Of a stretch of DNA of 64,000 nucleotides, positions 1-64,000 are shown one piece after another (the first letter of the stretch is position 1; each line of letters starts with the position of its first letter). Origin of the DNA: Veillonella criceti (GTDB lineage: Bacteria > Bacillota > Negativicutes > Veillonellales > Veillonellaceae); NCBI RefSeq assembly GCF_900460315.1, contig NZ_UHIO01000001.1:582001-646000 (forward strand), given 5' to 3'. The position numbers were made by a program, and so were the translations under genes. The notes under the pieces are model-generated. The model made no database searches and was not told where the DNA came from. It saw only the letters and a list, made by a program, of their open reading frames with translations.

Positions 1-184
1 ATTCTTCAAGAACACGCCAAAATTGATTAACAATTTCGTCATCCCCTTTAAGCTGCAACGTATCACCGCGACTCACTACTTGGCACGGCAATTCTTCAAC
101 CATAATTTTTAAATGACGCTCTTGCAAGCCTAAAATAGGGCCTGCCATTTCATACCGTGGAAACGTAAATGTTCGTTCCGTCAT
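1..184 (-). CDS. phoH: PhoH family ATPase, N-terminal part only (runs off window)
   Basis: Only the first 61 codons are inside the window; the gene continues past base 1. The protein starts MTERTFTFPRYEMAGPIL and has a short KH-like alpha/beta stretch (GLQERHLKIMVEELP, then SRGDTLQLKGDDEIVNQFW). That matches the N-terminal domain of PhoH/YbeZ proteins, where it precedes a P-loop ATPase domain not visible here. A good AAAGGAG site lies before the ATG. The gene follows the YhcC-like radical SAM gene with an 11-nt gap, so it is probably the last visible gene of that minus-strand operon. The assignment rests on the N-terminal pattern alone. Confidence 0.6.
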   Translation of the reverse strand, partial: MTERTFTFPRYEMAGPILGLQERHLKIMVEELPCQVVSRGDTLQLKGDDEIVNQFWRVLEE

Positions 185-195
185 ACACTACTCCT

Positions 196-1161
196 TTACT
201 TTAAAAATTTGCGCACTGCTGAGCCATTTAAGTAATTACATAAATCACCTTGACGCACATCTCGTTCTTCCATGCGTCGTTCTATTTCTTCTTGAATCCG
301 CCACCAGCCCATAGACCAATTAGTAAACAAGGTATTTTCTTCTGGTGCTCGTCCCACTAAACGCTGGAGTACAATATCCTTATCTAAATGGCGCAAAAAA
401 GCGATAACTCGTTCAATGTACTCGTCAGCACTAATGAGTGAAAATTCTCCAGCTTCATACCAGTTAGCCATAAGGGTATTTTTAACAATATAAAGGGCAT
501 GTAATTTAACTTGGTCAACGCCTAAAGCAGTCAACATACGAGCCCCTTCAACCGTATCTGTCATCGTATCCCAAGGAAGATTGACAATCATATGGGCACA
601 TACACTAAAACCATACCGTTTAGTCCGTAAAACCGCATCGATAAATTCAGCCATGCCATGGCCACGATTTATTTTCTCCAGCGTATGATAATTGACTGAC
701 TGCAAGCCATATTCTAAATAAATATCTACACCATATCGTTCTTTAATATCTTGCAATATGTCTAGATACGTATCATTAATACAATCTGGTCGTGTAGCAA
801 TAGCCAGCCCTACTGTACTATCAATACAACCAGCTTCCATATAAGCTTTAAAACGTTCCGGCTCTAAATAGGTATTACTAAAATTTTGATAATAGGGAAT
901 GTATTTATAGGCCTTATACTTAGGGGCAATATGGGCAATGTTTTTATGTAACTGCTCTTGTACAGTCATGGACGCTGGTAAATTTTCATAACCAGCCCCA
1001 ATTTCACCACAAAACACACAACCGCCCACACCCGCTGAGCCATCCCGATTTGGACAAGTCAACGGTAACGCAACTGGCAATTTATATACTTTTTCACCAT
1101 ATTTTTCTCTTAAAAATGTCGAGATTGGTCGATACCGTTTTGGTTTCGTTGTATCACTCAT
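196..1161 (-). CDS. TIGR01212/YhcC-type radical SAM protein
   Basis: Predicted iron-sulfur radical SAM enzyme of the TIGR01212 (E. coli YhcC) family; its substrate is not established. The 321-residue protein carries the family's unusual cluster motif near the N terminus: Cys36, then 11 residues, Cys48, two residues, Cys51, within LTCPNRDG...GGCVFCG. Length is typical of the family. Downstream blocks such as YLEYGLQS and HMIVNLPWDT fit the radical SAM TIM barrel. The start codon overlaps the stop of the upstream radical SAM gene (TAATG), which implies translational coupling. The family call is firm; the function is open. Confidence 0.85.
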   Translation of the reverse strand: MSDTTKPKRYRPISTFLREKYGEKVYKLPVALPLTCPNRDGSAGVGGCVFCGEIGAGYENLPASMTVQEQLHKNIAHIAPKYKAYKYIPYYQNFSNTYLEPERFKAYMEAGCIDSTVGLAIATRPDCINDTYLDILQDIKERYGVDIYLEYGLQSVNYHTLEKINRGHGMAEFIDAVLRTKRYGFSVCAHMIVNLPWDTMTDTVEGARMLTALGVDQVKLHALYIVKNTLMANWYEAGEFSLISADEYIERVIAFLRHLDKDIVLQRLVGRAPEENTLFTNWSMGWWRIQEEIERRMEERDVRQGDLCNYLNGSAVRKFLK

Positions 1162-3002
1162 TAATTAGCCACTACCTCCGGTCTTACAAACGGCCGCTGC
1201 CGTTGTTTCACATCTATAATCAAAGTTACTTTTGAAAGACCTTCTTTTTGATACGTCTCTAAGGTCTGATTATCAAGAGCCCCCAAAATATGAGCTGTTT
1301 CTAAACTAACCGTATGTTCACAATAATCTTGACGAATACGTCGCCATTCCACAAAGCGATACGTTGGTATATATTGGCGCACTAACGTTTCTTCACGCCA
1401 AAATGCTTCCCCTGCTTGTAATAATTCCTTAGTCTGTTTAGGCAAGCCCAATTCATCGCCTCGCACCTTGCCACCAAAACTAACCAAACAATCATATTCT
1501 AATAGTTCTTGACTAACCACATCACCTTGTTTTTCAAAATAAACATGTAAAAAGGCCATTTGATCACGATCATTTAACTTGCGTTGATGTAAATCTTGCT
1601 GAAGCCAGGCCTTAGTCAACGCTTCAAAATAATGAAAAGCACTCGACTTTTCACGGATTAGGCGCTGTCCTAAATAACCAAATACAGTACGAAGTCGTTC
1701 ACTATTATAAAAACGCTCAAATACATCTTCAAAATGTTTTAAAAAGCGAATATCCTCATAGGGCATCACATGAGTAGACAACACTTCATACGGTGCTTTC
1801 GGGTCATACACATAACTAAATTCATTACTTCGTTCTAAGCCAGATCCTTGTAATAACTTCAAAAAGCCTATCTGCAAAGCATGCGGTGTTAAACTAAATA
1901 CATCATTAAAAGACTGTGCAAAACGCTCATAAGGTTCATGTGGTAAACCAACTATTAAGTCCATATGTACATGAGTTCGCCCTGCTTTAATAACAGGCGC
2001 AATCACCTTACAAATATGATCCCAATTATTATATCGGCGAATCGCCTGCAGTGTAGCAGGATTTGTACTCTGCACGCCTACTTCTATTTGCATGCGACCT
2101 TTCGGTGCTGAACTAAGTAGAGCCACTTCCTCATCACCCATGAGCACTGGCTCCATTTCTAAATGAAAATTCGTATTTGTAGCCACATCATGCATCCACT
2201 GCATTAATGGTAAATGATGATGTTTGGCACAATTAAAAGTGCGATCTACAAATTTAACTTGTTTCACCTTATGATCCACAAACCACTTAAGTTCTTTAAA
2301 CGTCCGTTCTTGCGGAAAGAAACGAACTGTATTGGCATTACCAGATAAACAATATTGGCAGGAGAATGGACAGCCTCGCGACGATTCATAATAAATAATC
2401 TTATGTTCTAAATCGACCATATCTGATTCATCATAAGGAAACGGAATTGTCCCTAGGTCAGCCACTTCGGCTACTGTTTCAGAGCCAACGATTTTGGTGA
2501 TTTCAGCTTCCTCTATCTGAGTATTAGCTGAATAATTTATCGGTTGTTCTAATGTTTCACCAATCCTCTGGCGCCCCAGTATACCTGTGATTTCAGGCTT
2601 AAAAGGTGATTCCTTCTTGTCTAAACGCGCCACAAGTTCCGCAAACACTTCTTCACCTTCACCTTGCACGATGAAGTCAATATAGTCATGACTTTCTAAT
2701 ATCCGGCGCGCCGTATAGGATACTTCAGGCCCACCTAAAACAATTTTTATTTCTGGTTTTACCGCTTTTAAAAGTGAAGCTACATGAAGCGTCATATCAA
2801 TGTTCCAAATATAACAGGCAAAGCCAACAATATCAGCTTCATGCTCCGTCAAATCACTAATAATATCTAAAACAGGCATATTAATAGTGTATTCCACTAT
2901 ATCGTATGCCTGTCCACGGGTACGCCCATAAGCACGCAAATAACGCAATGCTAAAGACGAATGTATAAATTTTGAATTTAAAGTACTTAATACAACTTTC
3001 AT
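1161..3002 (-). CDS. B12-binding-domain radical SAM protein (DUF4080 type)
   Basis: A 613-residue class B-like radical SAM protein. The N-terminal 140 residues look like a cobalamin-binding Rossmann domain (DIVGFACYIWN, VLGGPEVS). A canonical radical SAM cluster follows, CPFSCQYC, with cysteines at about 211, 215 and 218, then a C-terminal DUF4080-like region. Members probably modify an RNA or protein with a methyl or sulfur group, but the substrate is unknown. The frame stays open 15 nt further upstream, but the ATG at 3002 has a GAGGA site in good register and begins MKVVLSTLNSKF, the usual start for this family. It is coupled to the downstream YhcC-like gene. Confidence 0.85.
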   Translation of the reverse strand: MKVVLSTLNSKFIHSSLALRYLRAYGRTRGQAYDIVEYTINMPVLDIISDLTEHEADIVGFACYIWNIDMTLHVASLLKAVKPEIKIVLGGPEVSYTARRILESHDYIDFIVQGEGEEVFAELVARLDKKESPFKPEITGILGRQRIGETLEQPINYSANTQIEEAEITKIVGSETVAEVADLGTIPFPYDESDMVDLEHKIIYYESSRGCPFSCQYCLSGNANTVRFFPQERTFKELKWFVDHKVKQVKFVDRTFNCAKHHHLPLMQWMHDVATNTNFHLEMEPVLMGDEEVALLSSAPKGRMQIEVGVQSTNPATLQAIRRYNNWDHICKVIAPVIKAGRTHVHMDLIVGLPHEPYERFAQSFNDVFSLTPHALQIGFLKLLQGSGLERSNEFSYVYDPKAPYEVLSTHVMPYEDIRFLKHFEDVFERFYNSERLRTVFGYLGQRLIREKSSAFHYFEALTKAWLQQDLHQRKLNDRDQMAFLHVYFEKQGDVVSQELLEYDCLVSFGGKVRGDELGLPKQTKELLQAGEAFWREETLVRQYIPTYRFVEWRRIRQDYCEHTVSLETAHILGALDNQTLETYQKEGLSKVTLIIDVKQRQRPFVRPEVVAN

Positions 3003-3129
3003 CGATATCCTCATCATATGATCGCAGTAAACTACACTGCCACTTAACTAGTTATTTCTCTTTATTATAGCACATTTTATGACAACTATGATAGATATGT
3101 CATAATACACTTAATCTTTTACACAAGTT

Positions 3130-3717
3130 TTACGGTAAGTTGTATGTCAAAATATCACAGTTATGAATGACTGGACAATCAAAGAATTCAGCCATCAATT
3201 TACTAGCTGGCGCTGTTGGCTGTTCCAACACTTGAAAAAAAGCCTTCATAAACAGTGCGTGTGTAAAAAGCGCTACTACAGCCTCTGTACTAGCAAATCG
3301 TTCTTCCAATTTTTTATGAGCTAACTTAACACGCGTAATAAACTGACCAAAAGACTCTACTTCAGGGCTTACTTGTAAATTCGGATCCAACCGTCCCCAA
3401 AAATCGTCCACTAAAGGTCGTCGCTCCTCCATTGTAGTGCCTACACAAAGGCTAGGGTCTAAATATGTGAATTCTCGAACTAACGCCCACTCCTCTACTG
3501 CAGTTTGTGGATGCACCTGTATGGTAGGTTGTGCCGTCTCTTTCGTACGTAAATATGTAGAATGAATAATATAGTCCAATGTATTAGGTAACCGACTAGG
3601 CACTGTTCGGGCCTGCTCATGACCAAGCGGGGTCAAAGGAATCAAATCTGTTGCCTCCGTTTTAAGCCCCGCATTAGCAGCACTCTCCCCATGACGAATT
3701 AAATAAATCGTTGCCAT
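3130..3717 (-). CDS. Histidine phosphatase (phosphoglycerate mutase-like) family protein
   Basis: A cytosolic acid phosphatase/mutase-fold protein of about 195 residues. The N-terminal motif LIRHGES gives the phospho-acceptor His9 within RHG; the second catalytic histidine is probably in ALFTHALFM near residue 154. It could dephosphorylate a small metabolite (cobalamin- or phosphoglycerate-type substrates are common in the family), but nothing here fixes the substrate. An in-frame ATG lies 15 nt upstream, yet GAAAGGA is well placed only for the internal start chosen here (MATIYLIRHGES). The gene stands alone between two AT-rich gaps; the 286 nt to the next, divergent gene must hold both promoters. 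Confidence 0.8.
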   Translation of the reverse strand: MATIYLIRHGESAANAGLKTEATDLIPLTPLGHEQARTVPSRLPNTLDYIIHSTYLRTKETAQPTIQVHPQTAVEEWALVREFTYLDPSLCVGTTMEERRPLVDDFWGRLDPNLQVSPEVESFGQFITRVKLAHKKLEERFASTEAVVALFTHALFMKAFFQVLEQPTAPASKLMAEFFDCPVIHNCDILTYNLP

Positions 3718-4003
3718 ATAAATCCTTTCCATATATTAAGATTATCGTCTAAAATCTATCAAATATATAAACTTTGCTAATTTTTAATCCTTTATAAGCG
3801 ACCAAATGATACTTATCTGCTTTTATTATATAGAGTCCTATGTAGCAGGTCAAATTAGTGATAAATATATAGGTAAATAACCGTATTAGTGTTACAATGA
3901 AATTATAATTTCTGAGTATATTATATTTCTTTCTTTGACTGCTAGATGATGTCCAAATAAATGGTCTGTTTATTGCTATATAACTACACTAAGTGAGGTA
4001 CTT

Positions 4004-5215
4004 ATGCAAAACGAAGTTAGTCTTACTCAAGACCCAATAGAACCAAGTATTTTTCAAAAAGGTCGTGAATATTTACCGGCTATCTGCCATATGGTTAATG
4101 ATACAGCACAAGGATCATTACCAGCCCTTTTACCTTTATTTATTACTAATTACGGTTTAACCTATGAAGAAGTAGCTATCATTATATTTTTTAATACAGC
4201 GTTGGCTTCCGTTGCCCAACCTTTCTTTGGCTATTTAGCTGATAAGCGGACGTTTTGGCCCAGTGTTCCTATGGGTATCATGATTTGTTGCCTTAGTATT
4301 ACTGCTATTGGCTTTGTAAGTAGTTACGAAAGTATTATATTATGCTCATTGATTGCTGGCTTTGGTTCAGCTTTATTTCACCCTGAAGCAGCGCGTTGGG
4401 TAAATGCTCTATCTGGTCAGAAAAAAGGAAAGATTATGGGTTATTTCTCGGTTGGTGGTCAAGCCGGTTTCGCAGTTGGCCCAATATTAGCCAGTACAGC
4501 CTACATATGGGGCCCTCATAGTCTAGTTATCTTTGCCGCCATGGGCGCACTTTTAGTGACATTTTATTTATTAGCTAAACCTTATAAATTAGTAACCGCA
4601 CGCCAGAAACAAACAAAACAATCACAAACTATAATCAATCAAAATGATTGGCGCAGTTTTAATATATTATTTATTATTATTGCCGCTCGTTCGATTATAT
4701 TTTCTGTATTAAATACCTTTATACCTATTTATTGGATTACTCAACTTGGTCAAAATACCGCTTCAGCCAACTTCGCCTTATCAGCCTTTTTCATCTGTGG
4801 CGTTATCGTCACACTCATTGGTGGCACACTGGCTGACCGTATTGGCTTTGTTAAAGTCATTCGTTATTGCTATGTATTATTAGTCCCTATCATGCTAGCC
4901 TTTACCCTTAGTGATATCTATTGGTTATCTATGTTACTCTTATTACCTTTAAGCTTTGGCGTCTTTTCACAATATAGCCCTATTGTTATTTTAGGCCAAC
5001 AATACTTAGCTAAAAACATTGGCTTTGCTTCTGGCATTACTTTAGGGCTTGGCATTACCTTAGGTGGTATCATAACACCATTAATTGGTAAACTAGCTGA
5101 TATGTATGATTTACAAACAGCTTGGCTGACACTTAATCCCATTTGTTGGCTTGCTTTATTAGCTACTTTTTTAATTACAGATTTACCTCGTTTTAAACTT
5201 AAAAATAAAGAGTAA
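4004..5215 (+). CDS. MFS exporter, Fsr (fosmidomycin resistance)-like
   Basis: A 403-residue, 12-helix major facilitator in the inner membrane. The opening HMVNDTAQGSLPALLPLFI and the helix-4 block GFGSALFHPEAARW match the Fsr subfamily, which exports fosmidomycin and related compounds by proton antiport. Loop motif ADKR between helices 2 and 3, and ADRIGF at the matching place in the second half, fit the MFS fold. It precedes nadE by 67 nt on the same strand, so the two may be cotranscribed. The organism has the MEP pathway (ispDF in this window), the target of fosmidomycin, but the natural substrate is unknown. Confidence 0.8.
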   Translation: MQNEVSLTQDPIEPSIFQKGREYLPAICHMVNDTAQGSLPALLPLFITNYGLTYEEVAIIIFFNTALASVAQPFFGYLADKRTFWPSVPMGIMICCLSITAIGFVSSYESIILCSLIAGFGSALFHPEAARWVNALSGQKKGKIMGYFSVGGQAGFAVGPILASTAYIWGPHSLVIFAAMGALLVTFYLLAKPYKLVTARQKQTKQSQTIINQNDWRSFNILFIIIAARSIIFSVLNTFIPIYWITQLGQNTASANFALSAFFICGVIVTLIGGTLADRIGFVKVIRYCYVLLVPIMLAFTLSDIYWLSMLLLLPLSFGVFSQYSPIVILGQQYLAKNIGFASGITLGLGITLGGIITPLIGKLADMYDLQTAWLTLNPICWLALLATFLITDLPRFKLKNKE

Positions 5216-5282
5216 AGAGCTTTTTACACTACACTAGATACTAAAAAATTATGCACCTAATACAATATATAAGGAGTTACCT

Positions 5283-7235
5283 ATGATTCGAATTGGTATG
5301 GGCCAAATTGAAATTGTCCCTGGAAACCCACGTAAAAATAAAGAAACAATTTTAAAAGCAATTGCTTATGCAAAAGCATTACGCTTAGATTTACTCATTT
5401 TACCAGAGCTCGCCATTAGTGGCTATTTAGTAGGCGATGCTTGGGATCAGCCTGCCTTTGTCAACGAATGTGTGAAAATGGGCGAAGATATTATTGCTGC
5501 TACCCAAAATATAGCCGTCGTGTTTGGTAATGTAGCCGTAGATCCAACTAAACATAATGCAGATGGACGTAGCCGTAAATACAACGCTATTTTTGCAGCG
5601 CAAAATGGTAAAATTCTAGCCCCACAAGAATCCCCATACCCCTTTGTAATCAAAACCTTAGATCCTAACTACCGCTTTTTCAATGAGGCTCGATACTTTA
5701 CAAGTCTCACAACCGTCGCCTATGAATTACATCGTCCTATCGAAGAATTATTAGGCCTCTTACCCTTCACTTTTAAAGGACAACCATTTACAGTTGCGCC
5801 CTTACTTTGTGAAGATAGTTGGGATGAAAACTATCTTGTATCACCCACTACAACGCTTCATGAAAAGAGTCAACTTTTAGGAACACCGATTGATGCTTAC
5901 ATCAATCTTTCGGCCTCGCCTTTTACCTTAGGCAAAAATGAACGCCGTCACCGTATATTTAAAAATCAAGCTAAAGAATTAAATGCCCCTATTATATATA
6001 TTAATTCTATTGGCTTACAAAACAATGGCAAATCACTTTGTACCTTTGATGGTCAATCGACTGTTTATAACGCTTCCGGTGATATTAGTATTCAACTACC
6101 CGCTTATGAAGCAACTGTAATGCCTATATTACTAGAACGATTAGAAAATTTGACCTATGAACCAGTCAATCTATTAGAAGGCCAACCAGTAGCTCGAAAA
6201 AGTTTTAAGCCTGCAAAACCTAACGAAATTGAGCAAATTTTCAAAGCCCTTCAATATGGAATTCGTACTTTCTTACAACAAACAGGTATCAAAAAAATCA
6301 TTATTGGTGTATCTGGTGGCATTGATTCGGCCTTAAATGCTGCTTTATATGCGACCATTTTAAAACCCGACCAAATATATTTAGTCAATATGCCTTCCCA
6401 ATTTAATTCATCGGCTACCAAAGATTTAGCAGCCCAATTAGCGCATAACTTAGGTTGTCACTATGCCGTTTGTCCTGTAGAAGATAGCCTCCAATTAACA
6501 ACCAAGCAATTAAGTAACTTAGTTTTTACACAACCATCAGGCGAAACAGAGACTTTAGCTATCAGTTCATTTATAAAAGAAAATATTCAAGCCCGCGATC
6601 GTTCAAGTCGTATTTTAGCTGGCGTAGCGGCGGCTGTCGGCGGTGCCTTCACCTGTAATGGTAATAAGACCGAATTTACTATTGGTTATGCCACCTTATA
6701 CGGTGATTTAGCCGGATTCCTTGCTGCTACCGGTGATTTATGGAAATATCAAGTCTATGGGCTAGCCCACTATATAAATCAAGAAATCTTTAAACGAGAC
6801 GTCATCCCTCAAGGCACTATCGACATTATTCCTAGTGCCGAACTATCTGAAAATCAAGATATTAGTAAAGGTCAAGGTGATCCATTGCAATATGAATATC
6901 ACGACCGACTATTTCAATCTTTTATAGAACCTTGGAACCGCCTAAGCCCAGAAGATATTCTGTTAGCTTATAAAGAACAACGGTTAGAACAACTCTTATC
7001 TATTCCTCAGCCAATTCACCATTATTTTAAAACAGCACAAGAATTTATTAGTGATTTAGAACGATGGTGGAACCTATTTTCTGGTATGGCCGTGGCTAAA
7101 CGAATTCAAAGTCCCCCCATTATTGTGGTGAGTCGTCGTGCTTACGGTGGAGATCTATTAGAATCTCAAATGAAACCATATTATACAGAAACGTACTATG
7201 CATTAAAAGAGGATCTCTTAAACGCTAACCATTAA
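5283..7235 (+). CDS. nadE: Glutamine-dependent NAD+ synthetase
   Basis: Catalyses the last step of NAD+ synthesis, ATP-dependent amidation of nicotinic acid adenine dinucleotide using glutamine. The protein is 650 residues, the two-domain form. The N-terminal nitrilase-type glutaminase has Glu42 (LPELAISGY), a candidate Lys124 and catalytic Cys176 (APLLCEDSW). The C-terminal synthetase has the P-loop SGGIDSA at 344-350 and PSAELSENQ further on. A clear AAGGAG precedes the ATG. It lies just after the Fsr-like exporter and ends at a strong terminator that also serves the convergent HAD gene. Confidence 0.95.
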   Translation: MIRIGMGQIEIVPGNPRKNKETILKAIAYAKALRLDLLILPELAISGYLVGDAWDQPAFVNECVKMGEDIIAATQNIAVVFGNVAVDPTKHNADGRSRKYNAIFAAQNGKILAPQESPYPFVIKTLDPNYRFFNEARYFTSLTTVAYELHRPIEELLGLLPFTFKGQPFTVAPLLCEDSWDENYLVSPTTTLHEKSQLLGTPIDAYINLSASPFTLGKNERRHRIFKNQAKELNAPIIYINSIGLQNNGKSLCTFDGQSTVYNASGDISIQLPAYEATVMPILLERLENLTYEPVNLLEGQPVARKSFKPAKPNEIEQIFKALQYGIRTFLQQTGIKKIIIGVSGGIDSALNAALYATILKPDQIYLVNMPSQFNSSATKDLAAQLAHNLGCHYAVCPVEDSLQLTTKQLSNLVFTQPSGETETLAISSFIKENIQARDRSSRILAGVAAAVGGAFTCNGNKTEFTIGYATLYGDLAGFLAATGDLWKYQVYGLAHYINQEIFKRDVIPQGTIDIIPSAELSENQDISKGQGDPLQYEYHDRLFQSFIEPWNRLSPEDILLAYKEQRLEQLLSIPQPIHHYFKTAQEFISDLERWWNLFSGMAVAKRIQSPPIIVVSRRAYGGDLLESQMKPYYTETYYALKEDLLNANH

Positions 7236-7260
7236 GAGAAAAATTATGTATATACTATAA

Positions 7261-7306
7261 ATCCCCTAGTACTACCTACTATATAGGTACTATTAGGGGA
7301 TTTTTC
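7261..7306 (+). terminator. Rho-independent terminator after nadE
   Basis: An inverted repeat pairing CCCCTAGTACTACC with GGTACTATTAGGGG, followed by TTTTTC. It sits 26 nt after the nadE stop and just before the convergent HAD gene, so it may act in both directions. Confidence 0.85.
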
Positions 7307-7322
7307 AATACTTTAATTGTAA

Positions 7323-8168
7323 TTATATACACTGTAGTTCTTCCACAGCTTTTACTTTATTAATGATTGTTTTAACGATGTTCTCTAACCGACTATGTTC
7401 TTCATAATCAGCAGGTGTAATAAAATTAACACGATTATCTCTGACTAACTTAGTAGCAGACGTTAATCCAGTGTCATTATCTAAATTATATACTGCAATA
7501 GATTGTCCACCATTTACCTTCACTAACTTCATGCAAGGTACATCAGTCAAACCATCACCAATATATATCATATTGCTAAAAGGTACACGCCGTTTAACTT
7601 CTGGTGTATATTGATTGAGCTCTCTATCACTATGAGTGGTAATATCTAAAACACCTTTATTGATGCGGAATAAAAACTGTGTCTTTGCCGTATAATTAAC
7701 AGCCACTTTAGGCCATTCAATAAGACCATTATAATCATATTTAAACTCACAAGCATATATTTTCTTAAAATAATGCGCAATACTTGTACCATCAATAATT
7801 TCTTTTACACCAGATGATACAATATAATGCTCGACTTCAACCCCTTGTGACTTACCATAAGTATTAATCCGATCAAACCAAGTGGCTACACCAGGGAAAA
7901 ATTCTATCCCATTACCTAATCGATTAAGAGTTTCTCGAGTAATCCGTACTTCATGGCGTTGACTCATTTTAACCATCATAAACATGTACGCTAAAATACC
8001 ATCCATACCTTCACTATCAGTTAAATTATTTGCTTCCTGCCAAAATTCAGCTGGTGTCACACCTAGTTCAGGAATAAAACCATATTCTTGCATGTCTTTT
8101 GTACAAAGCGTTTTATCAAAATCATACATTAACGCTACAATCGGCTTATTTGTTTCTTCCATAGACAT
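7323..8168 (-). CDS. HAD-superfamily hydrolase (phosphatase-like)
   Basis: A cytosolic haloacid-dehalogenase-fold protein of about 281 residues. Motif I is YDFDKTLC near the N terminus (nucleophile Asp in DxD-like DFDKT), motif II is probably IVSSG, and motif IV is IYIGDGLTDVPCM, the pattern of PSP-like C1-capped phosphatases. The substrate cannot be told. The open frame runs to a GTG at 8177, but AGGGAG and AAGG sites favour the ATGs at 8168 or 8162; I chose 8168. It is monocistronic, between the nadE terminator and a long hairpin. Confidence 0.75.
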   Translation of the reverse strand: MSMEETNKPIVALMYDFDKTLCTKDMQEYGFIPELGVTPAEFWQEANNLTDSEGMDGILAYMFMMVKMSQRHEVRITRETLNRLGNGIEFFPGVATWFDRINTYGKSQGVEVEHYIVSSGVKEIIDGTSIAHYFKKIYACEFKYDYNGLIEWPKVAVNYTAKTQFLFRINKGVLDITTHSDRELNQYTPEVKRRVPFSNMIYIGDGLTDVPCMKLVKVNGGQSIAVYNLDNDTGLTSATKLVRDNRVNFITPADYEEHSRLENIVKTIINKVKAVEELQCI

Positions 8169-8263
8169 CCTTACCACACTCCCTTCTTTTTACTTGCACG
8201 ACCGCTCCTCAAACACTGCGCTTGCTTATTTCGGCGCTTTTTATACCTATTGTATTTAAGAAG

Positions 8264-8338
8264 AAACCGCTATACGGGGGAACAAGTTGGCATCCGTGCT
8301 TGCACGACTAGCCAACGGTTTCCCCGTATAGCGGTTTT
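8264..8338 (-). terminator. Long compound inverted repeat, probable terminator of the gat operon
   Basis: Outer arms AACCGCTATACGGGG and CCCCGTATAGCGGTT are perfect complements. Inside them are nested short pairs (GTTGGC with GCCAAC, CGTGC with GCACG). It lies 6 nt after the stop of the last gene of the pcrA-gat operon. The minus-strand tail (TTTCTTCTT) is moderately U-rich, so termination is likely, but the structure is larger than a usual intrinsic terminator. Confidence 0.6.
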
Positions 8339-8343
8339 ACACA

Positions 8344-8712
8344 CTAAAACAATTTTCGCAAAAGCGCCAATAAAGCAACCCCAACTGCCACTACACTAAA
8401 CCCAATTAAAAATAAACTACCAAAAAAGAACAACACACCTAAAGCAACAGCTGCTAAGGTAGCTAACACAAGCTTGCCTTTCCAACCTAGGGAACTAAAA
8501 GTATAGACTTTCATTTTAGGAAAGCCATCATACGAGTTTTTGTCTCGCCCATATTCATAGGCCCCTTTAGTTTCCGCCTGCTTAGCACGACGAATATCCT
8601 CTTCTGATTGTTCGCGCCCTTCTTCATCAATAGTCAGCCCATCAAAAGAACGACGTTCCTCATCAGATAAAACATTCGTATTTTTTGTTTCATAAGATTG
8701 TTTATTTTCCAT
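8344..8712 (-). CDS. Small conserved membrane protein, unknown function
   Basis: Not recognised. The 122-residue protein has a highly charged, acidic N-terminal half (repeated EE/DEE, several KR), then a basic-aromatic hinge (KMKVYTFSSLGWKGK) and two hydrophobic helices at about residues 79-96 and 98-116, ending RKLF. This suggests a cytoplasmic tail anchored by a helical hairpin. It follows gatB by 22 nt, so it is most likely the last gene of the pcrA-ligA-gatCAB transcript and ends at the long hairpin. Start: ATG with a GGAGATGG site 5' of it. Confidence 0.6.
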   Translation of the reverse strand: MENKQSYETKNTNVLSDEERRSFDGLTIDEEGREQSEEDIRRAKQAETKGAYEYGRDKNSYDGFPKMKVYTFSSLGWKGKLVLATLAAVALGVLFFFGSLFLIGFSVVAVGVALLALLRKLF

Positions 8713-8734
8713 AGGCCATCTCCTGTACGTACAA

Positions 8735-10177
8735 TTAAGCTTTTAAGTGTTTCTGCAATAATTCATTAACTACGCCAGGGTTAGCACGTCCCTTGCTGAG
8801 CTTCATAACTTGCCCTACTAAGAAACCAATTGCTTTACCTTTACCACTTTGGAAATCTTCTACTGATTTAGGATTATCAGCAATAACTTGTTTTACGATT
8901 TCTTCAATAGCACCCGTATCGGTAATCTGAACAAGACCTTCTTCTTCAACGATTGTCTGAGGGTCTTTACCAGATTCCCACATAGATACGATAACTTTTT
9001 TAGCTATTTTACCAGAAATTGTACCTTTTTCAATCAAACCAATCATAGCGGCCAATTGCGCTGGTTTTACCTTAGCCTCAGCGAAAGTAATGCCTGCTTC
9101 ATTCACCATTTTAGATAAGTCACCAAGCATCCAGTTAGCTGCTGTTTTAGCATCAGCCCCTGCTTTTACAGCTGCATCCAAATAATCAGCTGTTTCTCTC
9201 ATAGCTGTTAAAATACTGCTATCTTCTTCAGATAAGCCATACTCTGCTTTAAAACGAGCAATTTTAGCATCGGGCAATTCAGGCAATGATTGACGCGCTG
9301 CTTCAATTTGTTCATCGCTGATTACGATTGGTACCAAATCAGGTTCTGGGAAGTAGCGGTAGTCATTTTCAGCTTCTTTTTTACGCATAGATAATGTCAT
9401 ACCTTTACCATCATCCCAAGTACGTGTTTCTTGTACGATTTCACCACCATCTTCTAATGTTTCCGCTTGACGAACTGCTTCATATTCAATCCCTTTCTGC
9501 AAAGCAGTTAAGGAGTTCATATTCTTAATTTCAGTTTTAGTACCTAATTTTTCTTCACCCATTAAACGCACGGAAATATTGGCATCACAGCGTAAGCTAC
9601 CTTCTTCCATGCGTACATCAGATACGTCTAAGTATTTAATGATAGAACGAAGTTTTTCTACATAGGCGCGAGCTTCTTCACCGGAACGAAGATCTGGTTC
9701 AGATACAATTTCAAGAAGTGGAACGCCGGTACGGTTATAATCTACGTTAGAAGAATCAGAAGTGCTAATTGTATTACCACTATGCACAAGTTTGCCTGCA
9801 TCTTCTTCCATGTGAATGCGTGTAATGCGAATACGACGTGTTTCACCATTCACTTCAATATCTAAATGGCCGTTGAGGCAAATTGGCAAATCATATTGCG
9901 ACGTCTGCCAATTTTTAGGTAAATCAGGATAATAGTAGTTTTTACGGTCAAATTTATTAAATTGTAAAATTTCACAATTTAAAGCTAAGCCCACACGAAT
10001 TGCATAGTCGACTACTTTTTTATTAAGTACTGGCAAAACGCCTGGTAGGCCTAAACATACAGGACATACATGGGTATTTTGGTCGCCACCAAATTCAGTA
10101 GTACATCCACAGAAAATTTTAGACTTTGTTTTTAATTCAGTATGTACTTCCAGCCCTACGACTGTTTCATATTTCAT
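8735..10177 (-). CDS. gatB: Aspartyl/glutamyl-tRNA(Asn/Gln) amidotransferase subunit B
   Basis: Subunit B of GatCAB, which converts mischarged Glu-tRNA(Gln) and Asp-tRNA(Asn) to Gln- and Asn-tRNA using ammonia passed from GatA. The 480-residue length is standard. The N terminus [23 protein letters not shown] is the family signature, and zinc-site cysteines are visible (FCGC, CPVC). The C-terminal YqeY-like tail domain is present (about 330-480). Its ATG overlaps the gatA stop by 4 nt (ATGA), the coupling expected for subunits made in equal amounts. Confidence 0.97.
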
Positions 10178-11631
10178 AGTGTTACCTCCCCAATGGCTGC
10201 TACTTTATTACATTCAGGTCGAGCTTGTTCAAAGGTGTAAGCGGCGCGTAATAATACCTCTTCACCCATAGCAGGCGCCAATAATTGCATGCCAATTGGC
10301 ATGCCATTGCTTGCAAAACCAGCAGGGATAGAAATACCAGGAATACCCGCTAAATTAACTGGGGTGGTACAAATATCTTCCATATACATAGATAATGGAT
10401 CATTAATTTTTTCACCAAATTTAAACGCTGTATTTGGTGCTGTTGGCGTTAATAAAACGTCTACATTTTCAAAAGCTGCATCAAATTCGTTTTTAATTAA
10501 ACGACGCGCTTTTAAAGCCTTCAAGTAATACGCATCATAATAGCCAGAACTCAATACATATGTGCCAAGTAAAATACGGCGTTGTACTTCTGGGCCAAAA
10601 CCTTGAGTCCGTGTTTTCGTTGACATTTCCACTAAGTTATCAGCTGGCACACGAAGCCCATAACTTACACCATCATAACGAGCCAAATTAGAGCTTGCTT
10701 CTGCTAGAGCGATAATATAATACGCAGATAAAGCATATTTAGAAGTTGGTAAACTTACTTCTACAATTTGAGCGCCTAACGCTTCATACGTTTTAGCTGC
10801 TTTTTCAATAGCTTCACGAACTTCACTATTAATACCATCACCAAAATATTCTTTTGGCATGCCAATTTTAAGACCTTTTACATCGCTCACCAAAGATTGA
10901 GTATAATCTGGACGTTCCCCTGGAATAGAGGTAGAATCACGATGATCATGACCAGTAATCGCATTCAATACAATCGCTGCATCAGTAACATCTCGTGTTA
11001 CAGGGCCAATCTGATCTAAAGAAGAGGCAAAAGCAATCAAACCATAACGAGATACATTACCATAAGTTGGTTTTAAACCGACGACACCACAATAAGCCCC
11101 TGGTTGACGAATAGAACCGCCTGTATCAGACCCTAAAGCCCAAACAGCACTACCAGCGGATACAGCAGCTGCACTACCACCAGAAGAACCACCTGGCACA
11201 TAGTCTGCATTCCATGGATTTGTCGTTTTCGCTAAGGCCGAATTTTCAGTGGAACCGCCCATAGCAAATTCATCCATATTTACTTTGCCAAGGCTTACAT
11301 AATCTTGGCTTACTAATTTTTCAATAACAGTTGCATTGTACGGAGGCACAAAGTTTTCTAACATTTTAGAAGCACAAGTAGCCTTCTGATCTTTAATACA
11401 AATATTATCTTTAATAGCCCCTGGAATCCCTGCTAATGGTGAAATTGTTTCACCATTAGCAATTTTTTCATCTACTTTAGTGGCTACTGCTAAAGCAGCT
11501 TCATGAGAGTCAGATAAGTACGCATGTACTGCTGGCTCTGTTTTTTCTTTATGAGCAATCACAGCCTTAGTCAATTCTACCGCAGACAGTTCTTTAGCTG
11601 TTAATTTTTTATGTAATTCATGAATTGTCAC
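10174..11631 (-). CDS. gatA: Aspartyl/glutamyl-tRNA(Asn/Gln) amidotransferase subunit A
   Basis: The glutaminase subunit of GatCAB, an amidase-signature enzyme that releases ammonia from glutamine. The Lys-cis-Ser-Ser triad is visible: Lys74 (PGAIKDN), Ser149 (PGGSSGGSA) and Ser173 (DTGGSIRQP). Length is 485 residues, as usual. It lies between gatC (13-nt gap) and gatB (4-nt overlap). Confidence 0.97.
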
Positions 11632-11644
11632 AGTGCGTCTCCTC

Positions 11645-11935
11645 CTATTCTTGTACTACGCGTGGTACTTTGAAATACCCATTTTCTTCTTCTGGTGCAT
11701 TTTGTAATGCTAAGTCATGGTCTAAAGAAGGTTTTACTTCATCTTCGCGGAATACATTTTGCAAAGGCACTGCATGGGCCATAGGTTGCACCCCATCAAG
11801 GTCTAATTCTTCTAATTCAGTTACATAGGACAACACATCATTTAAGGCTTTTTCTACAGAGCCCATATTTTCTTCGCTAATATCTAAGCGTGATAATAAA
11901 GCAATCTTTTTAATTTCATCCCGAGTGATTTTCAT
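11645..11935 (-). CDS. gatC: Aspartyl/glutamyl-tRNA(Asn/Gln) amidotransferase subunit C
   Basis: The small scaffold subunit that clamps GatA to GatB. The 96-residue protein starts MKITRDEIKKIALLSRLDISEE, the family signature, and ends with the conserved DLDGVQPMAHAVPLQNVFREDEV segment. An ATG 18 nt upstream is open in frame, but AAAGGA is spaced for the start given here. It is followed 13 nt later by gatA. Confidence 0.95.
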   Translation of the reverse strand: MKITRDEIKKIALLSRLDISEENMGSVEKALNDVLSYVTELEELDLDGVQPMAHAVPLQNVFREDEVKPSLDHDLALQNAPEEENGYFKVPRVVQE

Positions 11936-11995
11936 CCGTACACATCCTTTCATTGTATTATTATATCAAATCGGCTGTAACAATACAAAACGAGC

Positions 11996-16242
<4,247 letters not shown>

Positions 16243-16273
16243 AACAATCCTTTCCTTACTTTAATCGGTAATG

Positions 16274-16306
16274 AACAAAAACGTTGCAGAAGGCAACGTT
16301 TTTGTT
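16274..16306 (-). terminator. Perfect palindromic terminator after the pyrophosphatase gene
   Basis: Arms AACAAAAACGTTGC and GCAACGTTTTTGTT are perfectly complementary around a 5-nt loop, giving a U-rich end on either strand. It terminates the ppaC transcript and insulates pcrA. Confidence 0.85.
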
Positions 16307-16348
16307 AGTACTATATCCAACACAAAAGCTAATAGCTACTGAATTGGC

Positions 16349-17626
16349 TTATTTCATAGCCCCCAAAATCTGAGGTACAATTTGTTTTTTACGAGACAAT
16401 GTATTGGCCAAGAATACTTCTTGATCTTTTGGTTCTTCACCAAACGCAGCCTTAACAATATCAGCTACATCACCAGCAAATAATAAATTGGTACTTTCTT
16501 TTAAAATATCTGTAACCATAATATACGATGCTAAATAATTATTAGTAGCGCGTAATTCTTCTAATGCTTTCAATAAAGCTGGTTTACGAGTTAATACTTC
16601 TTCAGCATTCATAGTTGATAACTGGCCAATTGTAAATACTTGCCCATTGGCACTAAATTCTTTCATATCCGTACGAACAATCTTTTCGTCGCTAAAATCA
16701 GATACATCAGCACCCGCTTTTAACATTTCAAGACCATAAGTTTCTAAATCAACACCAGCAATTGTTGCCAATTTCTTAGCTGTTTCTACATCTTTTGGTG
16801 TGCAGGTTGGCGAACGGAATAATACTGTATCAGAAATAATAGCTGATAATAAAAGACCCGCAATTTGCTTAGGAATTTCTTGACCATACTGCCAATAGAA
16901 ATTAGCAACAATAGTACAAGAGCAACCTACTGGTTCATAGTGAATGAAAATAGGATTTTCCGTTACTAAGCCACCAATGCGATGATGATCAACATTTTCC
17001 ACAATTTCAGCCTCTTCAATATCATCAATGATTTGAACTTTTTCATTATGGTCGATTAAAATCACTTTTTGTTTATCTTTAGGTGCCTCTACATTAGAAC
17101 GAACCATACCAAAATACGTATCTCCCCCTACTACTGGGAAGGCACCATTATGACCACGATCAAATTCTTTCAATTTAAGGTCAGGCGAAATTAATTGGCA
17201 GCCAGCTTTCGATACGATTTCACCGGCGGTTACTGCTTTTTTATCAAGCCAAGCATTAGCCAAAGCCTCAATTAAACGGCTAGGCAAAATAACGCCTACA
17301 AATTTACCATCTTTTACTACTGGCACACGATTCATATCATGCTCTTTGCGCCATGCAAGAACAGTTTCCAAATTAGCACTTGCTTCAACTGCTGGCACAG
17401 CTTCTAATACATCTTTAATACGCACAGCAAAGCTTGTTACTATTTCCGGATGTTCTACTTTGAAATAATCAAGTACAAAGGACGTTTCTTTATTAGCTTG
17501 ACCTGCACAAATAGCTTTTGCAGGAATGCCCATTTGATTTTTTAAATTTGCATACCCTAAAGCAGAGCAGAAAGAATCAGTATCAGGGCTCTTATGGCCA
17601 GTTACGAAAATCACATTTTCACTCAT
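16349..17626 (-). CDS. ppaC: Family II Mn/Co-dependent inorganic pyrophosphatase with a CBS insert
   Basis: Hydrolyses pyrophosphate in the cytosol. DHH-family metal motifs are all present: GHKSPDTDS (His11, Asp15, Asp17), IDHNE, VDHHRIGG, and the C-terminal SRKKQ that binds substrate. Between the first and second motif lies a regulatory insert of about 110 residues with CBS-like strands (MNRVPVVKDGKFVGVI). The protein has 425 residues, longer than a plain PpaC but shorter than CBS-DRTGG forms, so it seems to carry a CBS module without DRTGG. CBS modules in this family bind adenine nucleotides. Start: ATG with GAGGTG upstream; a GTG 9 nt earlier is less suitable. Confidence 0.88.
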   Translation of the reverse strand: MSENVIFVTGHKSPDTDSFCSALGYANLKNQMGIPAKAICAGQANKETSFVLDYFKVEHPEIVTSFAVRIKDVLEAVPAVEASANLETVLAWRKEHDMNRVPVVKDGKFVGVILPSRLIEALANAWLDKKAVTAGEIVSKAGCQLISPDLKLKEFDRGHNGAFPVVGGDTYFGMVRSNVEAPKDKQKVILIDHNEKVQIIDDIEEAEIVENVDHHRIGGLVTENPIFIHYEPVGCSCTIVANFYWQYGQEIPKQIAGLLLSAIISDTVLFRSPTCTPKDVETAKKLATIAGVDLETYGLEMLKAGADVSDFSDEKIVRTDMKEFSANGQVFTIGQLSTMNAEEVLTRKPALLKALEELRATNNYLASYIMVTDILKESTNLLFAGDVADIVKAAFGEEPKDQEVFLANTLSRKKQIVPQILGAMK

Positions 17627-17725
17627 GTATATCACCTCATAAAATATTTAGAATTAACGATGTTAATTTATCTTATTTATTATATCATAGATTATCCCTT
17701 TACAGTATGGTAAATCTAGGAAGAA

Positions 17726-17764
17726 ATAAAATCTCCACCCAATTCACTTGGATGGAGATTTTAT
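17726..17764 (-). terminator. Terminator downstream of the dicarboxylate carrier gene
   Basis: Arms ATAAAATCTCCACCCAA and TTGGATGGAGATTTTAT pair with one mismatch around TTCAC. On the minus strand a TTTTATTTCTT tail follows. Confidence 0.85.
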
Positions 17765-17824
17765 ATGCCTCACTTTTTCAATCACAGTGACCAAACGAAT
17801 GACTGAGAGTGACTAAACTTTTAA

Positions 17825-19204
17825 TTATAAAAACATAACAAAGTTAGCAATTACTAAAGTAATACCGGCACCAATCATTGGGATTGCTGTCCGTTTTACT
17901 AGATCAAATGGCGAAATACCGGCCATACCAGAAGCTACTACGATAACAGCGGTAATTGGTGAAATAGCACGGAAAGCGCTGGCAATAAAATGCATAGGTA
18001 AAATCATAAGAGCCGCTGAAACACCAGTAGAGGCCGCAATAGATGGTACTAAGTTAGCAAACGCGAAGAAAGGTGCATTACCAGAGCCCATTACCACCGA
18101 AGATACACCAATAATTGCTACCATAACAAGTGTAATACCAATACCACCAAAACCAGATGTCTTCGCCCAATTAATCAACGCATCAATAGTACCAATCGCC
18201 ATGAGCCCTTTAGCAAATAATTCACCAGCTACGATAAGACTTACTACATTTGCCATTTGACGGCCCATACCATCAAAATACACTTGTAAATCAGCAAGGA
18301 CTGATTTACCATCTAACGTCCGCACATATTGGAAAATCATCCCAATCGTAGTACCAATTAACATGGCCATAATAATATTCATTTTAATCCAAGAAATCCA
18401 AAGACTGGAGAAGGATAAAATTAAGGCTAAAGGAATCACTGGTAAAATTGCATAATATAACGGAGCCTCAACTTTTAAATCTTCATTTGTCATCTTATCT
18501 TCGTTAACTGTTGCTTCTTGGGCAACTACTACATGACCATCTCGTTTATCCATGTATTTTTGAGTAAAATAATGTAATACGGCTACTACTGGGAACACCC
18601 ATAAAGCTACCGGTACTTGGAACGAATGCCAATATGTTACAGGATCAAGACCAGCTAGTTCAGCCGCAAAAATAGTGCCTGTATCACTTGGGCTCCAGTC
18701 TAAGCAAAGAGTCGTTGCAATGGCTGCCGTAGCAGACAATTTGCTCACGCCTAATGCAATCAGTACTGGATACATGGTTACCATTAATAACATAGCAAGT
18801 CCAGATGCACTATTAATCGCCAAACCAATGACCATACCTAATACCCAACATGCACTTAATACGATATAAGGAGATTTTAATTTCTGCAACGGTTTAATTG
18901 TTAACGTTACTAAAGCTCGAGATGCACCGATATGATCCATATAACGAGCAAACCCAGCTACGGCCATAATATTAAGACCTAATTTAGCAGCACGTTCACT
19001 AAATAAAATACGAATAAGTTCATAAATGTCAAAAATAAAGTTGCCCGTTGCTTGTTTAGCTCCTAATATAGTGCCGTATCCTAATAAATAGGCCAAGGCT
19101 AATAATACCATACCACCAATGAAAAGTACGGCCTGTGCTTTGTACCGCTTAAATACAAGGGTACCAATCCACAAAATAACAATAATAGAAATTAGAATGT
19201 TCAC
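17825..19204 (-). CDS. dcuC: DcuC-type C4-dicarboxylate carrier
   Basis: A polytopic inner-membrane carrier of about 459 residues with 12 or so hydrophobic segments. DcuC family blocks include NSASGLAMLLMVTMYP, CLDWSPSDTGT and GSGNAPFFAFANL. DcuC proteins export succinate or exchange it for fumarate during anaerobic growth, which fits a lactate fermenter that makes propionate through succinate. The ATG at 19210 lies directly against GAGGAGGT with no spacer; the GTG two codons later (7 nt from GGAGG) is the better start. The gene is monocistronic with its own terminator. Confidence 0.82.
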   Translation of the reverse strand: MNILISIIVILWIGTLVFKRYKAQAVLFIGGMVLLALAYLLGYGTILGAKQATGNFIFDIYELIRILFSERAAKLGLNIMAVAGFARYMDHIGASRALVTLTIKPLQKLKSPYIVLSACWVLGMVIGLAINSASGLAMLLMVTMYPVLIALGVSKLSATAAIATTLCLDWSPSDTGTIFAAELAGLDPVTYWHSFQVPVALWVFPVVAVLHYFTQKYMDKRDGHVVVAQEATVNEDKMTNEDLKVEAPLYYAILPVIPLALILSFSSLWISWIKMNIIMAMLIGTTIGMIFQYVRTLDGKSVLADLQVYFDGMGRQMANVVSLIVAGELFAKGLMAIGTIDALINWAKTSGFGGIGITLVMVAIIGVSSVVMGSGNAPFFAFANLVPSIAASTGVSAALMILPMHFIASAFRAISPITAVIVVASGMAGISPFDLVKRTAIPMIGAGITLVIANFVMFL

Positions 19205-19301
19205 ATGCATACCTCCTCACCTAAATCACAACTTAGTAATTCTTACTGTGTTACGAAGATGCATGCCCCCTGCTCATATGCATACATCTAAATTTGTATA
19301 C

Positions 19302-19310
19302 ATTATATCA
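19302..19310 (-). promoter_or_regulatory. Probable extended -10 promoter of dcuC
   Basis: Minus-strand TGATATAAT, an extended -10, about 100 nt before the gene. No good -35 is seen. A partial ATGCAT inverted repeat lies between it and the gene. Confidence 0.4.
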
Positions 19311-19400
19311 CGAACATATTTATCTTAATTATACTTAATATGCATAAATAGCATTTTAAAGTATTTATTCTAACAGATTTCAACATTAGATTTCAATATA

Positions 19401-19436
19401 AAAACGTGAGCATACCTTATTGCATGCTCACGTTTT
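19401..19436 (-). terminator. Terminator of the RND pump operon
   Basis: Arms AAAACGTGAGCAT and ATGCTCACGTTTT are perfectly complementary. It lies about 80 nt past the RND gene stop. With the dcuC promoter it accounts for the 314-nt gap. Confidence 0.85.
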
Positions 19437-19518
19437 TTATCTGTCAATCTATAACCCATATACTGAAGATTTAACAGTAACTATTTAATTTTAAATGATT
19501 GTAGTACAGACCCTATGT

Positions 19519-22500
19519 TTAATGTTTCTTATTCTTTTTACCAAAACCGATATTTTCGATAAGAATAAATAACATTGGAATAACAAAGATGCCGAATAAA
19601 GTAGCCGATGTCATACCAGCAACTACGGTAATCCCCATGGAAACACGGGCACCAGCACCAGCACCACTAGAAATGGCCAATGGAATACAACCTAAAATAA
19701 ATGCTAAAGATGTCATCAAAATTGGACGGAGACGAATCTTAGCAGCTTCAATAGCTGCATCAACGAAGCGCATGCCACGTTCATCTACACGAATCTTAGC
19801 ATATTCAATAATCAAAATCGCATTCTTTGCTGCCAAACCAACCAGCGTTAACAAACCAATCTGCAAATAAATATCGTTGGTTAAACTATACGCCCCTGTT
19901 AAATTTAATAACCAAGGAATTAAGGCCGCCCCTACGATACCTGATGGTACAGAGAATAGTACGGCAAATGGAACTTTCCAAGATTCATATAAGGCAGCCA
20001 ATACGAGGAATACGAAGATAATCCCCATGCCCAAGATAAGAATTGTCTGAGTCCCAGCTTTAACTTCTTCACGGCTTTGGTCCGCCCAGTCATAAGTATA
20101 TCCTTGCGGTAAGTTTTTAGCCGCTTCTTCCAAGGCCGCAATCGCATCACCCGAACTATAACCAGCACCTTGGTTACCACCGATTTTAACCGCTGGATAG
20201 TTGTTAAAACGAGTGATTGTAGATACAGATGTAGTCGCTGTCGATTTAATATAGTTAGCCACTGGATACAATGTACCACTACTACTAGCTACATAAATAT
20301 TGTTGTTATTTTCTGGCGACATACGATAATCTTGTTGCGCTTGAATAACAACTTTGTAGTTTTTACCAAACTCATTAAAGTCATTGACTTGAATACTACC
20401 ATAGAAGCCCTGTAACGTTGTGAAAATATCTGCTACACTCACGCCGTCACGTGCTGCTTTATCACGGTTAATATCAAAATCATAAGTTGGTGTACCATCA
20501 CTGTAAGTTGTATAAATAGAAGCAAATACAGGTTGTTTACGAGCTTCACCTAAGAAGTCATTAACAACAGTAGCCATCTGTTCAGGTGTATCCCCTGCTT
20601 TGTTAATGATATACATGGAGAACCCGCCTGTGTTACCTAAACCTGGAATTGGTGGTGGGTTCATTGGCAAAATTGTAGCTTCTGGAATAGTGGCTGAAAA
20701 GCCCATCAATCTGCCAATTTTAGAATCTACATCCTGCCCTGCACCTTTACGCTCACTCCAATCAGCTAACGTAGCAAACATCAAGCCACCACTTGTTTTC
20801 TGTGCATTAGATAAGATGTCGAATCCAGAAATCCCCGCTTTATCCACAATATCAGGGTCTTGATTCATAAATTCTGTTACTTTTTCAATAACACCCATAG
20901 TACGGGAAGACGTAGCCCCTTCCGGTAAGCTAATAGCAACCATGTAGTAGCCATTATCCTCAGAAGGAACAAAGGCTGATGGTAATACGCGGAACACGCC
21001 TACAGAAACCAAAACAAAACCAATTAGTACAACGACTGTTAGCCATAAGTGTTTTGCTAGGCGAGCTAATTGGAAACCATACCAATCACTAAAGCGTTCT
21101 AACTCATCATTGAATTTATTAAGACCACGATGAATGAAATCTTCTTTTTCTTTTGGCACATGTGGTTTTAACATCATAGAACAGAGCGCTGGCGTCAATG
21201 TTAACGCAACAAACGCGGAAATTGCTACAGATACAGCAATCGTCAAAGCAAACTGTTTATACAAAATCCCTGTCATACCGCCCATAAAGGATACTGGTAC
21301 GAATACCGATGCCAATACAAAGGCGATACCAACTACTGGACCTTGTACATTTTTCATCGCCTCAATCGTTGCCTCATGAGGTTTTAAACCATTGACTTTA
21401 ATTTCATATTCTACGGCTTCAATAACAACGATAGCATCATCGACAACCAGACCAATAGCCAATACCATGGCAAACAAAGTCAATGTATTGATTGTAAATC
21501 CTAATACCTCAAAGGATGCGAATGTACCTAACAAAGATACTGGTACAGCAATCATTGGAATCAACGTGGAACGCCAGGACTGTAAGAAAATGTACACAAT
21601 CAAGGCAACCAAGATCAAGGCTTCCACAAAAGTATGAATAACTTCTTCAATAGATGCGGTAACGAAGTTTGTATTATCTACGATAATAGTATATTCAACA
21701 CCAGGTGGTAAACTTTCTTTCTGTTGTTCTAATACTTGTTTTACTTTAGTAATTGTTTCAATCGCATTAGCATCACTTGTTAACGATACGGCGAAGGCTG
21801 CCATTGGTTTGCCATCACTCTTAGCACTGAAACCATAATCTTTAGATCCTAATTGAATATTAGATACATCTTTAAGACGTAACAAGTTACCATTATTATC
21901 AGTCTTAATAATAATATTACCAAATTCTTCTGTAGTCATTAAACGACCTTGAATTGTAATATTATGTGACACTTGTTGCACACTTGGTGTTGGATCTGTA
22001 CCAAGAGAACCTGCGGCCGCTTGCTTATTCTGTGTAGAAATAGCATTAACTACTTGAGCAATTGTCACATTATGCTGCGCCATCTTAGCTGGGTCTAACC
22101 AAACACGCATAGCAAAGTCAGAACCGAATTCTTGAACACTACCTACCCCATTGATGGATTTAATCTCATCCATCATATAGTTAGATGCATAGTTTTTCAA
22201 AAATGTCTGGTCATAGGTACTTTCATCAGTTGACTTCAAGGCAAATACTAAGGACATATCGCCTGTAGATTTAGTTGTAATTACACCAACGTTTTGAACT
22301 TCAGAAGGTAATGACGCTAATGCACGTTGCACACGGTTCTGCGTGTTAACGGTATCCATATCTGCATCAGTGCCTTGATTAAATTGAACTGTCAAAGAGT
22401 AAGTACCGCTACTACTACTTGTGGACATCATATAGTCCATATCCTGTACACCAATAATCTGAGCTTCAATAACAGACGCTACAGTATCACTAACAACAGA

Positions 22501-22662
22501 TGCAGAAGCACCGACATAACTAGTGCTTACACGAACCTGTGGTGGCGTAATTTCTGGATAACGAGCAATTGGCAAAGTAAACATAGATACTAAACCAACA
22601 ATCGTAATAATCAAGGACAAAACGATGGCGAATATAGGTCGGTTTATGAAAAATTTCGACAC
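19519..22662 (-). CDS. RND multidrug efflux transporter, HAE1 (AcrB-like)
   Basis: The inner-membrane proton-driven pump of a tripartite exporter. The 1047-residue length and the opening FFINRPIFAIVLSLIITIVGLVSMFTLPIARYPEI are typical of AcrB/MexB. Twelve helices flank two large periplasmic loops; the helix-4 proton-relay pair is in GLVVDDAIVVIE. Translation starts at GTG, 8 nt after a G-rich site (AAGGGGGG). It follows the adaptor gene by 11 nt. No TolC-type outer-membrane channel gene is nearby, so the pump must borrow one. Its presence fits a diderm Firmicute. Confidence 0.95.
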   Translation of the reverse strand: MSKFFINRPIFAIVLSLIITIVGLVSMFTLPIARYPEITPPQVRVSTSYVGASASVVSDTVASVIEAQIIGVQDMDYMMSTSSSSGTYSLTVQFNQGTDADMDTVNTQNRVQRALASLPSEVQNVGVITTKSTGDMSLVFALKSTDESTYDQTFLKNYASNYMMDEIKSINGVGSVQEFGSDFAMRVWLDPAKMAQHNVTIAQVVNAISTQNKQAAAGSLGTDPTPSVQQVSHNITIQGRLMTTEEFGNIIIKTDNNGNLLRLKDVSNIQLGSKDYGFSAKSDGKPMAAFAVSLTSDANAIETITKVKQVLEQQKESLPPGVEYTIIVDNTNFVTASIEEVIHTFVEALILVALIVYIFLQSWRSTLIPMIAVPVSLLGTFASFEVLGFTINTLTLFAMVLAIGLVVDDAIVVIEAVEYEIKVNGLKPHEATIEAMKNVQGPVVGIAFVLASVFVPVSFMGGMTGILYKQFALTIAVSVAISAFVALTLTPALCSMMLKPHVPKEKEDFIHRGLNKFNDELERFSDWYGFQLARLAKHLWLTVVVLIGFVLVSVGVFRVLPSAFVPSEDNGYYMVAISLPEGATSSRTMGVIEKVTEFMNQDPDIVDKAGISGFDILSNAQKTSGGLMFATLADWSERKGAGQDVDSKIGRLMGFSATIPEATILPMNPPPIPGLGNTGGFSMYIINKAGDTPEQMATVVNDFLGEARKQPVFASIYTTYSDGTPTYDFDINRDKAARDGVSVADIFTTLQGFYGSIQVNDFNEFGKNYKVVIQAQQDYRMSPENNNNIYVASSSGTLYPVANYIKSTATTSVSTITRFNNYPAVKIGGNQGAGYSSGDAIAALEEAAKNLPQGYTYDWADQSREEVKAGTQTILILGMGIIFVFLVLAALYESWKVPFAVLFSVPSGIVGAALIPWLLNLTGAYSLTNDIYLQIGLLTLVGLAAKNAILIIEYAKIRVDERGMRFVDAAIEAAKIRLRPILMTSLAFILGCIPLAISSGAGAGARVSMGITVVAGMTSATLFGIFVIPMLFILIENIGFGKKNKKH

Positions 22663-22673
22663 GATATCCCCCC

Positions 22674-23804
22674 TTATTTAGTCTTTTCTACTTGGTCTTT
22701 AGTTAAGGCCGTGGCATTAACTTTCACACCATTACGAATCTTAGTCAAACCATCAACAACAACTGTTTCACCTGGTTTTAAACCACTTTTAACAATCGTA
22801 TAAATTCCCTGTGTACCACTTGTAACTACTGGCACCTGAGTTACCGTACCAGATTCATCTACCGTATATACAAACGATTTATCCAATACCTGTGTTAATG
22901 CTTTTGTTGGAACTAAAATAGCGCCTTTAATAATATCCCCAGGGGATACAACAGAAGCATACATATTAGGCAATAACATGTGTTCTGGATTTGGGAAGGA
23001 GGCTTTGAAAATCAACTGGCCAGAAGAACTGTCAAGATTTTTAGCCGCTTGTACTAAGGTGCCTGTGTACTGATAAATGGATCCATCAGACAAACGAAGT
23101 TGTAATGGTAAGTTATCTAAACTTTGCCCCTGTTTATTTTTCATGAAATCCAAATATTCAGATTCGCTCATAGCAAATTGTACATATACAGGATCTACCG
23201 TATTGATGGTAACTAATGTAGTACTACCTGCCGTTACATAAGAGCCTAAATCAATGTCATCCATCTCTAATGTGCCATCAAATGGTGCATAGATTACTGT
23301 ATCTTGTAAATTATCCTGTGCAATACGTACTGCCGCTTCATTTGCTTCTAAGGCAGCTCGTTGTTGTTCTGCTGTACTTGCTTGTGTATCGAGCGTCTGA
23401 CGAGCAATCGCATCTTCATTCGCTAATTGTTGGTACCGTTGCAAATCACGTTCAGAATTTAAGTACGATGCATTAGTAGACGCTGCTGTAGCTTGTGCAC
23501 TAGCTAAATTAGCTTCATACTGACGGGAATCTAAACGGAATAAAGGTTGACCTTTCACAACTTGTTGACCACCTTTGACATATTTTTCAACTACATGTCC
23601 CGATACACGAGCATGAATCGCCGTTTTGTTCTGAGCTGTAATTGTCCCATTAAACGATGTTGCAATCTGCGTATCCGTAGCCGTTATCTTATAGGTATTA
23701 ACAGCCACCTCATTAGGCCGCGCCTCCTCTTTGCCACAACCAGCTACTACTAGCATCATTGCCATAATAGCTACTAGGGCTCCTGAAAAACGAAACTTAC
23801 TCAT
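22674..23804 (-). CDS. RND periplasmic adaptor lipoprotein (AcrA/MexA-like)
   Basis: The membrane fusion protein that bridges pump and outer-membrane channel. The N terminus has a lipoprotein signal with lipobox VAGC (MSKFRFSGALVAIMAMMLVVAGCGKEE split across about 27 residues). Then come the lipoyl half-motif (ARVSGHVVEKYVKGGQQVVKGQ), a helical hairpin rich in Ala/Gln, the second lipoyl half (VIYAPFDGTLEMDDIDLGSYV) and a beta barrel. The start at 23804 uses GAGGAGG; the eight bases ATGAGTAA also contain the TetR stop, so expression is coupled to the regulator. Confidence 0.93.
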   Translation of the reverse strand: MSKFRFSGALVAIMAMMLVVAGCGKEEARPNEVAVNTYKITATDTQIATSFNGTITAQNKTAIHARVSGHVVEKYVKGGQQVVKGQPLFRLDSRQYEANLASAQATAASTNASYLNSERDLQRYQQLANEDAIARQTLDTQASTAEQQRAALEANEAAVRIAQDNLQDTVIYAPFDGTLEMDDIDLGSYVTAGSTTLVTINTVDPVYVQFAMSESEYLDFMKNKQGQSLDNLPLQLRLSDGSIYQYTGTLVQAAKNLDSSSGQLIFKASFPNPEHMLLPNMYASVVSPGDIIKGAILVPTKALTQVLDKSFVYTVDESGTVTQVPVVTSGTQGIYTIVKSGLKPGETVVVDGLTKIRNGVKVNATALTKDQVEKTK

Positions 23805-24360
23805 TCTTTGCCTCCTCATTTAAAATACCATGCAATATCATATTCATAGCTTCTGATAAAATTGTAATACAATCTTCAGGGTTGCGATGTCCATCATAGA
23901 AAACTGTCCGCACTACACCTTTTAACATCAACAACAACACTTCTATATCGCCTTCTTTAATAATACCAATTCGTTGTTGTTCTTTTAAAAAGTTTCCTAA
24001 TAAGTCCCAGTCACGTTCAAATACACGCAACACATTATCTACTAATGATGGAACTGATGCAAACATTAAACGATAATGATCACCACTAATAGCAGCATAC
24101 AAATCAGACCGCACAGAAAAATACTTCTTTAACTTAGTTACACAATCCAATGTAGGATCTTCAAGAATTTCTTTATGGAGATTATAAAAATCTTGGCTTT
24201 TTTCAAATAAAATCCGCTCTATAATCTCATTTTTAGAATGAAAATTCTCATATAACGTTCGCTTGCTAATATTTAATCGCTTAGCCAAGTCATCCATCCG
24301 GAATGACGAGCCGTGCAATTCTATCTCAGCTACAGCTGCTTCAAGAATCCGTTGCTTCAT
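23797..24360 (-). CDS. TetR/AcrR family regulator of the RND pump
   Basis: A 187-residue repressor. The N-terminal helix-turn-helix is MDDLAKRLNISKRTLYENFHSKNEII (residues about 22-47), typical of TetR; the rest is an all-helical ligand-binding domain. It is first in the operon with the adaptor and pump and overlaps the adaptor by 8 nt, so it almost certainly autoregulates the operon. Start: ATG with GGGAGG 6 nt upstream; a TTG 24 nt further up is only an open-frame artefact. Confidence 0.9.
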   Translation of the reverse strand: MKQRILEAAVAEIELHGSSFRMDDLAKRLNISKRTLYENFHSKNEIIERILFEKSQDFYNLHKEILEDPTLDCVTKLKKYFSVRSDLYAAISGDHYRLMFASVPSLVDNVLRVFERDWDLLGNFLKEQQRIGIIKEGDIEVLLLMLKGVVRTVFYDGHRNPEDCITILSEAMNMILHGILNEEAKNE

Positions 24361-24561
24361 TGTCGCCTCCCTTACGTCACACAAACTAAAAGCACAACAG
24401 CCCTAGTCTATATTTTTCAAAACACAATACTTACACATAGACCATACAAAAAATTTATGAAGTTTTTGTACTCAATAAAGTCTCTATCCATAAAAAAAGC
24501 TCCCAATCCAATACGTCACTAGCTCACGAAAACCGAATTGAAAACTCTAGTACCATTTCTC

Positions 24562-24590
24562 AGTTTAACTAAAAGTAAGTCAATTGTCAA
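24562..24590 (-). promoter_or_regulatory. Promoter of the TetR-RND operon
   Basis: On the minus strand: TTGACA, a 17-nt spacer, then TAAACT, about 200 nt before the TetR start. It lies back to back with the rubrerythrin promoter within a 434-nt gap (24361-24794). I could not identify a convincing TetR dyad. Confidence 0.6.
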
Positions 24591-24657
24591 TATCAAAAAT
24601 AGCTTACTACTCAATATTTGACAACATTCTCCTCTATAACAATTTTACGCAATTTAA

Positions 24658-24686
24658 TTGACATAAATTTTATTTTCTTGTATACT
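24658..24686 (+). promoter_or_regulatory. Sigma-70 promoter of the rubrerythrin-like gene
   Basis: TTGACA, a 17-nt spacer and TATACT, nearly perfect consensus. Transcription from here gives a leader of about 100 nt before the ATG. Confidence 0.75.
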
Positions 24687-24794
24687 AAAACTATCAAATC
24701 GAAAAACTTAGTAATAGTCACTGTTTCAAACTATTACTTTATCAATTTAGTGCGTATTATCTTTTTAGATACGGTTATTCGTAGGAGGAATTTA

Positions 24795-25199
24795 ATGAGT
24801 TTTTATAATGTAACCAAAGATACTCAATTTGAAGAAATTTTTAAAGGTGGCGTTGAAGCCGAGTTACATGGCACACGCATATATATGACTTTATATTTAT
24901 TAGCTAAAGAACAAGGTCTCGATGATGTAGCGGCTACCTTCCACGAAATTGCCGTACAAGAAGCGGAACACGCTGGTTTCTATGCCCTTTGCAATGGTGA
25001 ACAAAAACCTGACTTCTGGGCCGTGGCTAAACAGATTCAACAATTAGAAGAACAAGCTGGTGATCGTCTTGATGAAAGAGCAGATGCACTCCGCTCTGCC
25101 GGCCTTACAAACGCTGCTGACCATATGAATTTTATTGCCAAACAAGAAATCAACCATGGTAAATTGTTAAAATCCCTCTTTGAAAAATACGGAAAATAA
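24795..25199 (+). CDS. Rubrerythrin-like ferritin-fold diiron protein
   Basis: A 134-residue four-helix diiron protein, probably for peroxide detoxification in an anaerobe. Iron ligands are suggested by GGVEAELHGTRIY, VQEAEHAGFY, and a second pair in the C-terminal half (QEINHGKLL). There is no rubredoxin-type CxxC domain, so it would need an external electron donor. The frame stays open for 59 codons upstream, but GTAGGAGGAA sits 5 nt before the ATG chosen here. It is monocistronic, with its own promoter and terminator. Confidence 0.82.
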   Translation: MSFYNVTKDTQFEEIFKGGVEAELHGTRIYMTLYLLAKEQGLDDVAATFHEIAVQEAEHAGFYALCNGEQKPDFWAVAKQIQQLEEQAGDRLDERADALRSAGLTNAADHMNFIAKQEINHGKLLKSLFEKYGK

Positions 25200-25227
25200 A
25201 CATCCATAAATACGCTAAAACGTACAT

Positions 25228-25282
25228 AAAAGGTCCTCGTGAATCCTAGTATTTAACTACTAATTTTCACTGAGGACCTTTT
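25228..25282 (+). terminator. Terminator after the rubrerythrin-like gene
   Basis: Arms AAAAGGTCCTC and GAGGACCTTTT, with an inner GTGAA/TTCAC pair in the loop region. Confidence 0.85.
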
Positions 25283-25341
25283 CGTTTAATCCAATAGCTT
25301 ATAAGCTACTATAGTAGTGCTACCTATCTAATTGGCAACAG

Positions 25342-25896
25342 CTATACATATTTCTCAGGATCAAGTTCTCCTGTCATGCGATTACGCAAGTCTCGACGAG
25401 CTACTTCCATAATCCACAACCACCACAAATGACCAAATAATTCAGAAAGATTTTCATCAAATGGAATCTGTGGTAATGGTGGTACTAAGCCCATCAAAGG
25501 CATTACAATAACATGAGCAAATAAATACGTAAAAAAGCCAAATACACATCCTTGCCACATTTTTATACGAGGCCAATATTCAGCAATCACACAATACATA
25601 ATGCCAAAAACTACAGAAAATAACACATGCACGATAAACACATCAAGTGGCAACTGCACACCTGAAAAAGTATATGATAAATCAGGTGCATTAAACATAT
25701 CTAATACAACCTTCGGTGGCGTTACTCGTTCCATCGCCCCTAATGGCCAAAATACATTAGGATCACGTGGTGGGAACGGTACTTCCCAACCCCATTTCGC
25801 AATAGCACCTATAATACCTACAATAATACCGATTACAATGGATAAGCCCAGGCGTCGTCTCCCTGCTTCTGTGATGTAATTAAAACCTGCTTTCAT
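25342..25896 (-). CDS. YagU family inner-membrane protein (DUF1440)
   Basis: A 184-residue membrane protein with three to four helices, starting near GLSIVIGIIVGIIGAIAKWGWE. The loop WEVPFPPRDP and the segment FGHLWWLWIMEVARRDLRNR match YagU, which is linked to acid resistance in E. coli; its mechanism is unknown. The frame runs 54 nt further upstream, but AAAGGAGG is placed for the ATG used here (MKAGFNYITEAGRRR). It is convergent with the rubrerythrin-like gene and divergent from yeiH. Confidence 0.78.
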   Translation of the reverse strand: MKAGFNYITEAGRRRLGLSIVIGIIVGIIGAIAKWGWEVPFPPRDPNVFWPLGAMERVTPPKVVLDMFNAPDLSYTFSGVQLPLDVFIVHVLFSVVFGIMYCVIAEYWPRIKMWQGCVFGFFTYLFAHVIVMPLMGLVPPLPQIPFDENLSELFGHLWWLWIMEVARRDLRNRMTGELDPEKYV

Positions 25897-26182
25897 CACA
25901 AAGCCTCCTTTCTTGCCTCTTTTAAAACTTACTACCGTGGCAGTCAACAATTCACTGCCACTGAATTAAAGTAACCGCTTCAATCTACAACGTCTTTACT
26001 TAAATTCAGTTTTGTATTTTATCACTAACTTTGTCATTTGTCACCACTTTTATTCAAATTCAATATTTATATTTTCAACTAATTTTTTAATAGTATTTAT
26101 GATAAAATAAACTCAAACTATTATCAATCCATATCATTTAGAGAGCCCCGTATCTTATTATGACGCTTTGGAGGACTTGTGT

Positions 26183-27214
26183 ATGAAATGGTTACAACAA
26201 GAACGACTTGGTTTAACGCTCTGTACCCTTATCGCCATTCCTTGCTATATGCTAGGGCAAAAATTTCCCCTAATTGGTGGCCCTGTCATAGCTATTATAG
26301 TTGGTATGCTGCTTGCTCAATGTTCTTTTAACCGCCAACTATTCGAAAAAGGAATTACCTACGCTAGTAAACAAATTTTACAGTATGCCGTCATTCTTTT
26401 AGGATTTGGTTTAAACTTACGAATCGTATTTGAAACAGGTTTGCAATCACTTCCCATCATTATTTGTACCATTACCATTGCTTTATTAGTCGCCTACTTA
26501 TGTTATCGTTATCTATCGATTAATAGTACGATGGCTATTTTAATCGGTGTTGGTTCTTCCATATGCGGTGGTTCAGCTATTGCTGCTACAGCCCCTATTA
26601 TAAAAGCTAATGACAAAGATATTGCCCAAGCCATTGCAGTCATTTTCTTTTTTAATGTAATAGCAGCGCTTCTCTTTCCGCCTTTAGGTATATTCCTCGG
26701 TCTTTCCCCTATATCAGGCGAAGCTTTTGGTTTATTTGCGGGCACAGCTGTCAATGATACCTCTTCAGTTACTGCCACCGCTGCTACTTGGGATAGCATG
26801 TTCAATCTTGGCTCTGAAACGCTAGATAAAGCAGTAACCGTGAAACTAACTCGTACCTTAACTATTATCCCCATTACTTTACTACTCGCCTATGGGACAG
26901 CTAAAAAAATGAAAACCTCAAATACTACCGCACCAAATATAAAAAAAGCAGTTCCTGCATTTATCCTTTACTTTATCAGTGCCAGTTTACTCACTACGCT
27001 ATCCTCTGCACTAGGTATCCCTATCGAAATCTTCAGCCCTTTTAAAAGCTTGTCTAAATTCTTCATTGTAATAGCCATGGTCGCTATCGGTCTAAATACA
27101 AATATTTTAAAATTAATTAGCAATGGCCCTAAACCTCTCTTAACAGGTTTTCTGTGCTGGTGTAGTATCACCATAACTGCACTATTTTTACAATACACCT
27201 TAGGCTTTTGGTAA
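26183..27214 (+). CDS. YeiH/UPF0324 family membrane protein, putative sulfate exporter
   Basis: A 343-residue protein with about 10 hydrophobic helices. Family blocks include QYAVILLGFGLNLR, GVGSSICGGSAIAA and GTAVNDTSSVTATA. The family is annotated as a putative sulfate exporter, but the substrate is poorly established. GGAGG 8 nt before the ATG fixes the start; an ATG 15 nt upstream is too close to that site. The 286-nt gap to yagU is AT-rich and must hold both promoters; no clear consensus was seen there. Confidence 0.8.
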   Translation: MKWLQQERLGLTLCTLIAIPCYMLGQKFPLIGGPVIAIIVGMLLAQCSFNRQLFEKGITYASKQILQYAVILLGFGLNLRIVFETGLQSLPIIICTITIALLVAYLCYRYLSINSTMAILIGVGSSICGGSAIAATAPIIKANDKDIAQAIAVIFFFNVIAALLFPPLGIFLGLSPISGEAFGLFAGTAVNDTSSVTATAATWDSMFNLGSETLDKAVTVKLTRTLTIIPITLLLAYGTAKKMKTSNTTAPNIKKAVPAFILYFISASLLTTLSSALGIPIEIFSPFKSLSKFFIVIAMVAIGLNTNILKLISNGPKPLLTGFLCWCSITITALFLQYTLGFW

Positions 27215-27232
27215 CTATAACCCTTTTTTGAA

Positions 27233-27278
27233 AATAAAAAAAGACTGTCAGCCCTAGTATCTAGGTTCTAACAGTCTT
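27233..27278 (-). terminator. Terminator of the tRNA-Leu transcript
   Basis: AAGACTGT pairs with ACAGTCTT around an inner CCTAG/CTAGG pair. On the minus strand it ends in TCTTTTTTT, 38 nt after the tRNA, and it also faces the end of yeiH. Confidence 0.8.
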
Positions 27279-27315
27279 CATAGAACATCACTTCAGTCAA
27301 GCAATGTCCAATCAA

Positions 27316-27399
27316 TGGTGCCGGAGGTGGGACTTGAACCCACACGGTGTTACCCGCTTGATTTTGAGTCAAGTGCGTCTGCCATTCCGCCACTCCGGC
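27316..27399 (-). tRNA. tRNA-Leu (anticodon CAA)
   Basis: A full cloverleaf on the minus strand. The acceptor pairs GCCGGAG with CTCCGGC, discriminator A, and CCA is encoded. The anticodon arm is CTTGA-CTCAAAA-TCAAG, giving anticodon CAA (reads UUG). The long variable arm (class II) and the T loop GTTCAAGTCC fit tRNA-Leu. Confidence 0.95.
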
Positions 27400-27417
27400 A
27401 CGTTCGGAACAATAGTT

Positions 27418-27446
27418 ATTATACGCAAACTTTACAATCATGTCAA
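27418..27446 (-). promoter_or_regulatory. Consensus promoter of tRNA-Leu
   Basis: On the minus strand: TTGACA, a 17-nt spacer, TATAAT, 19 nt before the tRNA. Perfect sigma-70 consensus, as expected for a stable RNA. Confidence 0.85.
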
Positions 27447-27605
27447 TACACTTTTTCAAAATTTTTCATTTCATGTACTATTCTTCCTTCGTCTATTTTC
27501 TTTTTATTACTGTTCTTGCTCATGTACAGCATCTAGTAAAAAAACTACCCCATAACAGAAAAAGAATAATAGCTATCACTCATATATCACCTAGGCTCTT
27601 TTCAT

Positions 27606-27634
27606 TTGACACTACTACCTTAGTTGTTTATAAT
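27606..27634 (+). promoter_or_regulatory. Consensus promoter of ssrA
   Basis: TTGACA, a 17-nt spacer, TATAAT: perfect sigma-70 consensus. It predicts a start about 25 nt before the mature tmRNA 5' end, consistent with a trimmed leader. Confidence 0.85.
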
Positions 27635-27666
27635 AAAAGATACGCAATACACAATTATACACACAT

Positions 27667-28010
27667 GGGGACGTAATGGTTTCGACAGGGGTGCGTGTAT
27701 CATAGATAGCGAGTCGGCGTTCCATGAGGCCGTAAAACGGTGGAACTTTTAAATTAAACGCAAAAGAAAACTTTGCATTAGCTGCATAAGCTACGTCTTA
27801 CCTTACTCTGCCCGTGAGTAGGGATAAGGCGTCAAACTACGGGCTCGCCTACTTTATATGCTCAAGTAAATTAGGTTAAACCATTGAGCTGGGCTAGTGT
27901 AGTTTGTCGTTGTACAATAGCTAGCTAAGATTCTAAAACAGCGACTGCACTCGGAGAAGTCTGTGGGGCAACGCTTTTGGACAGGGGTTCGATTCCCCTC
28001 GTCTCCACCA
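27667..28010 (+). ncRNA. ssrA: tmRNA (transfer-messenger RNA)
   Basis: The RNA that rescues stalled ribosomes and tags nascent chains. The 5' end GGGGACGTAATGG pairs with the 3' end CGTCTCCACCA to form the tRNA-like acceptor, with encoded CCA and T-arm GGGGTTCGATTCCCC. The tag frame is predicted at 27760-27789: resume codon GCA, peptide AKENFALAA, stop TAA; the ALAA end is the usual protease signal. Length is 344 nt. It is convergent with smpB, its protein partner. Confidence 0.97.
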
Positions 28011-28018
28011 TAGCATCT

Positions 28019-28066
28019 AAAAGGCAGTAACGATGAGTTTCATAACTTATCGTTACTGCCTTTTTT
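28019..28066 (+). terminator. Terminator after ssrA
   Basis: A long stem of AAAAGGCAGTAACGAT with ATCGTTACTGCC, then TTTTTT. It lies between the convergent ssrA and smpB and may serve both. Confidence 0.9.
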
Positions 28067-28137
28067 AATCCATACTATTAAAATATCCACTAATACTCAA
28101 TATTAAAATGTCCAGTAATACTTGTGCAATTAAACAA

Positions 28138-28617
28138 TCAATAATCCCTGCTCTGCTCTTTCATACGCCGACGAATATCTCGTTGTGCATCCCGATCAGC
28201 AATATCTTGACGCTTGTCATAATTCTTTTTACCAGTCACTAAGCCAACGGTTACTTTAATCAGTCCATGAGCAAAATGAAAATTTAAAGGAACTAAAGAA
28301 AAACCTTTTTCTTTTACTTGACCTAACAAGCGGTTAATTTCACTCCGATGCATTAACAACTTCCGTGTGCGCATAGGCTCATGATTAAACTGATTTCCTT
28401 GTTCATAAGGGCTAATATGTGCTTGAAATAAGAATAACTCACCATTTTGAATCGCGCAATAACTATCTTTTAAATTTAACCGTCCTTGACGAATGGATTT
28501 CACTTCAGTACCAGTTAATACAATACCCGCTTCAAATGTCTCATGTATATGATAATCATGGCGCGCTTTGCGATTATCAGCAATTAAACTACTACTATCT
28601 TTTTTTGCCTTACTCAC
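28138..28617 (-). CDS. smpB: SsrA-binding protein SmpB
   Basis: Binds tmRNA and carries it into the A site of stalled ribosomes. The 159-residue protein has the family signatures NRKARHDYHIHETFEAGIVLTGTEVKSIR and RKLLMHRSEI, and a basic C-terminal tail (KRQDIADRDAQRDIRRRMKEQ) that mimics mRNA. Translation starts at GTG, 6 nt after GGAGGAA. It follows rnr by about 100 nt on the same strand and converges on ssrA, so both parts of the rescue system and RNase R sit together. Confidence 0.97.
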   Translation of the reverse strand: MSKAKKDSSSLIADNRKARHDYHIHETFEAGIVLTGTEVKSIRQGRLNLKDSYCAIQNGELFLFQAHISPYEQGNQFNHEPMRTRKLLMHRSEINRLLGQVKEKGFSLVPLNFHFAHGLIKVTVGLVTGKKNYDKRQDIADRDAQRDIRRRMKEQSRDY

Positions 28618-28720
28618 TACGTTCCTCCTACAACTTCCTTTTATAATACTTCTATCTTACAGCAAATGCTAGACATAATCACTCATATAAAATGATACAA
28701 TTTAACCTGTCTATATTTCA

Positions 28721-31123
28721 TCATTTCTTTTTGCCACTTTTTTTCTTGCCTTTACCACTTTTAGAGCCTTTTTTACTTTGTTTTTTACTTTTAGATTTTT
28801 TAGCAACTTTACTAAATGAATCTCGCCCTGTTTTCTTACGGCCTTTACGTCCACGGTCTTCATTTGAGTCGGCCCCTTTACGAGTCTTACGACTTTTACC
28901 TCGACTAGTGAACGAGGTATCCGAAGCCGATCTACGCATACGACTATGTAAAGACTTTTGAATTAATGTTGCTGCATCCACTTCACCTAATAAGAAATCA
29001 ATTTGTTTTTTATCTTTATCCGCTTTAATTAATGTAACCTTAACAGCTTCCCCTAAATGATAAGTTCGTCCAGTTCGACGCCCCACCAATAAGAAGTGTT
29101 CTTCATCAAAGAAATAATAATCATCATCCATTGTAGCAATATGCACTAAACCATCAATACCATTTTCAAGTTCTACAAACATACCAAAGGATGTGATAGA
29201 GCTAATTCTACCATCAAAAACCTCACCTACATAAGGCTCCATATATTGGACTTTTTTCAAATCATTGGTATCACGTTCTGCCGCAACAGCAACTTGTTCT
29301 TGCATTGAGCAATGTTCAGCTGCCTCTGTTAAATATTCTTCAGAATCATCGTATTTACTGTATCCATCCGGCCAATGTAAACGTTTCTTTAAAAGTCTAT
29401 GAACAATTAAATCTGGATACCGTCTAATTGGCGAGGTAAAATGCGTATAACAAGCCGAAGCCAGTCCAAAGTGACCTACATTAATAGCAGAATAACGAGC
29501 TTGTTTCATGGAGCGCAACGTCATAATTTGTGCAATCTGTTCTATATCAGTCCCTGCTATACTATCCAAAAATTGTTGAATATCTTTCGGTTCTACTGCG
29601 CCATCTGCTAAATGGAATGGCTTACCTAAATAGGTAACTACAGTCTGCAAGGCTTGAAGTTTTTCTTCACTTGGTTGTTCATGTATACGATATATAGATG
29701 GTTTTCCTGAATCACGCAAATATGTAGCTACGGTTTCATTAGCAAGCAACATGCAAGCTTCAATAATTTTTTCTGCAATCGTCCTATCTTTACGAACAAT
29801 TTTGAGTGGTGTACCATCATTAGCTAATAAAATTTTATATTCAGGGAACTCAAACGATAAGGCTCCTGATTTTTCACGCATAGCAATTAAAATCTTAGCT
29901 ACTTCATGCAATTCATGTACCATCGGCATTAATGGTAATAAATCATCAGGAATAATCGCTTCTTCCAAGGCTTTATATATTTCTGGATAACTACAACGAC
30001 GATCTACACGAATAACTGAAGGGCTAATTGTAAAATCAACCACTTTACCAACATGATTAATTTCCATGATACAACTCATAGCATAGCGATCTTCTTTAGC
30101 ATTTAAACTACAAATACCATTCGATAACACGGTCGGCAACATAGGCACTACTCGATCGACTAAATAAACACTAGTTCCTCGTTTGTACGCCTCTTTATCA
30201 AGAGCAGTATTACCTCTTACATAGTGACTTACATCAGCAATATGAACACCTAGTTGATAATGACCATTAGCTAATTGCTTACAACTTACAGCATCATCTA
30301 AATCTTTCGCATCTTCACCATCAATTGTAATCATAGGCACATCTCGCAAATCTAATCGTTTGCCAGTGACCGACACATCAAAAGACACTGTTTCCGCTTC
30401 TTTTAATACAGGTTCTGGAAAGGCGAAAGGAATCTTGTGCGCTGCCATAATACAATTAATATCTACGCCCACATCCCCAGTATAGCCTAATATTTGAGTA
30501 ATTTTACCTTCCGGATGACGTCCCTTGCCATCAGGCCAAGAATTTATTTCTACTAACACTTTGGCCCCACTCCGTGCTTCCATTGAGTCAGGCAGTGCTA
30601 CATAAATATCATCTACCAACCGTTCATCATCAGGTGTCACAAAACCAAATTGGCGTTGTCGATCATAAGTGCCAACAATTGATGTATTTACATGTTCTAT
30701 TATACGTTCAACGCGCCCTTCTGGTCGCTGATCCCCAATTCGACCAAATCGAAAAATATGAGCTATTACTTTATCATTATGCATGGCCCCATTACGATCA
30801 TCTGACCCAATAAGTACTTCATGTGTTCCTGTTTCGACCACCACAAGGCCCCGGCCATTACGTAAGCTTTTATAAGTACCTTCTACCGTATTTGCTTGTT
30901 GTGGCTTATTATTAGCCTCTACCATCGGCACTGCTAGTCTGTAGTAATCTCCGTTTCGTTTTGCCAATAAACCAACCTCAGATAACTCTTTTACTTGACT
31001 CATAAAAGTTTCTAATTCTTCAGCCCCTTTAATACCTAGAATATAGGCAGCATCTTCCACATGATACGCTTCAGGACTAATCGCTTTAAAAAAAGCTAAA
31101 ATCTTATTTTTCATATCTTCCAT
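28721..31123 (-). CDS. rnr: Ribonuclease R
   Basis: A processive 3'-5' exoribonuclease that degrades structured RNA and, with tmRNA-SmpB, non-stop mRNA. The 800 residues show a winged-helix start, cold-shock domains, the RNB catalytic domain (ITIDGEDAKDLDDAV with the metal-binding aspartates; TSPIRRYPDL near its end), an S1 domain (GEVFDGRISSITSFGMFVEL), and a tail of about 60 residues very rich in Lys/Arg/Ser. Start: ATG with AGAGGT. A terminator hairpin stands directly before this RBS. Confidence 0.96.
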   Translation of the reverse strand: MEDMKNKILAFFKAISPEAYHVEDAAYILGIKGAEELETFMSQVKELSEVGLLAKRNGDYYRLAVPMVEANNKPQQANTVEGTYKSLRNGRGLVVVETGTHEVLIGSDDRNGAMHNDKVIAHIFRFGRIGDQRPEGRVERIIEHVNTSIVGTYDRQRQFGFVTPDDERLVDDIYVALPDSMEARSGAKVLVEINSWPDGKGRHPEGKITQILGYTGDVGVDINCIMAAHKIPFAFPEPVLKEAETVSFDVSVTGKRLDLRDVPMITIDGEDAKDLDDAVSCKQLANGHYQLGVHIADVSHYVRGNTALDKEAYKRGTSVYLVDRVVPMLPTVLSNGICSLNAKEDRYAMSCIMEINHVGKVVDFTISPSVIRVDRRCSYPEIYKALEEAIIPDDLLPLMPMVHELHEVAKILIAMREKSGALSFEFPEYKILLANDGTPLKIVRKDRTIAEKIIEACMLLANETVATYLRDSGKPSIYRIHEQPSEEKLQALQTVVTYLGKPFHLADGAVEPKDIQQFLDSIAGTDIEQIAQIMTLRSMKQARYSAINVGHFGLASACYTHFTSPIRRYPDLIVHRLLKKRLHWPDGYSKYDDSEEYLTEAAEHCSMQEQVAVAAERDTNDLKKVQYMEPYVGEVFDGRISSITSFGMFVELENGIDGLVHIATMDDDYYFFDEEHFLLVGRRTGRTYHLGEAVKVTLIKADKDKKQIDFLLGEVDAATLIQKSLHSRMRRSASDTSFTSRGKSRKTRKGADSNEDRGRKGRKKTGRDSFSKVAKKSKSKKQSKKGSKSGKGKKKSGKKK

Positions 31124-31140
31124 AGTTTCTTACCTCTACC

Positions 31141-31164
31141 AAAAAAGCCTGCACAAGGCAGGCT
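31141..31164 (-). terminator. Terminator/attenuator between secG and rnr
   Basis: On the minus strand: AGCCTGC, loop CTTGT region, GCAGGCT, then TTTTTT. It fills almost the whole 45-nt gap, and its U-tract runs into the rnr ribosome binding site. Confidence 0.8.
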
Positions 31165-31168
31165 CCCA

Positions 31169-31414
31169 TTAATATTGATTTAAGTAGATTCCTAAGAATA
31201 AGCTCAAGATGGCAAAAAGAATACCCAACACGATAGTGCATTTCGATAACAACCCGTCTATACCTCGAGCTTTACCACCAAATACAGAGTCAGCAGCACC
31301 ACTAACGGCACCACCCATACCAGCACTTTTACTCGATTGTAACACTACCACTAAAATCAATAAAATAGCTACTACCACTTCTGCAAACATCAAAAAATTT
31401 CTCACAATTGTCAT
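31169..31414 (-). CDS. secG: Preprotein translocase subunit SecG
   Basis: A small accessory subunit of the SecYEG channel. The 81 residues form two membrane helices (about 9-26 and 56-76) joined by the conserved loop LQSSKSAGMGGAVSGAADSVFGG. It lies between sigH (5-nt gap) and rnr; a secG-rnr-smpB order is common in Firmicutes. Confidence 0.95.
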   Translation of the reverse strand: MTIVRNFLMFAEVVVAILLILVVVLQSSKSAGMGGAVSGAADSVFGGKARGIDGLLSKCTIVLGILFAILSLFLGIYLNQY

Positions 31415-31419
31415 CCTTC

Positions 31420-32091
31420 CTATAGCTCATCCTGTTTTGCTGCATTACTGCGATGGGCTAAATATTTTTCTAATTTACGTTTCACACGTTGTAATGCATT
31501 ATCAATGGACTTAACACTCCGATTATATTCAGCGGCAATTTCATTGTACGACTTCCCATCTAAGTAGCCCATCAACACCTTACCTTCTAAATCACTTAAT
31601 ATCGATCCCATCTTTTCTTCAATATCAGAAAACTCTTCCCGATTAATGAATAATTCTTCTGGATCAGTTCCTTGCCCCTCAACGAGAACATCCATTAATG
31701 TTCGTTCCGCTTCATCCGTATAAATAGGTTTATTCAAAGATATATATGAATTGAGAGGAATGTGCTTTTGTCGCGTAGCTGTCTTAATAGCTGTAATAAT
31801 CTGACGAGTTACACATAATTCAGCAAAAGCTTTAAATGAAGCTAACCGATCGCCTTTAAAATCACGGGTTGCTTTATAAAGGCCTATCATTCCCTCTTGA
31901 ATAATATCTTCTTTATCCGCTCCAATCAAAAAATAAGACCGAGCTTTGGCGCGTACAAAATTCTTATATTTATCGACTAGATAGTCCACAGCTAAATGAT
32001 CATCTTGTTCTTGAGCTAATTTACAAATTTCCTCATCAGATAAATCAACATAGCGGCGAAACTCATCATTTAAGCGTTGATTAACGCACAT
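31420..32091 (-). CDS. sigH: SigH-like RNA polymerase sigma factor
   Basis: A sigma-70 family alternative factor of 223 residues. Region 2 is intact (LVDKYKNFVRAKARSYFLIGADKEDIIQEGMIGLYKATRDF...FAELCVTRQIITAIKTA), and region 4 has the helix-turn-helix YLDGKSYNEIAAEYNRSVKSIDNALQRVKRKLEKYL. The sequence and its place after rlmB and rae1 match Bacillus SigH, which controls early sporulation and competence. Veillonella-type bacteria do not sporulate, so competence or stress genes are likelier targets (inference). Start: ATG with GGAGG 5 nt upstream; the frame-opening GTG sits in that site. Confidence 0.88.
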   Translation of the reverse strand: MCVNQRLNDEFRRYVDLSDEEICKLAQEQDDHLAVDYLVDKYKNFVRAKARSYFLIGADKEDIIQEGMIGLYKATRDFKGDRLASFKAFAELCVTRQIITAIKTATRQKHIPLNSYISLNKPIYTDEAERTLMDVLVEGQGTDPEELFINREEFSDIEEKMGSILSDLEGKVLMGYLDGKSYNEIAAEYNRSVKSIDNALQRVKRKLEKYLAHRSNAAKQDEL

Positions 32092-32171
32092 GCCAACCTC
32101 CACTCTCTTATTCTAGCAGAACACAACTAATGTATCTCTCATTATACTTGATAGCCCTTAGTTCTGCAAGG

Positions 32172-32708
32172 TTATTTATTACCACGGCGCAAGCTTTCCC
32201 ATTGCTTAGCCACTTCGCCATCCAATTGATGCCCCACTTCATTACGCTGCAAGCGCATGCTATCTCGTTTATGAAAGCCTTTATAAAATCGTTGCTCATC
32301 CAGTTTAGCACGCTCTACTTGAGCTTTCAATTCTCTTGCTGAAATACGTAACGCACCAAAACCTAATACTTGGCTTTGTTCTGCATAGTCAGACGTACAC
32401 ACATACACATTAGCATAGGTATTTTTAAATGTAAATACAGTACGCTCAATATAAGAGTCTGCAGTCTCTCCATCAGCCGTATATACTTCTAAAAAATCCT
32501 CTGTCATATATTCTTCAGCAGCCCCTGGATTAGCAAACTTTCCATCAAACACCAGAATCACGCGATAGCCTTTATGTTTACCATAATTTTGTAAGATACT
32601 TTTAATACGAGAGCGCGCATGTTCTAATGAACTTTTACTTATTTTCTTTAATTCAGGCCAAGCAAAGATAACATTGTATCCATCAACAATTAATATATCT
32701 TCTTTCAT
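32172..32708 (-). CDS. rae1: NYN/PIN-fold ribonuclease Rae1 (YacP)
   Basis: The Bacillus homologue enters the ribosomal A site and cuts translated mRNA. The 178-residue protein opens DILIVDGYNVIFAWPEL, where the first aspartate is the catalytic NYN residue, and continues with VILVFDGKF and TADSYIERTV, which supply further acidic ligands. The C-terminal basic helix (RFYKGFHKRDSMRLQRNE) may bind rRNA. It lies between rlmB and sigH, as in Bacillus. Confidence 0.88.
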   Translation of the reverse strand: MKEDILIVDGYNVIFAWPELKKISKSSLEHARSRIKSILQNYGKHKGYRVILVFDGKFANPGAAEEYMTEDFLEVYTADGETADSYIERTVFTFKNTYANVYVCTSDYAEQSQVLGFGALRISARELKAQVERAKLDEQRFYKGFHKRDSMRLQRNEVGHQLDGEVAKQWESLRRGNK

Positions 32709-32720
32709 AGTAAGACCTCA

Positions 32721-33449
32721 TTATTGCCGTTGTCGCACCGCTTCATACAGTAAAATCGCTGCCGCCACGGAAGCATTTAAAGAATTAAGACGACCATACA
32801 TAGGAATCGTCACTAGAAAATCACAACGCTCTTTTGTCAACCGACTTAAGCCTTTTCCTTCATTACCAATCACTAGCACTAACGGACTTGTCAAATCAGC
32901 TTCATATAAAGTTTGTTGTCCTTCCATATGAGCTCCTAAGACCCAAAAACCTTGCTTTTTTAATTCTTCAATCGTCTGCGCCACATTACCAACTTGTACT
33001 AAAGGTATACATTCTAATGCACCAGCCGATGTTTTAGCAACGGTAGCATTGATTGGTGCCGTATGTCGTTTAGGAATCAAAACTGCTGTTGCACCACAGC
33101 ATTCAGCTGTACGAATAATGGCCCCCATATTATGCGGATCTTCTATACCATCCAATAAAACAAGGATAGGCGCTTTATCGGTGGGCCAAGCAGCTAATAC
33201 TTCTTCTAAGTCAGCAAATTTCACTTGTGAGGCCAAAGCAACAACACCTTGATGTACGACACCATTGGCATATTTAGCCAGTTGATTATCCCCAACGCGA
33301 CGAATTTCAATCCCTTTAGATTTGGCAAGCCCTATAATTTCTTGCATCGAACCTTGCACTTTATCATTCGCAATAAAAAGGCGCTGAATCGTACGGTCTG
33401 CTTTTAACGCTTCGCGCACCGCATTGCGTCCTACAATATAATCACTCAT
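32721..33449 (-). CDS. rlmB: 23S rRNA 2'-O-ribose methyltransferase RlmB (TrmH/SpoU family)
   Basis: Methylates a guanosine in 23S rRNA domain V. The 242-residue protein has an N-terminal substrate-binding domain (YIVGRNAVREALKADRTIQRLF) and a SPOUT knot with motifs LDGIEDPHNMGAIIRTAECCGA, LVIGNEGKGLS and IPMYGRLNSLNASVAAAI. Family and order (after mrnC, before rae1) agree. Exact target position is inferred from the family. Confidence 0.93.
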   Translation of the reverse strand: MSDYIVGRNAVREALKADRTIQRLFIANDKVQGSMQEIIGLAKSKGIEIRRVGDNQLAKYANGVVHQGVVALASQVKFADLEEVLAAWPTDKAPILVLLDGIEDPHNMGAIIRTAECCGATAVLIPKRHTAPINATVAKTSAGALECIPLVQVGNVAQTIEELKKQGFWVLGAHMEGQQTLYEADLTSPLVLVIGNEGKGLSRLTKERCDFLVTIPMYGRLNSLNASVAAAILLYEAVRQRQ

Positions 33450-33465
33450 AGTTATTCAGTCTCCT

Positions 33466-33930
33466 TTATTTCATCGAATTTAATGTGTATTGAAAAGCCT
33501 GTCCCATTAGCGTTTGTAAACGTTCAGTTTGATTCGTACGATATAAATACCCCAGAACCGCTTCAAAGGCCGTGCTAGCTCGATATTCTTGAACAGTGGC
33601 ACTTTTCGGCACATGAACTTGACTATTGCGAGCCCGTTTAGCTACTTGCTGTTCAACGTCCGTTAATACTTGTTCTGTATCCCAAGCTTGTAATACTTTA
33701 GCTTGAGCCTTAGCACAGATAAAATCTGTTACCAAATTATGAAGTACTTGAACCTTCATAATACCAGCTTCTGTCATCCGTTCTCTCACAAATAGAGAAT
33801 ATACAGCATCACCTATATAGGCAAGCATGAGGGAATCCTCAGCATTTGCTGTTGTATTTCCCTCATGCTCAATTGTACCTTTTAGTTTTTCAATCGCTGT
33901 AGCTCGTAAAAATTGATAGCGCTTAAAGTT
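33466..33930 (-). CDS. mrnC: Mini-ribonuclease III (MrnC)
   Basis: A dsRNA-cutting RNase III domain without a dsRNA-binding domain; in Bacillus it matures 23S rRNA. The 154-residue protein has the catalytic helix blocks LMLAYIGDAVYSLFVRE and STAFEAVLGYLY, each with the expected acidic residue. An ATG at 33969 is in frame inside cysS, but GTG at 33930 has GGTGGA 6 nt upstream and overlaps the cysS stop by only 8 nt, so I chose it. The cysS-mrnC-rlmB order matches Bacillus. Confidence 0.9.
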   Translation of the reverse strand, partial: NFKRYQFLRATAIEKLKGTIEHEGNTTANAEDSLMLAYIGDAVYSLFVRERMTEAGIMKVQVLHNLVTDFICAKAQAKVLQAWDTEQVLTDVEQQVAKRARNSQVHVPKSATVQEYRASTAFEAVLGYLYRTNQTERLQTLMGQAFQYTLNSMK

Positions 33931-35377
33931 CACGTTTCTTCCACCGAGCCCCTTGTGGCGAATCTTCAATTACAACGCCAATATTAGCTAATTCATCACG
34001 AATAGCATCGGCTAAATCCCAAAGTTTACGTTCACGGCAATTCTGACGAACATTCAATATTACTTGCATTAATTGTTCATACTCTTCGGCGCCAGCCCCC
34101 GCATTAGGACCTTCCCAAGCTTGTTCTAAGATACCAAGGATATCCGTCATCATCTTGAAGATAGATTTAACTTCATCCAATGTTTTATGGCACACTTTGC
34201 CATTGCAATTTTGCACAGCTTGATAATAAATATTAATTTCTTTAGCTAAACCAAACATAGGGGCACCAGCTAAGGATGTATTAAAATCATCAGCCATGGC
34301 ATCTTCAAATTCATTAGCATATTTACGAGCATTTTCTAATAGTGCTTTTGCTTCATCATCGCATTCGCCTTCTTCTTGATTTTCTAGATAAAGAAGATTT
34401 TCAATAGCTGTCGTCATACGTTCTAACGATTTATTAGCTTCTTCTAATCGTTCATCACTGAAATCCAGTGGGCTACGATAATGAGTGCTCAACAAGAAAT
34501 AACGAAGTGCATCAGGACTATACTCTTCCAAAATATCTTTAACTAAGAAGAAGTTATTCAACGATTTACTCATCTTTTCCTGATTAATTGTAATAAATCC
34601 ATTGTGCAACCAATAACGAACAGCTGGATGATGACCGGTACACCCTTCTGACTGAGCAATTTCATTTTCATGATGCGGGAAAATCAAATCACTGCCACCA
34701 CCATGGAAATCAAACTCTTCGCCTAAATATTTATTACTCATAGTCGAGCATTCAATATGCCAACCCGGACGTCCTTGCCCCCATGGGCTTTCCCAAGATG
34801 GTTCACCAGGTTTTGCACTTTTCCATAAAGCAAAGTCCATTGGATTGTGTTTACGATCGTCTACATCTACACGAGCACCAGCTTCCATATCTTCTAATGT
34901 ACGTCCAGATAATTTACCGTATTCTTCAAATTTTTCTACACTATAATACACATCACCATCTAATTCGTAGGCAAAACCTTTTTCAATAAGAGTGGCAATC
35001 ATTGCTACAATTTCATCAATATGTTCCGATACACGTGGATATACATCAGCATGACGTACATGAAGTGCATCCATTACTTCAAAATAGGACTCAATATAGC
35101 GATTGGCAATTGTATCCCAAGACACACCTTCGCCATTGGACGTATTAATAATTTTATCATCTACATCCGTAAAGTTTTGCACATACGTTACTTTATAGCC
35201 AATATGCGTCAAATAGCGACGGATAACATCCCAAGTAACAAATGGACGAGCATTCCCAATATGAGGATGGTTATATGGCGTTACACCACATACATAAATC
35301 TTTGCTTCTCCCTCCTTTACTGGCTTGAATACTTCTTTTTCTCTTGTCATCGTATTGAATACTTTAATTTCTCTCAT
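33923..35377 (-). CDS. cysS: Cysteinyl-tRNA synthetase
   Basis: A class I synthetase that charges tRNA-Cys. The 484 residues carry YVCGVTPYNHPHIGNARPFV (HIGH-like HIGN and a zinc-site Cys), GWHIECSTM (zinc-site Cys), HHENEIAQSEG, and KMSKSLNN. It is first in a run of cysS-mrnC-rlmB-rae1-sigH-secG. A T-box riboswitch with a Cys (TGC) specifier lies upstream, so the whole run may respond to uncharged tRNA-Cys. Confidence 0.97.
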   Translation of the reverse strand: MREIKVFNTMTREKEVFKPVKEGEAKIYVCGVTPYNHPHIGNARPFVTWDVIRRYLTHIGYKVTYVQNFTDVDDKIINTSNGEGVSWDTIANRYIESYFEVMDALHVRHADVYPRVSEHIDEIVAMIATLIEKGFAYELDGDVYYSVEKFEEYGKLSGRTLEDMEAGARVDVDDRKHNPMDFALWKSAKPGEPSWESPWGQGRPGWHIECSTMSNKYLGEEFDFHGGGSDLIFPHHENEIAQSEGCTGHHPAVRYWLHNGFITINQEKMSKSLNNFFLVKDILEEYSPDALRYFLLSTHYRSPLDFSDERLEEANKSLERMTTAIENLLYLENQEEGECDDEAKALLENARKYANEFEDAMADDFNTSLAGAPMFGLAKEINIYYQAVQNCNGKVCHKTLDEVKSIFKMMTDILGILEQAWEGPNAGAGAEEYEQLMQVILNVRQNCRERKLWDLADAIRDELANIGVVIEDSPQGARWKKREL

Positions 35378-35408
35378 CGCTACCGATGCCTCACTTCCAT
35401 AAAAATAT

Positions 35409-35650
35409 AAAAAGCCACCATCTCATTACAGAGACGGTGGCCCGCGGTTCCACTCTGTTAAGTCCTATGTAGCACTCACTCAAACGCGTAACGGGCGTGA
35501 CCGAATAGACATACTCATTTCAGTCTATTAACTCCCGAATGCATTTCCCTTGGCTACACATGAACCCTTCCACCATTTAGTTCTCGCTGTAAAGCTAGTC
35601 TCAAAGTACTTCTTTCGTTCATCGTCTTTAATAACAATTTTTATCGATAT
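35409..35650 (-). promoter_or_regulatory. T-box riboswitch, cysteine type
   Basis: On the minus strand the conserved T-box core TGGAACCGCGG is followed by a terminator (GCCACCGTCTC pairing with GAGATGGTGGC, then TTTTT). Upstream is a long stem I region; the triplet TGC at 35541-35543, in an AAATGCATTC bulge-like context near the stem I 3' side, is the likely Cys specifier. It reads through when uncharged tRNA-Cys binds. It explains most of the 382-nt gap before cysS. Confidence 0.92.
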
Positions 35651-35657
35651 ATAGAGT

Positions 35658-35686
35658 ATAATAGCATGAAACCTAACTAAAGTCAA
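35658..35686 (-). promoter_or_regulatory. Promoter of the T-box/cysS operon
   Basis: On the minus strand: TTGACT, a 17-nt spacer, TATTAT, just before the T-box leader. Confidence 0.7.
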
Positions 35687-35759
35687 TGTTTCTACGCTAA
35701 CTGTCTATCAATAATTACAGCAAAATTAAATAGTGCTCAATTAGTTTAAAACTGTCAAA

Positions 35760-36980
35760 TTATTTTGCTACAGAAGCAATATTGATGATTGTTTTAACCG
35801 CTAATTCCATATGTTCCACACAAGCAAATTCGTGTGGCCCATGTAAATTTTCTACACCAGTAAATAGATTTGGTGTTGGAATCCCCATAAAAGAAATCTT
35901 AGAGCCATCAGTGCCACCACGGATTGGCTGAATCAATGGTGTTACACCAGCTTTTTCCATAGCGGCTTTAGCAATTTCTACACATTCCATATGATCTTTA
36001 ATTACATCATACATATTGTAGTAGCTATCTTTAAGCGTCAAGGTCACTACTTCACGACCATACCGTTCATTTAATACCTTAGCAGCCAGTTCAAAAAGTT
36101 TCTTCTTACTTTCAAATAAGGCGCGATCATGGTCTCGAATTATGTACTTCATCGTTCCTGATTCCACACCGGTTTCATTACTTGATAACATAATAAAACC
36201 TTCGTAATCTTCAGTCAGTTCTGGAACAGCTGCCTGTGGTAACATACGGTCAAATTCCATAGCTAATTTATTACAATTAATCATGGTGTTTTTAGCTGAC
36301 CCTGGATGAACTGATACACCATGAAGTTCTACGGTAGCAGCACAAGCATTAAATGTTTCATATTCTAGCTCACCTAAGCGAGTACCATCAATTGTATACG
36401 CAAAATCAACGGGAAAATCTCTTACGTCAAATAAATCAGCGCCACGACCAATTTCTTCATCAGGACCAAAGGCACACATCACGAGACCATGTTTCACTTC
36501 TGGATGCATCTTTAAATACCGAAGCGCTTCCATAATTTCCACAATTCCCGCTTTGTCATCACCGCCTAGCAAAGTAGTGCCATCAGTAACAATTAAAGTC
36601 TGTCCTTTATAGTTATTTAAGTTAGGAAAATCAGCTACACGACTATATAATTCTTTATCTTTATTAAGGAGAATATCTGTACCATCATAGTTTTCAATAA
36701 TACGTGGGGCTATATTTTCAGCATTATAATCAGCTGTGTCCATATGAGCAATGAAGCCAATAGCAGGAACAACTTCCTCTGTATTAGCTGGTAAAGAGCC
36801 AATGACAAAACCATTATTTTCATTGACTTTTACACCTTCTAACCCAATCTCTGTTAAGTCAGCAGCTAGTACCTTAGCAAATGCCACTTGTGTGTCAGTA
36901 CTTGGCACTGTTGTAGACTCTTCGTTAGACCGTGTATTAGTCTTTGTATAACGCAAAAAACGTTCAACCATCGTTTCCAT
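35760..36980 (-). CDS. pepT: Peptidase T (tripeptide aminopeptidase)
   Basis: A cytosolic di-zinc M20 peptidase that removes N-terminal residues from tripeptides. The 406 residues show metal and catalytic motifs: GFIAHMDTADY (His ligand, Asp), LLGGDDKAGI (bridging Asp) and GPDEEIGRG (Glu base). The HGVSVHPGSAKN dimerisation segment and the C-terminal GPHEFACVEHME follow. AAGGAGG precedes the ATG. It lies between gltX and cysS, where Bacillus has cysE. Confidence 0.95.
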   Translation of the reverse strand: METMVERFLRYTKTNTRSNEESTTVPSTDTQVAFAKVLAADLTEIGLEGVKVNENNGFVIGSLPANTEEVVPAIGFIAHMDTADYNAENIAPRIIENYDGTDILLNKDKELYSRVADFPNLNNYKGQTLIVTDGTTLLGGDDKAGIVEIMEALRYLKMHPEVKHGLVMCAFGPDEEIGRGADLFDVRDFPVDFAYTIDGTRLGELEYETFNACAATVELHGVSVHPGSAKNTMINCNKLAMEFDRMLPQAAVPELTEDYEGFIMLSSNETGVESGTMKYIIRDHDRALFESKKKLFELAAKVLNERYGREVVTLTLKDSYYNMYDVIKDHMECVEIAKAAMEKAGVTPLIQPIRGGTDGSKISFMGIPTPNLFTGVENLHGPHEFACVEHMELAVKTIINIASVAK

Positions 36981-37036
36981 AATAATCCTCCTTAATAAAA
37001 CAAACTATGAAACTGTTTAACTATGCCCCCACAGAG

Positions 37037-38509
37037 TTAAACAGCCATTTGACTGATTGTTTCATCTAAACGAGCTAATGTTTTTTCCTTGCCAAATAAA
37101 GTAATAATATAATTCAAATCTGGACCATGCATTTGCCCTGTAGTAGCAATACGAATTGGCATAAAGACAAACTTACCTTTTAATTTTGTCTCTTTCATAA
37201 TACCTTTAATCGTTGCTTTTACCACATCTGGAGTAATGTCCTCTAAATCCGCAATAGCTTCACGGAATGCTTTAAGTACAGTTGGGCAAGACTCTTCCGC
37301 TAATACGGCCTTAATATCTTCAGCGTGAGTTTCATCAAAAGCAAACGTATCATCAAAAATTAGTTTTGCTTCTTCTTTAATTTGTGCGCCAAAGCTAATG
37401 TGATCTTTTAAGCATACACAAAGCATAATAAGTTTTGCTTTTTCAGTTTCATCAGGAGTTGCCGATGCATAACCAGCTTCTTGTAAATGAGGTAAACATA
37501 ATTCATATAGTGCTTCATCACTTAAATTTTTCATATAATTGAAGTTAATCCAATTTAGTTTATCAATATCAAATACAGCTGGATTTTTAGCAACTCGGTC
37601 CATAGAGAAATTCTGAATTAATTCATCTTTAGTAAATAATTCCTGTTCCCCTTCTGGTGCCCAACCTAATAAAGCTAAGAAGTTGTCAATCGCATCTGGT
37701 AAGTAACCAAGTTGACGATATTGATCAACAGAAGTGGCACCATGGCGTTTACTCATTTTCTTATAATCCTTACCAAGGATAAGTGAAATATGACCAAACG
37801 TAGGTACATCCCAACCGAGCGCATTGTAAATCGCAATCTGGCGTGGTGTATTAGAAAGATGTTCTTCTGCACGAATTACATGTGTAATTCCCATTGTATG
37901 GTCATCAATGACAACCGCATAGTTATAGACTGGAATTCCATCTGATTTAACAATAACAAAATCACCAACACCATTGGATTCAAAAGATACATGGCCACGT
38001 ACCATGTCATCAAATGCAAACGTTTGATTCAAAGGAACACGCAAACGAATCGTGTGTTTACGACCTTCTTTATCATAAGCTGCTATTTGTTCGTCTGTTA
38101 AATGACTACAATGACCATTATATTTTGGTGTTTCACCACGATCTAATTGTGCTTGGCGTTCAGCTTCTAATTCTTCTTCAGAGCAATAGCAACGATACGC
38201 TTTACCTTCATCTAATAAACGTTGTGTCACTTCTTTATAAATATCCAATCGTTCTGTTTGACGATATGGGCCATTGTCGCCCCCTACATCAATACCTTCG
38301 TCCCAATCCATACCAAGCCATTTAAGAGCTGCTTTAATATTTTCTTCACTCTCACGAGTTGAGCGAGCTAAATCAGTATCTTCAATACGAAGGAGAAATG
38401 TACCGCCTTCTTTACGCGCTAATAACCAATTAAACAATGCAGAACGGGCTCCACCAATATGAAATGGGCCAGTTGGACTTGGTGCAAAACGAACTTTCAT
38501 CTTTGCCAT
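37037..38509 (-). CDS. gltX: Glutamyl-tRNA synthetase
   Basis: A class I synthetase, probably non-discriminating given GatCAB in the same window (inference). The 490-residue protein starts KVRFAPSPTGPFHIGGARSAL, with the HIGH-like HIGG, and has KMSKRHG. Cysteines in CYCSEEELEAER...YNGHC match the zinc-binding subtype. The frame stays open 60 nt upstream to an ATG that overlaps the ispDF stop as ATGA, but that adds a non-homologous extension; AAAGGAG lies before the start given. The choice between the two is not certain. Confidence 0.95.
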   Translation of the reverse strand: MAKMKVRFAPSPTGPFHIGGARSALFNWLLARKEGGTFLLRIEDTDLARSTRESEENIKAALKWLGMDWDEGIDVGGDNGPYRQTERLDIYKEVTQRLLDEGKAYRCYCSEEELEAERQAQLDRGETPKYNGHCSHLTDEQIAAYDKEGRKHTIRLRVPLNQTFAFDDMVRGHVSFESNGVGDFVIVKSDGIPVYNYAVVIDDHTMGITHVIRAEEHLSNTPRQIAIYNALGWDVPTFGHISLILGKDYKKMSKRHGATSVDQYRQLGYLPDAIDNFLALLGWAPEGEQELFTKDELIQNFSMDRVAKNPAVFDIDKLNWINFNYMKNLSDEALYELCLPHLQEAGYASATPDETEKAKLIMLCVCLKDHISFGAQIKEEAKLIFDDTFAFDETHAEDIKAVLAEESCPTVLKAFREAIADLEDITPDVVKATIKGIMKETKLKGKFVFMPIRIATTGQMHGPDLNYIITLFGKEKTLARLDETISQMAV

Positions 38510-38565
38510 GTCTATATCCACTCCTTTGCTATTATCTATATCACTAATATATTGTACATCACTAA

Positions 38566-39729
38566 TCATAAGCTGTATAAAGTTGCCACCGCTTGAGCCG
38601 CTAACCCTTCTAAGCGTCCAAAAGCGCCTAATTTTTCATGAGTCGTTGCTTTTACACTTATGAACTCTTCGCCAATCCCCAAAACACCAGCTAAATTAGC
38701 CTTCATAGCATTAATGTGAGGTTTTAATTTAGGGGCTTCAGCGATAACCATAACATCTACATTATACGCCTTAAAACCTTTTTCGTGTAGTAACTTCACA
38801 ACTTGCTTTAATAATTCCATACTAGAAGCACCTTTAAAGGCCTCATCTTCTGGCGGGAACCAATAGCCAATATCCGGTAAGCCAGCTGCGCCTAATAAAG
38901 CATCCATTAACGCATGAATTAGCACATCAGCATCACTATGTCCATCGGGACCAAATTCACTCTCAATCTGCACGCCCCCTAAAATACAAGGACGCCCCGT
39001 TTTAAAACGATGTACATCATAACCAAAGCCAACACGCATCATAGGTTCTGTCACTCCTAAATACTGTTTCGCTTTCACAATATCAGCTGGTGTTGTGAGC
39101 TTACAGTTTGTATAATCACTATTTACAATATATACTGGCTTTCCTTGATGTTCAACTAAGGATACATCATCAGTACCTACAAATTGCGTCTTCTTAGCAT
39201 ATTCTTGTGCCTCTAACAGCCAAGACCTTCTAAAACCTTGTGGCGTTTGCACCGCATACAATTCACTTCGCCGTAGCGTCTGTACCACAGTTTGATCATC
39301 TCGAACCTGTTTAATCGTATCTACCACAGGTACGGCAGCCACTGCTGCACCATGTTGTTGAGCCGCCTCAGCTACAGCGGTAAACAAAGCCGCCCTAGCC
39401 ATTGGCCGAGCACCATCATGGACTAAAACAATATCCGCCGTTTCACTAGTCGCTTTGGTGCCTGCTAATACAGAATCTTGCCGCTCTGCACCACCAATAA
39501 CCAATCTAGGTTGCCACGGTAAATTGGTTAAAGAGGCCACTTCATTTTGAATGGCCTCTTCTTCACCATCAGCTACAACTATAATGACTTCACTTAAATC
39601 AGGAACATCTGCCATATGTTGTAAATTCCATTGTAGCACAGAATACTTGCCTAAACGCAAAAAGATTTTATTCGCCTCACATTGCATTCGCTTACCAGCA
39701 CCAGCAGCCAATAAAATACAACTAATCAT
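38566..39729 (-). CDS. ispDF: Bifunctional IspD/IspF enzyme of the MEP isoprenoid pathway
   Basis: A fusion of two non-consecutive MEP enzymes. Residues 1 to about 225 are the CDP-ME synthase IspD ([11 protein letters not shown], then VHDGARPM). Residues about 230-387 are the MECDP synthase IspF ([32 protein letters not shown], with the metal-binding Asp-His pair). In Bacillus, ispD and ispF are adjacent separate genes at this position, so the fusion is a local change. Start overlaps the yacL stop by 4 nt. Confidence 0.95.
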
Positions 39730-40883
39730 TCTTTAGTTCCTTTCGCTTTAGCAAAAATCATTCGTCCAGCACTTGTCTGTAATACAGACGTTACCATCAC
39801 ATCAATAGACGTATCTACATACTGAGCACCATTTTCAATAACAATCATAGTGCCATCATCTAAATAAGCTACCCCTTGATTATCTTCTTTCCCTTCTTTG
39901 ATTACCTGTACACGAATCCATTCACCAGGAATCATAGCTGGTTTCAACGCATTTGCTAAATCATTAAGATTTAATATTTCAATACCTTGCAAACTAGCCA
40001 CTTTATTCAAGTTAAAATCATTGGTTATGATTTTCCATTTTTTATCAAGGGCTAACCGCATCAATTTAGAATCAACCTCTGTAATATCCTCAAAATCATC
40101 GTCAATAACTTTAATATCGATTAATTCTTTTTGCTGTAAACCTTGTAAAATATCAAGACCACGGCGACCACGATTCCGTTTGAGCACATCTGCTGAATCA
40201 GAAATATGCTGCAACTCTTCAAGAACAAATAAAGGTACTACCAAAGGCCCCTCTAAAAAACCGGTCGCACAAAGTTCCGCAATACGACCGTCAATAATAA
40301 CTGACGTATCTAATAATTTGGCCACGGAAACTGATTCAAAATCAGAGACAGCTAAATGAGCAGGTGCTTCTACCTCTTTAGGAGCAGCCTCTTTCTTTTT
40401 ATCCTTTACAATTGTACGATTTTGAAGCCAATTTGCATACAATTCCGGTCCCTTACGAGACGCTAATCGCATACCAATATAACCAAAAATAGCACTCAAA
40501 ATAATAGGGATATATGAGCCAATGAGTGGTACACGATAAAATGCCAAGCCAATAAGATTTGCTATTATAAGTCCAAAGAGTAATCCGGCTGTACCGGCCA
40601 TTAATTCCTGATTAGGTACTCGAGATAGAAGCCGTTCCATATTTTTAGCCAGTCGCAACCCTTGACTAATAATGGGCATAGCAATAAAGAAACCAATAAC
40701 GGCCCCCAATAGACCACCGAATGCTAAGGCTAAAATTTTAATAATAGAAATGCCAAAGAAACCCATTGTCCAAAACTTAACATCAATAATTGGTTCTAAT
40801 ACTGGCATAATACTATCCGTCAACATGTATCCCATAATCCCAACCAATAAGGCTATGACATAACGTAAAATTTTATATATCAT
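39726..40883 (-). CDS. yacL: PIN/TRAM domain membrane protein (YacL/PilT-like ATPase-free)
   Basis: A 385-residue protein with four N-terminal membrane helices, a PIN nuclease-fold domain ([37 protein letters not shown], then [11 protein letters not shown]) and a C-terminal TRAM domain ([25 protein letters not shown]). The acidic PIN residues are kept, so it may be an RNase, but its target is unknown. AAAGGAGGTG fixes the start 18 nt inside the open frame. In Bacillus, disA lies between radA and yacL; here the 145-nt gap is empty. Confidence 0.9.
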
Positions 40884-41028
40884 TTTTTCACCTCCTTTCA
40901 CATCGTACTCTTCTATTGTACATTAAAACGCTAAATAAATCATAAACTTCTGCACAATTTTTCACCAAATTAAAACAACTTGAATAAAAATAGTTATAAA
41001 ACCATAAAATACTTGTCCTTAAGTACTG

Positions 41029-42405
41029 TCAACCAAATACCAAGTGCATAGCCTCTTGCACAGTCGTAACACCATGCACAGAAATTCCCTTTCGATTTGT
41101 TTTGACTTGTTTACTATTTCCGGCTGGCACTACAAATCGTGTAAATCCCATTTTAGCTGCCTCAGCAATCCGCTGTTCAATCCGAGGGATACTGCGAATA
41201 TTACCAGTTAGCCCTACTTCACCAAGAATAACCATATCAGCCGGTACGGGGCGATTTTTTAAATTAGATACAATGGCTACTGCTACCGATAAATCACAAG
41301 CGGGTTCATTAACTTTAAGGCCACCAATAACATTTACATATACATCTTTATTACCTAAAGTCAAACCGCAACGTTTTTCTAACACCGCTAATAAAATAAT
41401 CAGTCGATTTAAATCATAGCCTATGGAGGTACGTCGTGGCATACCAAAAGCGGTAGTAGCGACTAAACTCTGTACCTCTACTAAAATTGGTCGGATCCCT
41501 TCTAGATACGCCATGACAGCCGATCCAGTTTCTTCTTCAGTTCGCTCAGCTAATAACGTAGCTGATGGATTCACTAACTCTGCTAACCCTTCTTCTTCCA
41601 TCACAAAGAGTCCAGATTCTGACGTAGAACCAAAACGATTCTTAATGCCTCGTAAAATACGAAACTGATAAGAACGTTCGCCTTCAAAATACAGTACCAC
41701 ATCTACCATATGTTCAAGCATACGAGGCCCCGCAATATTACCATCTTTGGTTACATGACCAATAATAATCACTGGCACGCCCTGCTCTTTTGCGAAACGA
41801 AGTAAACGAGCTGTACATTCTCTGACTTGACCTACACTACCTGGCGTAGAATCTAACGCATCTGTAAACATGGTCTGAATAGAATCAATAACAAGTAAAG
41901 CCGGTTTATGTTGTGATGCTTCCTGTAAAATAGAATCCAAATTTGTATCTGCCATAACCGCTAGCTGATTACCTTCAATCCCTAATCGCTCCGCACGTAA
42001 CTTCAACTGCATCTGTGATTCTTCCCCTGATGCATAGAGGACTTTGCCAAAACGTTCGGCAATTCGCCCTGACACTTGGAGTAAAATCGTTGATTTGCCA
42101 ATGCCTGGATCACCACCTAATAACATCAACGCACCTGGTACAATCCCACCCCCTAGGACTCTATCGATTTCATCATACCCTGTAGACATACGTGGCGAGT
42201 CTTCTGTTTTTATATCAGACAGCGCTACTGGTTTCGTCGCTGAACGATCAACAGGCGCATAAGCAGCAGTTCCTTTACTCGTCGTCGGGCGCACCACTTC
42301 TTCAACGAGGGTATTCCATTCACCACATTGTGGACATTTACCTAGCCATCGAGCTGATTCAGCACCACAATTATTACAAAAATAAACAGTTTTAACTTTA
42401 GCCAT
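41029..42405 (-). CDS. radA: DNA repair protein RadA
   Basis: A RecA-like ATPase that helps branch migration in recombination. The 458 residues hold a zinc finger (Cys10, Cys13, Cys24, Cys27), Walker A GGDPGIGKS, the RadA-specific KNRFG motif, and a Lon-like C-terminal domain (GLKVNEPACDLSVAVAI). It follows clpC but is separated from it by a terminator, so it likely has its own promoter. Confidence 0.96.
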   Translation of the reverse strand: MAKVKTVYFCNNCGAESARWLGKCPQCGEWNTLVEEVVRPTTSKGTAAYAPVDRSATKPVALSDIKTEDSPRMSTGYDEIDRVLGGGIVPGALMLLGGDPGIGKSTILLQVSGRIAERFGKVLYASGEESQMQLKLRAERLGIEGNQLAVMADTNLDSILQEASQHKPALLVIDSIQTMFTDALDSTPGSVGQVRECTARLLRFAKEQGVPVIIIGHVTKDGNIAGPRMLEHMVDVVLYFEGERSYQFRILRGIKNRFGSTSESGLFVMEEEGLAELVNPSATLLAERTEEETGSAVMAYLEGIRPILVEVQSLVATTAFGMPRRTSIGYDLNRLIILLAVLEKRCGLTLGNKDVYVNVIGGLKVNEPACDLSVAVAIVSNLKNRPVPADMVILGEVGLTGNIRSIPRIEQRIAEAAKMGFTRFVVPAGNSKQVKTNRKGISVHGVTTVQEAMHLVFG

Positions 42406-42448
42406 TATATAATCCTTCTAATTTTCAAAATTTTGAACTCATTAGATA

Positions 42449-42488
42449 AAAAAATCACGAACACCATCTAAATAGTATTCGTGATTTT
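42449..42488 (-). terminator. Terminator of the ctsR-clpC operon
   Basis: Arms AAAATCACGAA and TTCGTGATTTT are perfectly complementary. It lies 90 nt after clpC and just before radA; the minus-strand tail is TTTTATC. Confidence 0.8.
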
Positions 42489-42578
42489 AAGTGCAATATC
42501 CTGCAAACAGAGGAGAAAATTTATAGTTTCATGTAACTGACAATTATACATCAGCCATTAAAGTATAACCTTAAGTTA

Positions 42579-45038
42579 TTATACCACCATCGTAATGTCA
42601 CCATCTACTACTTTTGCCTTAATAACAGAACCTTCGTGAGCATCACCTTTCAAAATTAAATCAGAAATAGGATCTTCAATCAAGCGCTGAATAGCACGTT
42701 TTAAAGGCCTTGCCCCATAAGCAAAGTCAGAGCCTTCTTTAACTAATATATCAAGAGCTTCTGGCGTAACTTCTAAGGTTAATTCACGTTCAGCAAGACG
42801 TTTAGTCACATCTTTAAGTAAAATATTAACAATTTTACCTAAATCTTCGCTAGTTAATGGATGGAATACAACCATTTCATCAATACGATTCAAGAATTCA
42901 GGACGGAAGTGTTGTTTTACTGCTGCTAATGTATTTTTCTTAGCTTCTGCAAAGGTTTCTGCTTCATTTTTCTTAGCCTCGTCTTTATTCTTAGCAGCTA
43001 AGAAGCCCATAGTGGCACTATCTTCTTTCAAGAACTTCGAACCTAAATTACTTGTCATAATAATAACGGTATTACGGAAATCAACCGTACGCCCTTGATT
43101 ATCTGTCAAACGACCATCATCTAATACTTGAAGTAAGATGTTGAAGAAATCTGGATGTGCTTTTTCTACTTCATCAAAGAGAATTACACTGTATGGTTTA
43201 CGACGTACCGCATCCGTTAACTGACCGCCTTCATCATAACCAACATATCCTGGAGGCGCCCCAACTAAGCGAGATACAGTATGTTTTTCCATATATTCAG
43301 ACATATCAAGTCGAATCATAGCATTTTCATCACCAAAGAGGTTAGCTGCTAAGGAGCGTGCCAATTCGGTTTTACCAACCCCTGTAGGCCCTAAGAATAA
43401 AAAGGAACCAATAGGACGTTTTGGATCTTTTAGTCCAGCCCGTGCCCGACGAACGGCTTTAGCTACAGCTACCACAGCTTCATCTTGACCAATAACACGC
43501 TGATGAAGTTCATCTTCTAAACGAAGTAGTCGTTGTGATTCTTCTTCGGCAATTTTAGCAACAGGAACTCCGCTCCATTCAGCAACAACGGCAGCAATAT
43601 CATCTTCTGTAACAACGAGCTTTTCTTCGTCTTCTTTACTACGCTGCGCCTGTTTAGCTTCAATGTCTTCAGTCAATTGTTTTTCTTCATCACGAAGTTT
43701 CGCTGCTTCCTCAAAATTCTGACTGGTTACGGCTGCTTCTTTTTCTTTACGCACATCAGCTAATCGTTTTTCTAAATCTTTTACGTCTGGTGGCGCTGTA
43801 AAGACTTTCATACGTACTTTAGAAGCCGCTTCATCCATTACGTCAATCGCCTTATCTGGTAAGAAACGGTCAGAAATATAACGATTAGATAATTCAACGG
43901 CAGCTTTTAAAGCCGCATCCGTAATTTTAGCCTTATGAAATGCTTCATAGCGGTCACGCAAGCCTTTTAAAATTTCAAGGGCATCTTCTTCATTTGGTTC
44001 CCCTACCAAAACAGGTTGAAAACGACGTTCTAACGCTGCATCCTTTTCAATATGTTTCTTATACTCATCGAGTGTAGTCGCACCAATAACTTGGAACGTC
44101 CCTCGTGCTAATGCTGGTTTCAAAATATTCGCAGCATCCATAGCGCCTTCCGAAGCACCAGCACCAACTAATGTATGAATTTCATCAATAAAAATAATCA
44201 TATCATCGTGTTTTTGAACTTCATCGATTGCCTTTTTAAGACGTTCTTCAAATTCACCACGATACTTAGCACCCGCTAACATAGCAGTTAAGCTTAACGA
44301 AATAATACGTTTATCCCGCAAAATTTCAGGCACATTTTGGTTTACAATTCGCTGTGCTAGCCCTTCTGCAATTGCCGTTTTACCAACCCCAGGTTCCCCA
44401 ATAAGAACTGGGTTATTTTTAGTACGGCGACTCAAAATTTGGATAACACGGTTAATTTCTGTATCACGCCCAATAACAGGGTCAATCTTACCTTGTTTAG
44501 CCAATTCATTTAAATCAGTAGCAAAATCTTTCAAATCACCTAAATTACTATTCGCAGCATGGCCACCAGTAGCACCACCTACACTAGTACCATCACTACC
44601 ACTCTGTTCCGATCCATAAATACTATTAATAGCTTTTACTACATCGGAACTGCGAATACCAAATTCGTGTAATACAGCAACAGCTACACCACCACCATCT
44701 TGTAAAATACCGAGCAATACATGTTCAGCACCTACATAATTATGTTGCATGCGGTTAGCAATCTCTACCGCCAACTGTATAACGCGTTTTGTCCGTGGTG
44801 TCATATATAATTCATTACCACGACTATTACCACGACCAACAGCTGCTAATACTGCATCCTCCGCCGCTTTATCTTCCAAACCTAAGGAATGCAAAGCTTT
44901 AGATGCTACACTATTAGATTCTTCCAATAAACCTAACAGCAAATGTTCAGTGCCCACATAATCGTGGCCAAATTCCTGCGCCTTTTTTTGCGCAATGCCA
45001 AGAGCACGTTGCGCACCATCTGTAAAACGTTCAAACAT
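42579..45038 (-). CDS. clpC: ATP-dependent Clp protease ATP-binding subunit ClpC
   Basis: A Hsp100 unfoldase that feeds ClpP, with McsB-marked proteins as substrates. The 819 residues show two Clp N repeats ([36 protein letters not shown]), AAA1 with GEPGVGKT, a coiled-coil middle domain with a UVR-like segment ([19 protein letters not shown]), and AAA2 with GPTGVGKT. It is the last gene of ctsR-mcsA-mcsB-clpC. Confidence 0.97.
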
Positions 45039-45107
45039 ACAATCACCTCATATCTATATGATACATCGTAAAATTTATAAATTTATGTTAGTTTAATTTT
45101 ATATATA

Positions 45108-45138
45108 TTAACTTTATATATTAACTTTATATATTAAC
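45108..45138. repeat. 13-bp tandem repeat overlapping the mcsB stop
   Basis: TTAACTTTATATA twice in full plus a partial third copy. The mcsB TAA stop lies in the last copy. It makes up part of the 95-nt gap between mcsB and clpC. Confidence 0.7.
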
Positions 45139-46204
45139 GAGCCAAGCGATCTCTCACAACTTTTGCTCGATAACTATCTCGTTCAGATGCTGTCATACTT
45201 TCCTTACCAGCATACTTACTTAAGAAATTAGGTCGTGTAGTGACCACTAATTCATTAAATACATCGGCTGAATGCTGTGGTAATACACCTAAATCCATAC
45301 CTAACTGGACATCGCTAAGAAGACCTAACGCCTCTTCACCAGAAAGACGTCGAGCATACTGCAAGGTACCAAAAGCACGCCATACCCTGTCTTCAAAAGC
45401 TTCAAAATCACCATTTCGAATCGCTTCACGCGCTTTTACTTCTTCTTGCACCAATTTTTCAAGCACTTTCTGTAACTGAGTAATTGTATCTTCTTCACTA
45501 ATTCCCATCGTTACTTGATTAGAGATTTGATAAATATTACCAAGTGCCTGTGATCCTTCGCCATATAAACCACGCACGGAGTAACCTAATTGTGTAATAC
45601 TACGAATAAGTCGATTAATACGACCCGTCATGGCTAAGGCTGGCAAGTGAAGCATCGCCGAAGCACGCATCCCTGTGCCTACATTAGTAGGACAAGCGGT
45701 TAAATAGCCATAACGTTCATTAAACGCATAATCACATTTACTTTCAATCGCATCATCAATTTTCAGCGCGTGTTCTAGTGCTTCTTGCAGATGAAGACCC
45801 GCTTCCATCGTCTGAATTCGGATATGATCTTCTTCGTTAACCATAATGGCTACAGAAGCATCATCAGCGACTACTAAACTGCGATAAGGTAACTTTTGGC
45901 CCATTTGTGGACTCATCAAATGCTTTTCCACTAAAATTTCACGTTCTGTGTCCGATAATTTATCTAAACTAATGTTGGAGTACTCACGACCGTCGGCGGC
46001 TTTTAAAGTGCCTAACACACCGCGCATCCGGCTTTCAACATCTTTCAAAGACGCTTCGTGATTCCGATTAGTAAATTGCAAGCTCTTAAAATTACGTGCT
46101 AATCGAATACGACTAGATAGTACAATATGAGAATGTATATCACCGATAGGATCTGTACTACGTAGCCAGCTACTTAAAGGTTCATCTAAAATTTTGTCTA
46201 ACAT
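45134..46204 (-). CDS. mcsB: Protein arginine kinase McsB
   Basis: Phosphorylates arginines to mark proteins for ClpCP and inactivates CtsR. The 356-residue protein is of the phosphagen kinase fold: IVLSSRIRLARNF (ATP-contact arginines) near residue 30 and CPTNVGTGMRASAMLHLPAL in the catalytic centre. A GGGGGTG site is spaced for the ATG at 46204; the frame opens at a GTG 6 nt earlier. It follows mcsA by 11 nt. Confidence 0.95.
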   Translation of the reverse strand: MLDKILDEPLSSWLRSTDPIGDIHSHIVLSSRIRLARNFKSLQFTNRNHEASLKDVESRMRGVLGTLKAADGREYSNISLDKLSDTEREILVEKHLMSPQMGQKLPYRSLVVADDASVAIMVNEEDHIRIQTMEAGLHLQEALEHALKIDDAIESKCDYAFNERYGYLTACPTNVGTGMRASAMLHLPALAMTGRINRLIRSITQLGYSVRGLYGEGSQALGNIYQISNQVTMGISEEDTITQLQKVLEKLVQEEVKAREAIRNGDFEAFEDRVWRAFGTLQYARRLSGEEALGLLSDVQLGMDLGVLPQHSADVFNELVVTTRPNFLSKYAGKESMTASERDSYRAKVVRDRLAR

Positions 46205-46215
46205 AGTCACACCCC

Positions 46216-46758
46216 CTATTGATTATCCTTATGTATCGATTCTTCTAATACTTTAATTTCATCTCGCAACCGAACAGCTTCCTCAAACTGTTCTGCTTTT
46301 ACAGCTTTATCTAATTCTTGGCGCAAACGCTTAATTTGATGTTTCGTTTTAAAAACACCTGTTCCTCGACTTGGTACACGCCCTTCATAGGACAAAGACC
46401 CTTGCAAACGTTTTACCAATGGTGCAATTTGCGCTTCAAAAGTATCGTAACAGTGGTCACAACCAAACTTACCTGTTTGATTAAATTCACTAAATGTCAT
46501 GCCACATTGACTACAACGTGTTTCTTGCCGTGGATTTAATAGACTATCTGGATACAAAGTATTTGTAAAGAAATCATTAGTAAAAAAATCATTATCTAAC
46601 AGCGATGGACCAAAATTCATAAAACCTTGGCTACCAAACCCATCATTTGGTTGCTTAGCTGCACAAACATTACATAAATGACGTTCAGTTTTTTTACCAT
46701 TTACAACTCGTGTCATATGTACGGTTGCTTCATTTTGTTTACAATTATCACATAACAT
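46216..46758 (-). CDS. mcsA: McsA, zinc-finger activator of McsB
   Basis: A cytosolic partner that activates McsB and is tied to metal and redox sensing. The 180-residue protein has four CxxC pairs (Cys3/6, Cys29/32, then CSQCG and CDHC) and a C-terminal UVR motif (LRQELDKAVKAEQFEEAVRLRDEIKVLE). It lies 5 nt after ctsR and 11 nt before mcsB. Confidence 0.94.
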   Translation of the reverse strand: MLCDNCKQNEATVHMTRVVNGKKTERHLCNVCAAKQPNDGFGSQGFMNFGPSLLDNDFFTNDFFTNTLYPDSLLNPRQETRCSQCGMTFSEFNQTGKFGCDHCYDTFEAQIAPLVKRLQGSLSYEGRVPSRGTGVFKTKHQIKRLRQELDKAVKAEQFEEAVRLRDEIKVLEESIHKDNQ

Positions 46759-46763
46759 AACCC

Positions 46764-47237
46764 TTATCCCTCCTTCACCATAGCTACCACTTGTTCAAAT
46801 AAGCGGCGTACTTTGTGCTCTCGAGTCTTACGTTCAGGCTCTTCCATCAATATTGCAAAGGCTTCATGTAAAAGTGCAGCCTCTCGTTTACGTAACAACT
46901 TTTGTTGCATTAATTCAAATAGAGAATTATCTATCATGCCCATAGTTAATGGTTTATCACTTGATTCAGTAGTTTGTTGCTGTTTTGGTGCTTCCAATAA
47001 TGCTTTAACAGGAATCCGTGTAATACTAATAAAACCACCAAGGCCTCGACGAGACTCTACAATAAAACCGCGATCATTAGAAAACCGTGTACTTAGAACA
47101 TAACTAATCTGTGACGGTGCACAATTGAGTTCATCAGCTAATTCATTACGACGTAACACAATACCTTCTTCTTTAGCTTGTTCTTCTAGTAACTTTGCTA
47201 AAATAAATTTTTCAATACGATCCGCTAGAATACCCAT
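46764..47237 (-). CDS. ctsR: Class III stress repressor CtsR
   Basis: Represses clp genes and lets go at heat shock. The 157-residue protein has an N-terminal winged helix-turn-helix (LRRNELADELNCAPSQISYVLSTRF) and the thermosensing glycine loop ESRRGLGGFISI. It is first in the operon, and a dense set of CtsR-like heptads overlaps its promoter, so it autoregulates. Confidence 0.95.
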   Translation of the reverse strand: MGILADRIEKFILAKLLEEQAKEEGIVLRRNELADELNCAPSQISYVLSTRFSNDRGFIVESRRGLGGFISITRIPVKALLEAPKQQQTTESSDKPLTMGMIDNSLFELMQQKLLRKREAALLHEAFAILMEEPERKTREHKVRRLFEQVVAMVKEG

Positions 47238-47322
47238 ATGTCATCTCTCCAAACTGTTTATATATTATTACTATATCTTTCATAGATTACCTTCATTCTT
47301 TGTTCAACTTCGGTTATAGTCA

Positions 47323-47458
47323 TTTGTCATTATTTGACTTTCTACTCTTTTGACTTTTTGTTCTTTTAACCTTGACTATATAATAATTGACTTTTTGACT
47401 TTTGTCAATAGAAAAGGTCAAATTTTTATAAAATTTTTGACTTTTTATTTTTTTGACT
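47323..47458 (-). promoter_or_regulatory. Array of CtsR-like half-sites upstream of ctsR
   Basis: Seven minus-strand AGTCAA cores (seen on the plus strand as xTTGACT at 47333, 47349, 47371, 47386, 47394, 47436 and 47452), two TGACAAA copies (47323, 47401) and one plus-strand GGTCAAA (47416). The pair TTTGTCA-TTA-TTTGACT at 47323-47339 has the 3-nt spacing of a classical CtsR box. Other starts are often 15-16 nt apart. Confidence 0.7.
47380..47408 (-). promoter_or_regulatory. Promoter of the ctsR-mcsAB-clpC operon
   Basis: On the minus strand: TTGACA, a 17-nt spacer, TATTAT. The spacer itself consists of two AGTCAA half-sites, so CtsR would block polymerase directly. The leader to ctsR is about 135 nt. 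Confidence 0.75.
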
Positions 47459-47516
47459 TTTTAAATATCATAACTATTACCTAATATACTTAAAACCTAT
47501 TAATCATTTACACACT

Positions 47517-47543
47517 AAAAAAGCGCTCCGAAGAGCGCTTTTT
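47517..47543 (-). terminator. Terminator after the ferritin gene
   Basis: AAAAAGCGCTC, loop CGAA, GAGCGCTTTTT. Strong and symmetric; it separates ftn from the ctsR promoter. Confidence 0.85.
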
Positions 47544-47643
47544 GGTAGCTTATCATTAAGCTGTTGTAATTTTTATCAGTAATGCTTCTACTTAGAAGCA
47601 AAGGGTATTATTAACACTTGCCTAAGCCTGTGTTAGTATTGAA

Positions 47644-48132
47644 TTATTGTTGACGATTACCCAAGCGAGCATCCACGAACAATTGGCTTGCACGGCTATC
47701 ACCAGCAAATGTAAATTCATCAACTAAATCACGAGCACTAGCTTCTTCTTCAACCTGTTCAGTAATAAACCAGTTTAAGAAGTTAACTGTTGCATAGTCT
47801 TTTTCTTCAGTAGCTAATGCATACAAATCATTAATTTTACCAGTAATAACTTGTTCATGATTATAAACCATTTCAGCTACTTTCAATGGATCAGAGACTT
47901 CAACAGCCTGTGCTTTAATATCACCCAATGTAGTCGTAGCATTACGGCTTTCTAAATAATCAATAATTTTAAAAGCATGATCCATTTCTTCTTGGTATTG
48001 TAAACGTAACCATGCTGATAAACCTTTAAAACGAGCATCAGCCATTGCCAAAGACAATGCTAAATATAAGTATGCGGAATTAAATTCAAAAATAACCTGT
48101 TCATTTAATGCTTTTGCGATATTCTTATTCAT
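47644..48132 (-). CDS. ftnA: Ferritin
   Basis: A 162-residue iron-storage subunit forming 24-mers. Ferroxidase ligands are seen in NEQVIFEFNSAYLYLAL (Glu), QYQEEMDHAFKIIDYL (Glu, His) and the later LNWFITEQVEEEASA (Glu). A GAGGTGAC site lies 5-6 nt before the ATG. It is monocistronic. Placement beside the nickel importer and other metal genes is suggestive but not proof of shared control. Confidence 0.93.
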   Translation of the reverse strand: MNKNIAKALNEQVIFEFNSAYLYLALSLAMADARFKGLSAWLRLQYQEEMDHAFKIIDYLESRNATTTLGDIKAQAVEVSDPLKVAEMVYNHEQVITGKINDLYALATEEKDYATVNFLNWFITEQVEEEASARDLVDEFTFAGDSRASQLFVDARLGNRQQ

Positions 48133-48259
48133 AAAAATGTCACCTCAAACCTTTCCTATTATATAATTTTAATATTAAAAACTTAATTAAATAAAGTTAT
48201 AACTAAAGTTACTAACCTTAATTGATTCTCTGTAAGTACTTATTATTGCTTACATATTC

Positions 48260-48288
48260 ATTATAACACATCGATAATTATAAATCTA
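48260..48288 (-). promoter_or_regulatory. Possible promoter of the ferritin gene
   Basis: Minus-strand TATAAT with a weak -35 (TAGATT) 17 nt upstream, about 130 nt before the gene. The rest of the 361-nt gap (48133-48493) is AT-rich; no clear Fur box or small gene was seen apart from the nik terminator at its far end. Confidence 0.4.
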
Positions 48289-48434
48289 GTCTCAATTTTC
48301 AATTTTAAATTTAATTGATAATTTGAGATTGTTTATCATTTATCATCTTCTCTCTATTTAATTCTTTTCACTAACGCTTTCCTTATGGTTACTATATTCT
48401 TGTAAGATTAAAATAACATGAAACTATAGTGAAG

Positions 48435-48467
48435 AAAAGGATTGATTTATAATAAATCAATCCTTTT
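48435..48467 (-). terminator. Terminator of the nik operon
   Basis: AAAAGGATTGATTTAT and ATAAATCAATCCTTTT are perfect complements with a minimal loop; U-rich on both strands. It lies 27 nt after nikE. Confidence 0.85.
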
Positions 48468-48493
48468 TCCGATATTTATTCTCAATTTATTTT

Positions 48494-49270
48494 TTACTCT
48501 CTATTAATTTCTAAAATAGAGTGCAATAATTTTCTGGCATACTCACTCCTAACTTCACTAATCATTTCAACAGGTATGATTTCTGCTACCTGCCCCTTGT
48601 TAAGAAATAATACACGATCGCACATATACGTAACTGATGGTAAATCATGTGTAATAAATATATAGGTAAAATTATATATCGCTTTAACTTTCATCAACAA
48701 ATCCATAATTTGAACTTGTGTATGAGCATCTAAAGAACTAATGGCTTCATCAAACAGAATAAGTTCTGGTTTCACTGCAATAGCCCGTGCAATACATACA
48801 CGTTGTAATTGCCCTCCAGATAACTGATGAGGATACCGATTAATAAAATCAGCAGACAATCCTACTAATTCTAATAATTCAATAGTCTCTTTATCAAAAT
48901 CTAATTTAACCTGAGTACGTCGCTGTAAGACTACTAGGGATTCTTTAATAATATCACGAACTGTAAAACGACTATTCACCGATGTTGTGTAATCTTGAAA
49001 TACAACCGACAAAATTCCTGGTTCTATTTTTTCTTTACCATATAATACGGTATCACTCAGAGTAACAGTCCCTTTATAGGGTGTTAACAACCCACATATA
49101 ACTTTACCAATCGTACTCTTACCACTACCTGATTCGCCAAGAATCCCCAAACATTCTCCTTGTTTTACAGAAAACGTTATATTATGTAAAATCGTTTGAT
49201 ATTCCTTTTTAAAAATTAACTTGCTATGAGGTTTTGGAAAACGTATGACTAGATTATCTACAGTTAACAT
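48494..49270 (-). CDS. nikE: Nickel ABC importer ATP-binding protein NikE
   Basis: One of two ATPases powering the NikBC channel. About 258 residues, with Walker A GILGESGSGKST, signature LSGGQLQRVCIARA, Walker B ELILFDEAISSLD and switch ITHD. GGGAGG lies 4 nt before the start used; 30 nt of open frame further upstream is ignored. The start overlaps the nikD stop by 7 nt. Identity as a nickel rather than peptide ATPase rests on NikA and gene order. Confidence 0.85.
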   Translation of the reverse strand: MLTVDNLVIRFPKPHSKLIFKKEYQTILHNITFSVKQGECLGILGESGSGKSTIGKVICGLLTPYKGTVTLSDTVLYGKEKIEPGILSVVFQDYTTSVNSRFTVRDIIKESLVVLQRRTQVKLDFDKETIELLELVGLSADFINRYPHQLSGGQLQRVCIARAIAVKPELILFDEAISSLDAHTQVQIMDLLMKVKAIYNFTYIFITHDLPSVTYMCDRVLFLNKGQVAEIIPVEMISEVRSEYARKLLHSILEINRE

Positions 49271-50175
49271 GTAGCCTCCCTTCCCACCATTTCCGGCCAT
49301 AAGGATGTATTCTGTTCCCTATTACGCTGCCCCTTACCAACTCCGGTGACAGTCTCTGCTACCTGATTGTTATACAACATTTGTCGATATCGATTGGCAA
49401 CAGCTAACTTCTGTTCAATTAACATCTTCGTATAGGCATCTTTAGGACTTGTCAAAATATCTTTGAATGTGCCATAATCAGCCACTTGTCCGTTATTCAA
49501 TACCATAATTTCATCAGCCAAATGAGAAATCACGCTAATATCATGCGTAATAAAAATCATAGCTACCTCTTTAGATTCTTTAATTGTCTTAAACTCTTTA
49601 ATAATTTCATACTGTGTAATGCTGTCAATAGCGGTAGTTGGTTCATCACAAATTAAAATTTCTGGCTTCATAGCCATAGCAATGCCAATCATAATACGTT
49701 GTAACATACCACCACTTAATTGATGCGGAAATTTATTAAGTACATCCTCTGGCTCTCGAATATGCATTTTTTTAAGTATCGCCACAGCATTAGCCTGCCA
49801 TTCGCTTTTGGGAAACAGAGCATGTGTTTCAAACGTTTCAAACATCTGATTTCCTATTTTATAAAGAGGATCAAAACAAGTCATAGGATTTTGCATAATC
49901 ATACCAATCTCTAATCCCCGCAAAGGCCTTAACTCCAATGGCGACATAGTTAGTAAATTTTTTCCCTTAAACAAGGCCTCACCGGAGACAGTAAAATCTC
50001 GGCTCAAAATTCCTAAAATGGCCTTAGCCGTCATGCTTTTCCCGCTACCAGACTCTCCTAAAATCCCTAAACAGGAGCCTGCTTCTAATGAAAAAGATAC
50101 ATTATTTAAAATTTGTTTTTCACGCACTTTATTATGATGTACAAGGGATAAATTATTGACCACTAATAAGCTCAT
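49264..50175 (-). CDS. nikD: Nickel ABC importer ATP-binding protein NikD
   Basis: The 303-residue ATPase paired with NikE. Walker A GILGESGSGKSMTAK, signature LSGGMLQRIMIGIAMA, Walker B EILICDEPTTAID, switch FITHDISV. It overlaps nikC by 4 nt. The C-terminal 40 residues after the nucleotide-binding domain are shorter than in Opp/Dpp ATPases and lack an obvious cysteine cluster for Fe-S binding. Confidence 0.85.
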   Translation of the reverse strand: MSLLVVNNLSLVHHNKVREKQILNNVSFSLEAGSCLGILGESGSGKSMTAKAILGILSRDFTVSGEALFKGKNLLTMSPLELRPLRGLEIGMIMQNPMTCFDPLYKIGNQMFETFETHALFPKSEWQANAVAILKKMHIREPEDVLNKFPHQLSGGMLQRIMIGIAMAMKPEILICDEPTTAIDSITQYEIIKEFKTIKESKEVAMIFITHDISVISHLADEIMVLNNGQVADYGTFKDILTSPKDAYTKMLIEQKLAVANRYRQMLYNNQVAETVTGVGKGQRNREQNTSLWPEMVGREATC

Positions 50176-50996
50176 TCCTGCACCTCCTTCGGATCAAGCG
50201 CGTCTCGAATAGCATCGCCTAATAGATTAAACGCCGATACTAATACTACAATCGCAATCCCCGGTACTAACATTTGGATAGGATTCACTGTTAATACATT
50301 TTTTGCCTCATTAAGCATCGCCCCCCACTCAGGTAAAGGAGCCTGTATACCAAGGCCCAAAAAAGACAATGTCGAAATATTGATAATGGTCCATCCTACA
50401 TCGAGACTCGCAAGCACGGCCATTTCAGAACTAATACTTGGTAATAAATGACGAATCATAATAAAACGTTCCGTACTTCCAATACAACGAGAATACAGAA
50501 TAAAATTTTTATCCCGATATTTCATAACATTTGTCCGAATCATGCGTGCATACCAAGCCCATTTAATAAGAACATTGGCAATAATAATATTTTGTACATC
50601 CACACCTAATAGGGCAATAACGGCAAATATCATAATCTGACTTGGAAACGATAACATCATATCAACAACACGCATAATGACTTCATCAATAATACCTCTG
50701 AAATAACCAGATAATAATCCCATAACGGCACCTAAACCAATCGTAGCTAACATCGTTAATACCGATAAAAATAACGTAGGCCGAATCCCATATATTAGTC
50801 GAGAAAAAATATCACGGCCTAAATGGTCGGTGCCAAACCAGTGCTCTGCACTATAAGGCGCAAACTTCATCAAAATATTGCTTTCATAGGGATCATAAGG
50901 CGCAATCCAAGGTGCCAAAATTCCCGCTAACGCTATGAATAGAATAAACGAACTTAAACCAACTACCATATTATTCTTTAACAATAAACGAATCAT
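50172..50996 (-). CDS. nikC: Nickel ABC importer permease NikC
   Basis: A 274-residue inner-membrane channel subunit with five to six helices. The periplasmic stretch APYDPYESNILMKFAPYSAEHWFGTDHLGRDIFSR is the OppC/NikC hallmark, and the EAA-like loop (SRCIGSTERFIMIRHLLPSI) contacts the ATPases. It overlaps both nikB and nikD by 4 nt, so the four transport genes are tightly coupled. Confidence 0.87.
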   Translation of the reverse strand: MIRLLLKNNMVVGLSSFILFIALAGILAPWIAPYDPYESNILMKFAPYSAEHWFGTDHLGRDIFSRLIYGIRPTLFLSVLTMLATIGLGAVMGLLSGYFRGIIDEVIMRVVDMMLSFPSQIMIFAVIALLGVDVQNIIIANVLIKWAWYARMIRTNVMKYRDKNFILYSRCIGSTERFIMIRHLLPSISSEMAVLASLDVGWTIINISTLSFLGLGIQAPLPEWGAMLNEAKNVLTVNPIQMLVPGIAIVVLVSAFNLLGDAIRDALDPKEVQE

Positions 50997-51937
50997 TGAG
51001 CACGCTCCTCTCTAAGTCGCGGGTCAACAATGTATTGAATAATATCAAACAATAAATTAAATATAACAAATAAGAATCCCACAAATAATACATAGGTTTG
51101 AATGATTGGATAATCACGATTAAAAATTGAACTAATGCAAAGTTGCCCCAGCCCTGGCCAAGCAAATACATTCTCCACCACAATAGTCCCAGCGATCAAC
51201 TGCGGAATACTCATACCAATGGCTATAATACAAGTATGTAATGAGTTTTTTAAAATATGTTTCGTCAAGATTGTTCGTTGACGAATACCTCTCACTGTTG
51301 CATATGTAACATAATCCTCTTTCATATTCTCAAGCATATTGTTACGAATTAAGCGAATATATGTAGAAATGTAAGTTAACGATACTGTAAAAGCTGGTAA
51401 AATCAAATGTTGCCAAGATTCACTGCCACTAGTAGGCAATAAATCTAATTTGATGCTAATAACCCAAATGAGTAATAAACCAATCCAATATGCCGGCATA
51501 GACGTTGTTAAAAACACCAGAGCGCGCATAATTTTATCAAACCACCCACCCTTATACACGGCACAAAAGAATCCAATAGGTATACTTAATCCCACTACAA
51601 AAACAAGGGATGTAAGCGCTAATAACAAGGTGGCTGGCAAGCATCGTTGAAACTCCCCTAATACGGTGCGTGCTGGATTAATATAACTGACACCAAAATC
51701 TAATTGCAAGCAGGCAATTACCCAGTTCATATAACGAATTAAATATGGTTGATCAAGGCCTAATTCAGCTCGTACTTGCGCTATCGCCTCAGGCGTCACA
51801 ACTGGTGTTTGACGAATACGCAATGCTACTTCCGCCGGATCTGATGGAATTAAATTAATAAAAACAAAACATACAAAAGAAATGGCTAATAGTAAAGGAA
51901 TAGCCGTCAATGTACGTTTTATAATATACGCCCTCAT
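50993..51937 (-). CDS. nikB: Nickel ABC importer permease NikB
   Basis: A 314-residue inner-membrane channel subunit. The OppB/NikB start (YIIKRTLTAIPLLLAISFVCFVFINLIPSDPAE) and the ATPase-contact loop (TYATVRGIRQRTILTKHILKNS) are clear, followed by LIAGTIVVENVFAWPGLGQL. It is the first gene after the nikA-nikB terminator. Confidence 0.87.
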   Translation of the reverse strand: MRAYIIKRTLTAIPLLLAISFVCFVFINLIPSDPAEVALRIRQTPVVTPEAIAQVRAELGLDQPYLIRYMNWVIACLQLDFGVSYINPARTVLGEFQRCLPATLLLALTSLVFVVGLSIPIGFFCAVYKGGWFDKIMRALVFLTTSMPAYWIGLLLIWVISIKLDLLPTSGSESWQHLILPAFTVSLTYISTYIRLIRNNMLENMKEDYVTYATVRGIRQRTILTKHILKNSLHTCIIAIGMSIPQLIAGTIVVENVFAWPGLGQLCISSIFNRDYPIIQTYVLFVGFLFVIFNLLFDIIQYIVDPRLREERAQ

Positions 51938-51956
51938 GGCACTGCCTCCCTAAATC

Positions 51957-51993
51957 AAAAAGAGGCTATTGTAGTCACTCCTACAACAGCCTC
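51957..51993 (-). terminator. Intra-operon terminator between nikA and nikB
   Basis: On the minus strand GAGGCTGTTGTAG pairs with CTACAATAGCCTC (one mismatch), then TTTTTGAT. It sits in the 114-nt gap and should make nikA mRNA more abundant than nikBCDE. Confidence 0.8.
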
Positions 51994-52051
51994 AATAACT
52001 ACAACTAGTTACCACCTATAGTCTGCACAAACAAACTCACCACTGATTTCT

Positions 52052-53641
52052 TTATTTCAACGTTATGTCCTTAAATGGCACTTCATATAGAGTTGGTGTA
52101 AAATGCAAACCTTCTACCCGATTATTGTAGATAGCTTTGTTATTTTCATAGGTCAATGGAATATACACAGCATCTTCATGTAAACGAGTCAATACAAATT
52201 TATATAAGTCTTGACGTTCAGTTTCATTCGTAGATGTTAAAATCTTAGTAATTGCTTCATCAATTTCAGCTTTATCTGCTAAACCTTGTTGTGCTGCATA
52301 ATCGCCATATACAGGCTTACGCATACCAGATAAAGAGGACTGTGGATCATATGGCAAGCCCCACGAAATATTAAATACCATATCAAAATTACCAGACTTC
52401 ATATTATCGCGATAGGACTGCTCTTCTTCACCTTTAATGTGAAGTATAATGCCTAATTTCTTGTATTCAGCTTGTAAAAATTCAGAAATAGCTTTTTCAG
52501 TTACACTATCACTGTTATATAGCAAATTAAGTTCTAATGGCGTTCCTTCTTTTGTCAAAATACCATCAGCCCCTAGCACATAGCCAGCAGAGGTCAACAT
52601 TGATTTAGCTGTTTCAACATTATACTCATAAGGTTTTAACCCTACGTTGGCATAAGGCACTGTTGATGCATATAATGTATCGGCTGGTTTTTCAATACCA
52701 TAAAACACACCTTCTGAAATAGCCTCTTTATTGGTCGCATGTTGTAACGCTTGACGAACTAATTTATCACTTAAATGAGCTTTTGTTGTATTTAATACAA
52801 TCTCGCGCGTAGACATAGGTTCAGATAAGGCGACCTTAAAGCCTTTTTGATCTTTAAATTTACGAATTGCATCAGCATCTACCATATTTTTACCGAATAT
52901 TAAATCAACTTCCCCTTTCTCAAGGGCCAAAATACGGGTCTGATTATCTGGAATCACCTTAACTAAAATTGTTTTAACCTTTGGCTTTTCCCCCCAGTAT
53001 AATTCATTAGCTTCAAAAATAGCGTATTTATCCGTCACCACTTCTTTTAATTTATACGGCCCACTGCCAATATATTCAGTAACCCCATCCTTAGTACTCC
53101 CGTTTTTCATTGCTTTTGGTGAAATCATAGCAAATGGACGTGTTACGCCTAGTTCAGTTAATAATGGATAATACGGTTTTGTAAGATGAATTACAAATGT
53201 TAAATCATCAGTAGCTTCATAATTGTCGATTAAACTCATTGATTCTAGCCATGTATGACGAGATTTATTTTCAAAAATAGCATCAAAATTAGCCTTAATC
53301 GCATGCGCATCTAACACTTCGCCATCACTAAATTTTACATTTGGACGGATTTTAAAAGTATACGTTTGGCCATCTTCACTAATTGTCCAACTTTCAGCTA
53401 ATGCAGGCGCATAACCTGTATCCGTAATCTCTACTAATGTATCATACAGCATTTCTTGGGCATACATTTCCCCCGCATATAAATGGGGATTTAAATCACG
53501 CACATCGCGAAAATTAACAAACGTAAGCTGATCACTGTTTGCACTTTGGCTTGCTTGATTGCCGGCCGTTCCTGCACAACCTAAAATACCAAACGCACTT
53601 ACTGTTAATAAGGCGGCACATACAAGTCGTTTTAATCTCAT
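52052..53641 (-). CDS. nikA: Nickel-binding lipoprotein NikA (SBP_bac_5)
   Basis: The substrate-binding component, a 529-residue lipoprotein: signal MRLKRLVCAALLTVSAF, lipobox LGCA. Many blocks recall E. coli NikA: DLNPHLYAGEMYAQEMLYD, YYPLLTELGVTRPFAMISP, YWGEKPKVK, DTLYASTVPYANVGLKPY, QQGLADK. Where E. coli NikA has a metal-ligand His in its SSMRVPSHAD loop, this protein reads SGMRKPVYGD, so binding may differ or a metallophore be used. The frame opens 108 nt upstream, but GAGGAG is placed for this start. Confidence 0.85.
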   Translation of the reverse strand: MRLKRLVCAALLTVSAFGILGCAGTAGNQASQSANSDQLTFVNFRDVRDLNPHLYAGEMYAQEMLYDTLVEITDTGYAPALAESWTISEDGQTYTFKIRPNVKFSDGEVLDAHAIKANFDAIFENKSRHTWLESMSLIDNYEATDDLTFVIHLTKPYYPLLTELGVTRPFAMISPKAMKNGSTKDGVTEYIGSGPYKLKEVVTDKYAIFEANELYWGEKPKVKTILVKVIPDNQTRILALEKGEVDLIFGKNMVDADAIRKFKDQKGFKVALSEPMSTREIVLNTTKAHLSDKLVRQALQHATNKEAISEGVFYGIEKPADTLYASTVPYANVGLKPYEYNVETAKSMLTSAGYVLGADGILTKEGTPLELNLLYNSDSVTEKAISEFLQAEYKKLGIILHIKGEEEQSYRDNMKSGNFDMVFNISWGLPYDPQSSLSGMRKPVYGDYAAQQGLADKAEIDEAITKILTSTNETERQDLYKFVLTRLHEDAVYIPLTYENNKAIYNNRVEGLHFTPTLYEVPFKDITLK

Positions 53642-53704
53642 AGTACAACTCCTCAACGTTTCTACCAAATACACTACTACCACAAACCGAAACAACATAT
53701 TTTG

Positions 53705-53734
53705 ATAATAATTCACATTTATATCTATTGTCAA
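53705..53734 (-). promoter_or_regulatory. Promoter of the nik operon
   Basis: On the minus strand: TTGACA, an 18-nt spacer, TATTAT, about 64 nt before nikA. No convincing NikR or Fur dyad was found in the remaining AT-rich gap (53735-53935). Confidence 0.6.
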
Positions 53735-53935
53735 TAACACTTTGTACACTAAATCGACCGTATGTAATAACTTATTTTTAATTTTATTTTTTTCGATATC
53801 AATACGATTATTCCCATAATTTAGGTATGTAAAACTAACATCAACAAAGAAATATAATTAATATGCTACTTTTCCCACAAATCATTATATTGATAATATC
53901 TATCAATTACCAAATTCTTAAATATACTCTCAATC

Positions 53936-53963
53936 AAAAAAGAGAGACTATTTCCAGTCCCTC
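53936..53963 (-). terminator. Terminator of the marR-SMR operon
   Basis: On the minus strand GAGGGACT pairs with AGTCTCTC, then TTTTTTGAT, 52 nt after the SMR gene. Confidence 0.8.
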
Positions 53964-54015
53964 TTATCAAAAATTCAAATAACTATTTCAATATTATTTG
54001 ATAGGTAATTCTGTT

Positions 54016-54339
54016 TTAATGAGCACCTTTCAAATTTAATAAAATTACTCCTACAACGATAAGTGCAATACCGACTATCCCCGTCATAGATAACTCTTCC
54101 TTCCAAATATATACTCCAATAAAAGCTGTCAGTGCGGTACCAATGCCAGACCAAATAGCATACGCAATACTAAGCGGTATTAAATTCAACGCCTTTGAAA
54201 GAACAAAAAAGGAAGATCCCATGCCTACCACAAAGACAAGTGATGGTATTAACTTCGTAAACCCCACCGACAACTTTAACATCGATGTGGAAAAAATCTC
54301 TAATACAATAGCGGTTCCTAATAAAATATATCCAAACAT
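54016..54339 (-). CDS. SMR family multidrug/guanidinium exporter (EmrE/QacE-like)
   Basis: A 107-residue, four-helix proton antiporter acting as a dimer. The essential membrane Glu14 is present (GTAIVLEIFSTSMLKLS), with the family blocks PLSIAYAIWSGIGTALTAFIG and WKEEL. It could export quaternary ammonium drugs or guanidinium; the sequence does not settle which. It follows the MarR gene by 41 nt, and the two probably form an autoregulated operon. Confidence 0.9.
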   Translation of the reverse strand: MFGYILLGTAIVLEIFSTSMLKLSVGFTKLIPSLVFVVGMGSSFFVLSKALNLIPLSIAYAIWSGIGTALTAFIGVYIWKEELSMTGIVGIALIVVGVILLNLKGAH

Positions 54340-54380
54340 AATACACCCTCCTAGATAATAATTTCAATGTATGGAACAAA

Positions 54381-54842
54381 CTAATCTTCAAGTTGTGAAA
54401 TTGTGACTTTATCTACACCTTCTCTAAAGGCCATAATAAATTGATGCATACCTTCTAATAAAACAGCTATATTATCTTCACCCATAACGGTCAACGCATG
54501 AGTCTCAACAGCTTGCAGCTCTTTCATAAGAGGACGAAATTTTTCTTGTCCAGCCCTTGTTAATCCCATACATTTCTCGCGATTATCATTATTTATGTGC
54601 ATATAATAAATTAATCCATCTTGGATTAACTGCTTACATATTGTTGATATTGTTTGTTTAGGTATAGCCCAATCATCACATATCTGACTTTGCGTACCAT
54701 ACGGTTGATAAAATAAAGTTACTATAATAGCTAATTTATTATAACTAATCCCTTTCGATTTAGCCCATGCAGCATAGAGTTCAGCAATCTGACCAAAGTA
54801 ACGCCCCATAGCTGTGATTTGTTCTTTTTGTAAACAATCCAT
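54381..54842 (-). CDS. MarR family regulator
   Basis: A 153-residue winged-helix dimer. The DNA-binding part is YGTQSQICDDWAIPKQTISTICKQLIQDGLI, then the wing (HINNDNREKCMGLTRAGQEKF). It precedes the SMR exporter, and its own promoter carries repeated sites, so autorepression released by a drug is likely. The start at 54842 has GGGGAG about 11 nt upstream; the frame-opening GTG lies within that site. Confidence 0.87.
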   Translation of the reverse strand: MDCLQKEQITAMGRYFGQIAELYAAWAKSKGISYNKLAIIVTLFYQPYGTQSQICDDWAIPKQTISTICKQLIQDGLIYYMHINNDNREKCMGLTRAGQEKFRPLMKELQAVETHALTVMGEDNIAVLLEGMHQFIMAFREGVDKVTISQLED

Positions 54843-54898
54843 ATAATAACACACTCCCCTTCTTTACTATTACTTTTTAAGCGATTTTCTCTAATCCC

Positions 54899-55015
54899 AA
54901 TTCGGACTATATCCCTTACTATGAATACAACAAATATCAAAGTTCTTAACAAAAATATAGTCCTAATTCGTACCATTAACACATCTATAATAGTATGAAT
55001 TAGGACTATTGTCAA
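54899..55015 (-). promoter_or_regulatory. marR-SMR promoter with three copies of an operator-like motif
   Basis: On the minus strand: TTGACA (55010-55015), a 17-nt spacer and TATTAT (54987-54992). The motif AATTAGGACTAT occurs at 54998-55009 (inside the spacer), inverted at 54957-54968, and as AATTCGGACTAT at 54899-54910. Copies flank the transcription start and fit MarR binding. Confidence 0.7.
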
Positions 55016-55123
55016 GAATTCTAATCAAATTCTTTATACCTTTTACTATTTATTCTATTTATCTTCAACTTCCCTACGTTTATTACATCTCCAAATACTT
55101 CTATACCACACGCACTAATAATT

Positions 55124-55663
55124 TTACGTTTTATTAAACTTTACAGATAGATGATTCGCAATCTTCACCAATAAAAGCATAACCGGTACTTCTACTAATA
55201 CACCCACTACAGTTGCTAAAGTTGCTCCTGATGATAATCCAAAAAGAGCTATAGCAACTGCTACCGACAATTCAAAAAAATTAGAGGCCCCTATCATTGA
55301 ACAAGGTGCAGCCATTGAGTACGGAAGTTTTAAATAATAAGCAATTGCAAAAGTAATTCCAAAAATAAAAAACACTTGTACAATAAGTGGAATAGCAATT
55401 AAAACAATATCTAATGGTTGTGCCAAAATCTTATCTCCTTGGAATGTGAAAATCATAATAAGAGTTAATAGTAACCCTACCATTGTATAGGGATCAAATC
55501 GCGGGATGAAATGATTCACCAAAAACGCTTCACCATATTTTTTTATAATAAATCGTCTTGTAATAATGTATAAGCACTATCCCCCTTTGTTAATTTACTC
55601 CATACAAATTAATACCCAAATTGTTAGATTTTTTTCAAAAAATGAAATGCCCTCTGACTTCAT
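55124..55663 (-). pseudogene. Decayed arsenite exporter ACR3 gene (internal deletion)
   Basis: Two pieces of an ACR3 permease remain in order. The first (55595-55663) has a good GGAGG site and reads MKSEGISFFEKNLTIWVLIC, then ME and a stop, matching the family's N terminus. The second reads in frame from RRFIIKKYGEAFLVNHFIPRF (from about 55570) through helices with the signature NFFELSVAVAIALFG and LATVVGVLVEVPVMLLLVKIANH to 55124. About half of a normal ~350-residue protein, the middle, is missing. An ATG at 55522 opens a 132-codon remnant that cannot be a full transporter. Confidence 0.85.
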
Positions 55664-55695
55664 AATAGCCTCCTACTAAAATTCTGATCTTACGC

Positions 55696-55719
55696 TCAAA
55701 TCAAAATATTTTGATTTGA
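55696..55719 (-). promoter_or_regulatory. ArsR operator before the acr3 remnant
   Basis: A perfect 24-bp palindrome with the form TCAAATCAA-N6-TTGATTTGA, 33 nt before the acr3 remnant start. The same arms recur before arsR. Confidence 0.8.
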
Positions 55720-55726
55720 AATTTAT

Positions 55727-55758
55727 TTTTTAGTCACCCCAAAAAAGGGTGACTAAAA
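55727..55758 (-). repeat. Inverted repeat directly after arsR
   Basis: TTTTTAGTCACCC pairs with GGGTGACTAAAA around an A-run. It starts 1 nt after the arsR stop. It lacks a free U-tract on the minus strand, so it is at best a weak terminator or an mRNA-stabilising stem. Confidence 0.55.
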
Positions 55759-55759
55759 T

Positions 55760-56053
55760 TTATAGAATATTTGTTGCAGCCAATAAGACTTCAACCGCTT
55801 TCTGACGCCCTTCTGGCGAAATATGATAAAATGTCCATTTGCCTTCCGGTCTACCAATCACAATACCTGACTCACAGAGGATTTTCATATGATAAGATAG
55901 ACCAGATTGCGTTAAATCAAGCTGCTCTAATAACACACAAGAACATTCTTCGCCATGTTGTAAAAGAGCTAAAATAGCTAACCGTTTTTCATCAGATAAA
56001 GCCTTAAATATTTTAGCATTAGCTTTATGATTCAAATGCTCATTTGCTAACAT
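55760..56053 (-). CDS. arsR: ArsR/SmtB family arsenic-type repressor
   Basis: A 97-residue winged-helix repressor that leaves DNA when As(III)/Sb(III) binds. Cys37 and Cys39 (EECSCVLLEQLDLTQSGLSYHMKIL) lie at the start of the recognition-helix region, the classical ArsR sensor place. AAGGA precedes the ATG. It is intact although its target exporter next door is broken. Matching operators stand before it and before the acr3 remnant. Confidence 0.88.
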   Translation of the reverse strand: MLANEHLNHKANAKIFKALSDEKRLAILALLQHGEECSCVLLEQLDLTQSGLSYHMKILCESGIVIGRPEGKWTFYHISPEGRQKAVEVLLAATNIL

Positions 56054-56070
56054 ATGAGTTCATCCTTCCA

Positions 56071-56127
56071 TCAAATCAAACATTATTGATTTGATGTTAT
56101 CATACACCTTTACATTTGATTTGTCAA
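56071..56127 (-). promoter_or_regulatory. arsR promoter and operator
   Basis: On the minus strand: TTGACA (56122-56127), a 17-nt spacer, TATGAT (56099-56104). The operator TCAAATCAA-N6-TTGATTTGA (56071-56094) covers the start point; a further half-site (AATCAAA) sits in the spacer beside the -35. Confidence 0.8.
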
Positions 56128-56185
56128 TTATACTAATTAACAACAATTTCTCAATACATCATTAGGTCTAAGATCATATCACCAT

Positions 56186-56911
56186 TTAAGGTTTAATAAC
56201 CTTATACCGTGCCCAAATAGCGCCACCTGTTTGCGCTGAAACATCAATCAATTCAAATCGTTGCGGCGTGTCTGTAGCAAGCCCTTCTGGCGCTGCAAAT
56301 AATGCCGGTGTTTTCATAGAACCGTCAGCTGACGCTGCAATAACTACACTCACTTCATCACAAAGACCGGCTTGTATGAATGACCAATTGACGATACCGC
56401 CACCACCTAACATAAGCCGTTTCACACCAAATAATTTACATAACTTATCCATCGCCAGCGCATAATCAAGTTCTGTATCGCCAGCAATAATGTACGGAAT
56501 ATTCTTAGACCGTAAAAATGCTTTATACGCATTACTTGCCTTTCCCGTCAATACTTCAATAACCTGAGCCCGTGTTGTCTCATAGATAACTGTACTACTT
56601 TCCCAACCTAACCGGCCAGAAGTATCAATTGAAACATAATATAAAGGCTCATTTTTAGGTACAACAAAATCACCGGCTGGTACGAGTGGTGCTGACTCAT
56701 CTAACACCGGCTCTTTATAAAATGTAAAATTATCATCCGTTGTCACTCGCCCTGAAATCCAACCATCCATTTCATAATAAGGCTTTTCTCCAAAGGCAAT
56801 ATCATAAAATACATCCCCTGCTTTTGTGCCTTCTGGTGTATCAAAAAAATTCCCCATAATCTTACCATCTAACGATGTCACCATGTGACAAAAAATATAC
56901 GGCCGTTCCAT
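56186..56911 (-). CDS. RibD C-terminal/DHFR-fold NADPH-dependent reductase family protein
   Basis: A 241-residue stand-alone reductase domain. Family marks are MVTSLDGKIMGNF near the N terminus and LMLGGGGIVNWSFIQAGLCDEV near residue 185, the nucleotide-binding GGG turn. There is no deaminase domain, so it is not a full RibD; its substrate is unknown. GAGGAGG precedes the ATG. It is monocistronic, and its promoter has the shape of a MerR-family target, which points to induction by a reactive or toxic compound (inference). Confidence 0.8.
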   Translation of the reverse strand: MERPYIFCHMVTSLDGKIMGNFFDTPEGTKAGDVFYDIAFGEKPYYEMDGWISGRVTTDDNFTFYKEPVLDESAPLVPAGDFVVPKNEPLYYVSIDTSGRLGWESSTVIYETTRAQVIEVLTGKASNAYKAFLRSKNIPYIIAGDTELDYALAMDKLCKLFGVKRLMLGGGGIVNWSFIQAGLCDEVSVVIAASADGSMKTPALFAAPEGLATDTPQRFELIDVSAQTGGAIWARYKVIKP

Positions 56912-56948
56912 AAGTAACCTCCTCTAATTGTCAATTTATTATATATTC

Positions 56949-56979
56949 AGCATACCCTATGGAGTTAACTTCAAGTCAA
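56949..56979 (-). promoter_or_regulatory. MerR/NmlR-type promoter of the RibD-like gene
   Basis: On the minus strand: TTGACT, a 19-nt spacer, TATGCT. The spacer holds an imperfect dyad centred on GTTAAC (TGAAGTTAACTCCA), the shape of NmlR/AdhR targets. The remaining gap up to 57258 is AT-rich, with no other strong signal seen. Confidence 0.6.
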
Positions 56980-57258
56980 GCACTTATTGTAATTAAATAC
57001 TCCTAAAACAACCTTAATTACTATTAGTCATAACACCTAACAATTAGTGAATGACTATTAACAAAAAGTATTATCTTATATCTTCATTTTTTGATATGCT
57101 AAATATGACAAAAACATGAAATATAACAAACTGTTAAAATTATGAGCTTAATCTTTTATCGGTTTAGTTTAATTCAGTCTCTAATATTTCTGCCTTAGTC
57201 AAATTTATATGTAATGAAGTGTTTAGTGTTTTTTGTGTTTTATTAGGAGAGTGATAGT

Positions 57259-57822
57259 ATGAAAAAATTCATGCGCATACTAACAGTGTTATTTATCCCT
57301 TTATTTATGGCCACTTTGTACAATCCAGTGGATGCTAGCTGGCTCAGTAAAACATTGGACAAACTCGATCGTGCCTTAGGTATACCAGCCGGTACTACAA
57401 CAACCTCCGATGGTACGATGAAAGCTTCTCAACGTGGTGAACGTTGGATTGAAGTGTCTTCGAATAAATACTATACAACCTATGTAGACCGCCGTAGCTT
57501 AGAAGCTAGCGGACAAGCACAAAATCGTGTAGTGAGGGCCCATGTAATGCATGTATTTACACCATTAGGTTCTCAATGGATTGGCAATACAAGTGGTGGC
57601 AATGTAAAGCCAGATGTGATTACTGTTTCTATCAGTAATTATCCTGAAAAGTACACTACTACAAATTTAGATGGTTTTTCTAAGAAATATTATGATGTGC
57701 ATGGCAATTTAATTTATGATGGTTGGTTAAATGACACTGATGATTACATTAGATATACTCCTATGTCTGAGCAAGAACAAATCAAAGATACACTCTTTGC
57801 TATGTTCGGTTGGAATTACTAA
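57259..57822 (+). CDS. Secreted protein of unknown function
   Basis: Not firmly recognised. The 187-residue protein has a signal peptide (MKKF, hydrophobic core to about residue 24, likely cut after VDA). The mature part begins WLSKTLDKLDRAL, then WIEVSSNKYYTTYVDRRSLEAS, a beta-rich pattern that recalls surface-adhesin-E-like domains (weak). There is no lipobox or anchor, so it is probably periplasmic. TTAGGAGAG precedes the ATG. It is monocistronic and convergent with frnE. Confidence 0.65.
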   Translation: MKKFMRILTVLFIPLFMATLYNPVDASWLSKTLDKLDRALGIPAGTTTTSDGTMKASQRGERWIEVSSNKYYTTYVDRRSLEASGQAQNRVVRAHVMHVFTPLGSQWIGNTSGGNVKPDVITVSISNYPEKYTTTNLDGFSKKYYDVHGNLIYDGWLNDTDDYIRYTPMSEQEQIKDTLFAMFGWNY

Positions 57823-57863
57823 CAGATTATCGTACTCATATAATTAAAAATCTTATAAACACC

Positions 57864-57904
57864 AAAAGGACTGAATCACTATGGCTATTCAGTCCTTTTT
57901 ACAA
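57864..57904 (+). terminator. Bidirectional terminator between the secreted protein and frnE
   Basis: AAAAGGACTGAAT pairs with ATTCAGTCCTTTT, followed by T on the plus strand and by TTTTGG on the minus strand. Confidence 0.85.
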
Positions 57905-57922
57905 TTTAATTCAAATTTAAAT

Positions 57923-58579
57923 TTACTGCGTTATTTCTTTTTCAAGCATTTCACGAAGCACTTTTTCAAATTCTTCTACTGGCAAAGCCCCAGGTAATGC
58001 AACTTGATCATTCACAACAAAGAATGGCACTGCTTGAATACCATAACGAGCTGCTAAGGCTTCTTCTTCACGCACCTCATTACTATATGCATCAGATGCT
58101 AATACCGTACGAGCTTCTGATTCTGATAGACCAACTTGTTTAACAATATCTAGTAAAACACTATGGTCAGCTAGTGGTTTACTTTCTGTAAAATATGCTG
58201 CATATAATCGTTCGGTCAAAGTATCTGATAATTCATAACTTTTTGTCTGAGCCCATTTTGTTAAACGATGCGCATCAAAAGTATTGGTAGATTGTGCTTT
58301 GTCATATTTAAAATCAAGACCAATGGCCTGCCCCATCAAATTAATGCCATTTATTTTATCTTCAGCCACTTCACGTGATAAACCATACTTTTGAGCAAAT
58401 CGTTCAACTGTTGTAGTATTACAAACAGTGGGTGCTGTGGGATCCAGTTCAAACGCTTTCATAATGACTGTAATATTAAGATCTTTTTCAGCCTTAATCT
58501 TTTGAATAGCAGCTTCTAAATGATTACGCCCAATATAACAAAAAGGGCAGGCATAATCTGACCAATATATAATTTCCAT
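57923..58579 (-). CDS. DsbA family protein, FrnE type
   Basis: A cytosolic thioredoxin-fold oxidoreductase of 218 residues with no signal peptide. The active site is CPFC at 11-14 (YWSDYACPFCYIG), with the helical insert typical of FrnE (THRLTKWAQT-like DAHRLTKWAQT) and cis-Pro loop GIQAVPFFVVN. The family acts on disulfides or polyketide isomerisation; its role here is open, though oxidative stress is plausible. The ATG has AAAGGAAC nearby. Confidence 0.85.
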   Translation of the reverse strand: MEIIYWSDYACPFCYIGRNHLEAAIQKIKAEKDLNITVIMKAFELDPTAPTVCNTTTVERFAQKYGLSREVAEDKINGINLMGQAIGLDFKYDKAQSTNTFDAHRLTKWAQTKSYELSDTLTERLYAAYFTESKPLADHSVLLDIVKQVGLSESEARTVLASDAYSNEVREEEALAARYGIQAVPFFVVNDQVALPGALPVEEFEKVLREMLEKEITQ

Positions 58580-58625
58580 AAAGTTCCTTTCTACTATTAA
58601 TAAACAATGATTCCAATATTAGTTA

Positions 58626-59225
58626 TTATAAAATAACTATACGAGTCACAACATTATCATCGTGTATAAATCTAATGCCCACTATATAATCTGTATAATA
58701 TTTAAACACTCCGTAAAACCATTTATTTTCTTGAACTAAATCAGGTCTACCATATAAAGAATATACTTTTTCTAAACTATCTCCTACAGCTACACCTCTC
58801 GCAGTAGTAGCATCACGATTTGTAATCTCAATAGTTTGAATTTCTTCGCTATGTAAAAAAGGATAAAAATAAATACCACCATATGCAACAGACACTATAT
58901 AACCACCACTATATTCTATGGCCGTTGGCTTGCCTAAACTTTGTTGAATATCTGCAAAACTAGCCCCTCGCGATATACCAACAACCATCAAATCCTCCTT
59001 TGGTAGAAACTTTCCATATGGACGCCCTTTAGGAGCATTATCATATTTCCCCTTCATATTTGCTAATGCACTTTTCATTTTACTCTTATTTTGTGTAACC
59101 CCATTATTAGTAGCAGCTTGTACAGCGCTAGAATTTACTGGTTCTACATTAGTTATATCTAACTGCAAAGTACCTAATATTCCTAAACTAGCCACTACAG
59201 CAAATACTTTAAATGCTTTTTTCAT
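58626..59225 (-). CDS. Secreted protein with a SmpA/OmlA-like repeat pattern, unknown function
   Basis: Not firmly recognised. The 199-residue protein has a signal peptide (MKKAFKVFAVVASLGILGTLQ; probable cut after AVQA) and a basic linker. The rest shows two copies of a pattern, GISRGASFADIQQSLGKPTAIEY and GVAVGDSLEKVYSLYGRPDLVQ, that recalls the G(x)S..V....G.P motif of SmpA/OmlA-type folds. No lipobox. GGAGGAG is 8 nt before the start used; the frame-opening GTG is within that site. Confidence 0.65.
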   Translation of the reverse strand: MKKAFKVFAVVASLGILGTLQLDITNVEPVNSSAVQAATNNGVTQNKSKMKSALANMKGKYDNAPKGRPYGKFLPKEDLMVVGISRGASFADIQQSLGKPTAIEYSGGYIVSVAYGGIYFYPFLHSEEIQTIEITNRDATTARGVAVGDSLEKVYSLYGRPDLVQENKWFYGVFKYYTDYIVGIRFIHDDNVVTRIVIL

Positions 59226-59421
59226 CGTTAACACTCCTCCCCCTTAACAAAGTATTATTACCAACTATCAATCGACCATTTATTGTACTATATTCAACAA
59301 ATAAACTAAAATTCCTTTAATTATAATTTCTTTAATTACACATAATATAATAAATACACTCATATCCTAAACAAGAAATCTAGTAGGTTAATTTATTCTT
59401 AAAGCTTCTTAATTAACAAAG

Positions 59422-59454
59422 AGGCTCTTGAATATCCTAAGATTTCAAGAGCCT
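59422..59454 (-). terminator. Probable terminator of the P1B ATPase gene
   Basis: AGGCTCTTGAA pairs with TTCAAGAGCCT; the minus-strand tail TCTTTGTTAATT is only moderately U-rich. It lies 98 nt beyond the gene. Nothing else convincing is seen in 59226-59421. Confidence 0.6.
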
Positions 59455-59484
59455 AAATTACATTTTCTTTTTAGATAAGTTTAA

Positions 59485-59544
59485 TTTAGAATACATTATT
59501 TACTTTTAGATTACATTATTTACTTTTAGATTATATTATTTATT
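59485..59544. repeat. Three 20-bp tandem repeats
   Basis: The unit TTTAGATTACATTATTTACT is repeated three times head to tail (59485, 59505, 59525) with a few substitutions, ending 8 nt before the P1B ATPase stop on the other strand. Confidence 0.85.
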
Positions 59545-59552
59545 TTTCAAAT

Positions 59553-61493
59553 TTATTCACTACGCCATTTTAAAAGCAGGGCTGAATTAATGATTACTAA
59601 AACAGAACCTGCATTATGTACTAAAGCGCCAGTTACAGGATTTAAAATTCCTGGAAATGACAACCCAATGGCTGTAAAATTCAAAATCATAGCAAAAGCT
59701 AAGTTCCATTTAATAGTACTCATCATACGTTTTGACAGAGCAATTAAATGGGGTAATTCTTTCACTTCATCATCTACTAGCGCAATATCAGCTGCTTCAA
59801 CTGCAATATCGCTACCAACACCGCCCATAGCAATTCCTACATTAGCTTTTTTAAGCGCTGGCGCATCATTAATTCCATCACCAATCATAACTAGAGATTG
59901 ATTCATTTGTTGATATTGTTCCATATAATTTAATTTATCTTCAGGTAAGCAGTTTGCTTTAATTTCACGAATTCCTAACTGACTGCCAATCGAATAGGCT
60001 GAATTTTCATTATCACCCGTCAATAAAATGCTCTGTATCCCTAATTGATGGAGTCGCTCAATCATAGCGACACTTTCAGGCCGTACTGTATCAGCTAATG
60101 CAATATAACCAACTAATGTATCAGCCATAGCTACATATACAATGGTGCTTCCTTTAGATAAATACACGGATACTGTATCTAATATAGCTTCACTAATAGC
60201 AATGCCATTTTCAGACATTAAACGCTCATTCCCAACTAACATATATTGATTATCTACTACGCCTAATACACCACGGCCAGGTAACATTTTAAACTCTTTA
60301 CAAGGCAGTAAAGGTGTTTCAAATGTATCTTTATACGATGCAACTATTGCCTTACCTAACGGATGTTCTGACATAGTTTCCAAACTAGCAGCTAATTGAA
60401 AAATGGTCTGCTTTAAATCGTTCATCTGTACAGTTAATGTCTTAGCAGTTACTACTTTATTGGGAACAACTTCCACAGCCACCACCTTAGGTACACCATA
60501 TGTCAAAGTACCAGTTTTATCAAATGAAACTTTAGTAACCGAAGCCAAGCGTTCAAGCGCATCACCTTCACGCACCAAAAATCCATGCTTAGTCGCATTG
60601 CCTATAGCGGCCATAATGGCCGTTGGTGTAGCCAATACTAATGCGCAAGGACAAAATACAACAAGAATTGTAACAGCTCTCAAAATTTCTCCAGTCACTA
60701 GCCAAGTACCGATTGCCGATAGTAAAGCAATAACTACAACCCATGTAGCCCAACGATCAGCCAAACCTACAATGTTAGCCTTTCCAGCATCAGCCGATTG
60801 AACCAAACGTATCATGCGCTGAATCGAGCTATCCGCCCCTACTTTAGTCGCTCTCATATCAAAGGCTCCAAACTGATTAACAGTACCGCTAGCGACTACA
60901 TCACCTACTGTTTTATCAATAGGCAATGACTCACCAGTAAGAACAGCTTGATTAATTGACGTTTCACCAGCAATAATTTCACCATCAACAGGAACGGTTT
61001 CGCCTGGTAATACACGAAGTATATCGCCAATATCGACAGTTTCAGCCGCCACTAATTGTTCACCACTGGGCGTAATAATTCGTGCTGCTTGTGGTGTAAG
61101 ATTGACTAATTTTTCAATGCCAGCCCTAGCCTTAGCTACTGTAATTTCTTCCAATAAAGCACCGATTTGCATGATAAACGCCACTTCAGCTGCTGCAAAT
61201 ATTTCACCTGTTGCCACCGCCGCTATCAAAGCTAACGAAACAAGTACATCCGCTTTAATATCAAATTCTGTTACTAATCCTATAATTGCTTCTAAAATAA
61301 TAGGTAAACCACATAAAATAATGGCTACCCAGGCTATATCAAATGAAAACAACTGAATATTCAATAAACTAGCCAAGACCGCAATTCCAGAAACGATTAA
61401 AAATAGTATATCTTTTTTAATGCCACCTAGCTCTAATATATATTCAATTCTATTAAATAACGTGTTTTCTAATTTACGAATGGCCGCTTCCAT
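59553..61493 (-). CDS. P1B-type heavy-metal exporting ATPase
   Basis: A 646-residue inner-membrane pump. The metal motif CPC is in VVFCPCALVLATPTA, the phosphorylation site is FDKTGTLTYG, and the hinge is GDGINDAPALKKANVGIAMG. There is no N-terminal HMA domain. Near the C terminus the helix reads ALVHNAGSVLVIINSALLL, not the MSxSS of classical Cu pumps or the DxG of Zn/Cd pumps, so the metal is uncertain despite the CsoR neighbour. Start: ATG with GGAGG 7 nt upstream; a GTG 36 nt earlier opens the frame. Confidence 0.88.
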   Translation of the reverse strand: MEAAIRKLENTLFNRIEYILELGGIKKDILFLIVSGIAVLASLLNIQLFSFDIAWVAIILCGLPIILEAIIGLVTEFDIKADVLVSLALIAAVATGEIFAAAEVAFIMQIGALLEEITVAKARAGIEKLVNLTPQAARIITPSGEQLVAAETVDIGDILRVLPGETVPVDGEIIAGETSINQAVLTGESLPIDKTVGDVVASGTVNQFGAFDMRATKVGADSSIQRMIRLVQSADAGKANIVGLADRWATWVVVIALLSAIGTWLVTGEILRAVTILVVFCPCALVLATPTAIMAAIGNATKHGFLVREGDALERLASVTKVSFDKTGTLTYGVPKVVAVEVVPNKVVTAKTLTVQMNDLKQTIFQLAASLETMSEHPLGKAIVASYKDTFETPLLPCKEFKMLPGRGVLGVVDNQYMLVGNERLMSENGIAISEAILDTVSVYLSKGSTIVYVAMADTLVGYIALADTVRPESVAMIERLHQLGIQSILLTGDNENSAYSIGSQLGIREIKANCLPEDKLNYMEQYQQMNQSLVMIGDGINDAPALKKANVGIAMGGVGSDIAVEAADIALVDDEVKELPHLIALSKRMMSTIKWNLAFAMILNFTAIGLSFPGILNPVTGALVHNAGSVLVIINSALLLKWRSE

Positions 61494-61566
61494 ACATTTT
61501 CCTCCAAAATTCCCTTTACCCAGATTCACTCAATATATGACCAATCATTCATATATAAAATTCCAA

Positions 61567-61626
61567 TATACCCATAGGGGTATATCTATATAAGCATTAT
61601 ATACCTATAGGGGTATAGGTTGTCAA
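61567..61626 (-). promoter_or_regulatory. P1B ATPase promoter with two CsoR-like operators
   Basis: Dyads TATACCCATAGGGGTATA (61567-61584) and TATACCTATAGGGGTATA (61600-61617), 33 nt apart. On the minus strand TTGACA (61621-61626) is followed by TATAAT after 19 nt, or TATATA after 17. The upstream dyad fills the spacer; the other lies just past the start. Confidence 0.8.
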
Positions 61627-61635
61627 GATAGATAA

Positions 61636-61672
61636 ATAAAAAAGACGAAGTATACCAACGGCCTCTTCGTCT
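61636..61672 (-). terminator. Terminator of csoR
   Basis: AGACGAAG pairs with CTTCGTCT; the minus-strand tail is TTTTTTATTT. It separates csoR from the ATPase promoter, so the two genes are separate units. Confidence 0.8.
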
Positions 61673-61696
61673 ACCTTCATCTTTACATTTCACACG

Positions 61697-61972
61697 TTAC
61701 TGCATATTCGCAAATCGTTCGACTGCTTTTGTAAATTTATCTAAAGTCTTATCCACATCACCATGCTCTAAGCCATCACGAACACAGTGCCGAATATGGC
61801 CTTCTAAAATAACTTGACCTACCCGATTTAAGGCTGACTTTGCTGCATTAATTTGAGATAAAATATCTTCACATGGCACATCTTCATCAACCATTCTATC
61901 AATCGCTTGTACTTGTCCGATAATCTTCTTTAAGCGACGATGTAAATTATCTGCATCCATACACTGTTTCAT
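61697..61972 (-). CDS. csoR: CsoR/RcnR family metal-sensing repressor
   Basis: A 91-residue all-helical tetrameric repressor that releases DNA on metal binding. Ligands Cys34, His59 and Cys63 (VPCEDIL; EGHIRHC) have the Cys-X24-His-X3-Cys spacing of Cu(I) CsoR, also seen in the Ni sensor InrS. GGAGG is placed for the second ATG (61972). It likely controls the adjacent P1B ATPase through the GGGGTA dyads; its own promoter lacks one. Confidence 0.88.
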   Translation of the reverse strand: MKQCMDADNLHRRLKKIIGQVQAIDRMVDEDVPCEDILSQINAAKSALNRVGQVILEGHIRHCVRDGLEHGDVDKTLDKFTKAVERFANMQ

Positions 61973-62002
61973 AAACATCCTCCATTTACCCTATTATGTT
62001 TA

Positions 62003-62031
62003 ATGATACCTTTCACAGCACATAATGTCAA
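62003..62031 (-). promoter_or_regulatory. Promoter of csoR
   Basis: On the minus strand: TTGACA, a 17-nt spacer, TATCAT, about 30 nt before csoR. No CsoR dyad overlaps it. Confidence 0.7.
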
Positions 62032-62100
62032 TAAAAAGGCCTGTTTTAACGCCATATATGAAAATCCCTCATCATTAACAAACCTTTCGTTATATATAAA

Positions 62101-62141
62101 AATATCGCAGTATATGAACTTAGTCATCGTACTGCGATATT
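62101..62141 (-). terminator. Hairpin terminator of the small-peptide transcript
   Basis: AATATCGCAGTA and TACTGCGATATT are perfect complements with a 17-nt loop; on the minus strand a TTTTATATATAA tail follows. It lies about 105 nt after the 19-codon ORF and before csoR. Confidence 0.7.
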
Positions 62142-62245
62142 CTCTGCATTTCATTATTGAATTGGTTTGTATAGCTCTCACTAAATTGCATTTTAAAAGC
62201 TACCTCGCTGCTTACACTCACTATTATTTGAAATCATATACCAAA

Positions 62246-62305
62246 TTATAGTGCTTTGTACCAGTCTTCAATCAATTGGTTAATTAAAATAAGAATTGCC
62301 ATCAT
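62246..62305 (-). CDS. Putative 19-residue peptide under a MerR-type promoter
   Basis: MMAILILINQLIEDWYKAL, stop. A hydrophobic N-terminal half and an acidic/aromatic C-terminal half suggest an amphipathic or membrane-associated peptide. AAAGGGAG lies 8 nt before the first ATG. A promoter with a perfect MerR geometry stands 69 nt upstream, and a hairpin terminator follows, so it seems to be the main coding content of a short transcript of about 250 nt. It is too short to recognise. It could also be a leader peptide or chance ORF in a small RNA. Confidence 0.45.
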   Translation of the reverse strand: MMAILILINQLIEDWYKAL

Positions 62306-62373
62306 AATAAAAACTCCCTTTCTCAAAATCTAATTTCACTAGATTCTATAGATTATTTTTTATGTATGATGTT

Positions 62374-62404
62374 ATTCTAAACTATAAAGTAGCTTTACAG
62401 TCAA
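62374..62404 (-). promoter_or_regulatory. MerR-family target promoter with 19-nt spacer and dyad
   Basis: On the minus strand: TTGACT, a 19-nt spacer, TAGAAT. The dyad ACTGTAAAG-CTA-CTTTATAGT (62381-62401; 8 of 9 pairs) fills the spacer. This is the classical architecture activated by MerR proteins, 115 nt after the end of a MerR gene on the same strand. Confidence 0.75.
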
Positions 62405-62518
62405 TAGCTTTTTTGATGAATTCCTATGAAATTTATATGAACTTTGTAAAAATACATTTGTCTTTTAATTTAGGAATTTTTACTATCTAATTTAAGCATT
62501 ATAAACTAAATATTATCT

Positions 62519-63367
62519 CTATTCAACACGTTTTACAGGTACTTGTAACATAGAAAATACTTCATCATGTAATTCTTCATCAAAAGTAGTATCTAAGAAA
62601 CAGGCGTCTACTACATCACCACATACCTCGTACCCTTCCTTTTCGATCCATCCTAACAAACGGTTCAACACGGTCACATCATTAGGACGACCTCGCTTGT
62701 ACTGACATACATATGTCCCTTCTGGCAAAGTAACTAAGGTTGATTCAAAACCGGTTGATTCAATTGGAATTCGAATATAACAACCCCCATCTTTAAGTGG
62801 TTTCTCAGTGAGCAATGACTCTTTTTTCAAAATCGTACCAAAGCTATAAGCTGGCAAAAATTCATGACTATATAAATCGCGCCACAACCCCATAGCTGTC
62901 AGATGAATATTTTGACGGTCAATGTCACCCGTTTCACTTGCTTGAAAGGGATGAAAAATAATACTTCGCGGTTTATAATGTCGTATAAATGGTGTTTCTT
63001 GTGGTTGTGAAACCGCAATCACCGCTTCTTTATACATATATAGACGCTGTTGTAAAGCGAGTCGCTTACGTCCAAGCTCCTGCAATTCCCGCTCAATCTT
63101 ACCTTCTTGTTCTACTAATAATTGTAATTCCGCTTCAGGATTTCGTTGACTAATATGTTTTTGTATATCTTTTAGACTAACACCTAAGGATTTCAAAAAA
63201 CAAATTTCACGGAGAAGTGGAATTTGAATACGGCTATAATAGCGATAGCCATTATCGGCCACATATACAGGAGAAAATAGCCTTATAGAATCATAATATA
63301 GTAAAGTGGGTCTAGTTAAACCATGCAACTTTGCCATATCACTTATGCTGATTAAATTTTCATGCAT
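62519..63367 (-). CDS. MerR family regulator with GyrI-like effector domain (BmrR-like)
   Basis: A 282-residue activator/repressor. The N-terminal winged helix is LISISDMAKLHGLTRPTLLYYDSIRLFSPVYVADNGYRYYS, followed by LREICFLKSLGVSLKDIQKHI and a long dimerising helix (about 75-115). The C-terminal half (from about 125) looks like a GyrI/AraC-E ligand-binding domain that binds bulky, often cationic drugs. No pump gene is attached; the obvious target promoter drives a 19-residue ORF instead. TAGGAGG precedes the ATG. Confidence 0.85.
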   Translation of the reverse strand: MHENLISISDMAKLHGLTRPTLLYYDSIRLFSPVYVADNGYRYYSRIQIPLLREICFLKSLGVSLKDIQKHISQRNPEAELQLLVEQEGKIERELQELGRKRLALQQRLYMYKEAVIAVSQPQETPFIRHYKPRSIIFHPFQASETGDIDRQNIHLTAMGLWRDLYSHEFLPAYSFGTILKKESLLTEKPLKDGGCYIRIPIESTGFESTLVTLPEGTYVCQYKRGRPNDVTVLNRLLGWIEKEGYEVCGDVVDACFLDTTFDEELHDEVFSMLQVPVKRVE

Positions 63368-63400
63368 ACAAGGCCTCCTATATTATAACAACTAACAATC

Positions 63401-63444
63401 ATTTGAATATTATTTGAATATTATTTGGATATTATCTAATCATT
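63401..63444. repeat. 11-bp tandem repeats upstream of the MerR gene
   Basis: ATTTGAATATT twice, then ATTTGGATATT, then a degenerate ATCTAATCATT. They lie in the 5' leader region of the MerR gene. Confidence 0.75.
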
Positions 63445-63517
63445 ATCTAGGTGTATTTAGGATTTATTTAAATATACTTAAAATATTACCTAATATAACC
63501 TGACTTTTATTAAATCT

Positions 63518-63545
63518 ATTATATCATACGCCTATATCATACGCC
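63518..63545 (-). promoter_or_regulatory. Possible MerR gene promoter within a 13-bp duplication
   Basis: A minus-strand extended -10, TGATATAAT (63518-63526), about 150 nt before the gene, without a clear -35. The plus-strand unit TATATCATACGCC is tandemly duplicated here (63520-63532, 63533-63545). Confidence 0.4.
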
Positions 63546-63597
63546 CTATATAGAATATCTCCATATAATAGTTTATCTATCAAATGCCAATAGATAC

Positions 63598-63633
63598 AAA
63601 GAACTCGAATTCACTACGGAACTCGAGTTCTTT
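63598..63633 (-). terminator. Terminator of the YadA-type adhesin gene
   Basis: AAAGAACTCGA and TCGAGTTCTTT are perfect complements; the minus-strand tail is TTTGTATCT. It lies 14 nt after the gene. Confidence 0.75.
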
Positions 63634-63647
63634 ACTTATATTATTGA

Positions 63648-64000
63648 CTAGGCTTGTTTCATAGCTACCAATAACTGGCGCAATTCTTCTACTTGGCTCT
63701 GTAAGTCAGAGATCTTAGCATCACTTTGTGCTTTTACATCTGCTAACTTAACCTCATATTCTTTGCTTGTTTGTGCTTTGATATGTTCAGCCAACGTTTC
63801 AGCGCCATCACCAGAACCAATACGGAACGTAGCTCCCATATTCGCCATAGTTTTACCACCTTCGCCATAAGATAGACCCAAAGTATATTGTTGATCACTA
63901 TTTGGCGTATATGCATAACCAAGAGCTACCGCTTGTTTATTTTCATACACACCAACACCAGCCATAATTTGACCTTTTTCACCACCAATGTAAGGAAGTG
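63648..64000 (-). CDS. Trimeric autotransporter adhesin, C-terminal YadA anchor plus coiled-coil tail (partial)
   Basis: Only the last 117 codons are in the window; the gene starts beyond base 64000. The visible part reads LPYIGGEKGQIMAGVGVYEN, then QAVALGYAYTP, YTLGLSYGEGG and MANMGATFRIG. These alternating strands match the YadA-type outer-membrane anchor that forms a trimeric barrel. Unusually the protein does not end there: about 50 residues follow (AETLAEHIKAQTSKEYEVK..., then ISDLQSQVEELRQLLVAMK) with heptad spacing, a coiled coil at the very C terminus. An outer-membrane adhesin fits a diderm Firmicute. Confidence 0.75.
   Translation of the reverse strand, partial: LPYIGGEKGQIMAGVGVYENKQAVALGYAYTPNSDQQYTLGLSYGEGGKTMANMGATFRIGSGDGAETLAEHIKAQTSKEYEVKLADVKAQSDAKISDLQSQVEELRQLLVAMKQA

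Follow-up and report, generated by a model that had tools for sequence, protein, structure and literature searches.

Organization of the locus

The window analysed in this study is a 64,000-bp stretch of the Veillonella criceti genome (G000:C1:582001-646000), and the cassette described here, with all its features, is located on the minus strand. It begins with a gene predicted to encode a MerR-family regulator of 282 aa (62519..63367), which was assigned by Pfam, a family profile and orthologs and is made up of an HTH, a coiled coil and an effector-like C-terminal part. Just behind this gene and on the same strand, a promoter of the MerR type (62374..62404) was read as described in an earlier note on this DNA: TTGACT-19-TAGAAT, with the -35 element at 62404-62399, the -10 element at 62379-62374 and a presumed MerR operator dyad, ACTGTAAAG-CTA-CTTTATAGT, in the spacer (62381-62401; complementary at 8 of 9 arm positions). 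Upstream of the promoter, a pair of 11-bp direct repeats, TTCATATAAAT and TTCATAGGAAT, was present (62420..62441).

A 68-nt leader (62306..62373) separates the -10 element from the start codon and contains a Shine-Dalgarno-like sequence, AAAGGGAG (62314-62321). The ORF that follows, ORF1 (62246..62305; codons 62305-62249, stop 62248-62246), encodes the 19-residue peptide MMAILILINQLIEDWYKAL, so that the ORF and ribosome site proposed ahead of the terminator were both found. The claim that this is the only good ORF before the terminator was nearly right for ORF1, except that the ORF list also held ORF2 (62120..62191), of 23 codons (MQFSESYTNQFNNEMQRISQYDD) behind a Shine-Dalgarno-like GCGAGG, which is probably not a constrained product. 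The cassette ends in an intrinsic terminator (62095..62141), in which the fold showed a 12-pair outer stem followed by a U-run.

The next gene behind the cassette is csoR (61697-61978), predicted by Pfam to encode a metal-sensitive repressor. It was shown by a promoter scan to have its own promoter, TTGACA-17-TATCAT, and is followed by a P-type ATPase gene (Pfam). Two near-palindromic copies of ATACC(C/T)ATAGGGGTAT were seen upstream of the ATPase gene (61570-61625), and these presumably fit what is to be expected of CsoR operators. csoR was found next to the cassette in 6 of the 7 genomes compared for the genus (G000-G006); in G002 the cassette is present and a crcB-like gene (assigned by eye) follows it instead. 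The G002 locus (L048) also showed long inverted repeats, GGCCCCGTATGTTGGGGGTAC with its partner and a second type, CCCCCTCTATACACGGGGC, repeated behind the peptide. Since the neighbours of the regulator change between genomes, nothing that adjoins the cassette indicates a pathway. As to a mobile origin, relatives of the regulator were absent from viral contigs and the region gave no match in plasmids.

Conservation of the promoter and dyad

The region was matched in all seven genomes of the genus, in G002 over 60 bases only. In a search that tolerated up to 3 mismatches, the dyad was found with 0 mismatches exactly once in each genome, beside merR; the additional matches were the same site on the opposite strand in six genomes, and G000 and G006 each also had a single site with 3 mismatches. 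As the reversed-pattern control gave 0 sites in all seven genomes, the dyad exceeds chance, and within the tolerance of this search the regulator would have a single target promoter, that of ORF1. No drug exporter was found as a target. All seven promoters have the form TTGACT-19-TAGAAT/TATACT with the dyad included, and the two main subclades showed 99% promoter identity (six genomes; G002 omitted).

The direct repeats were found without mismatch in G000, G001, and G006, and no match within 3 mismatches was found in the other four genomes; their reversed control gave 2 matches in G000. Tandem copies of the 11-bp repeats were also seen elsewhere in G001 (G001:C6:149293-149336). We take such paired 11-bp direct repeats to resemble the sites of OmpR/PhoB-type response regulators.

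ORF1 is conserved at the amino-acid level

A peptide ORF was present behind the promoter in all seven genomes, encoding 19-20 residues. The variants were MMAILILINQLIEDWYKAL (G000 and G006), MMAILILINQLLEDWYKAL (G001), MMAILILINKAIEDWLKTF (G003 and G005), MLAILILINQAIEDWLKTF (G004), and MLAILILIQQMLEDFAQKMM (G002). Positions M1, A3 to I8, E13, and D14 were invariant, the most conserved part being the hydrophobic N-terminus.

Comparison of G000 with G006 showed 6 synonymous and 0 nonsynonymous changes in ORF1, and comparison of G003 with G004 showed changes at 7.5 of 10.3 synonymous versus 2.5 of 46.7 nonsynonymous sites. When the same base changes were placed at random sites, amino-acid changes this few were obtained with P 0.001 (G000-G006), 0.011 (G000-G001), and 0.00035 (G003-G004); these are 3 of the 21 genome pairs, two of which share G000. 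Read in either alternative frame, nearly all of the changes were nonsynonymous. Between the two main subclades (six of the seven genomes, G002 omitted), ORF1 showed 73% identity, with 65, 89, and 56% at codon positions 1, 2, and 3. Outside ORF1, the 60 upstream bases were 55% identical and the 5'UTR was 45% identical; identity was 27% in the interval between ORF1 and the terminator and 50% in the terminator itself. These comparisons indicate that the amino-acid sequence of ORF1 is under purifying selection across the genus. Synonymous-biased change among Veillonella genomes had been named beforehand as support for coding, and this pattern was found, together with a dyad and an ORF1 kept in all seven genomes.

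The output had been described as either a short peptide or a small RNA. Since the changes in ORF1 are mostly synonymous and the untranslated parts drift, the conserved product would be the peptide rather than an sRNA. The transcript, at about 270 nt, could still act as a small regulatory RNA, or as a dual-function RNA in which the ORF is secondary; it is predicted to be short and to end at a strong terminator, and the downstream DNA is 84% identical within the close subclade. The low identity of the untranslated parts between subclades (45 and 27%), set against the 89% at codon position 2 of ORF1, makes this explanation improbable in our view. In addition, Rfam gave no family above threshold (3 sub-threshold matches, E 0.46-3.8), and the stretch from ORF1 to the terminator folded no better than shuffles (z 0.83). 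The hairpin and U-run at 62141-62095 folded at -17.7 kcal/mol (z -5.74, with none of 200 shuffles as stable); this terminator was missing from the consensus terminator scan because of the loop limit of 8 in that scan. A conserved hairpin in the 5'UTR was looked for and was not convincing, with z -0.4 to -2.2 in six genomes (G005 omitted, its leader being the same as that of G003).

An ATG ORF of 18-23 codons was found behind ORF1 in all seven genomes. For ORF2, synonymous versus nonsynonymous changes per site were 1.5/9.2 versus 6.5/50.8 (G000-G001), 3.5/11.5 versus 7.5/57.5 (G000-G006), 2.0/10.2 versus 7.0/49.8 (G001-G006), and 0/12.1 versus 2/44.9 (G003-G005). No clear amino-acid constraint was seen in these four pairs, a mild one being possible, and ORF2 was rejected as a second peptide.

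The arrangement of ORF1, ORF2, terminator and csoR could also be that of a cis-acting leader, in which translation of the peptide, possibly with arrest of the nascent chain, governs whether transcription continues past the terminator into csoR and the copper-type ATPase genes. The position of csoR in six of the seven genomes, the extension of ORF2 into the terminator stem and the concentration of conservation in the hydrophobic N-terminus all fit such a leader. However, G002 keeps the cassette in front of a different gene, csoR has a promoter of its own, and the peptide also keeps positions 13-14 and its amphipathic pattern, for which reasons a csoR leader peptide is disfavoured and is given little weight here.

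With a peptide profile, all seven copies of the genus were recovered (E 4e-12 to 1.5e-9), and the matches in 64 other class genomes were only partial (7-16 of 19 positions, E 0.006 to 1), many of them inside long frames. As far as tested, the peptide appears to be restricted to the genus, with no convincing match outside it among 380 class genomes. The same profile gave one match to PDB sequences, at E 1.

Predicted properties of the peptide

The peptide starts with eight hydrophobic residues, M-[ML]-A-I-L-I-L-I, behind which lies an amphipathic stretch carrying the invariant E-D. The hydrophobic moment from residue 8 to the end was 0.54-0.75, and no more than 1.4% of 2000 composition shuffles attained as much (four of five variants); the charge was 0 to -1 (four of five variants). 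The hydrophobic start and the strongly amphipathic stretch suggest a helix that is embedded in the membrane or rests on its surface.

Being short, hydrophobic and amphipathic, the peptide might also be a toxin-like or secreted amphipathic peptide under chemical control, comparable to type I toxins or phenol-soluble modulins. We consider this unlikely, as its charge is 0 to -1, as neither an antitoxin RNA nor an exporter was noticed beside it when the adjoining DNA was read by eye, and as it is conserved together with its own activator in the manner of a metabolic or stress target.

The regulator

Orthologs of the regulator were found in all seven genomes of the genus, the six others being 55-92% identical to the window protein; a MerR of Veillonella sp. 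R32 is 92% identical to it. The N-terminal MerR HTH of the window protein was matched by PF13411 (MerR_1; E 2.3e-13) and PF00376 (E 6.7e-8), both above cut-off. With phmmer, the matches of the window protein to SkgA and BmrR lay within the first 83-109 residues, and a nine-member family profile matched BmrR (positions 1-253 of 282, E 3.7e-20) as well as EcmrR (12-280, E 8.8e-14). A GyrI-like domain was detected by Pfam in four of the nine family members (best E 4e-4), the window protein not among them. The earlier description as a BmrR-like MerR/GyrI-domain protein is therefore supported as a layout by the profile match to BmrR, which runs on through the effector part, but for the window protein Pfam lists no GyrI-like domain. 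An AlphaFold model of the regulator made from six distant sequences was of low confidence (pLDDT 56, pTM 0.33).

Residue 29 of the window MerR was seen to be Arg (DSIRLF); in the 25 other rows of the comparison this position is G, D, N or A. In G003, G004, and G005 (L049, L050, and L051) the merR frame runs about 50-75 polar codons upstream from an ATG with a ribosome-like site, so that the regulator of these genomes may be extended at its N-terminus. A second regulator copy, L016 (G006:C83), 39% identical, was found without a 19-spacer promoter behind it, and another, L017 (G001:C3), was interrupted by stop codons; this second copy adjoins a cystathionine-synthase-like gene (by eye). Relatives that were 25-33% identical were found in Metabacillus, Brevibacillus and Bacteroidales, where no 19-spacer promoter was present behind merR.

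Relatives of the regulator are linked to UbiD

At E 1e-25 the regulator was found in 8 of 61 genomes of the order, which are the seven of the genus and G025. At E 1e-40 it was found in 22 of 380 class genomes, 15 of them outside the genus, and in 12 of these 15 the regulator is followed by a 19-spacer promoter and a UbiD gene (G025, G465, G475, G485, G486, G508, G540, G547, G548, G595, G732, and G763). The promoters of these twelve genomes have the orientation of merR and lie 9-116 bp past its stop, and all except that of G540 (TTGACCATA) start with TTGACTGTA. The Pfam UbiD model was matched by all twelve targets and by that of G413 at E 2e-48 to 2e-53, well above cut-off. G413 was obtained in a phylum search, and its regulator is divergent from UbiD, with two 19-spacer promoters.

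As regards the remaining three class genomes outside the genus, G535 has the promoter with a ubiX-like gene (by eye) next, no 19-spacer promoter was found behind merR in G514, and only a partial regulator copy was found in G515. G475 contains five regulator copies, of which L102 is the only UbiD case; in a further copy, L111, the promoter precedes a gene other than UbiD, and three copies (L113-L115) have no promoter behind merR. In G272 a more distant relative (L085) was seen with a 19-spacer promoter that begins at the stop codon and with ferredoxin and aldehyde-oxidoreductase-like genes (by eye) behind it. We read the G475 and G272 loci as further changes of target within the regulator group.

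For three UbiD targets tested, the best NCBIfam model was VdcC (433-483 bits, below the cut-off of 650), and the general NCBIfam UbiD model was just below its cut-off. VdcC is subunit C of non-oxidative hydroxyarylic acid decarboxylases. In the operon of G025, one gene scored above cut-off as a UbiX prenyltransferase and another below cut-off as a DASS-type symporter. Given that VdcC was the best model at a score below its cut-off and that the general UbiD model also fell just short, the substrate of the UbiD-linked cassettes is probably, though not certainly, a hydroxyaromatic acid. The earlier note had contrasted the peptide with the pump that a BmrR relative would normally drive. This contrast did not stand: the nearest relatives of the regulator precede a UbiD decarboxylase and not a drug exporter, so that the contrast is rather with an aromatic-acid decarboxylase, and cationic drugs are not obvious inducers.

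Proposed change of target from UbiD to peptide

UbiD was absent from all seven genomes of the genus, whereas 9 of 14 controls had it. The start of the peptide corresponds in position to that of UbiD in the relatives, the distance from the -10 element to the start codon being 60-78 nt for the peptide and 40-94 nt for UbiD in 11 of 12 cases (L105, L107, L111, and G413 omitted). In a regulator tree of 33 rows, the seven peptide-linked MerRs formed one group (100/100), nested in a 26-row group (98/98) with 14 UbiD/UbiX-linked MerRs; the second G000 paralog, L108 (partial) and L110 (a copy of L099) were omitted from the tree, and its ubiD label includes G535. Inside the 26-row group, the tree, rooted at the midpoint, does not order the peptide- and UbiD-linked branches. 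The simplest reading, though not a proven one, is that UbiD was lost in the genus and the switch was retained; with a tree of this kind, that the peptide replaced UbiD is the parsimonious reading.

In 21 local DNA comparisons with UbiD 5' regions, z ranged from -1.3 to 3.3 and five comparisons were more than 2 SD above shuffles, so that the leader may share some ancestry with these regions. A tblastn search of UbiD, UbiX and the transporter against the seven loci gave only one UbiX match, at E 0.80, and no clear trace of a UbiD remnant was found in either analysis. That ORF1 begins at the UbiD start position, and that five of the DNA comparisons exceeded shuffles, could be explained if it were a frame that arose by chance or what is left of a decayed UbiD gene; the purifying selection on ORF1 across the genus and the nearly empty tblastn result make this very improbable.

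The effector parts of peptide- and UbiD-linked regulators showed 35% identity, compared to 19% with five outgroup regulators and 48% among the UbiD-linked ones. From residue 110 on, 29 positions were common to at least 90% of 21 regulators, some of them also in outgroups. This identity and the common positions hint at a related ligand for both kinds of regulator.

Proposed function of the cassette

Our preferred explanation, to which we assign a probability of roughly 0.6, is that the genus kept the sensor cassette of its UbiD-linked relatives and that its output here is a genus-specific, amphipathic, probably membrane-associated micropeptide acting as the effector. The cassette would be self-contained, with a MerR regulator directly followed by one target promoter with a 19-bp spacer. 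On promoters with such a spacer a MerR dimer keeps the promoter inactive, and ligand binding realigns it. The regulator would likewise bind the target promoter and, with its ligand, realign it for RNA polymerase. By analogy to the UbiD-linked relatives, the inducer would be a hydroxyaromatic, aromatic or similar hydrophobic compound. In a genus that lacks UbiD, the promoter would drive the 19-20 residue peptide instead, and the peptide could work at the membrane as a small effector, adjusting either a membrane protein or the permeability of the membrane while the inducer is present.

A more speculative extension, which we hold as a tentative possibility, is that the decarboxylase that cleared the aromatic inducer was lost and that a newborn 19-residue membrane peptide under the old one-target switch took over protection, e.g., through membrane permeability, a transporter or feedback into the hydrophobic pocket of the regulator.

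The cassette is of interest since regulator and promoter are kept while the output differs completely between related bacteria, an enzyme in some and a 19-residue micropeptide, of a size usually missed by annotation, in others. With one regulator, one promoter and one tiny product, it offers a clean test case for micropeptide roles, and its UbiD-linked relatives suggest hydroxyaromatic acids as the inducer class. If the peptide arose under an existing promoter, it would be a bounded example of the birth of a new small gene.

Comparison with known systems

Judged from sequence, the regulator belongs to a familiar class and the peptide output appears to be new, with a putative role as a membrane effector. 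AcrZ, MgrB, and KdpF are small helical membrane regulators whose targets are larger proteins of the membrane and which are often induced by stress. They are longer than 19 residues, and to our knowledge have no link to a MerR sensor. Laboratory-selected hydrophobic peptides (Arp1-3; PMC6550523) insert into the membrane, partly reduce the membrane potential and lower aminoglycoside uptake, which shows that a phenotype can arise from peptides like this one. Arp1-3 resemble the present peptide in being small and hydrophobic, and they act by membrane insertion; they differ in that they were selected from random libraries and are related to cationic drugs, whereas ORF1 occurs naturally, is conserved and lies behind a sensor gene of its own. 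Among titles and abstract openings, with most subscription journals outside the search, neither a MerR driving a micropeptide nor a MerR-UbiD cassette was found, and none of the literature searched combined Veillonella, small proteins and Ribo-seq.

The cassette is similar to the multidrug-responsive activators of the BmrR/EcmrR group in the profile match over most of the protein and in the 19-bp-spacer target promoter. It differs from them in that the output is no drug exporter, that the GyrI-like model was matched in only four of nine family members, and that the structure model is of low confidence. In organization the cassette also resembles the MerR-UbiD/VdcC cassettes of other Negativicutes, which share the regulator subfamily, the promoter position, the TTGACTGTA start and a similar distance to the start codon. 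Those cassettes drive a UbiD decarboxylase, whereas the cassette of this genus, which is without UbiD, drives a 19-residue peptide.
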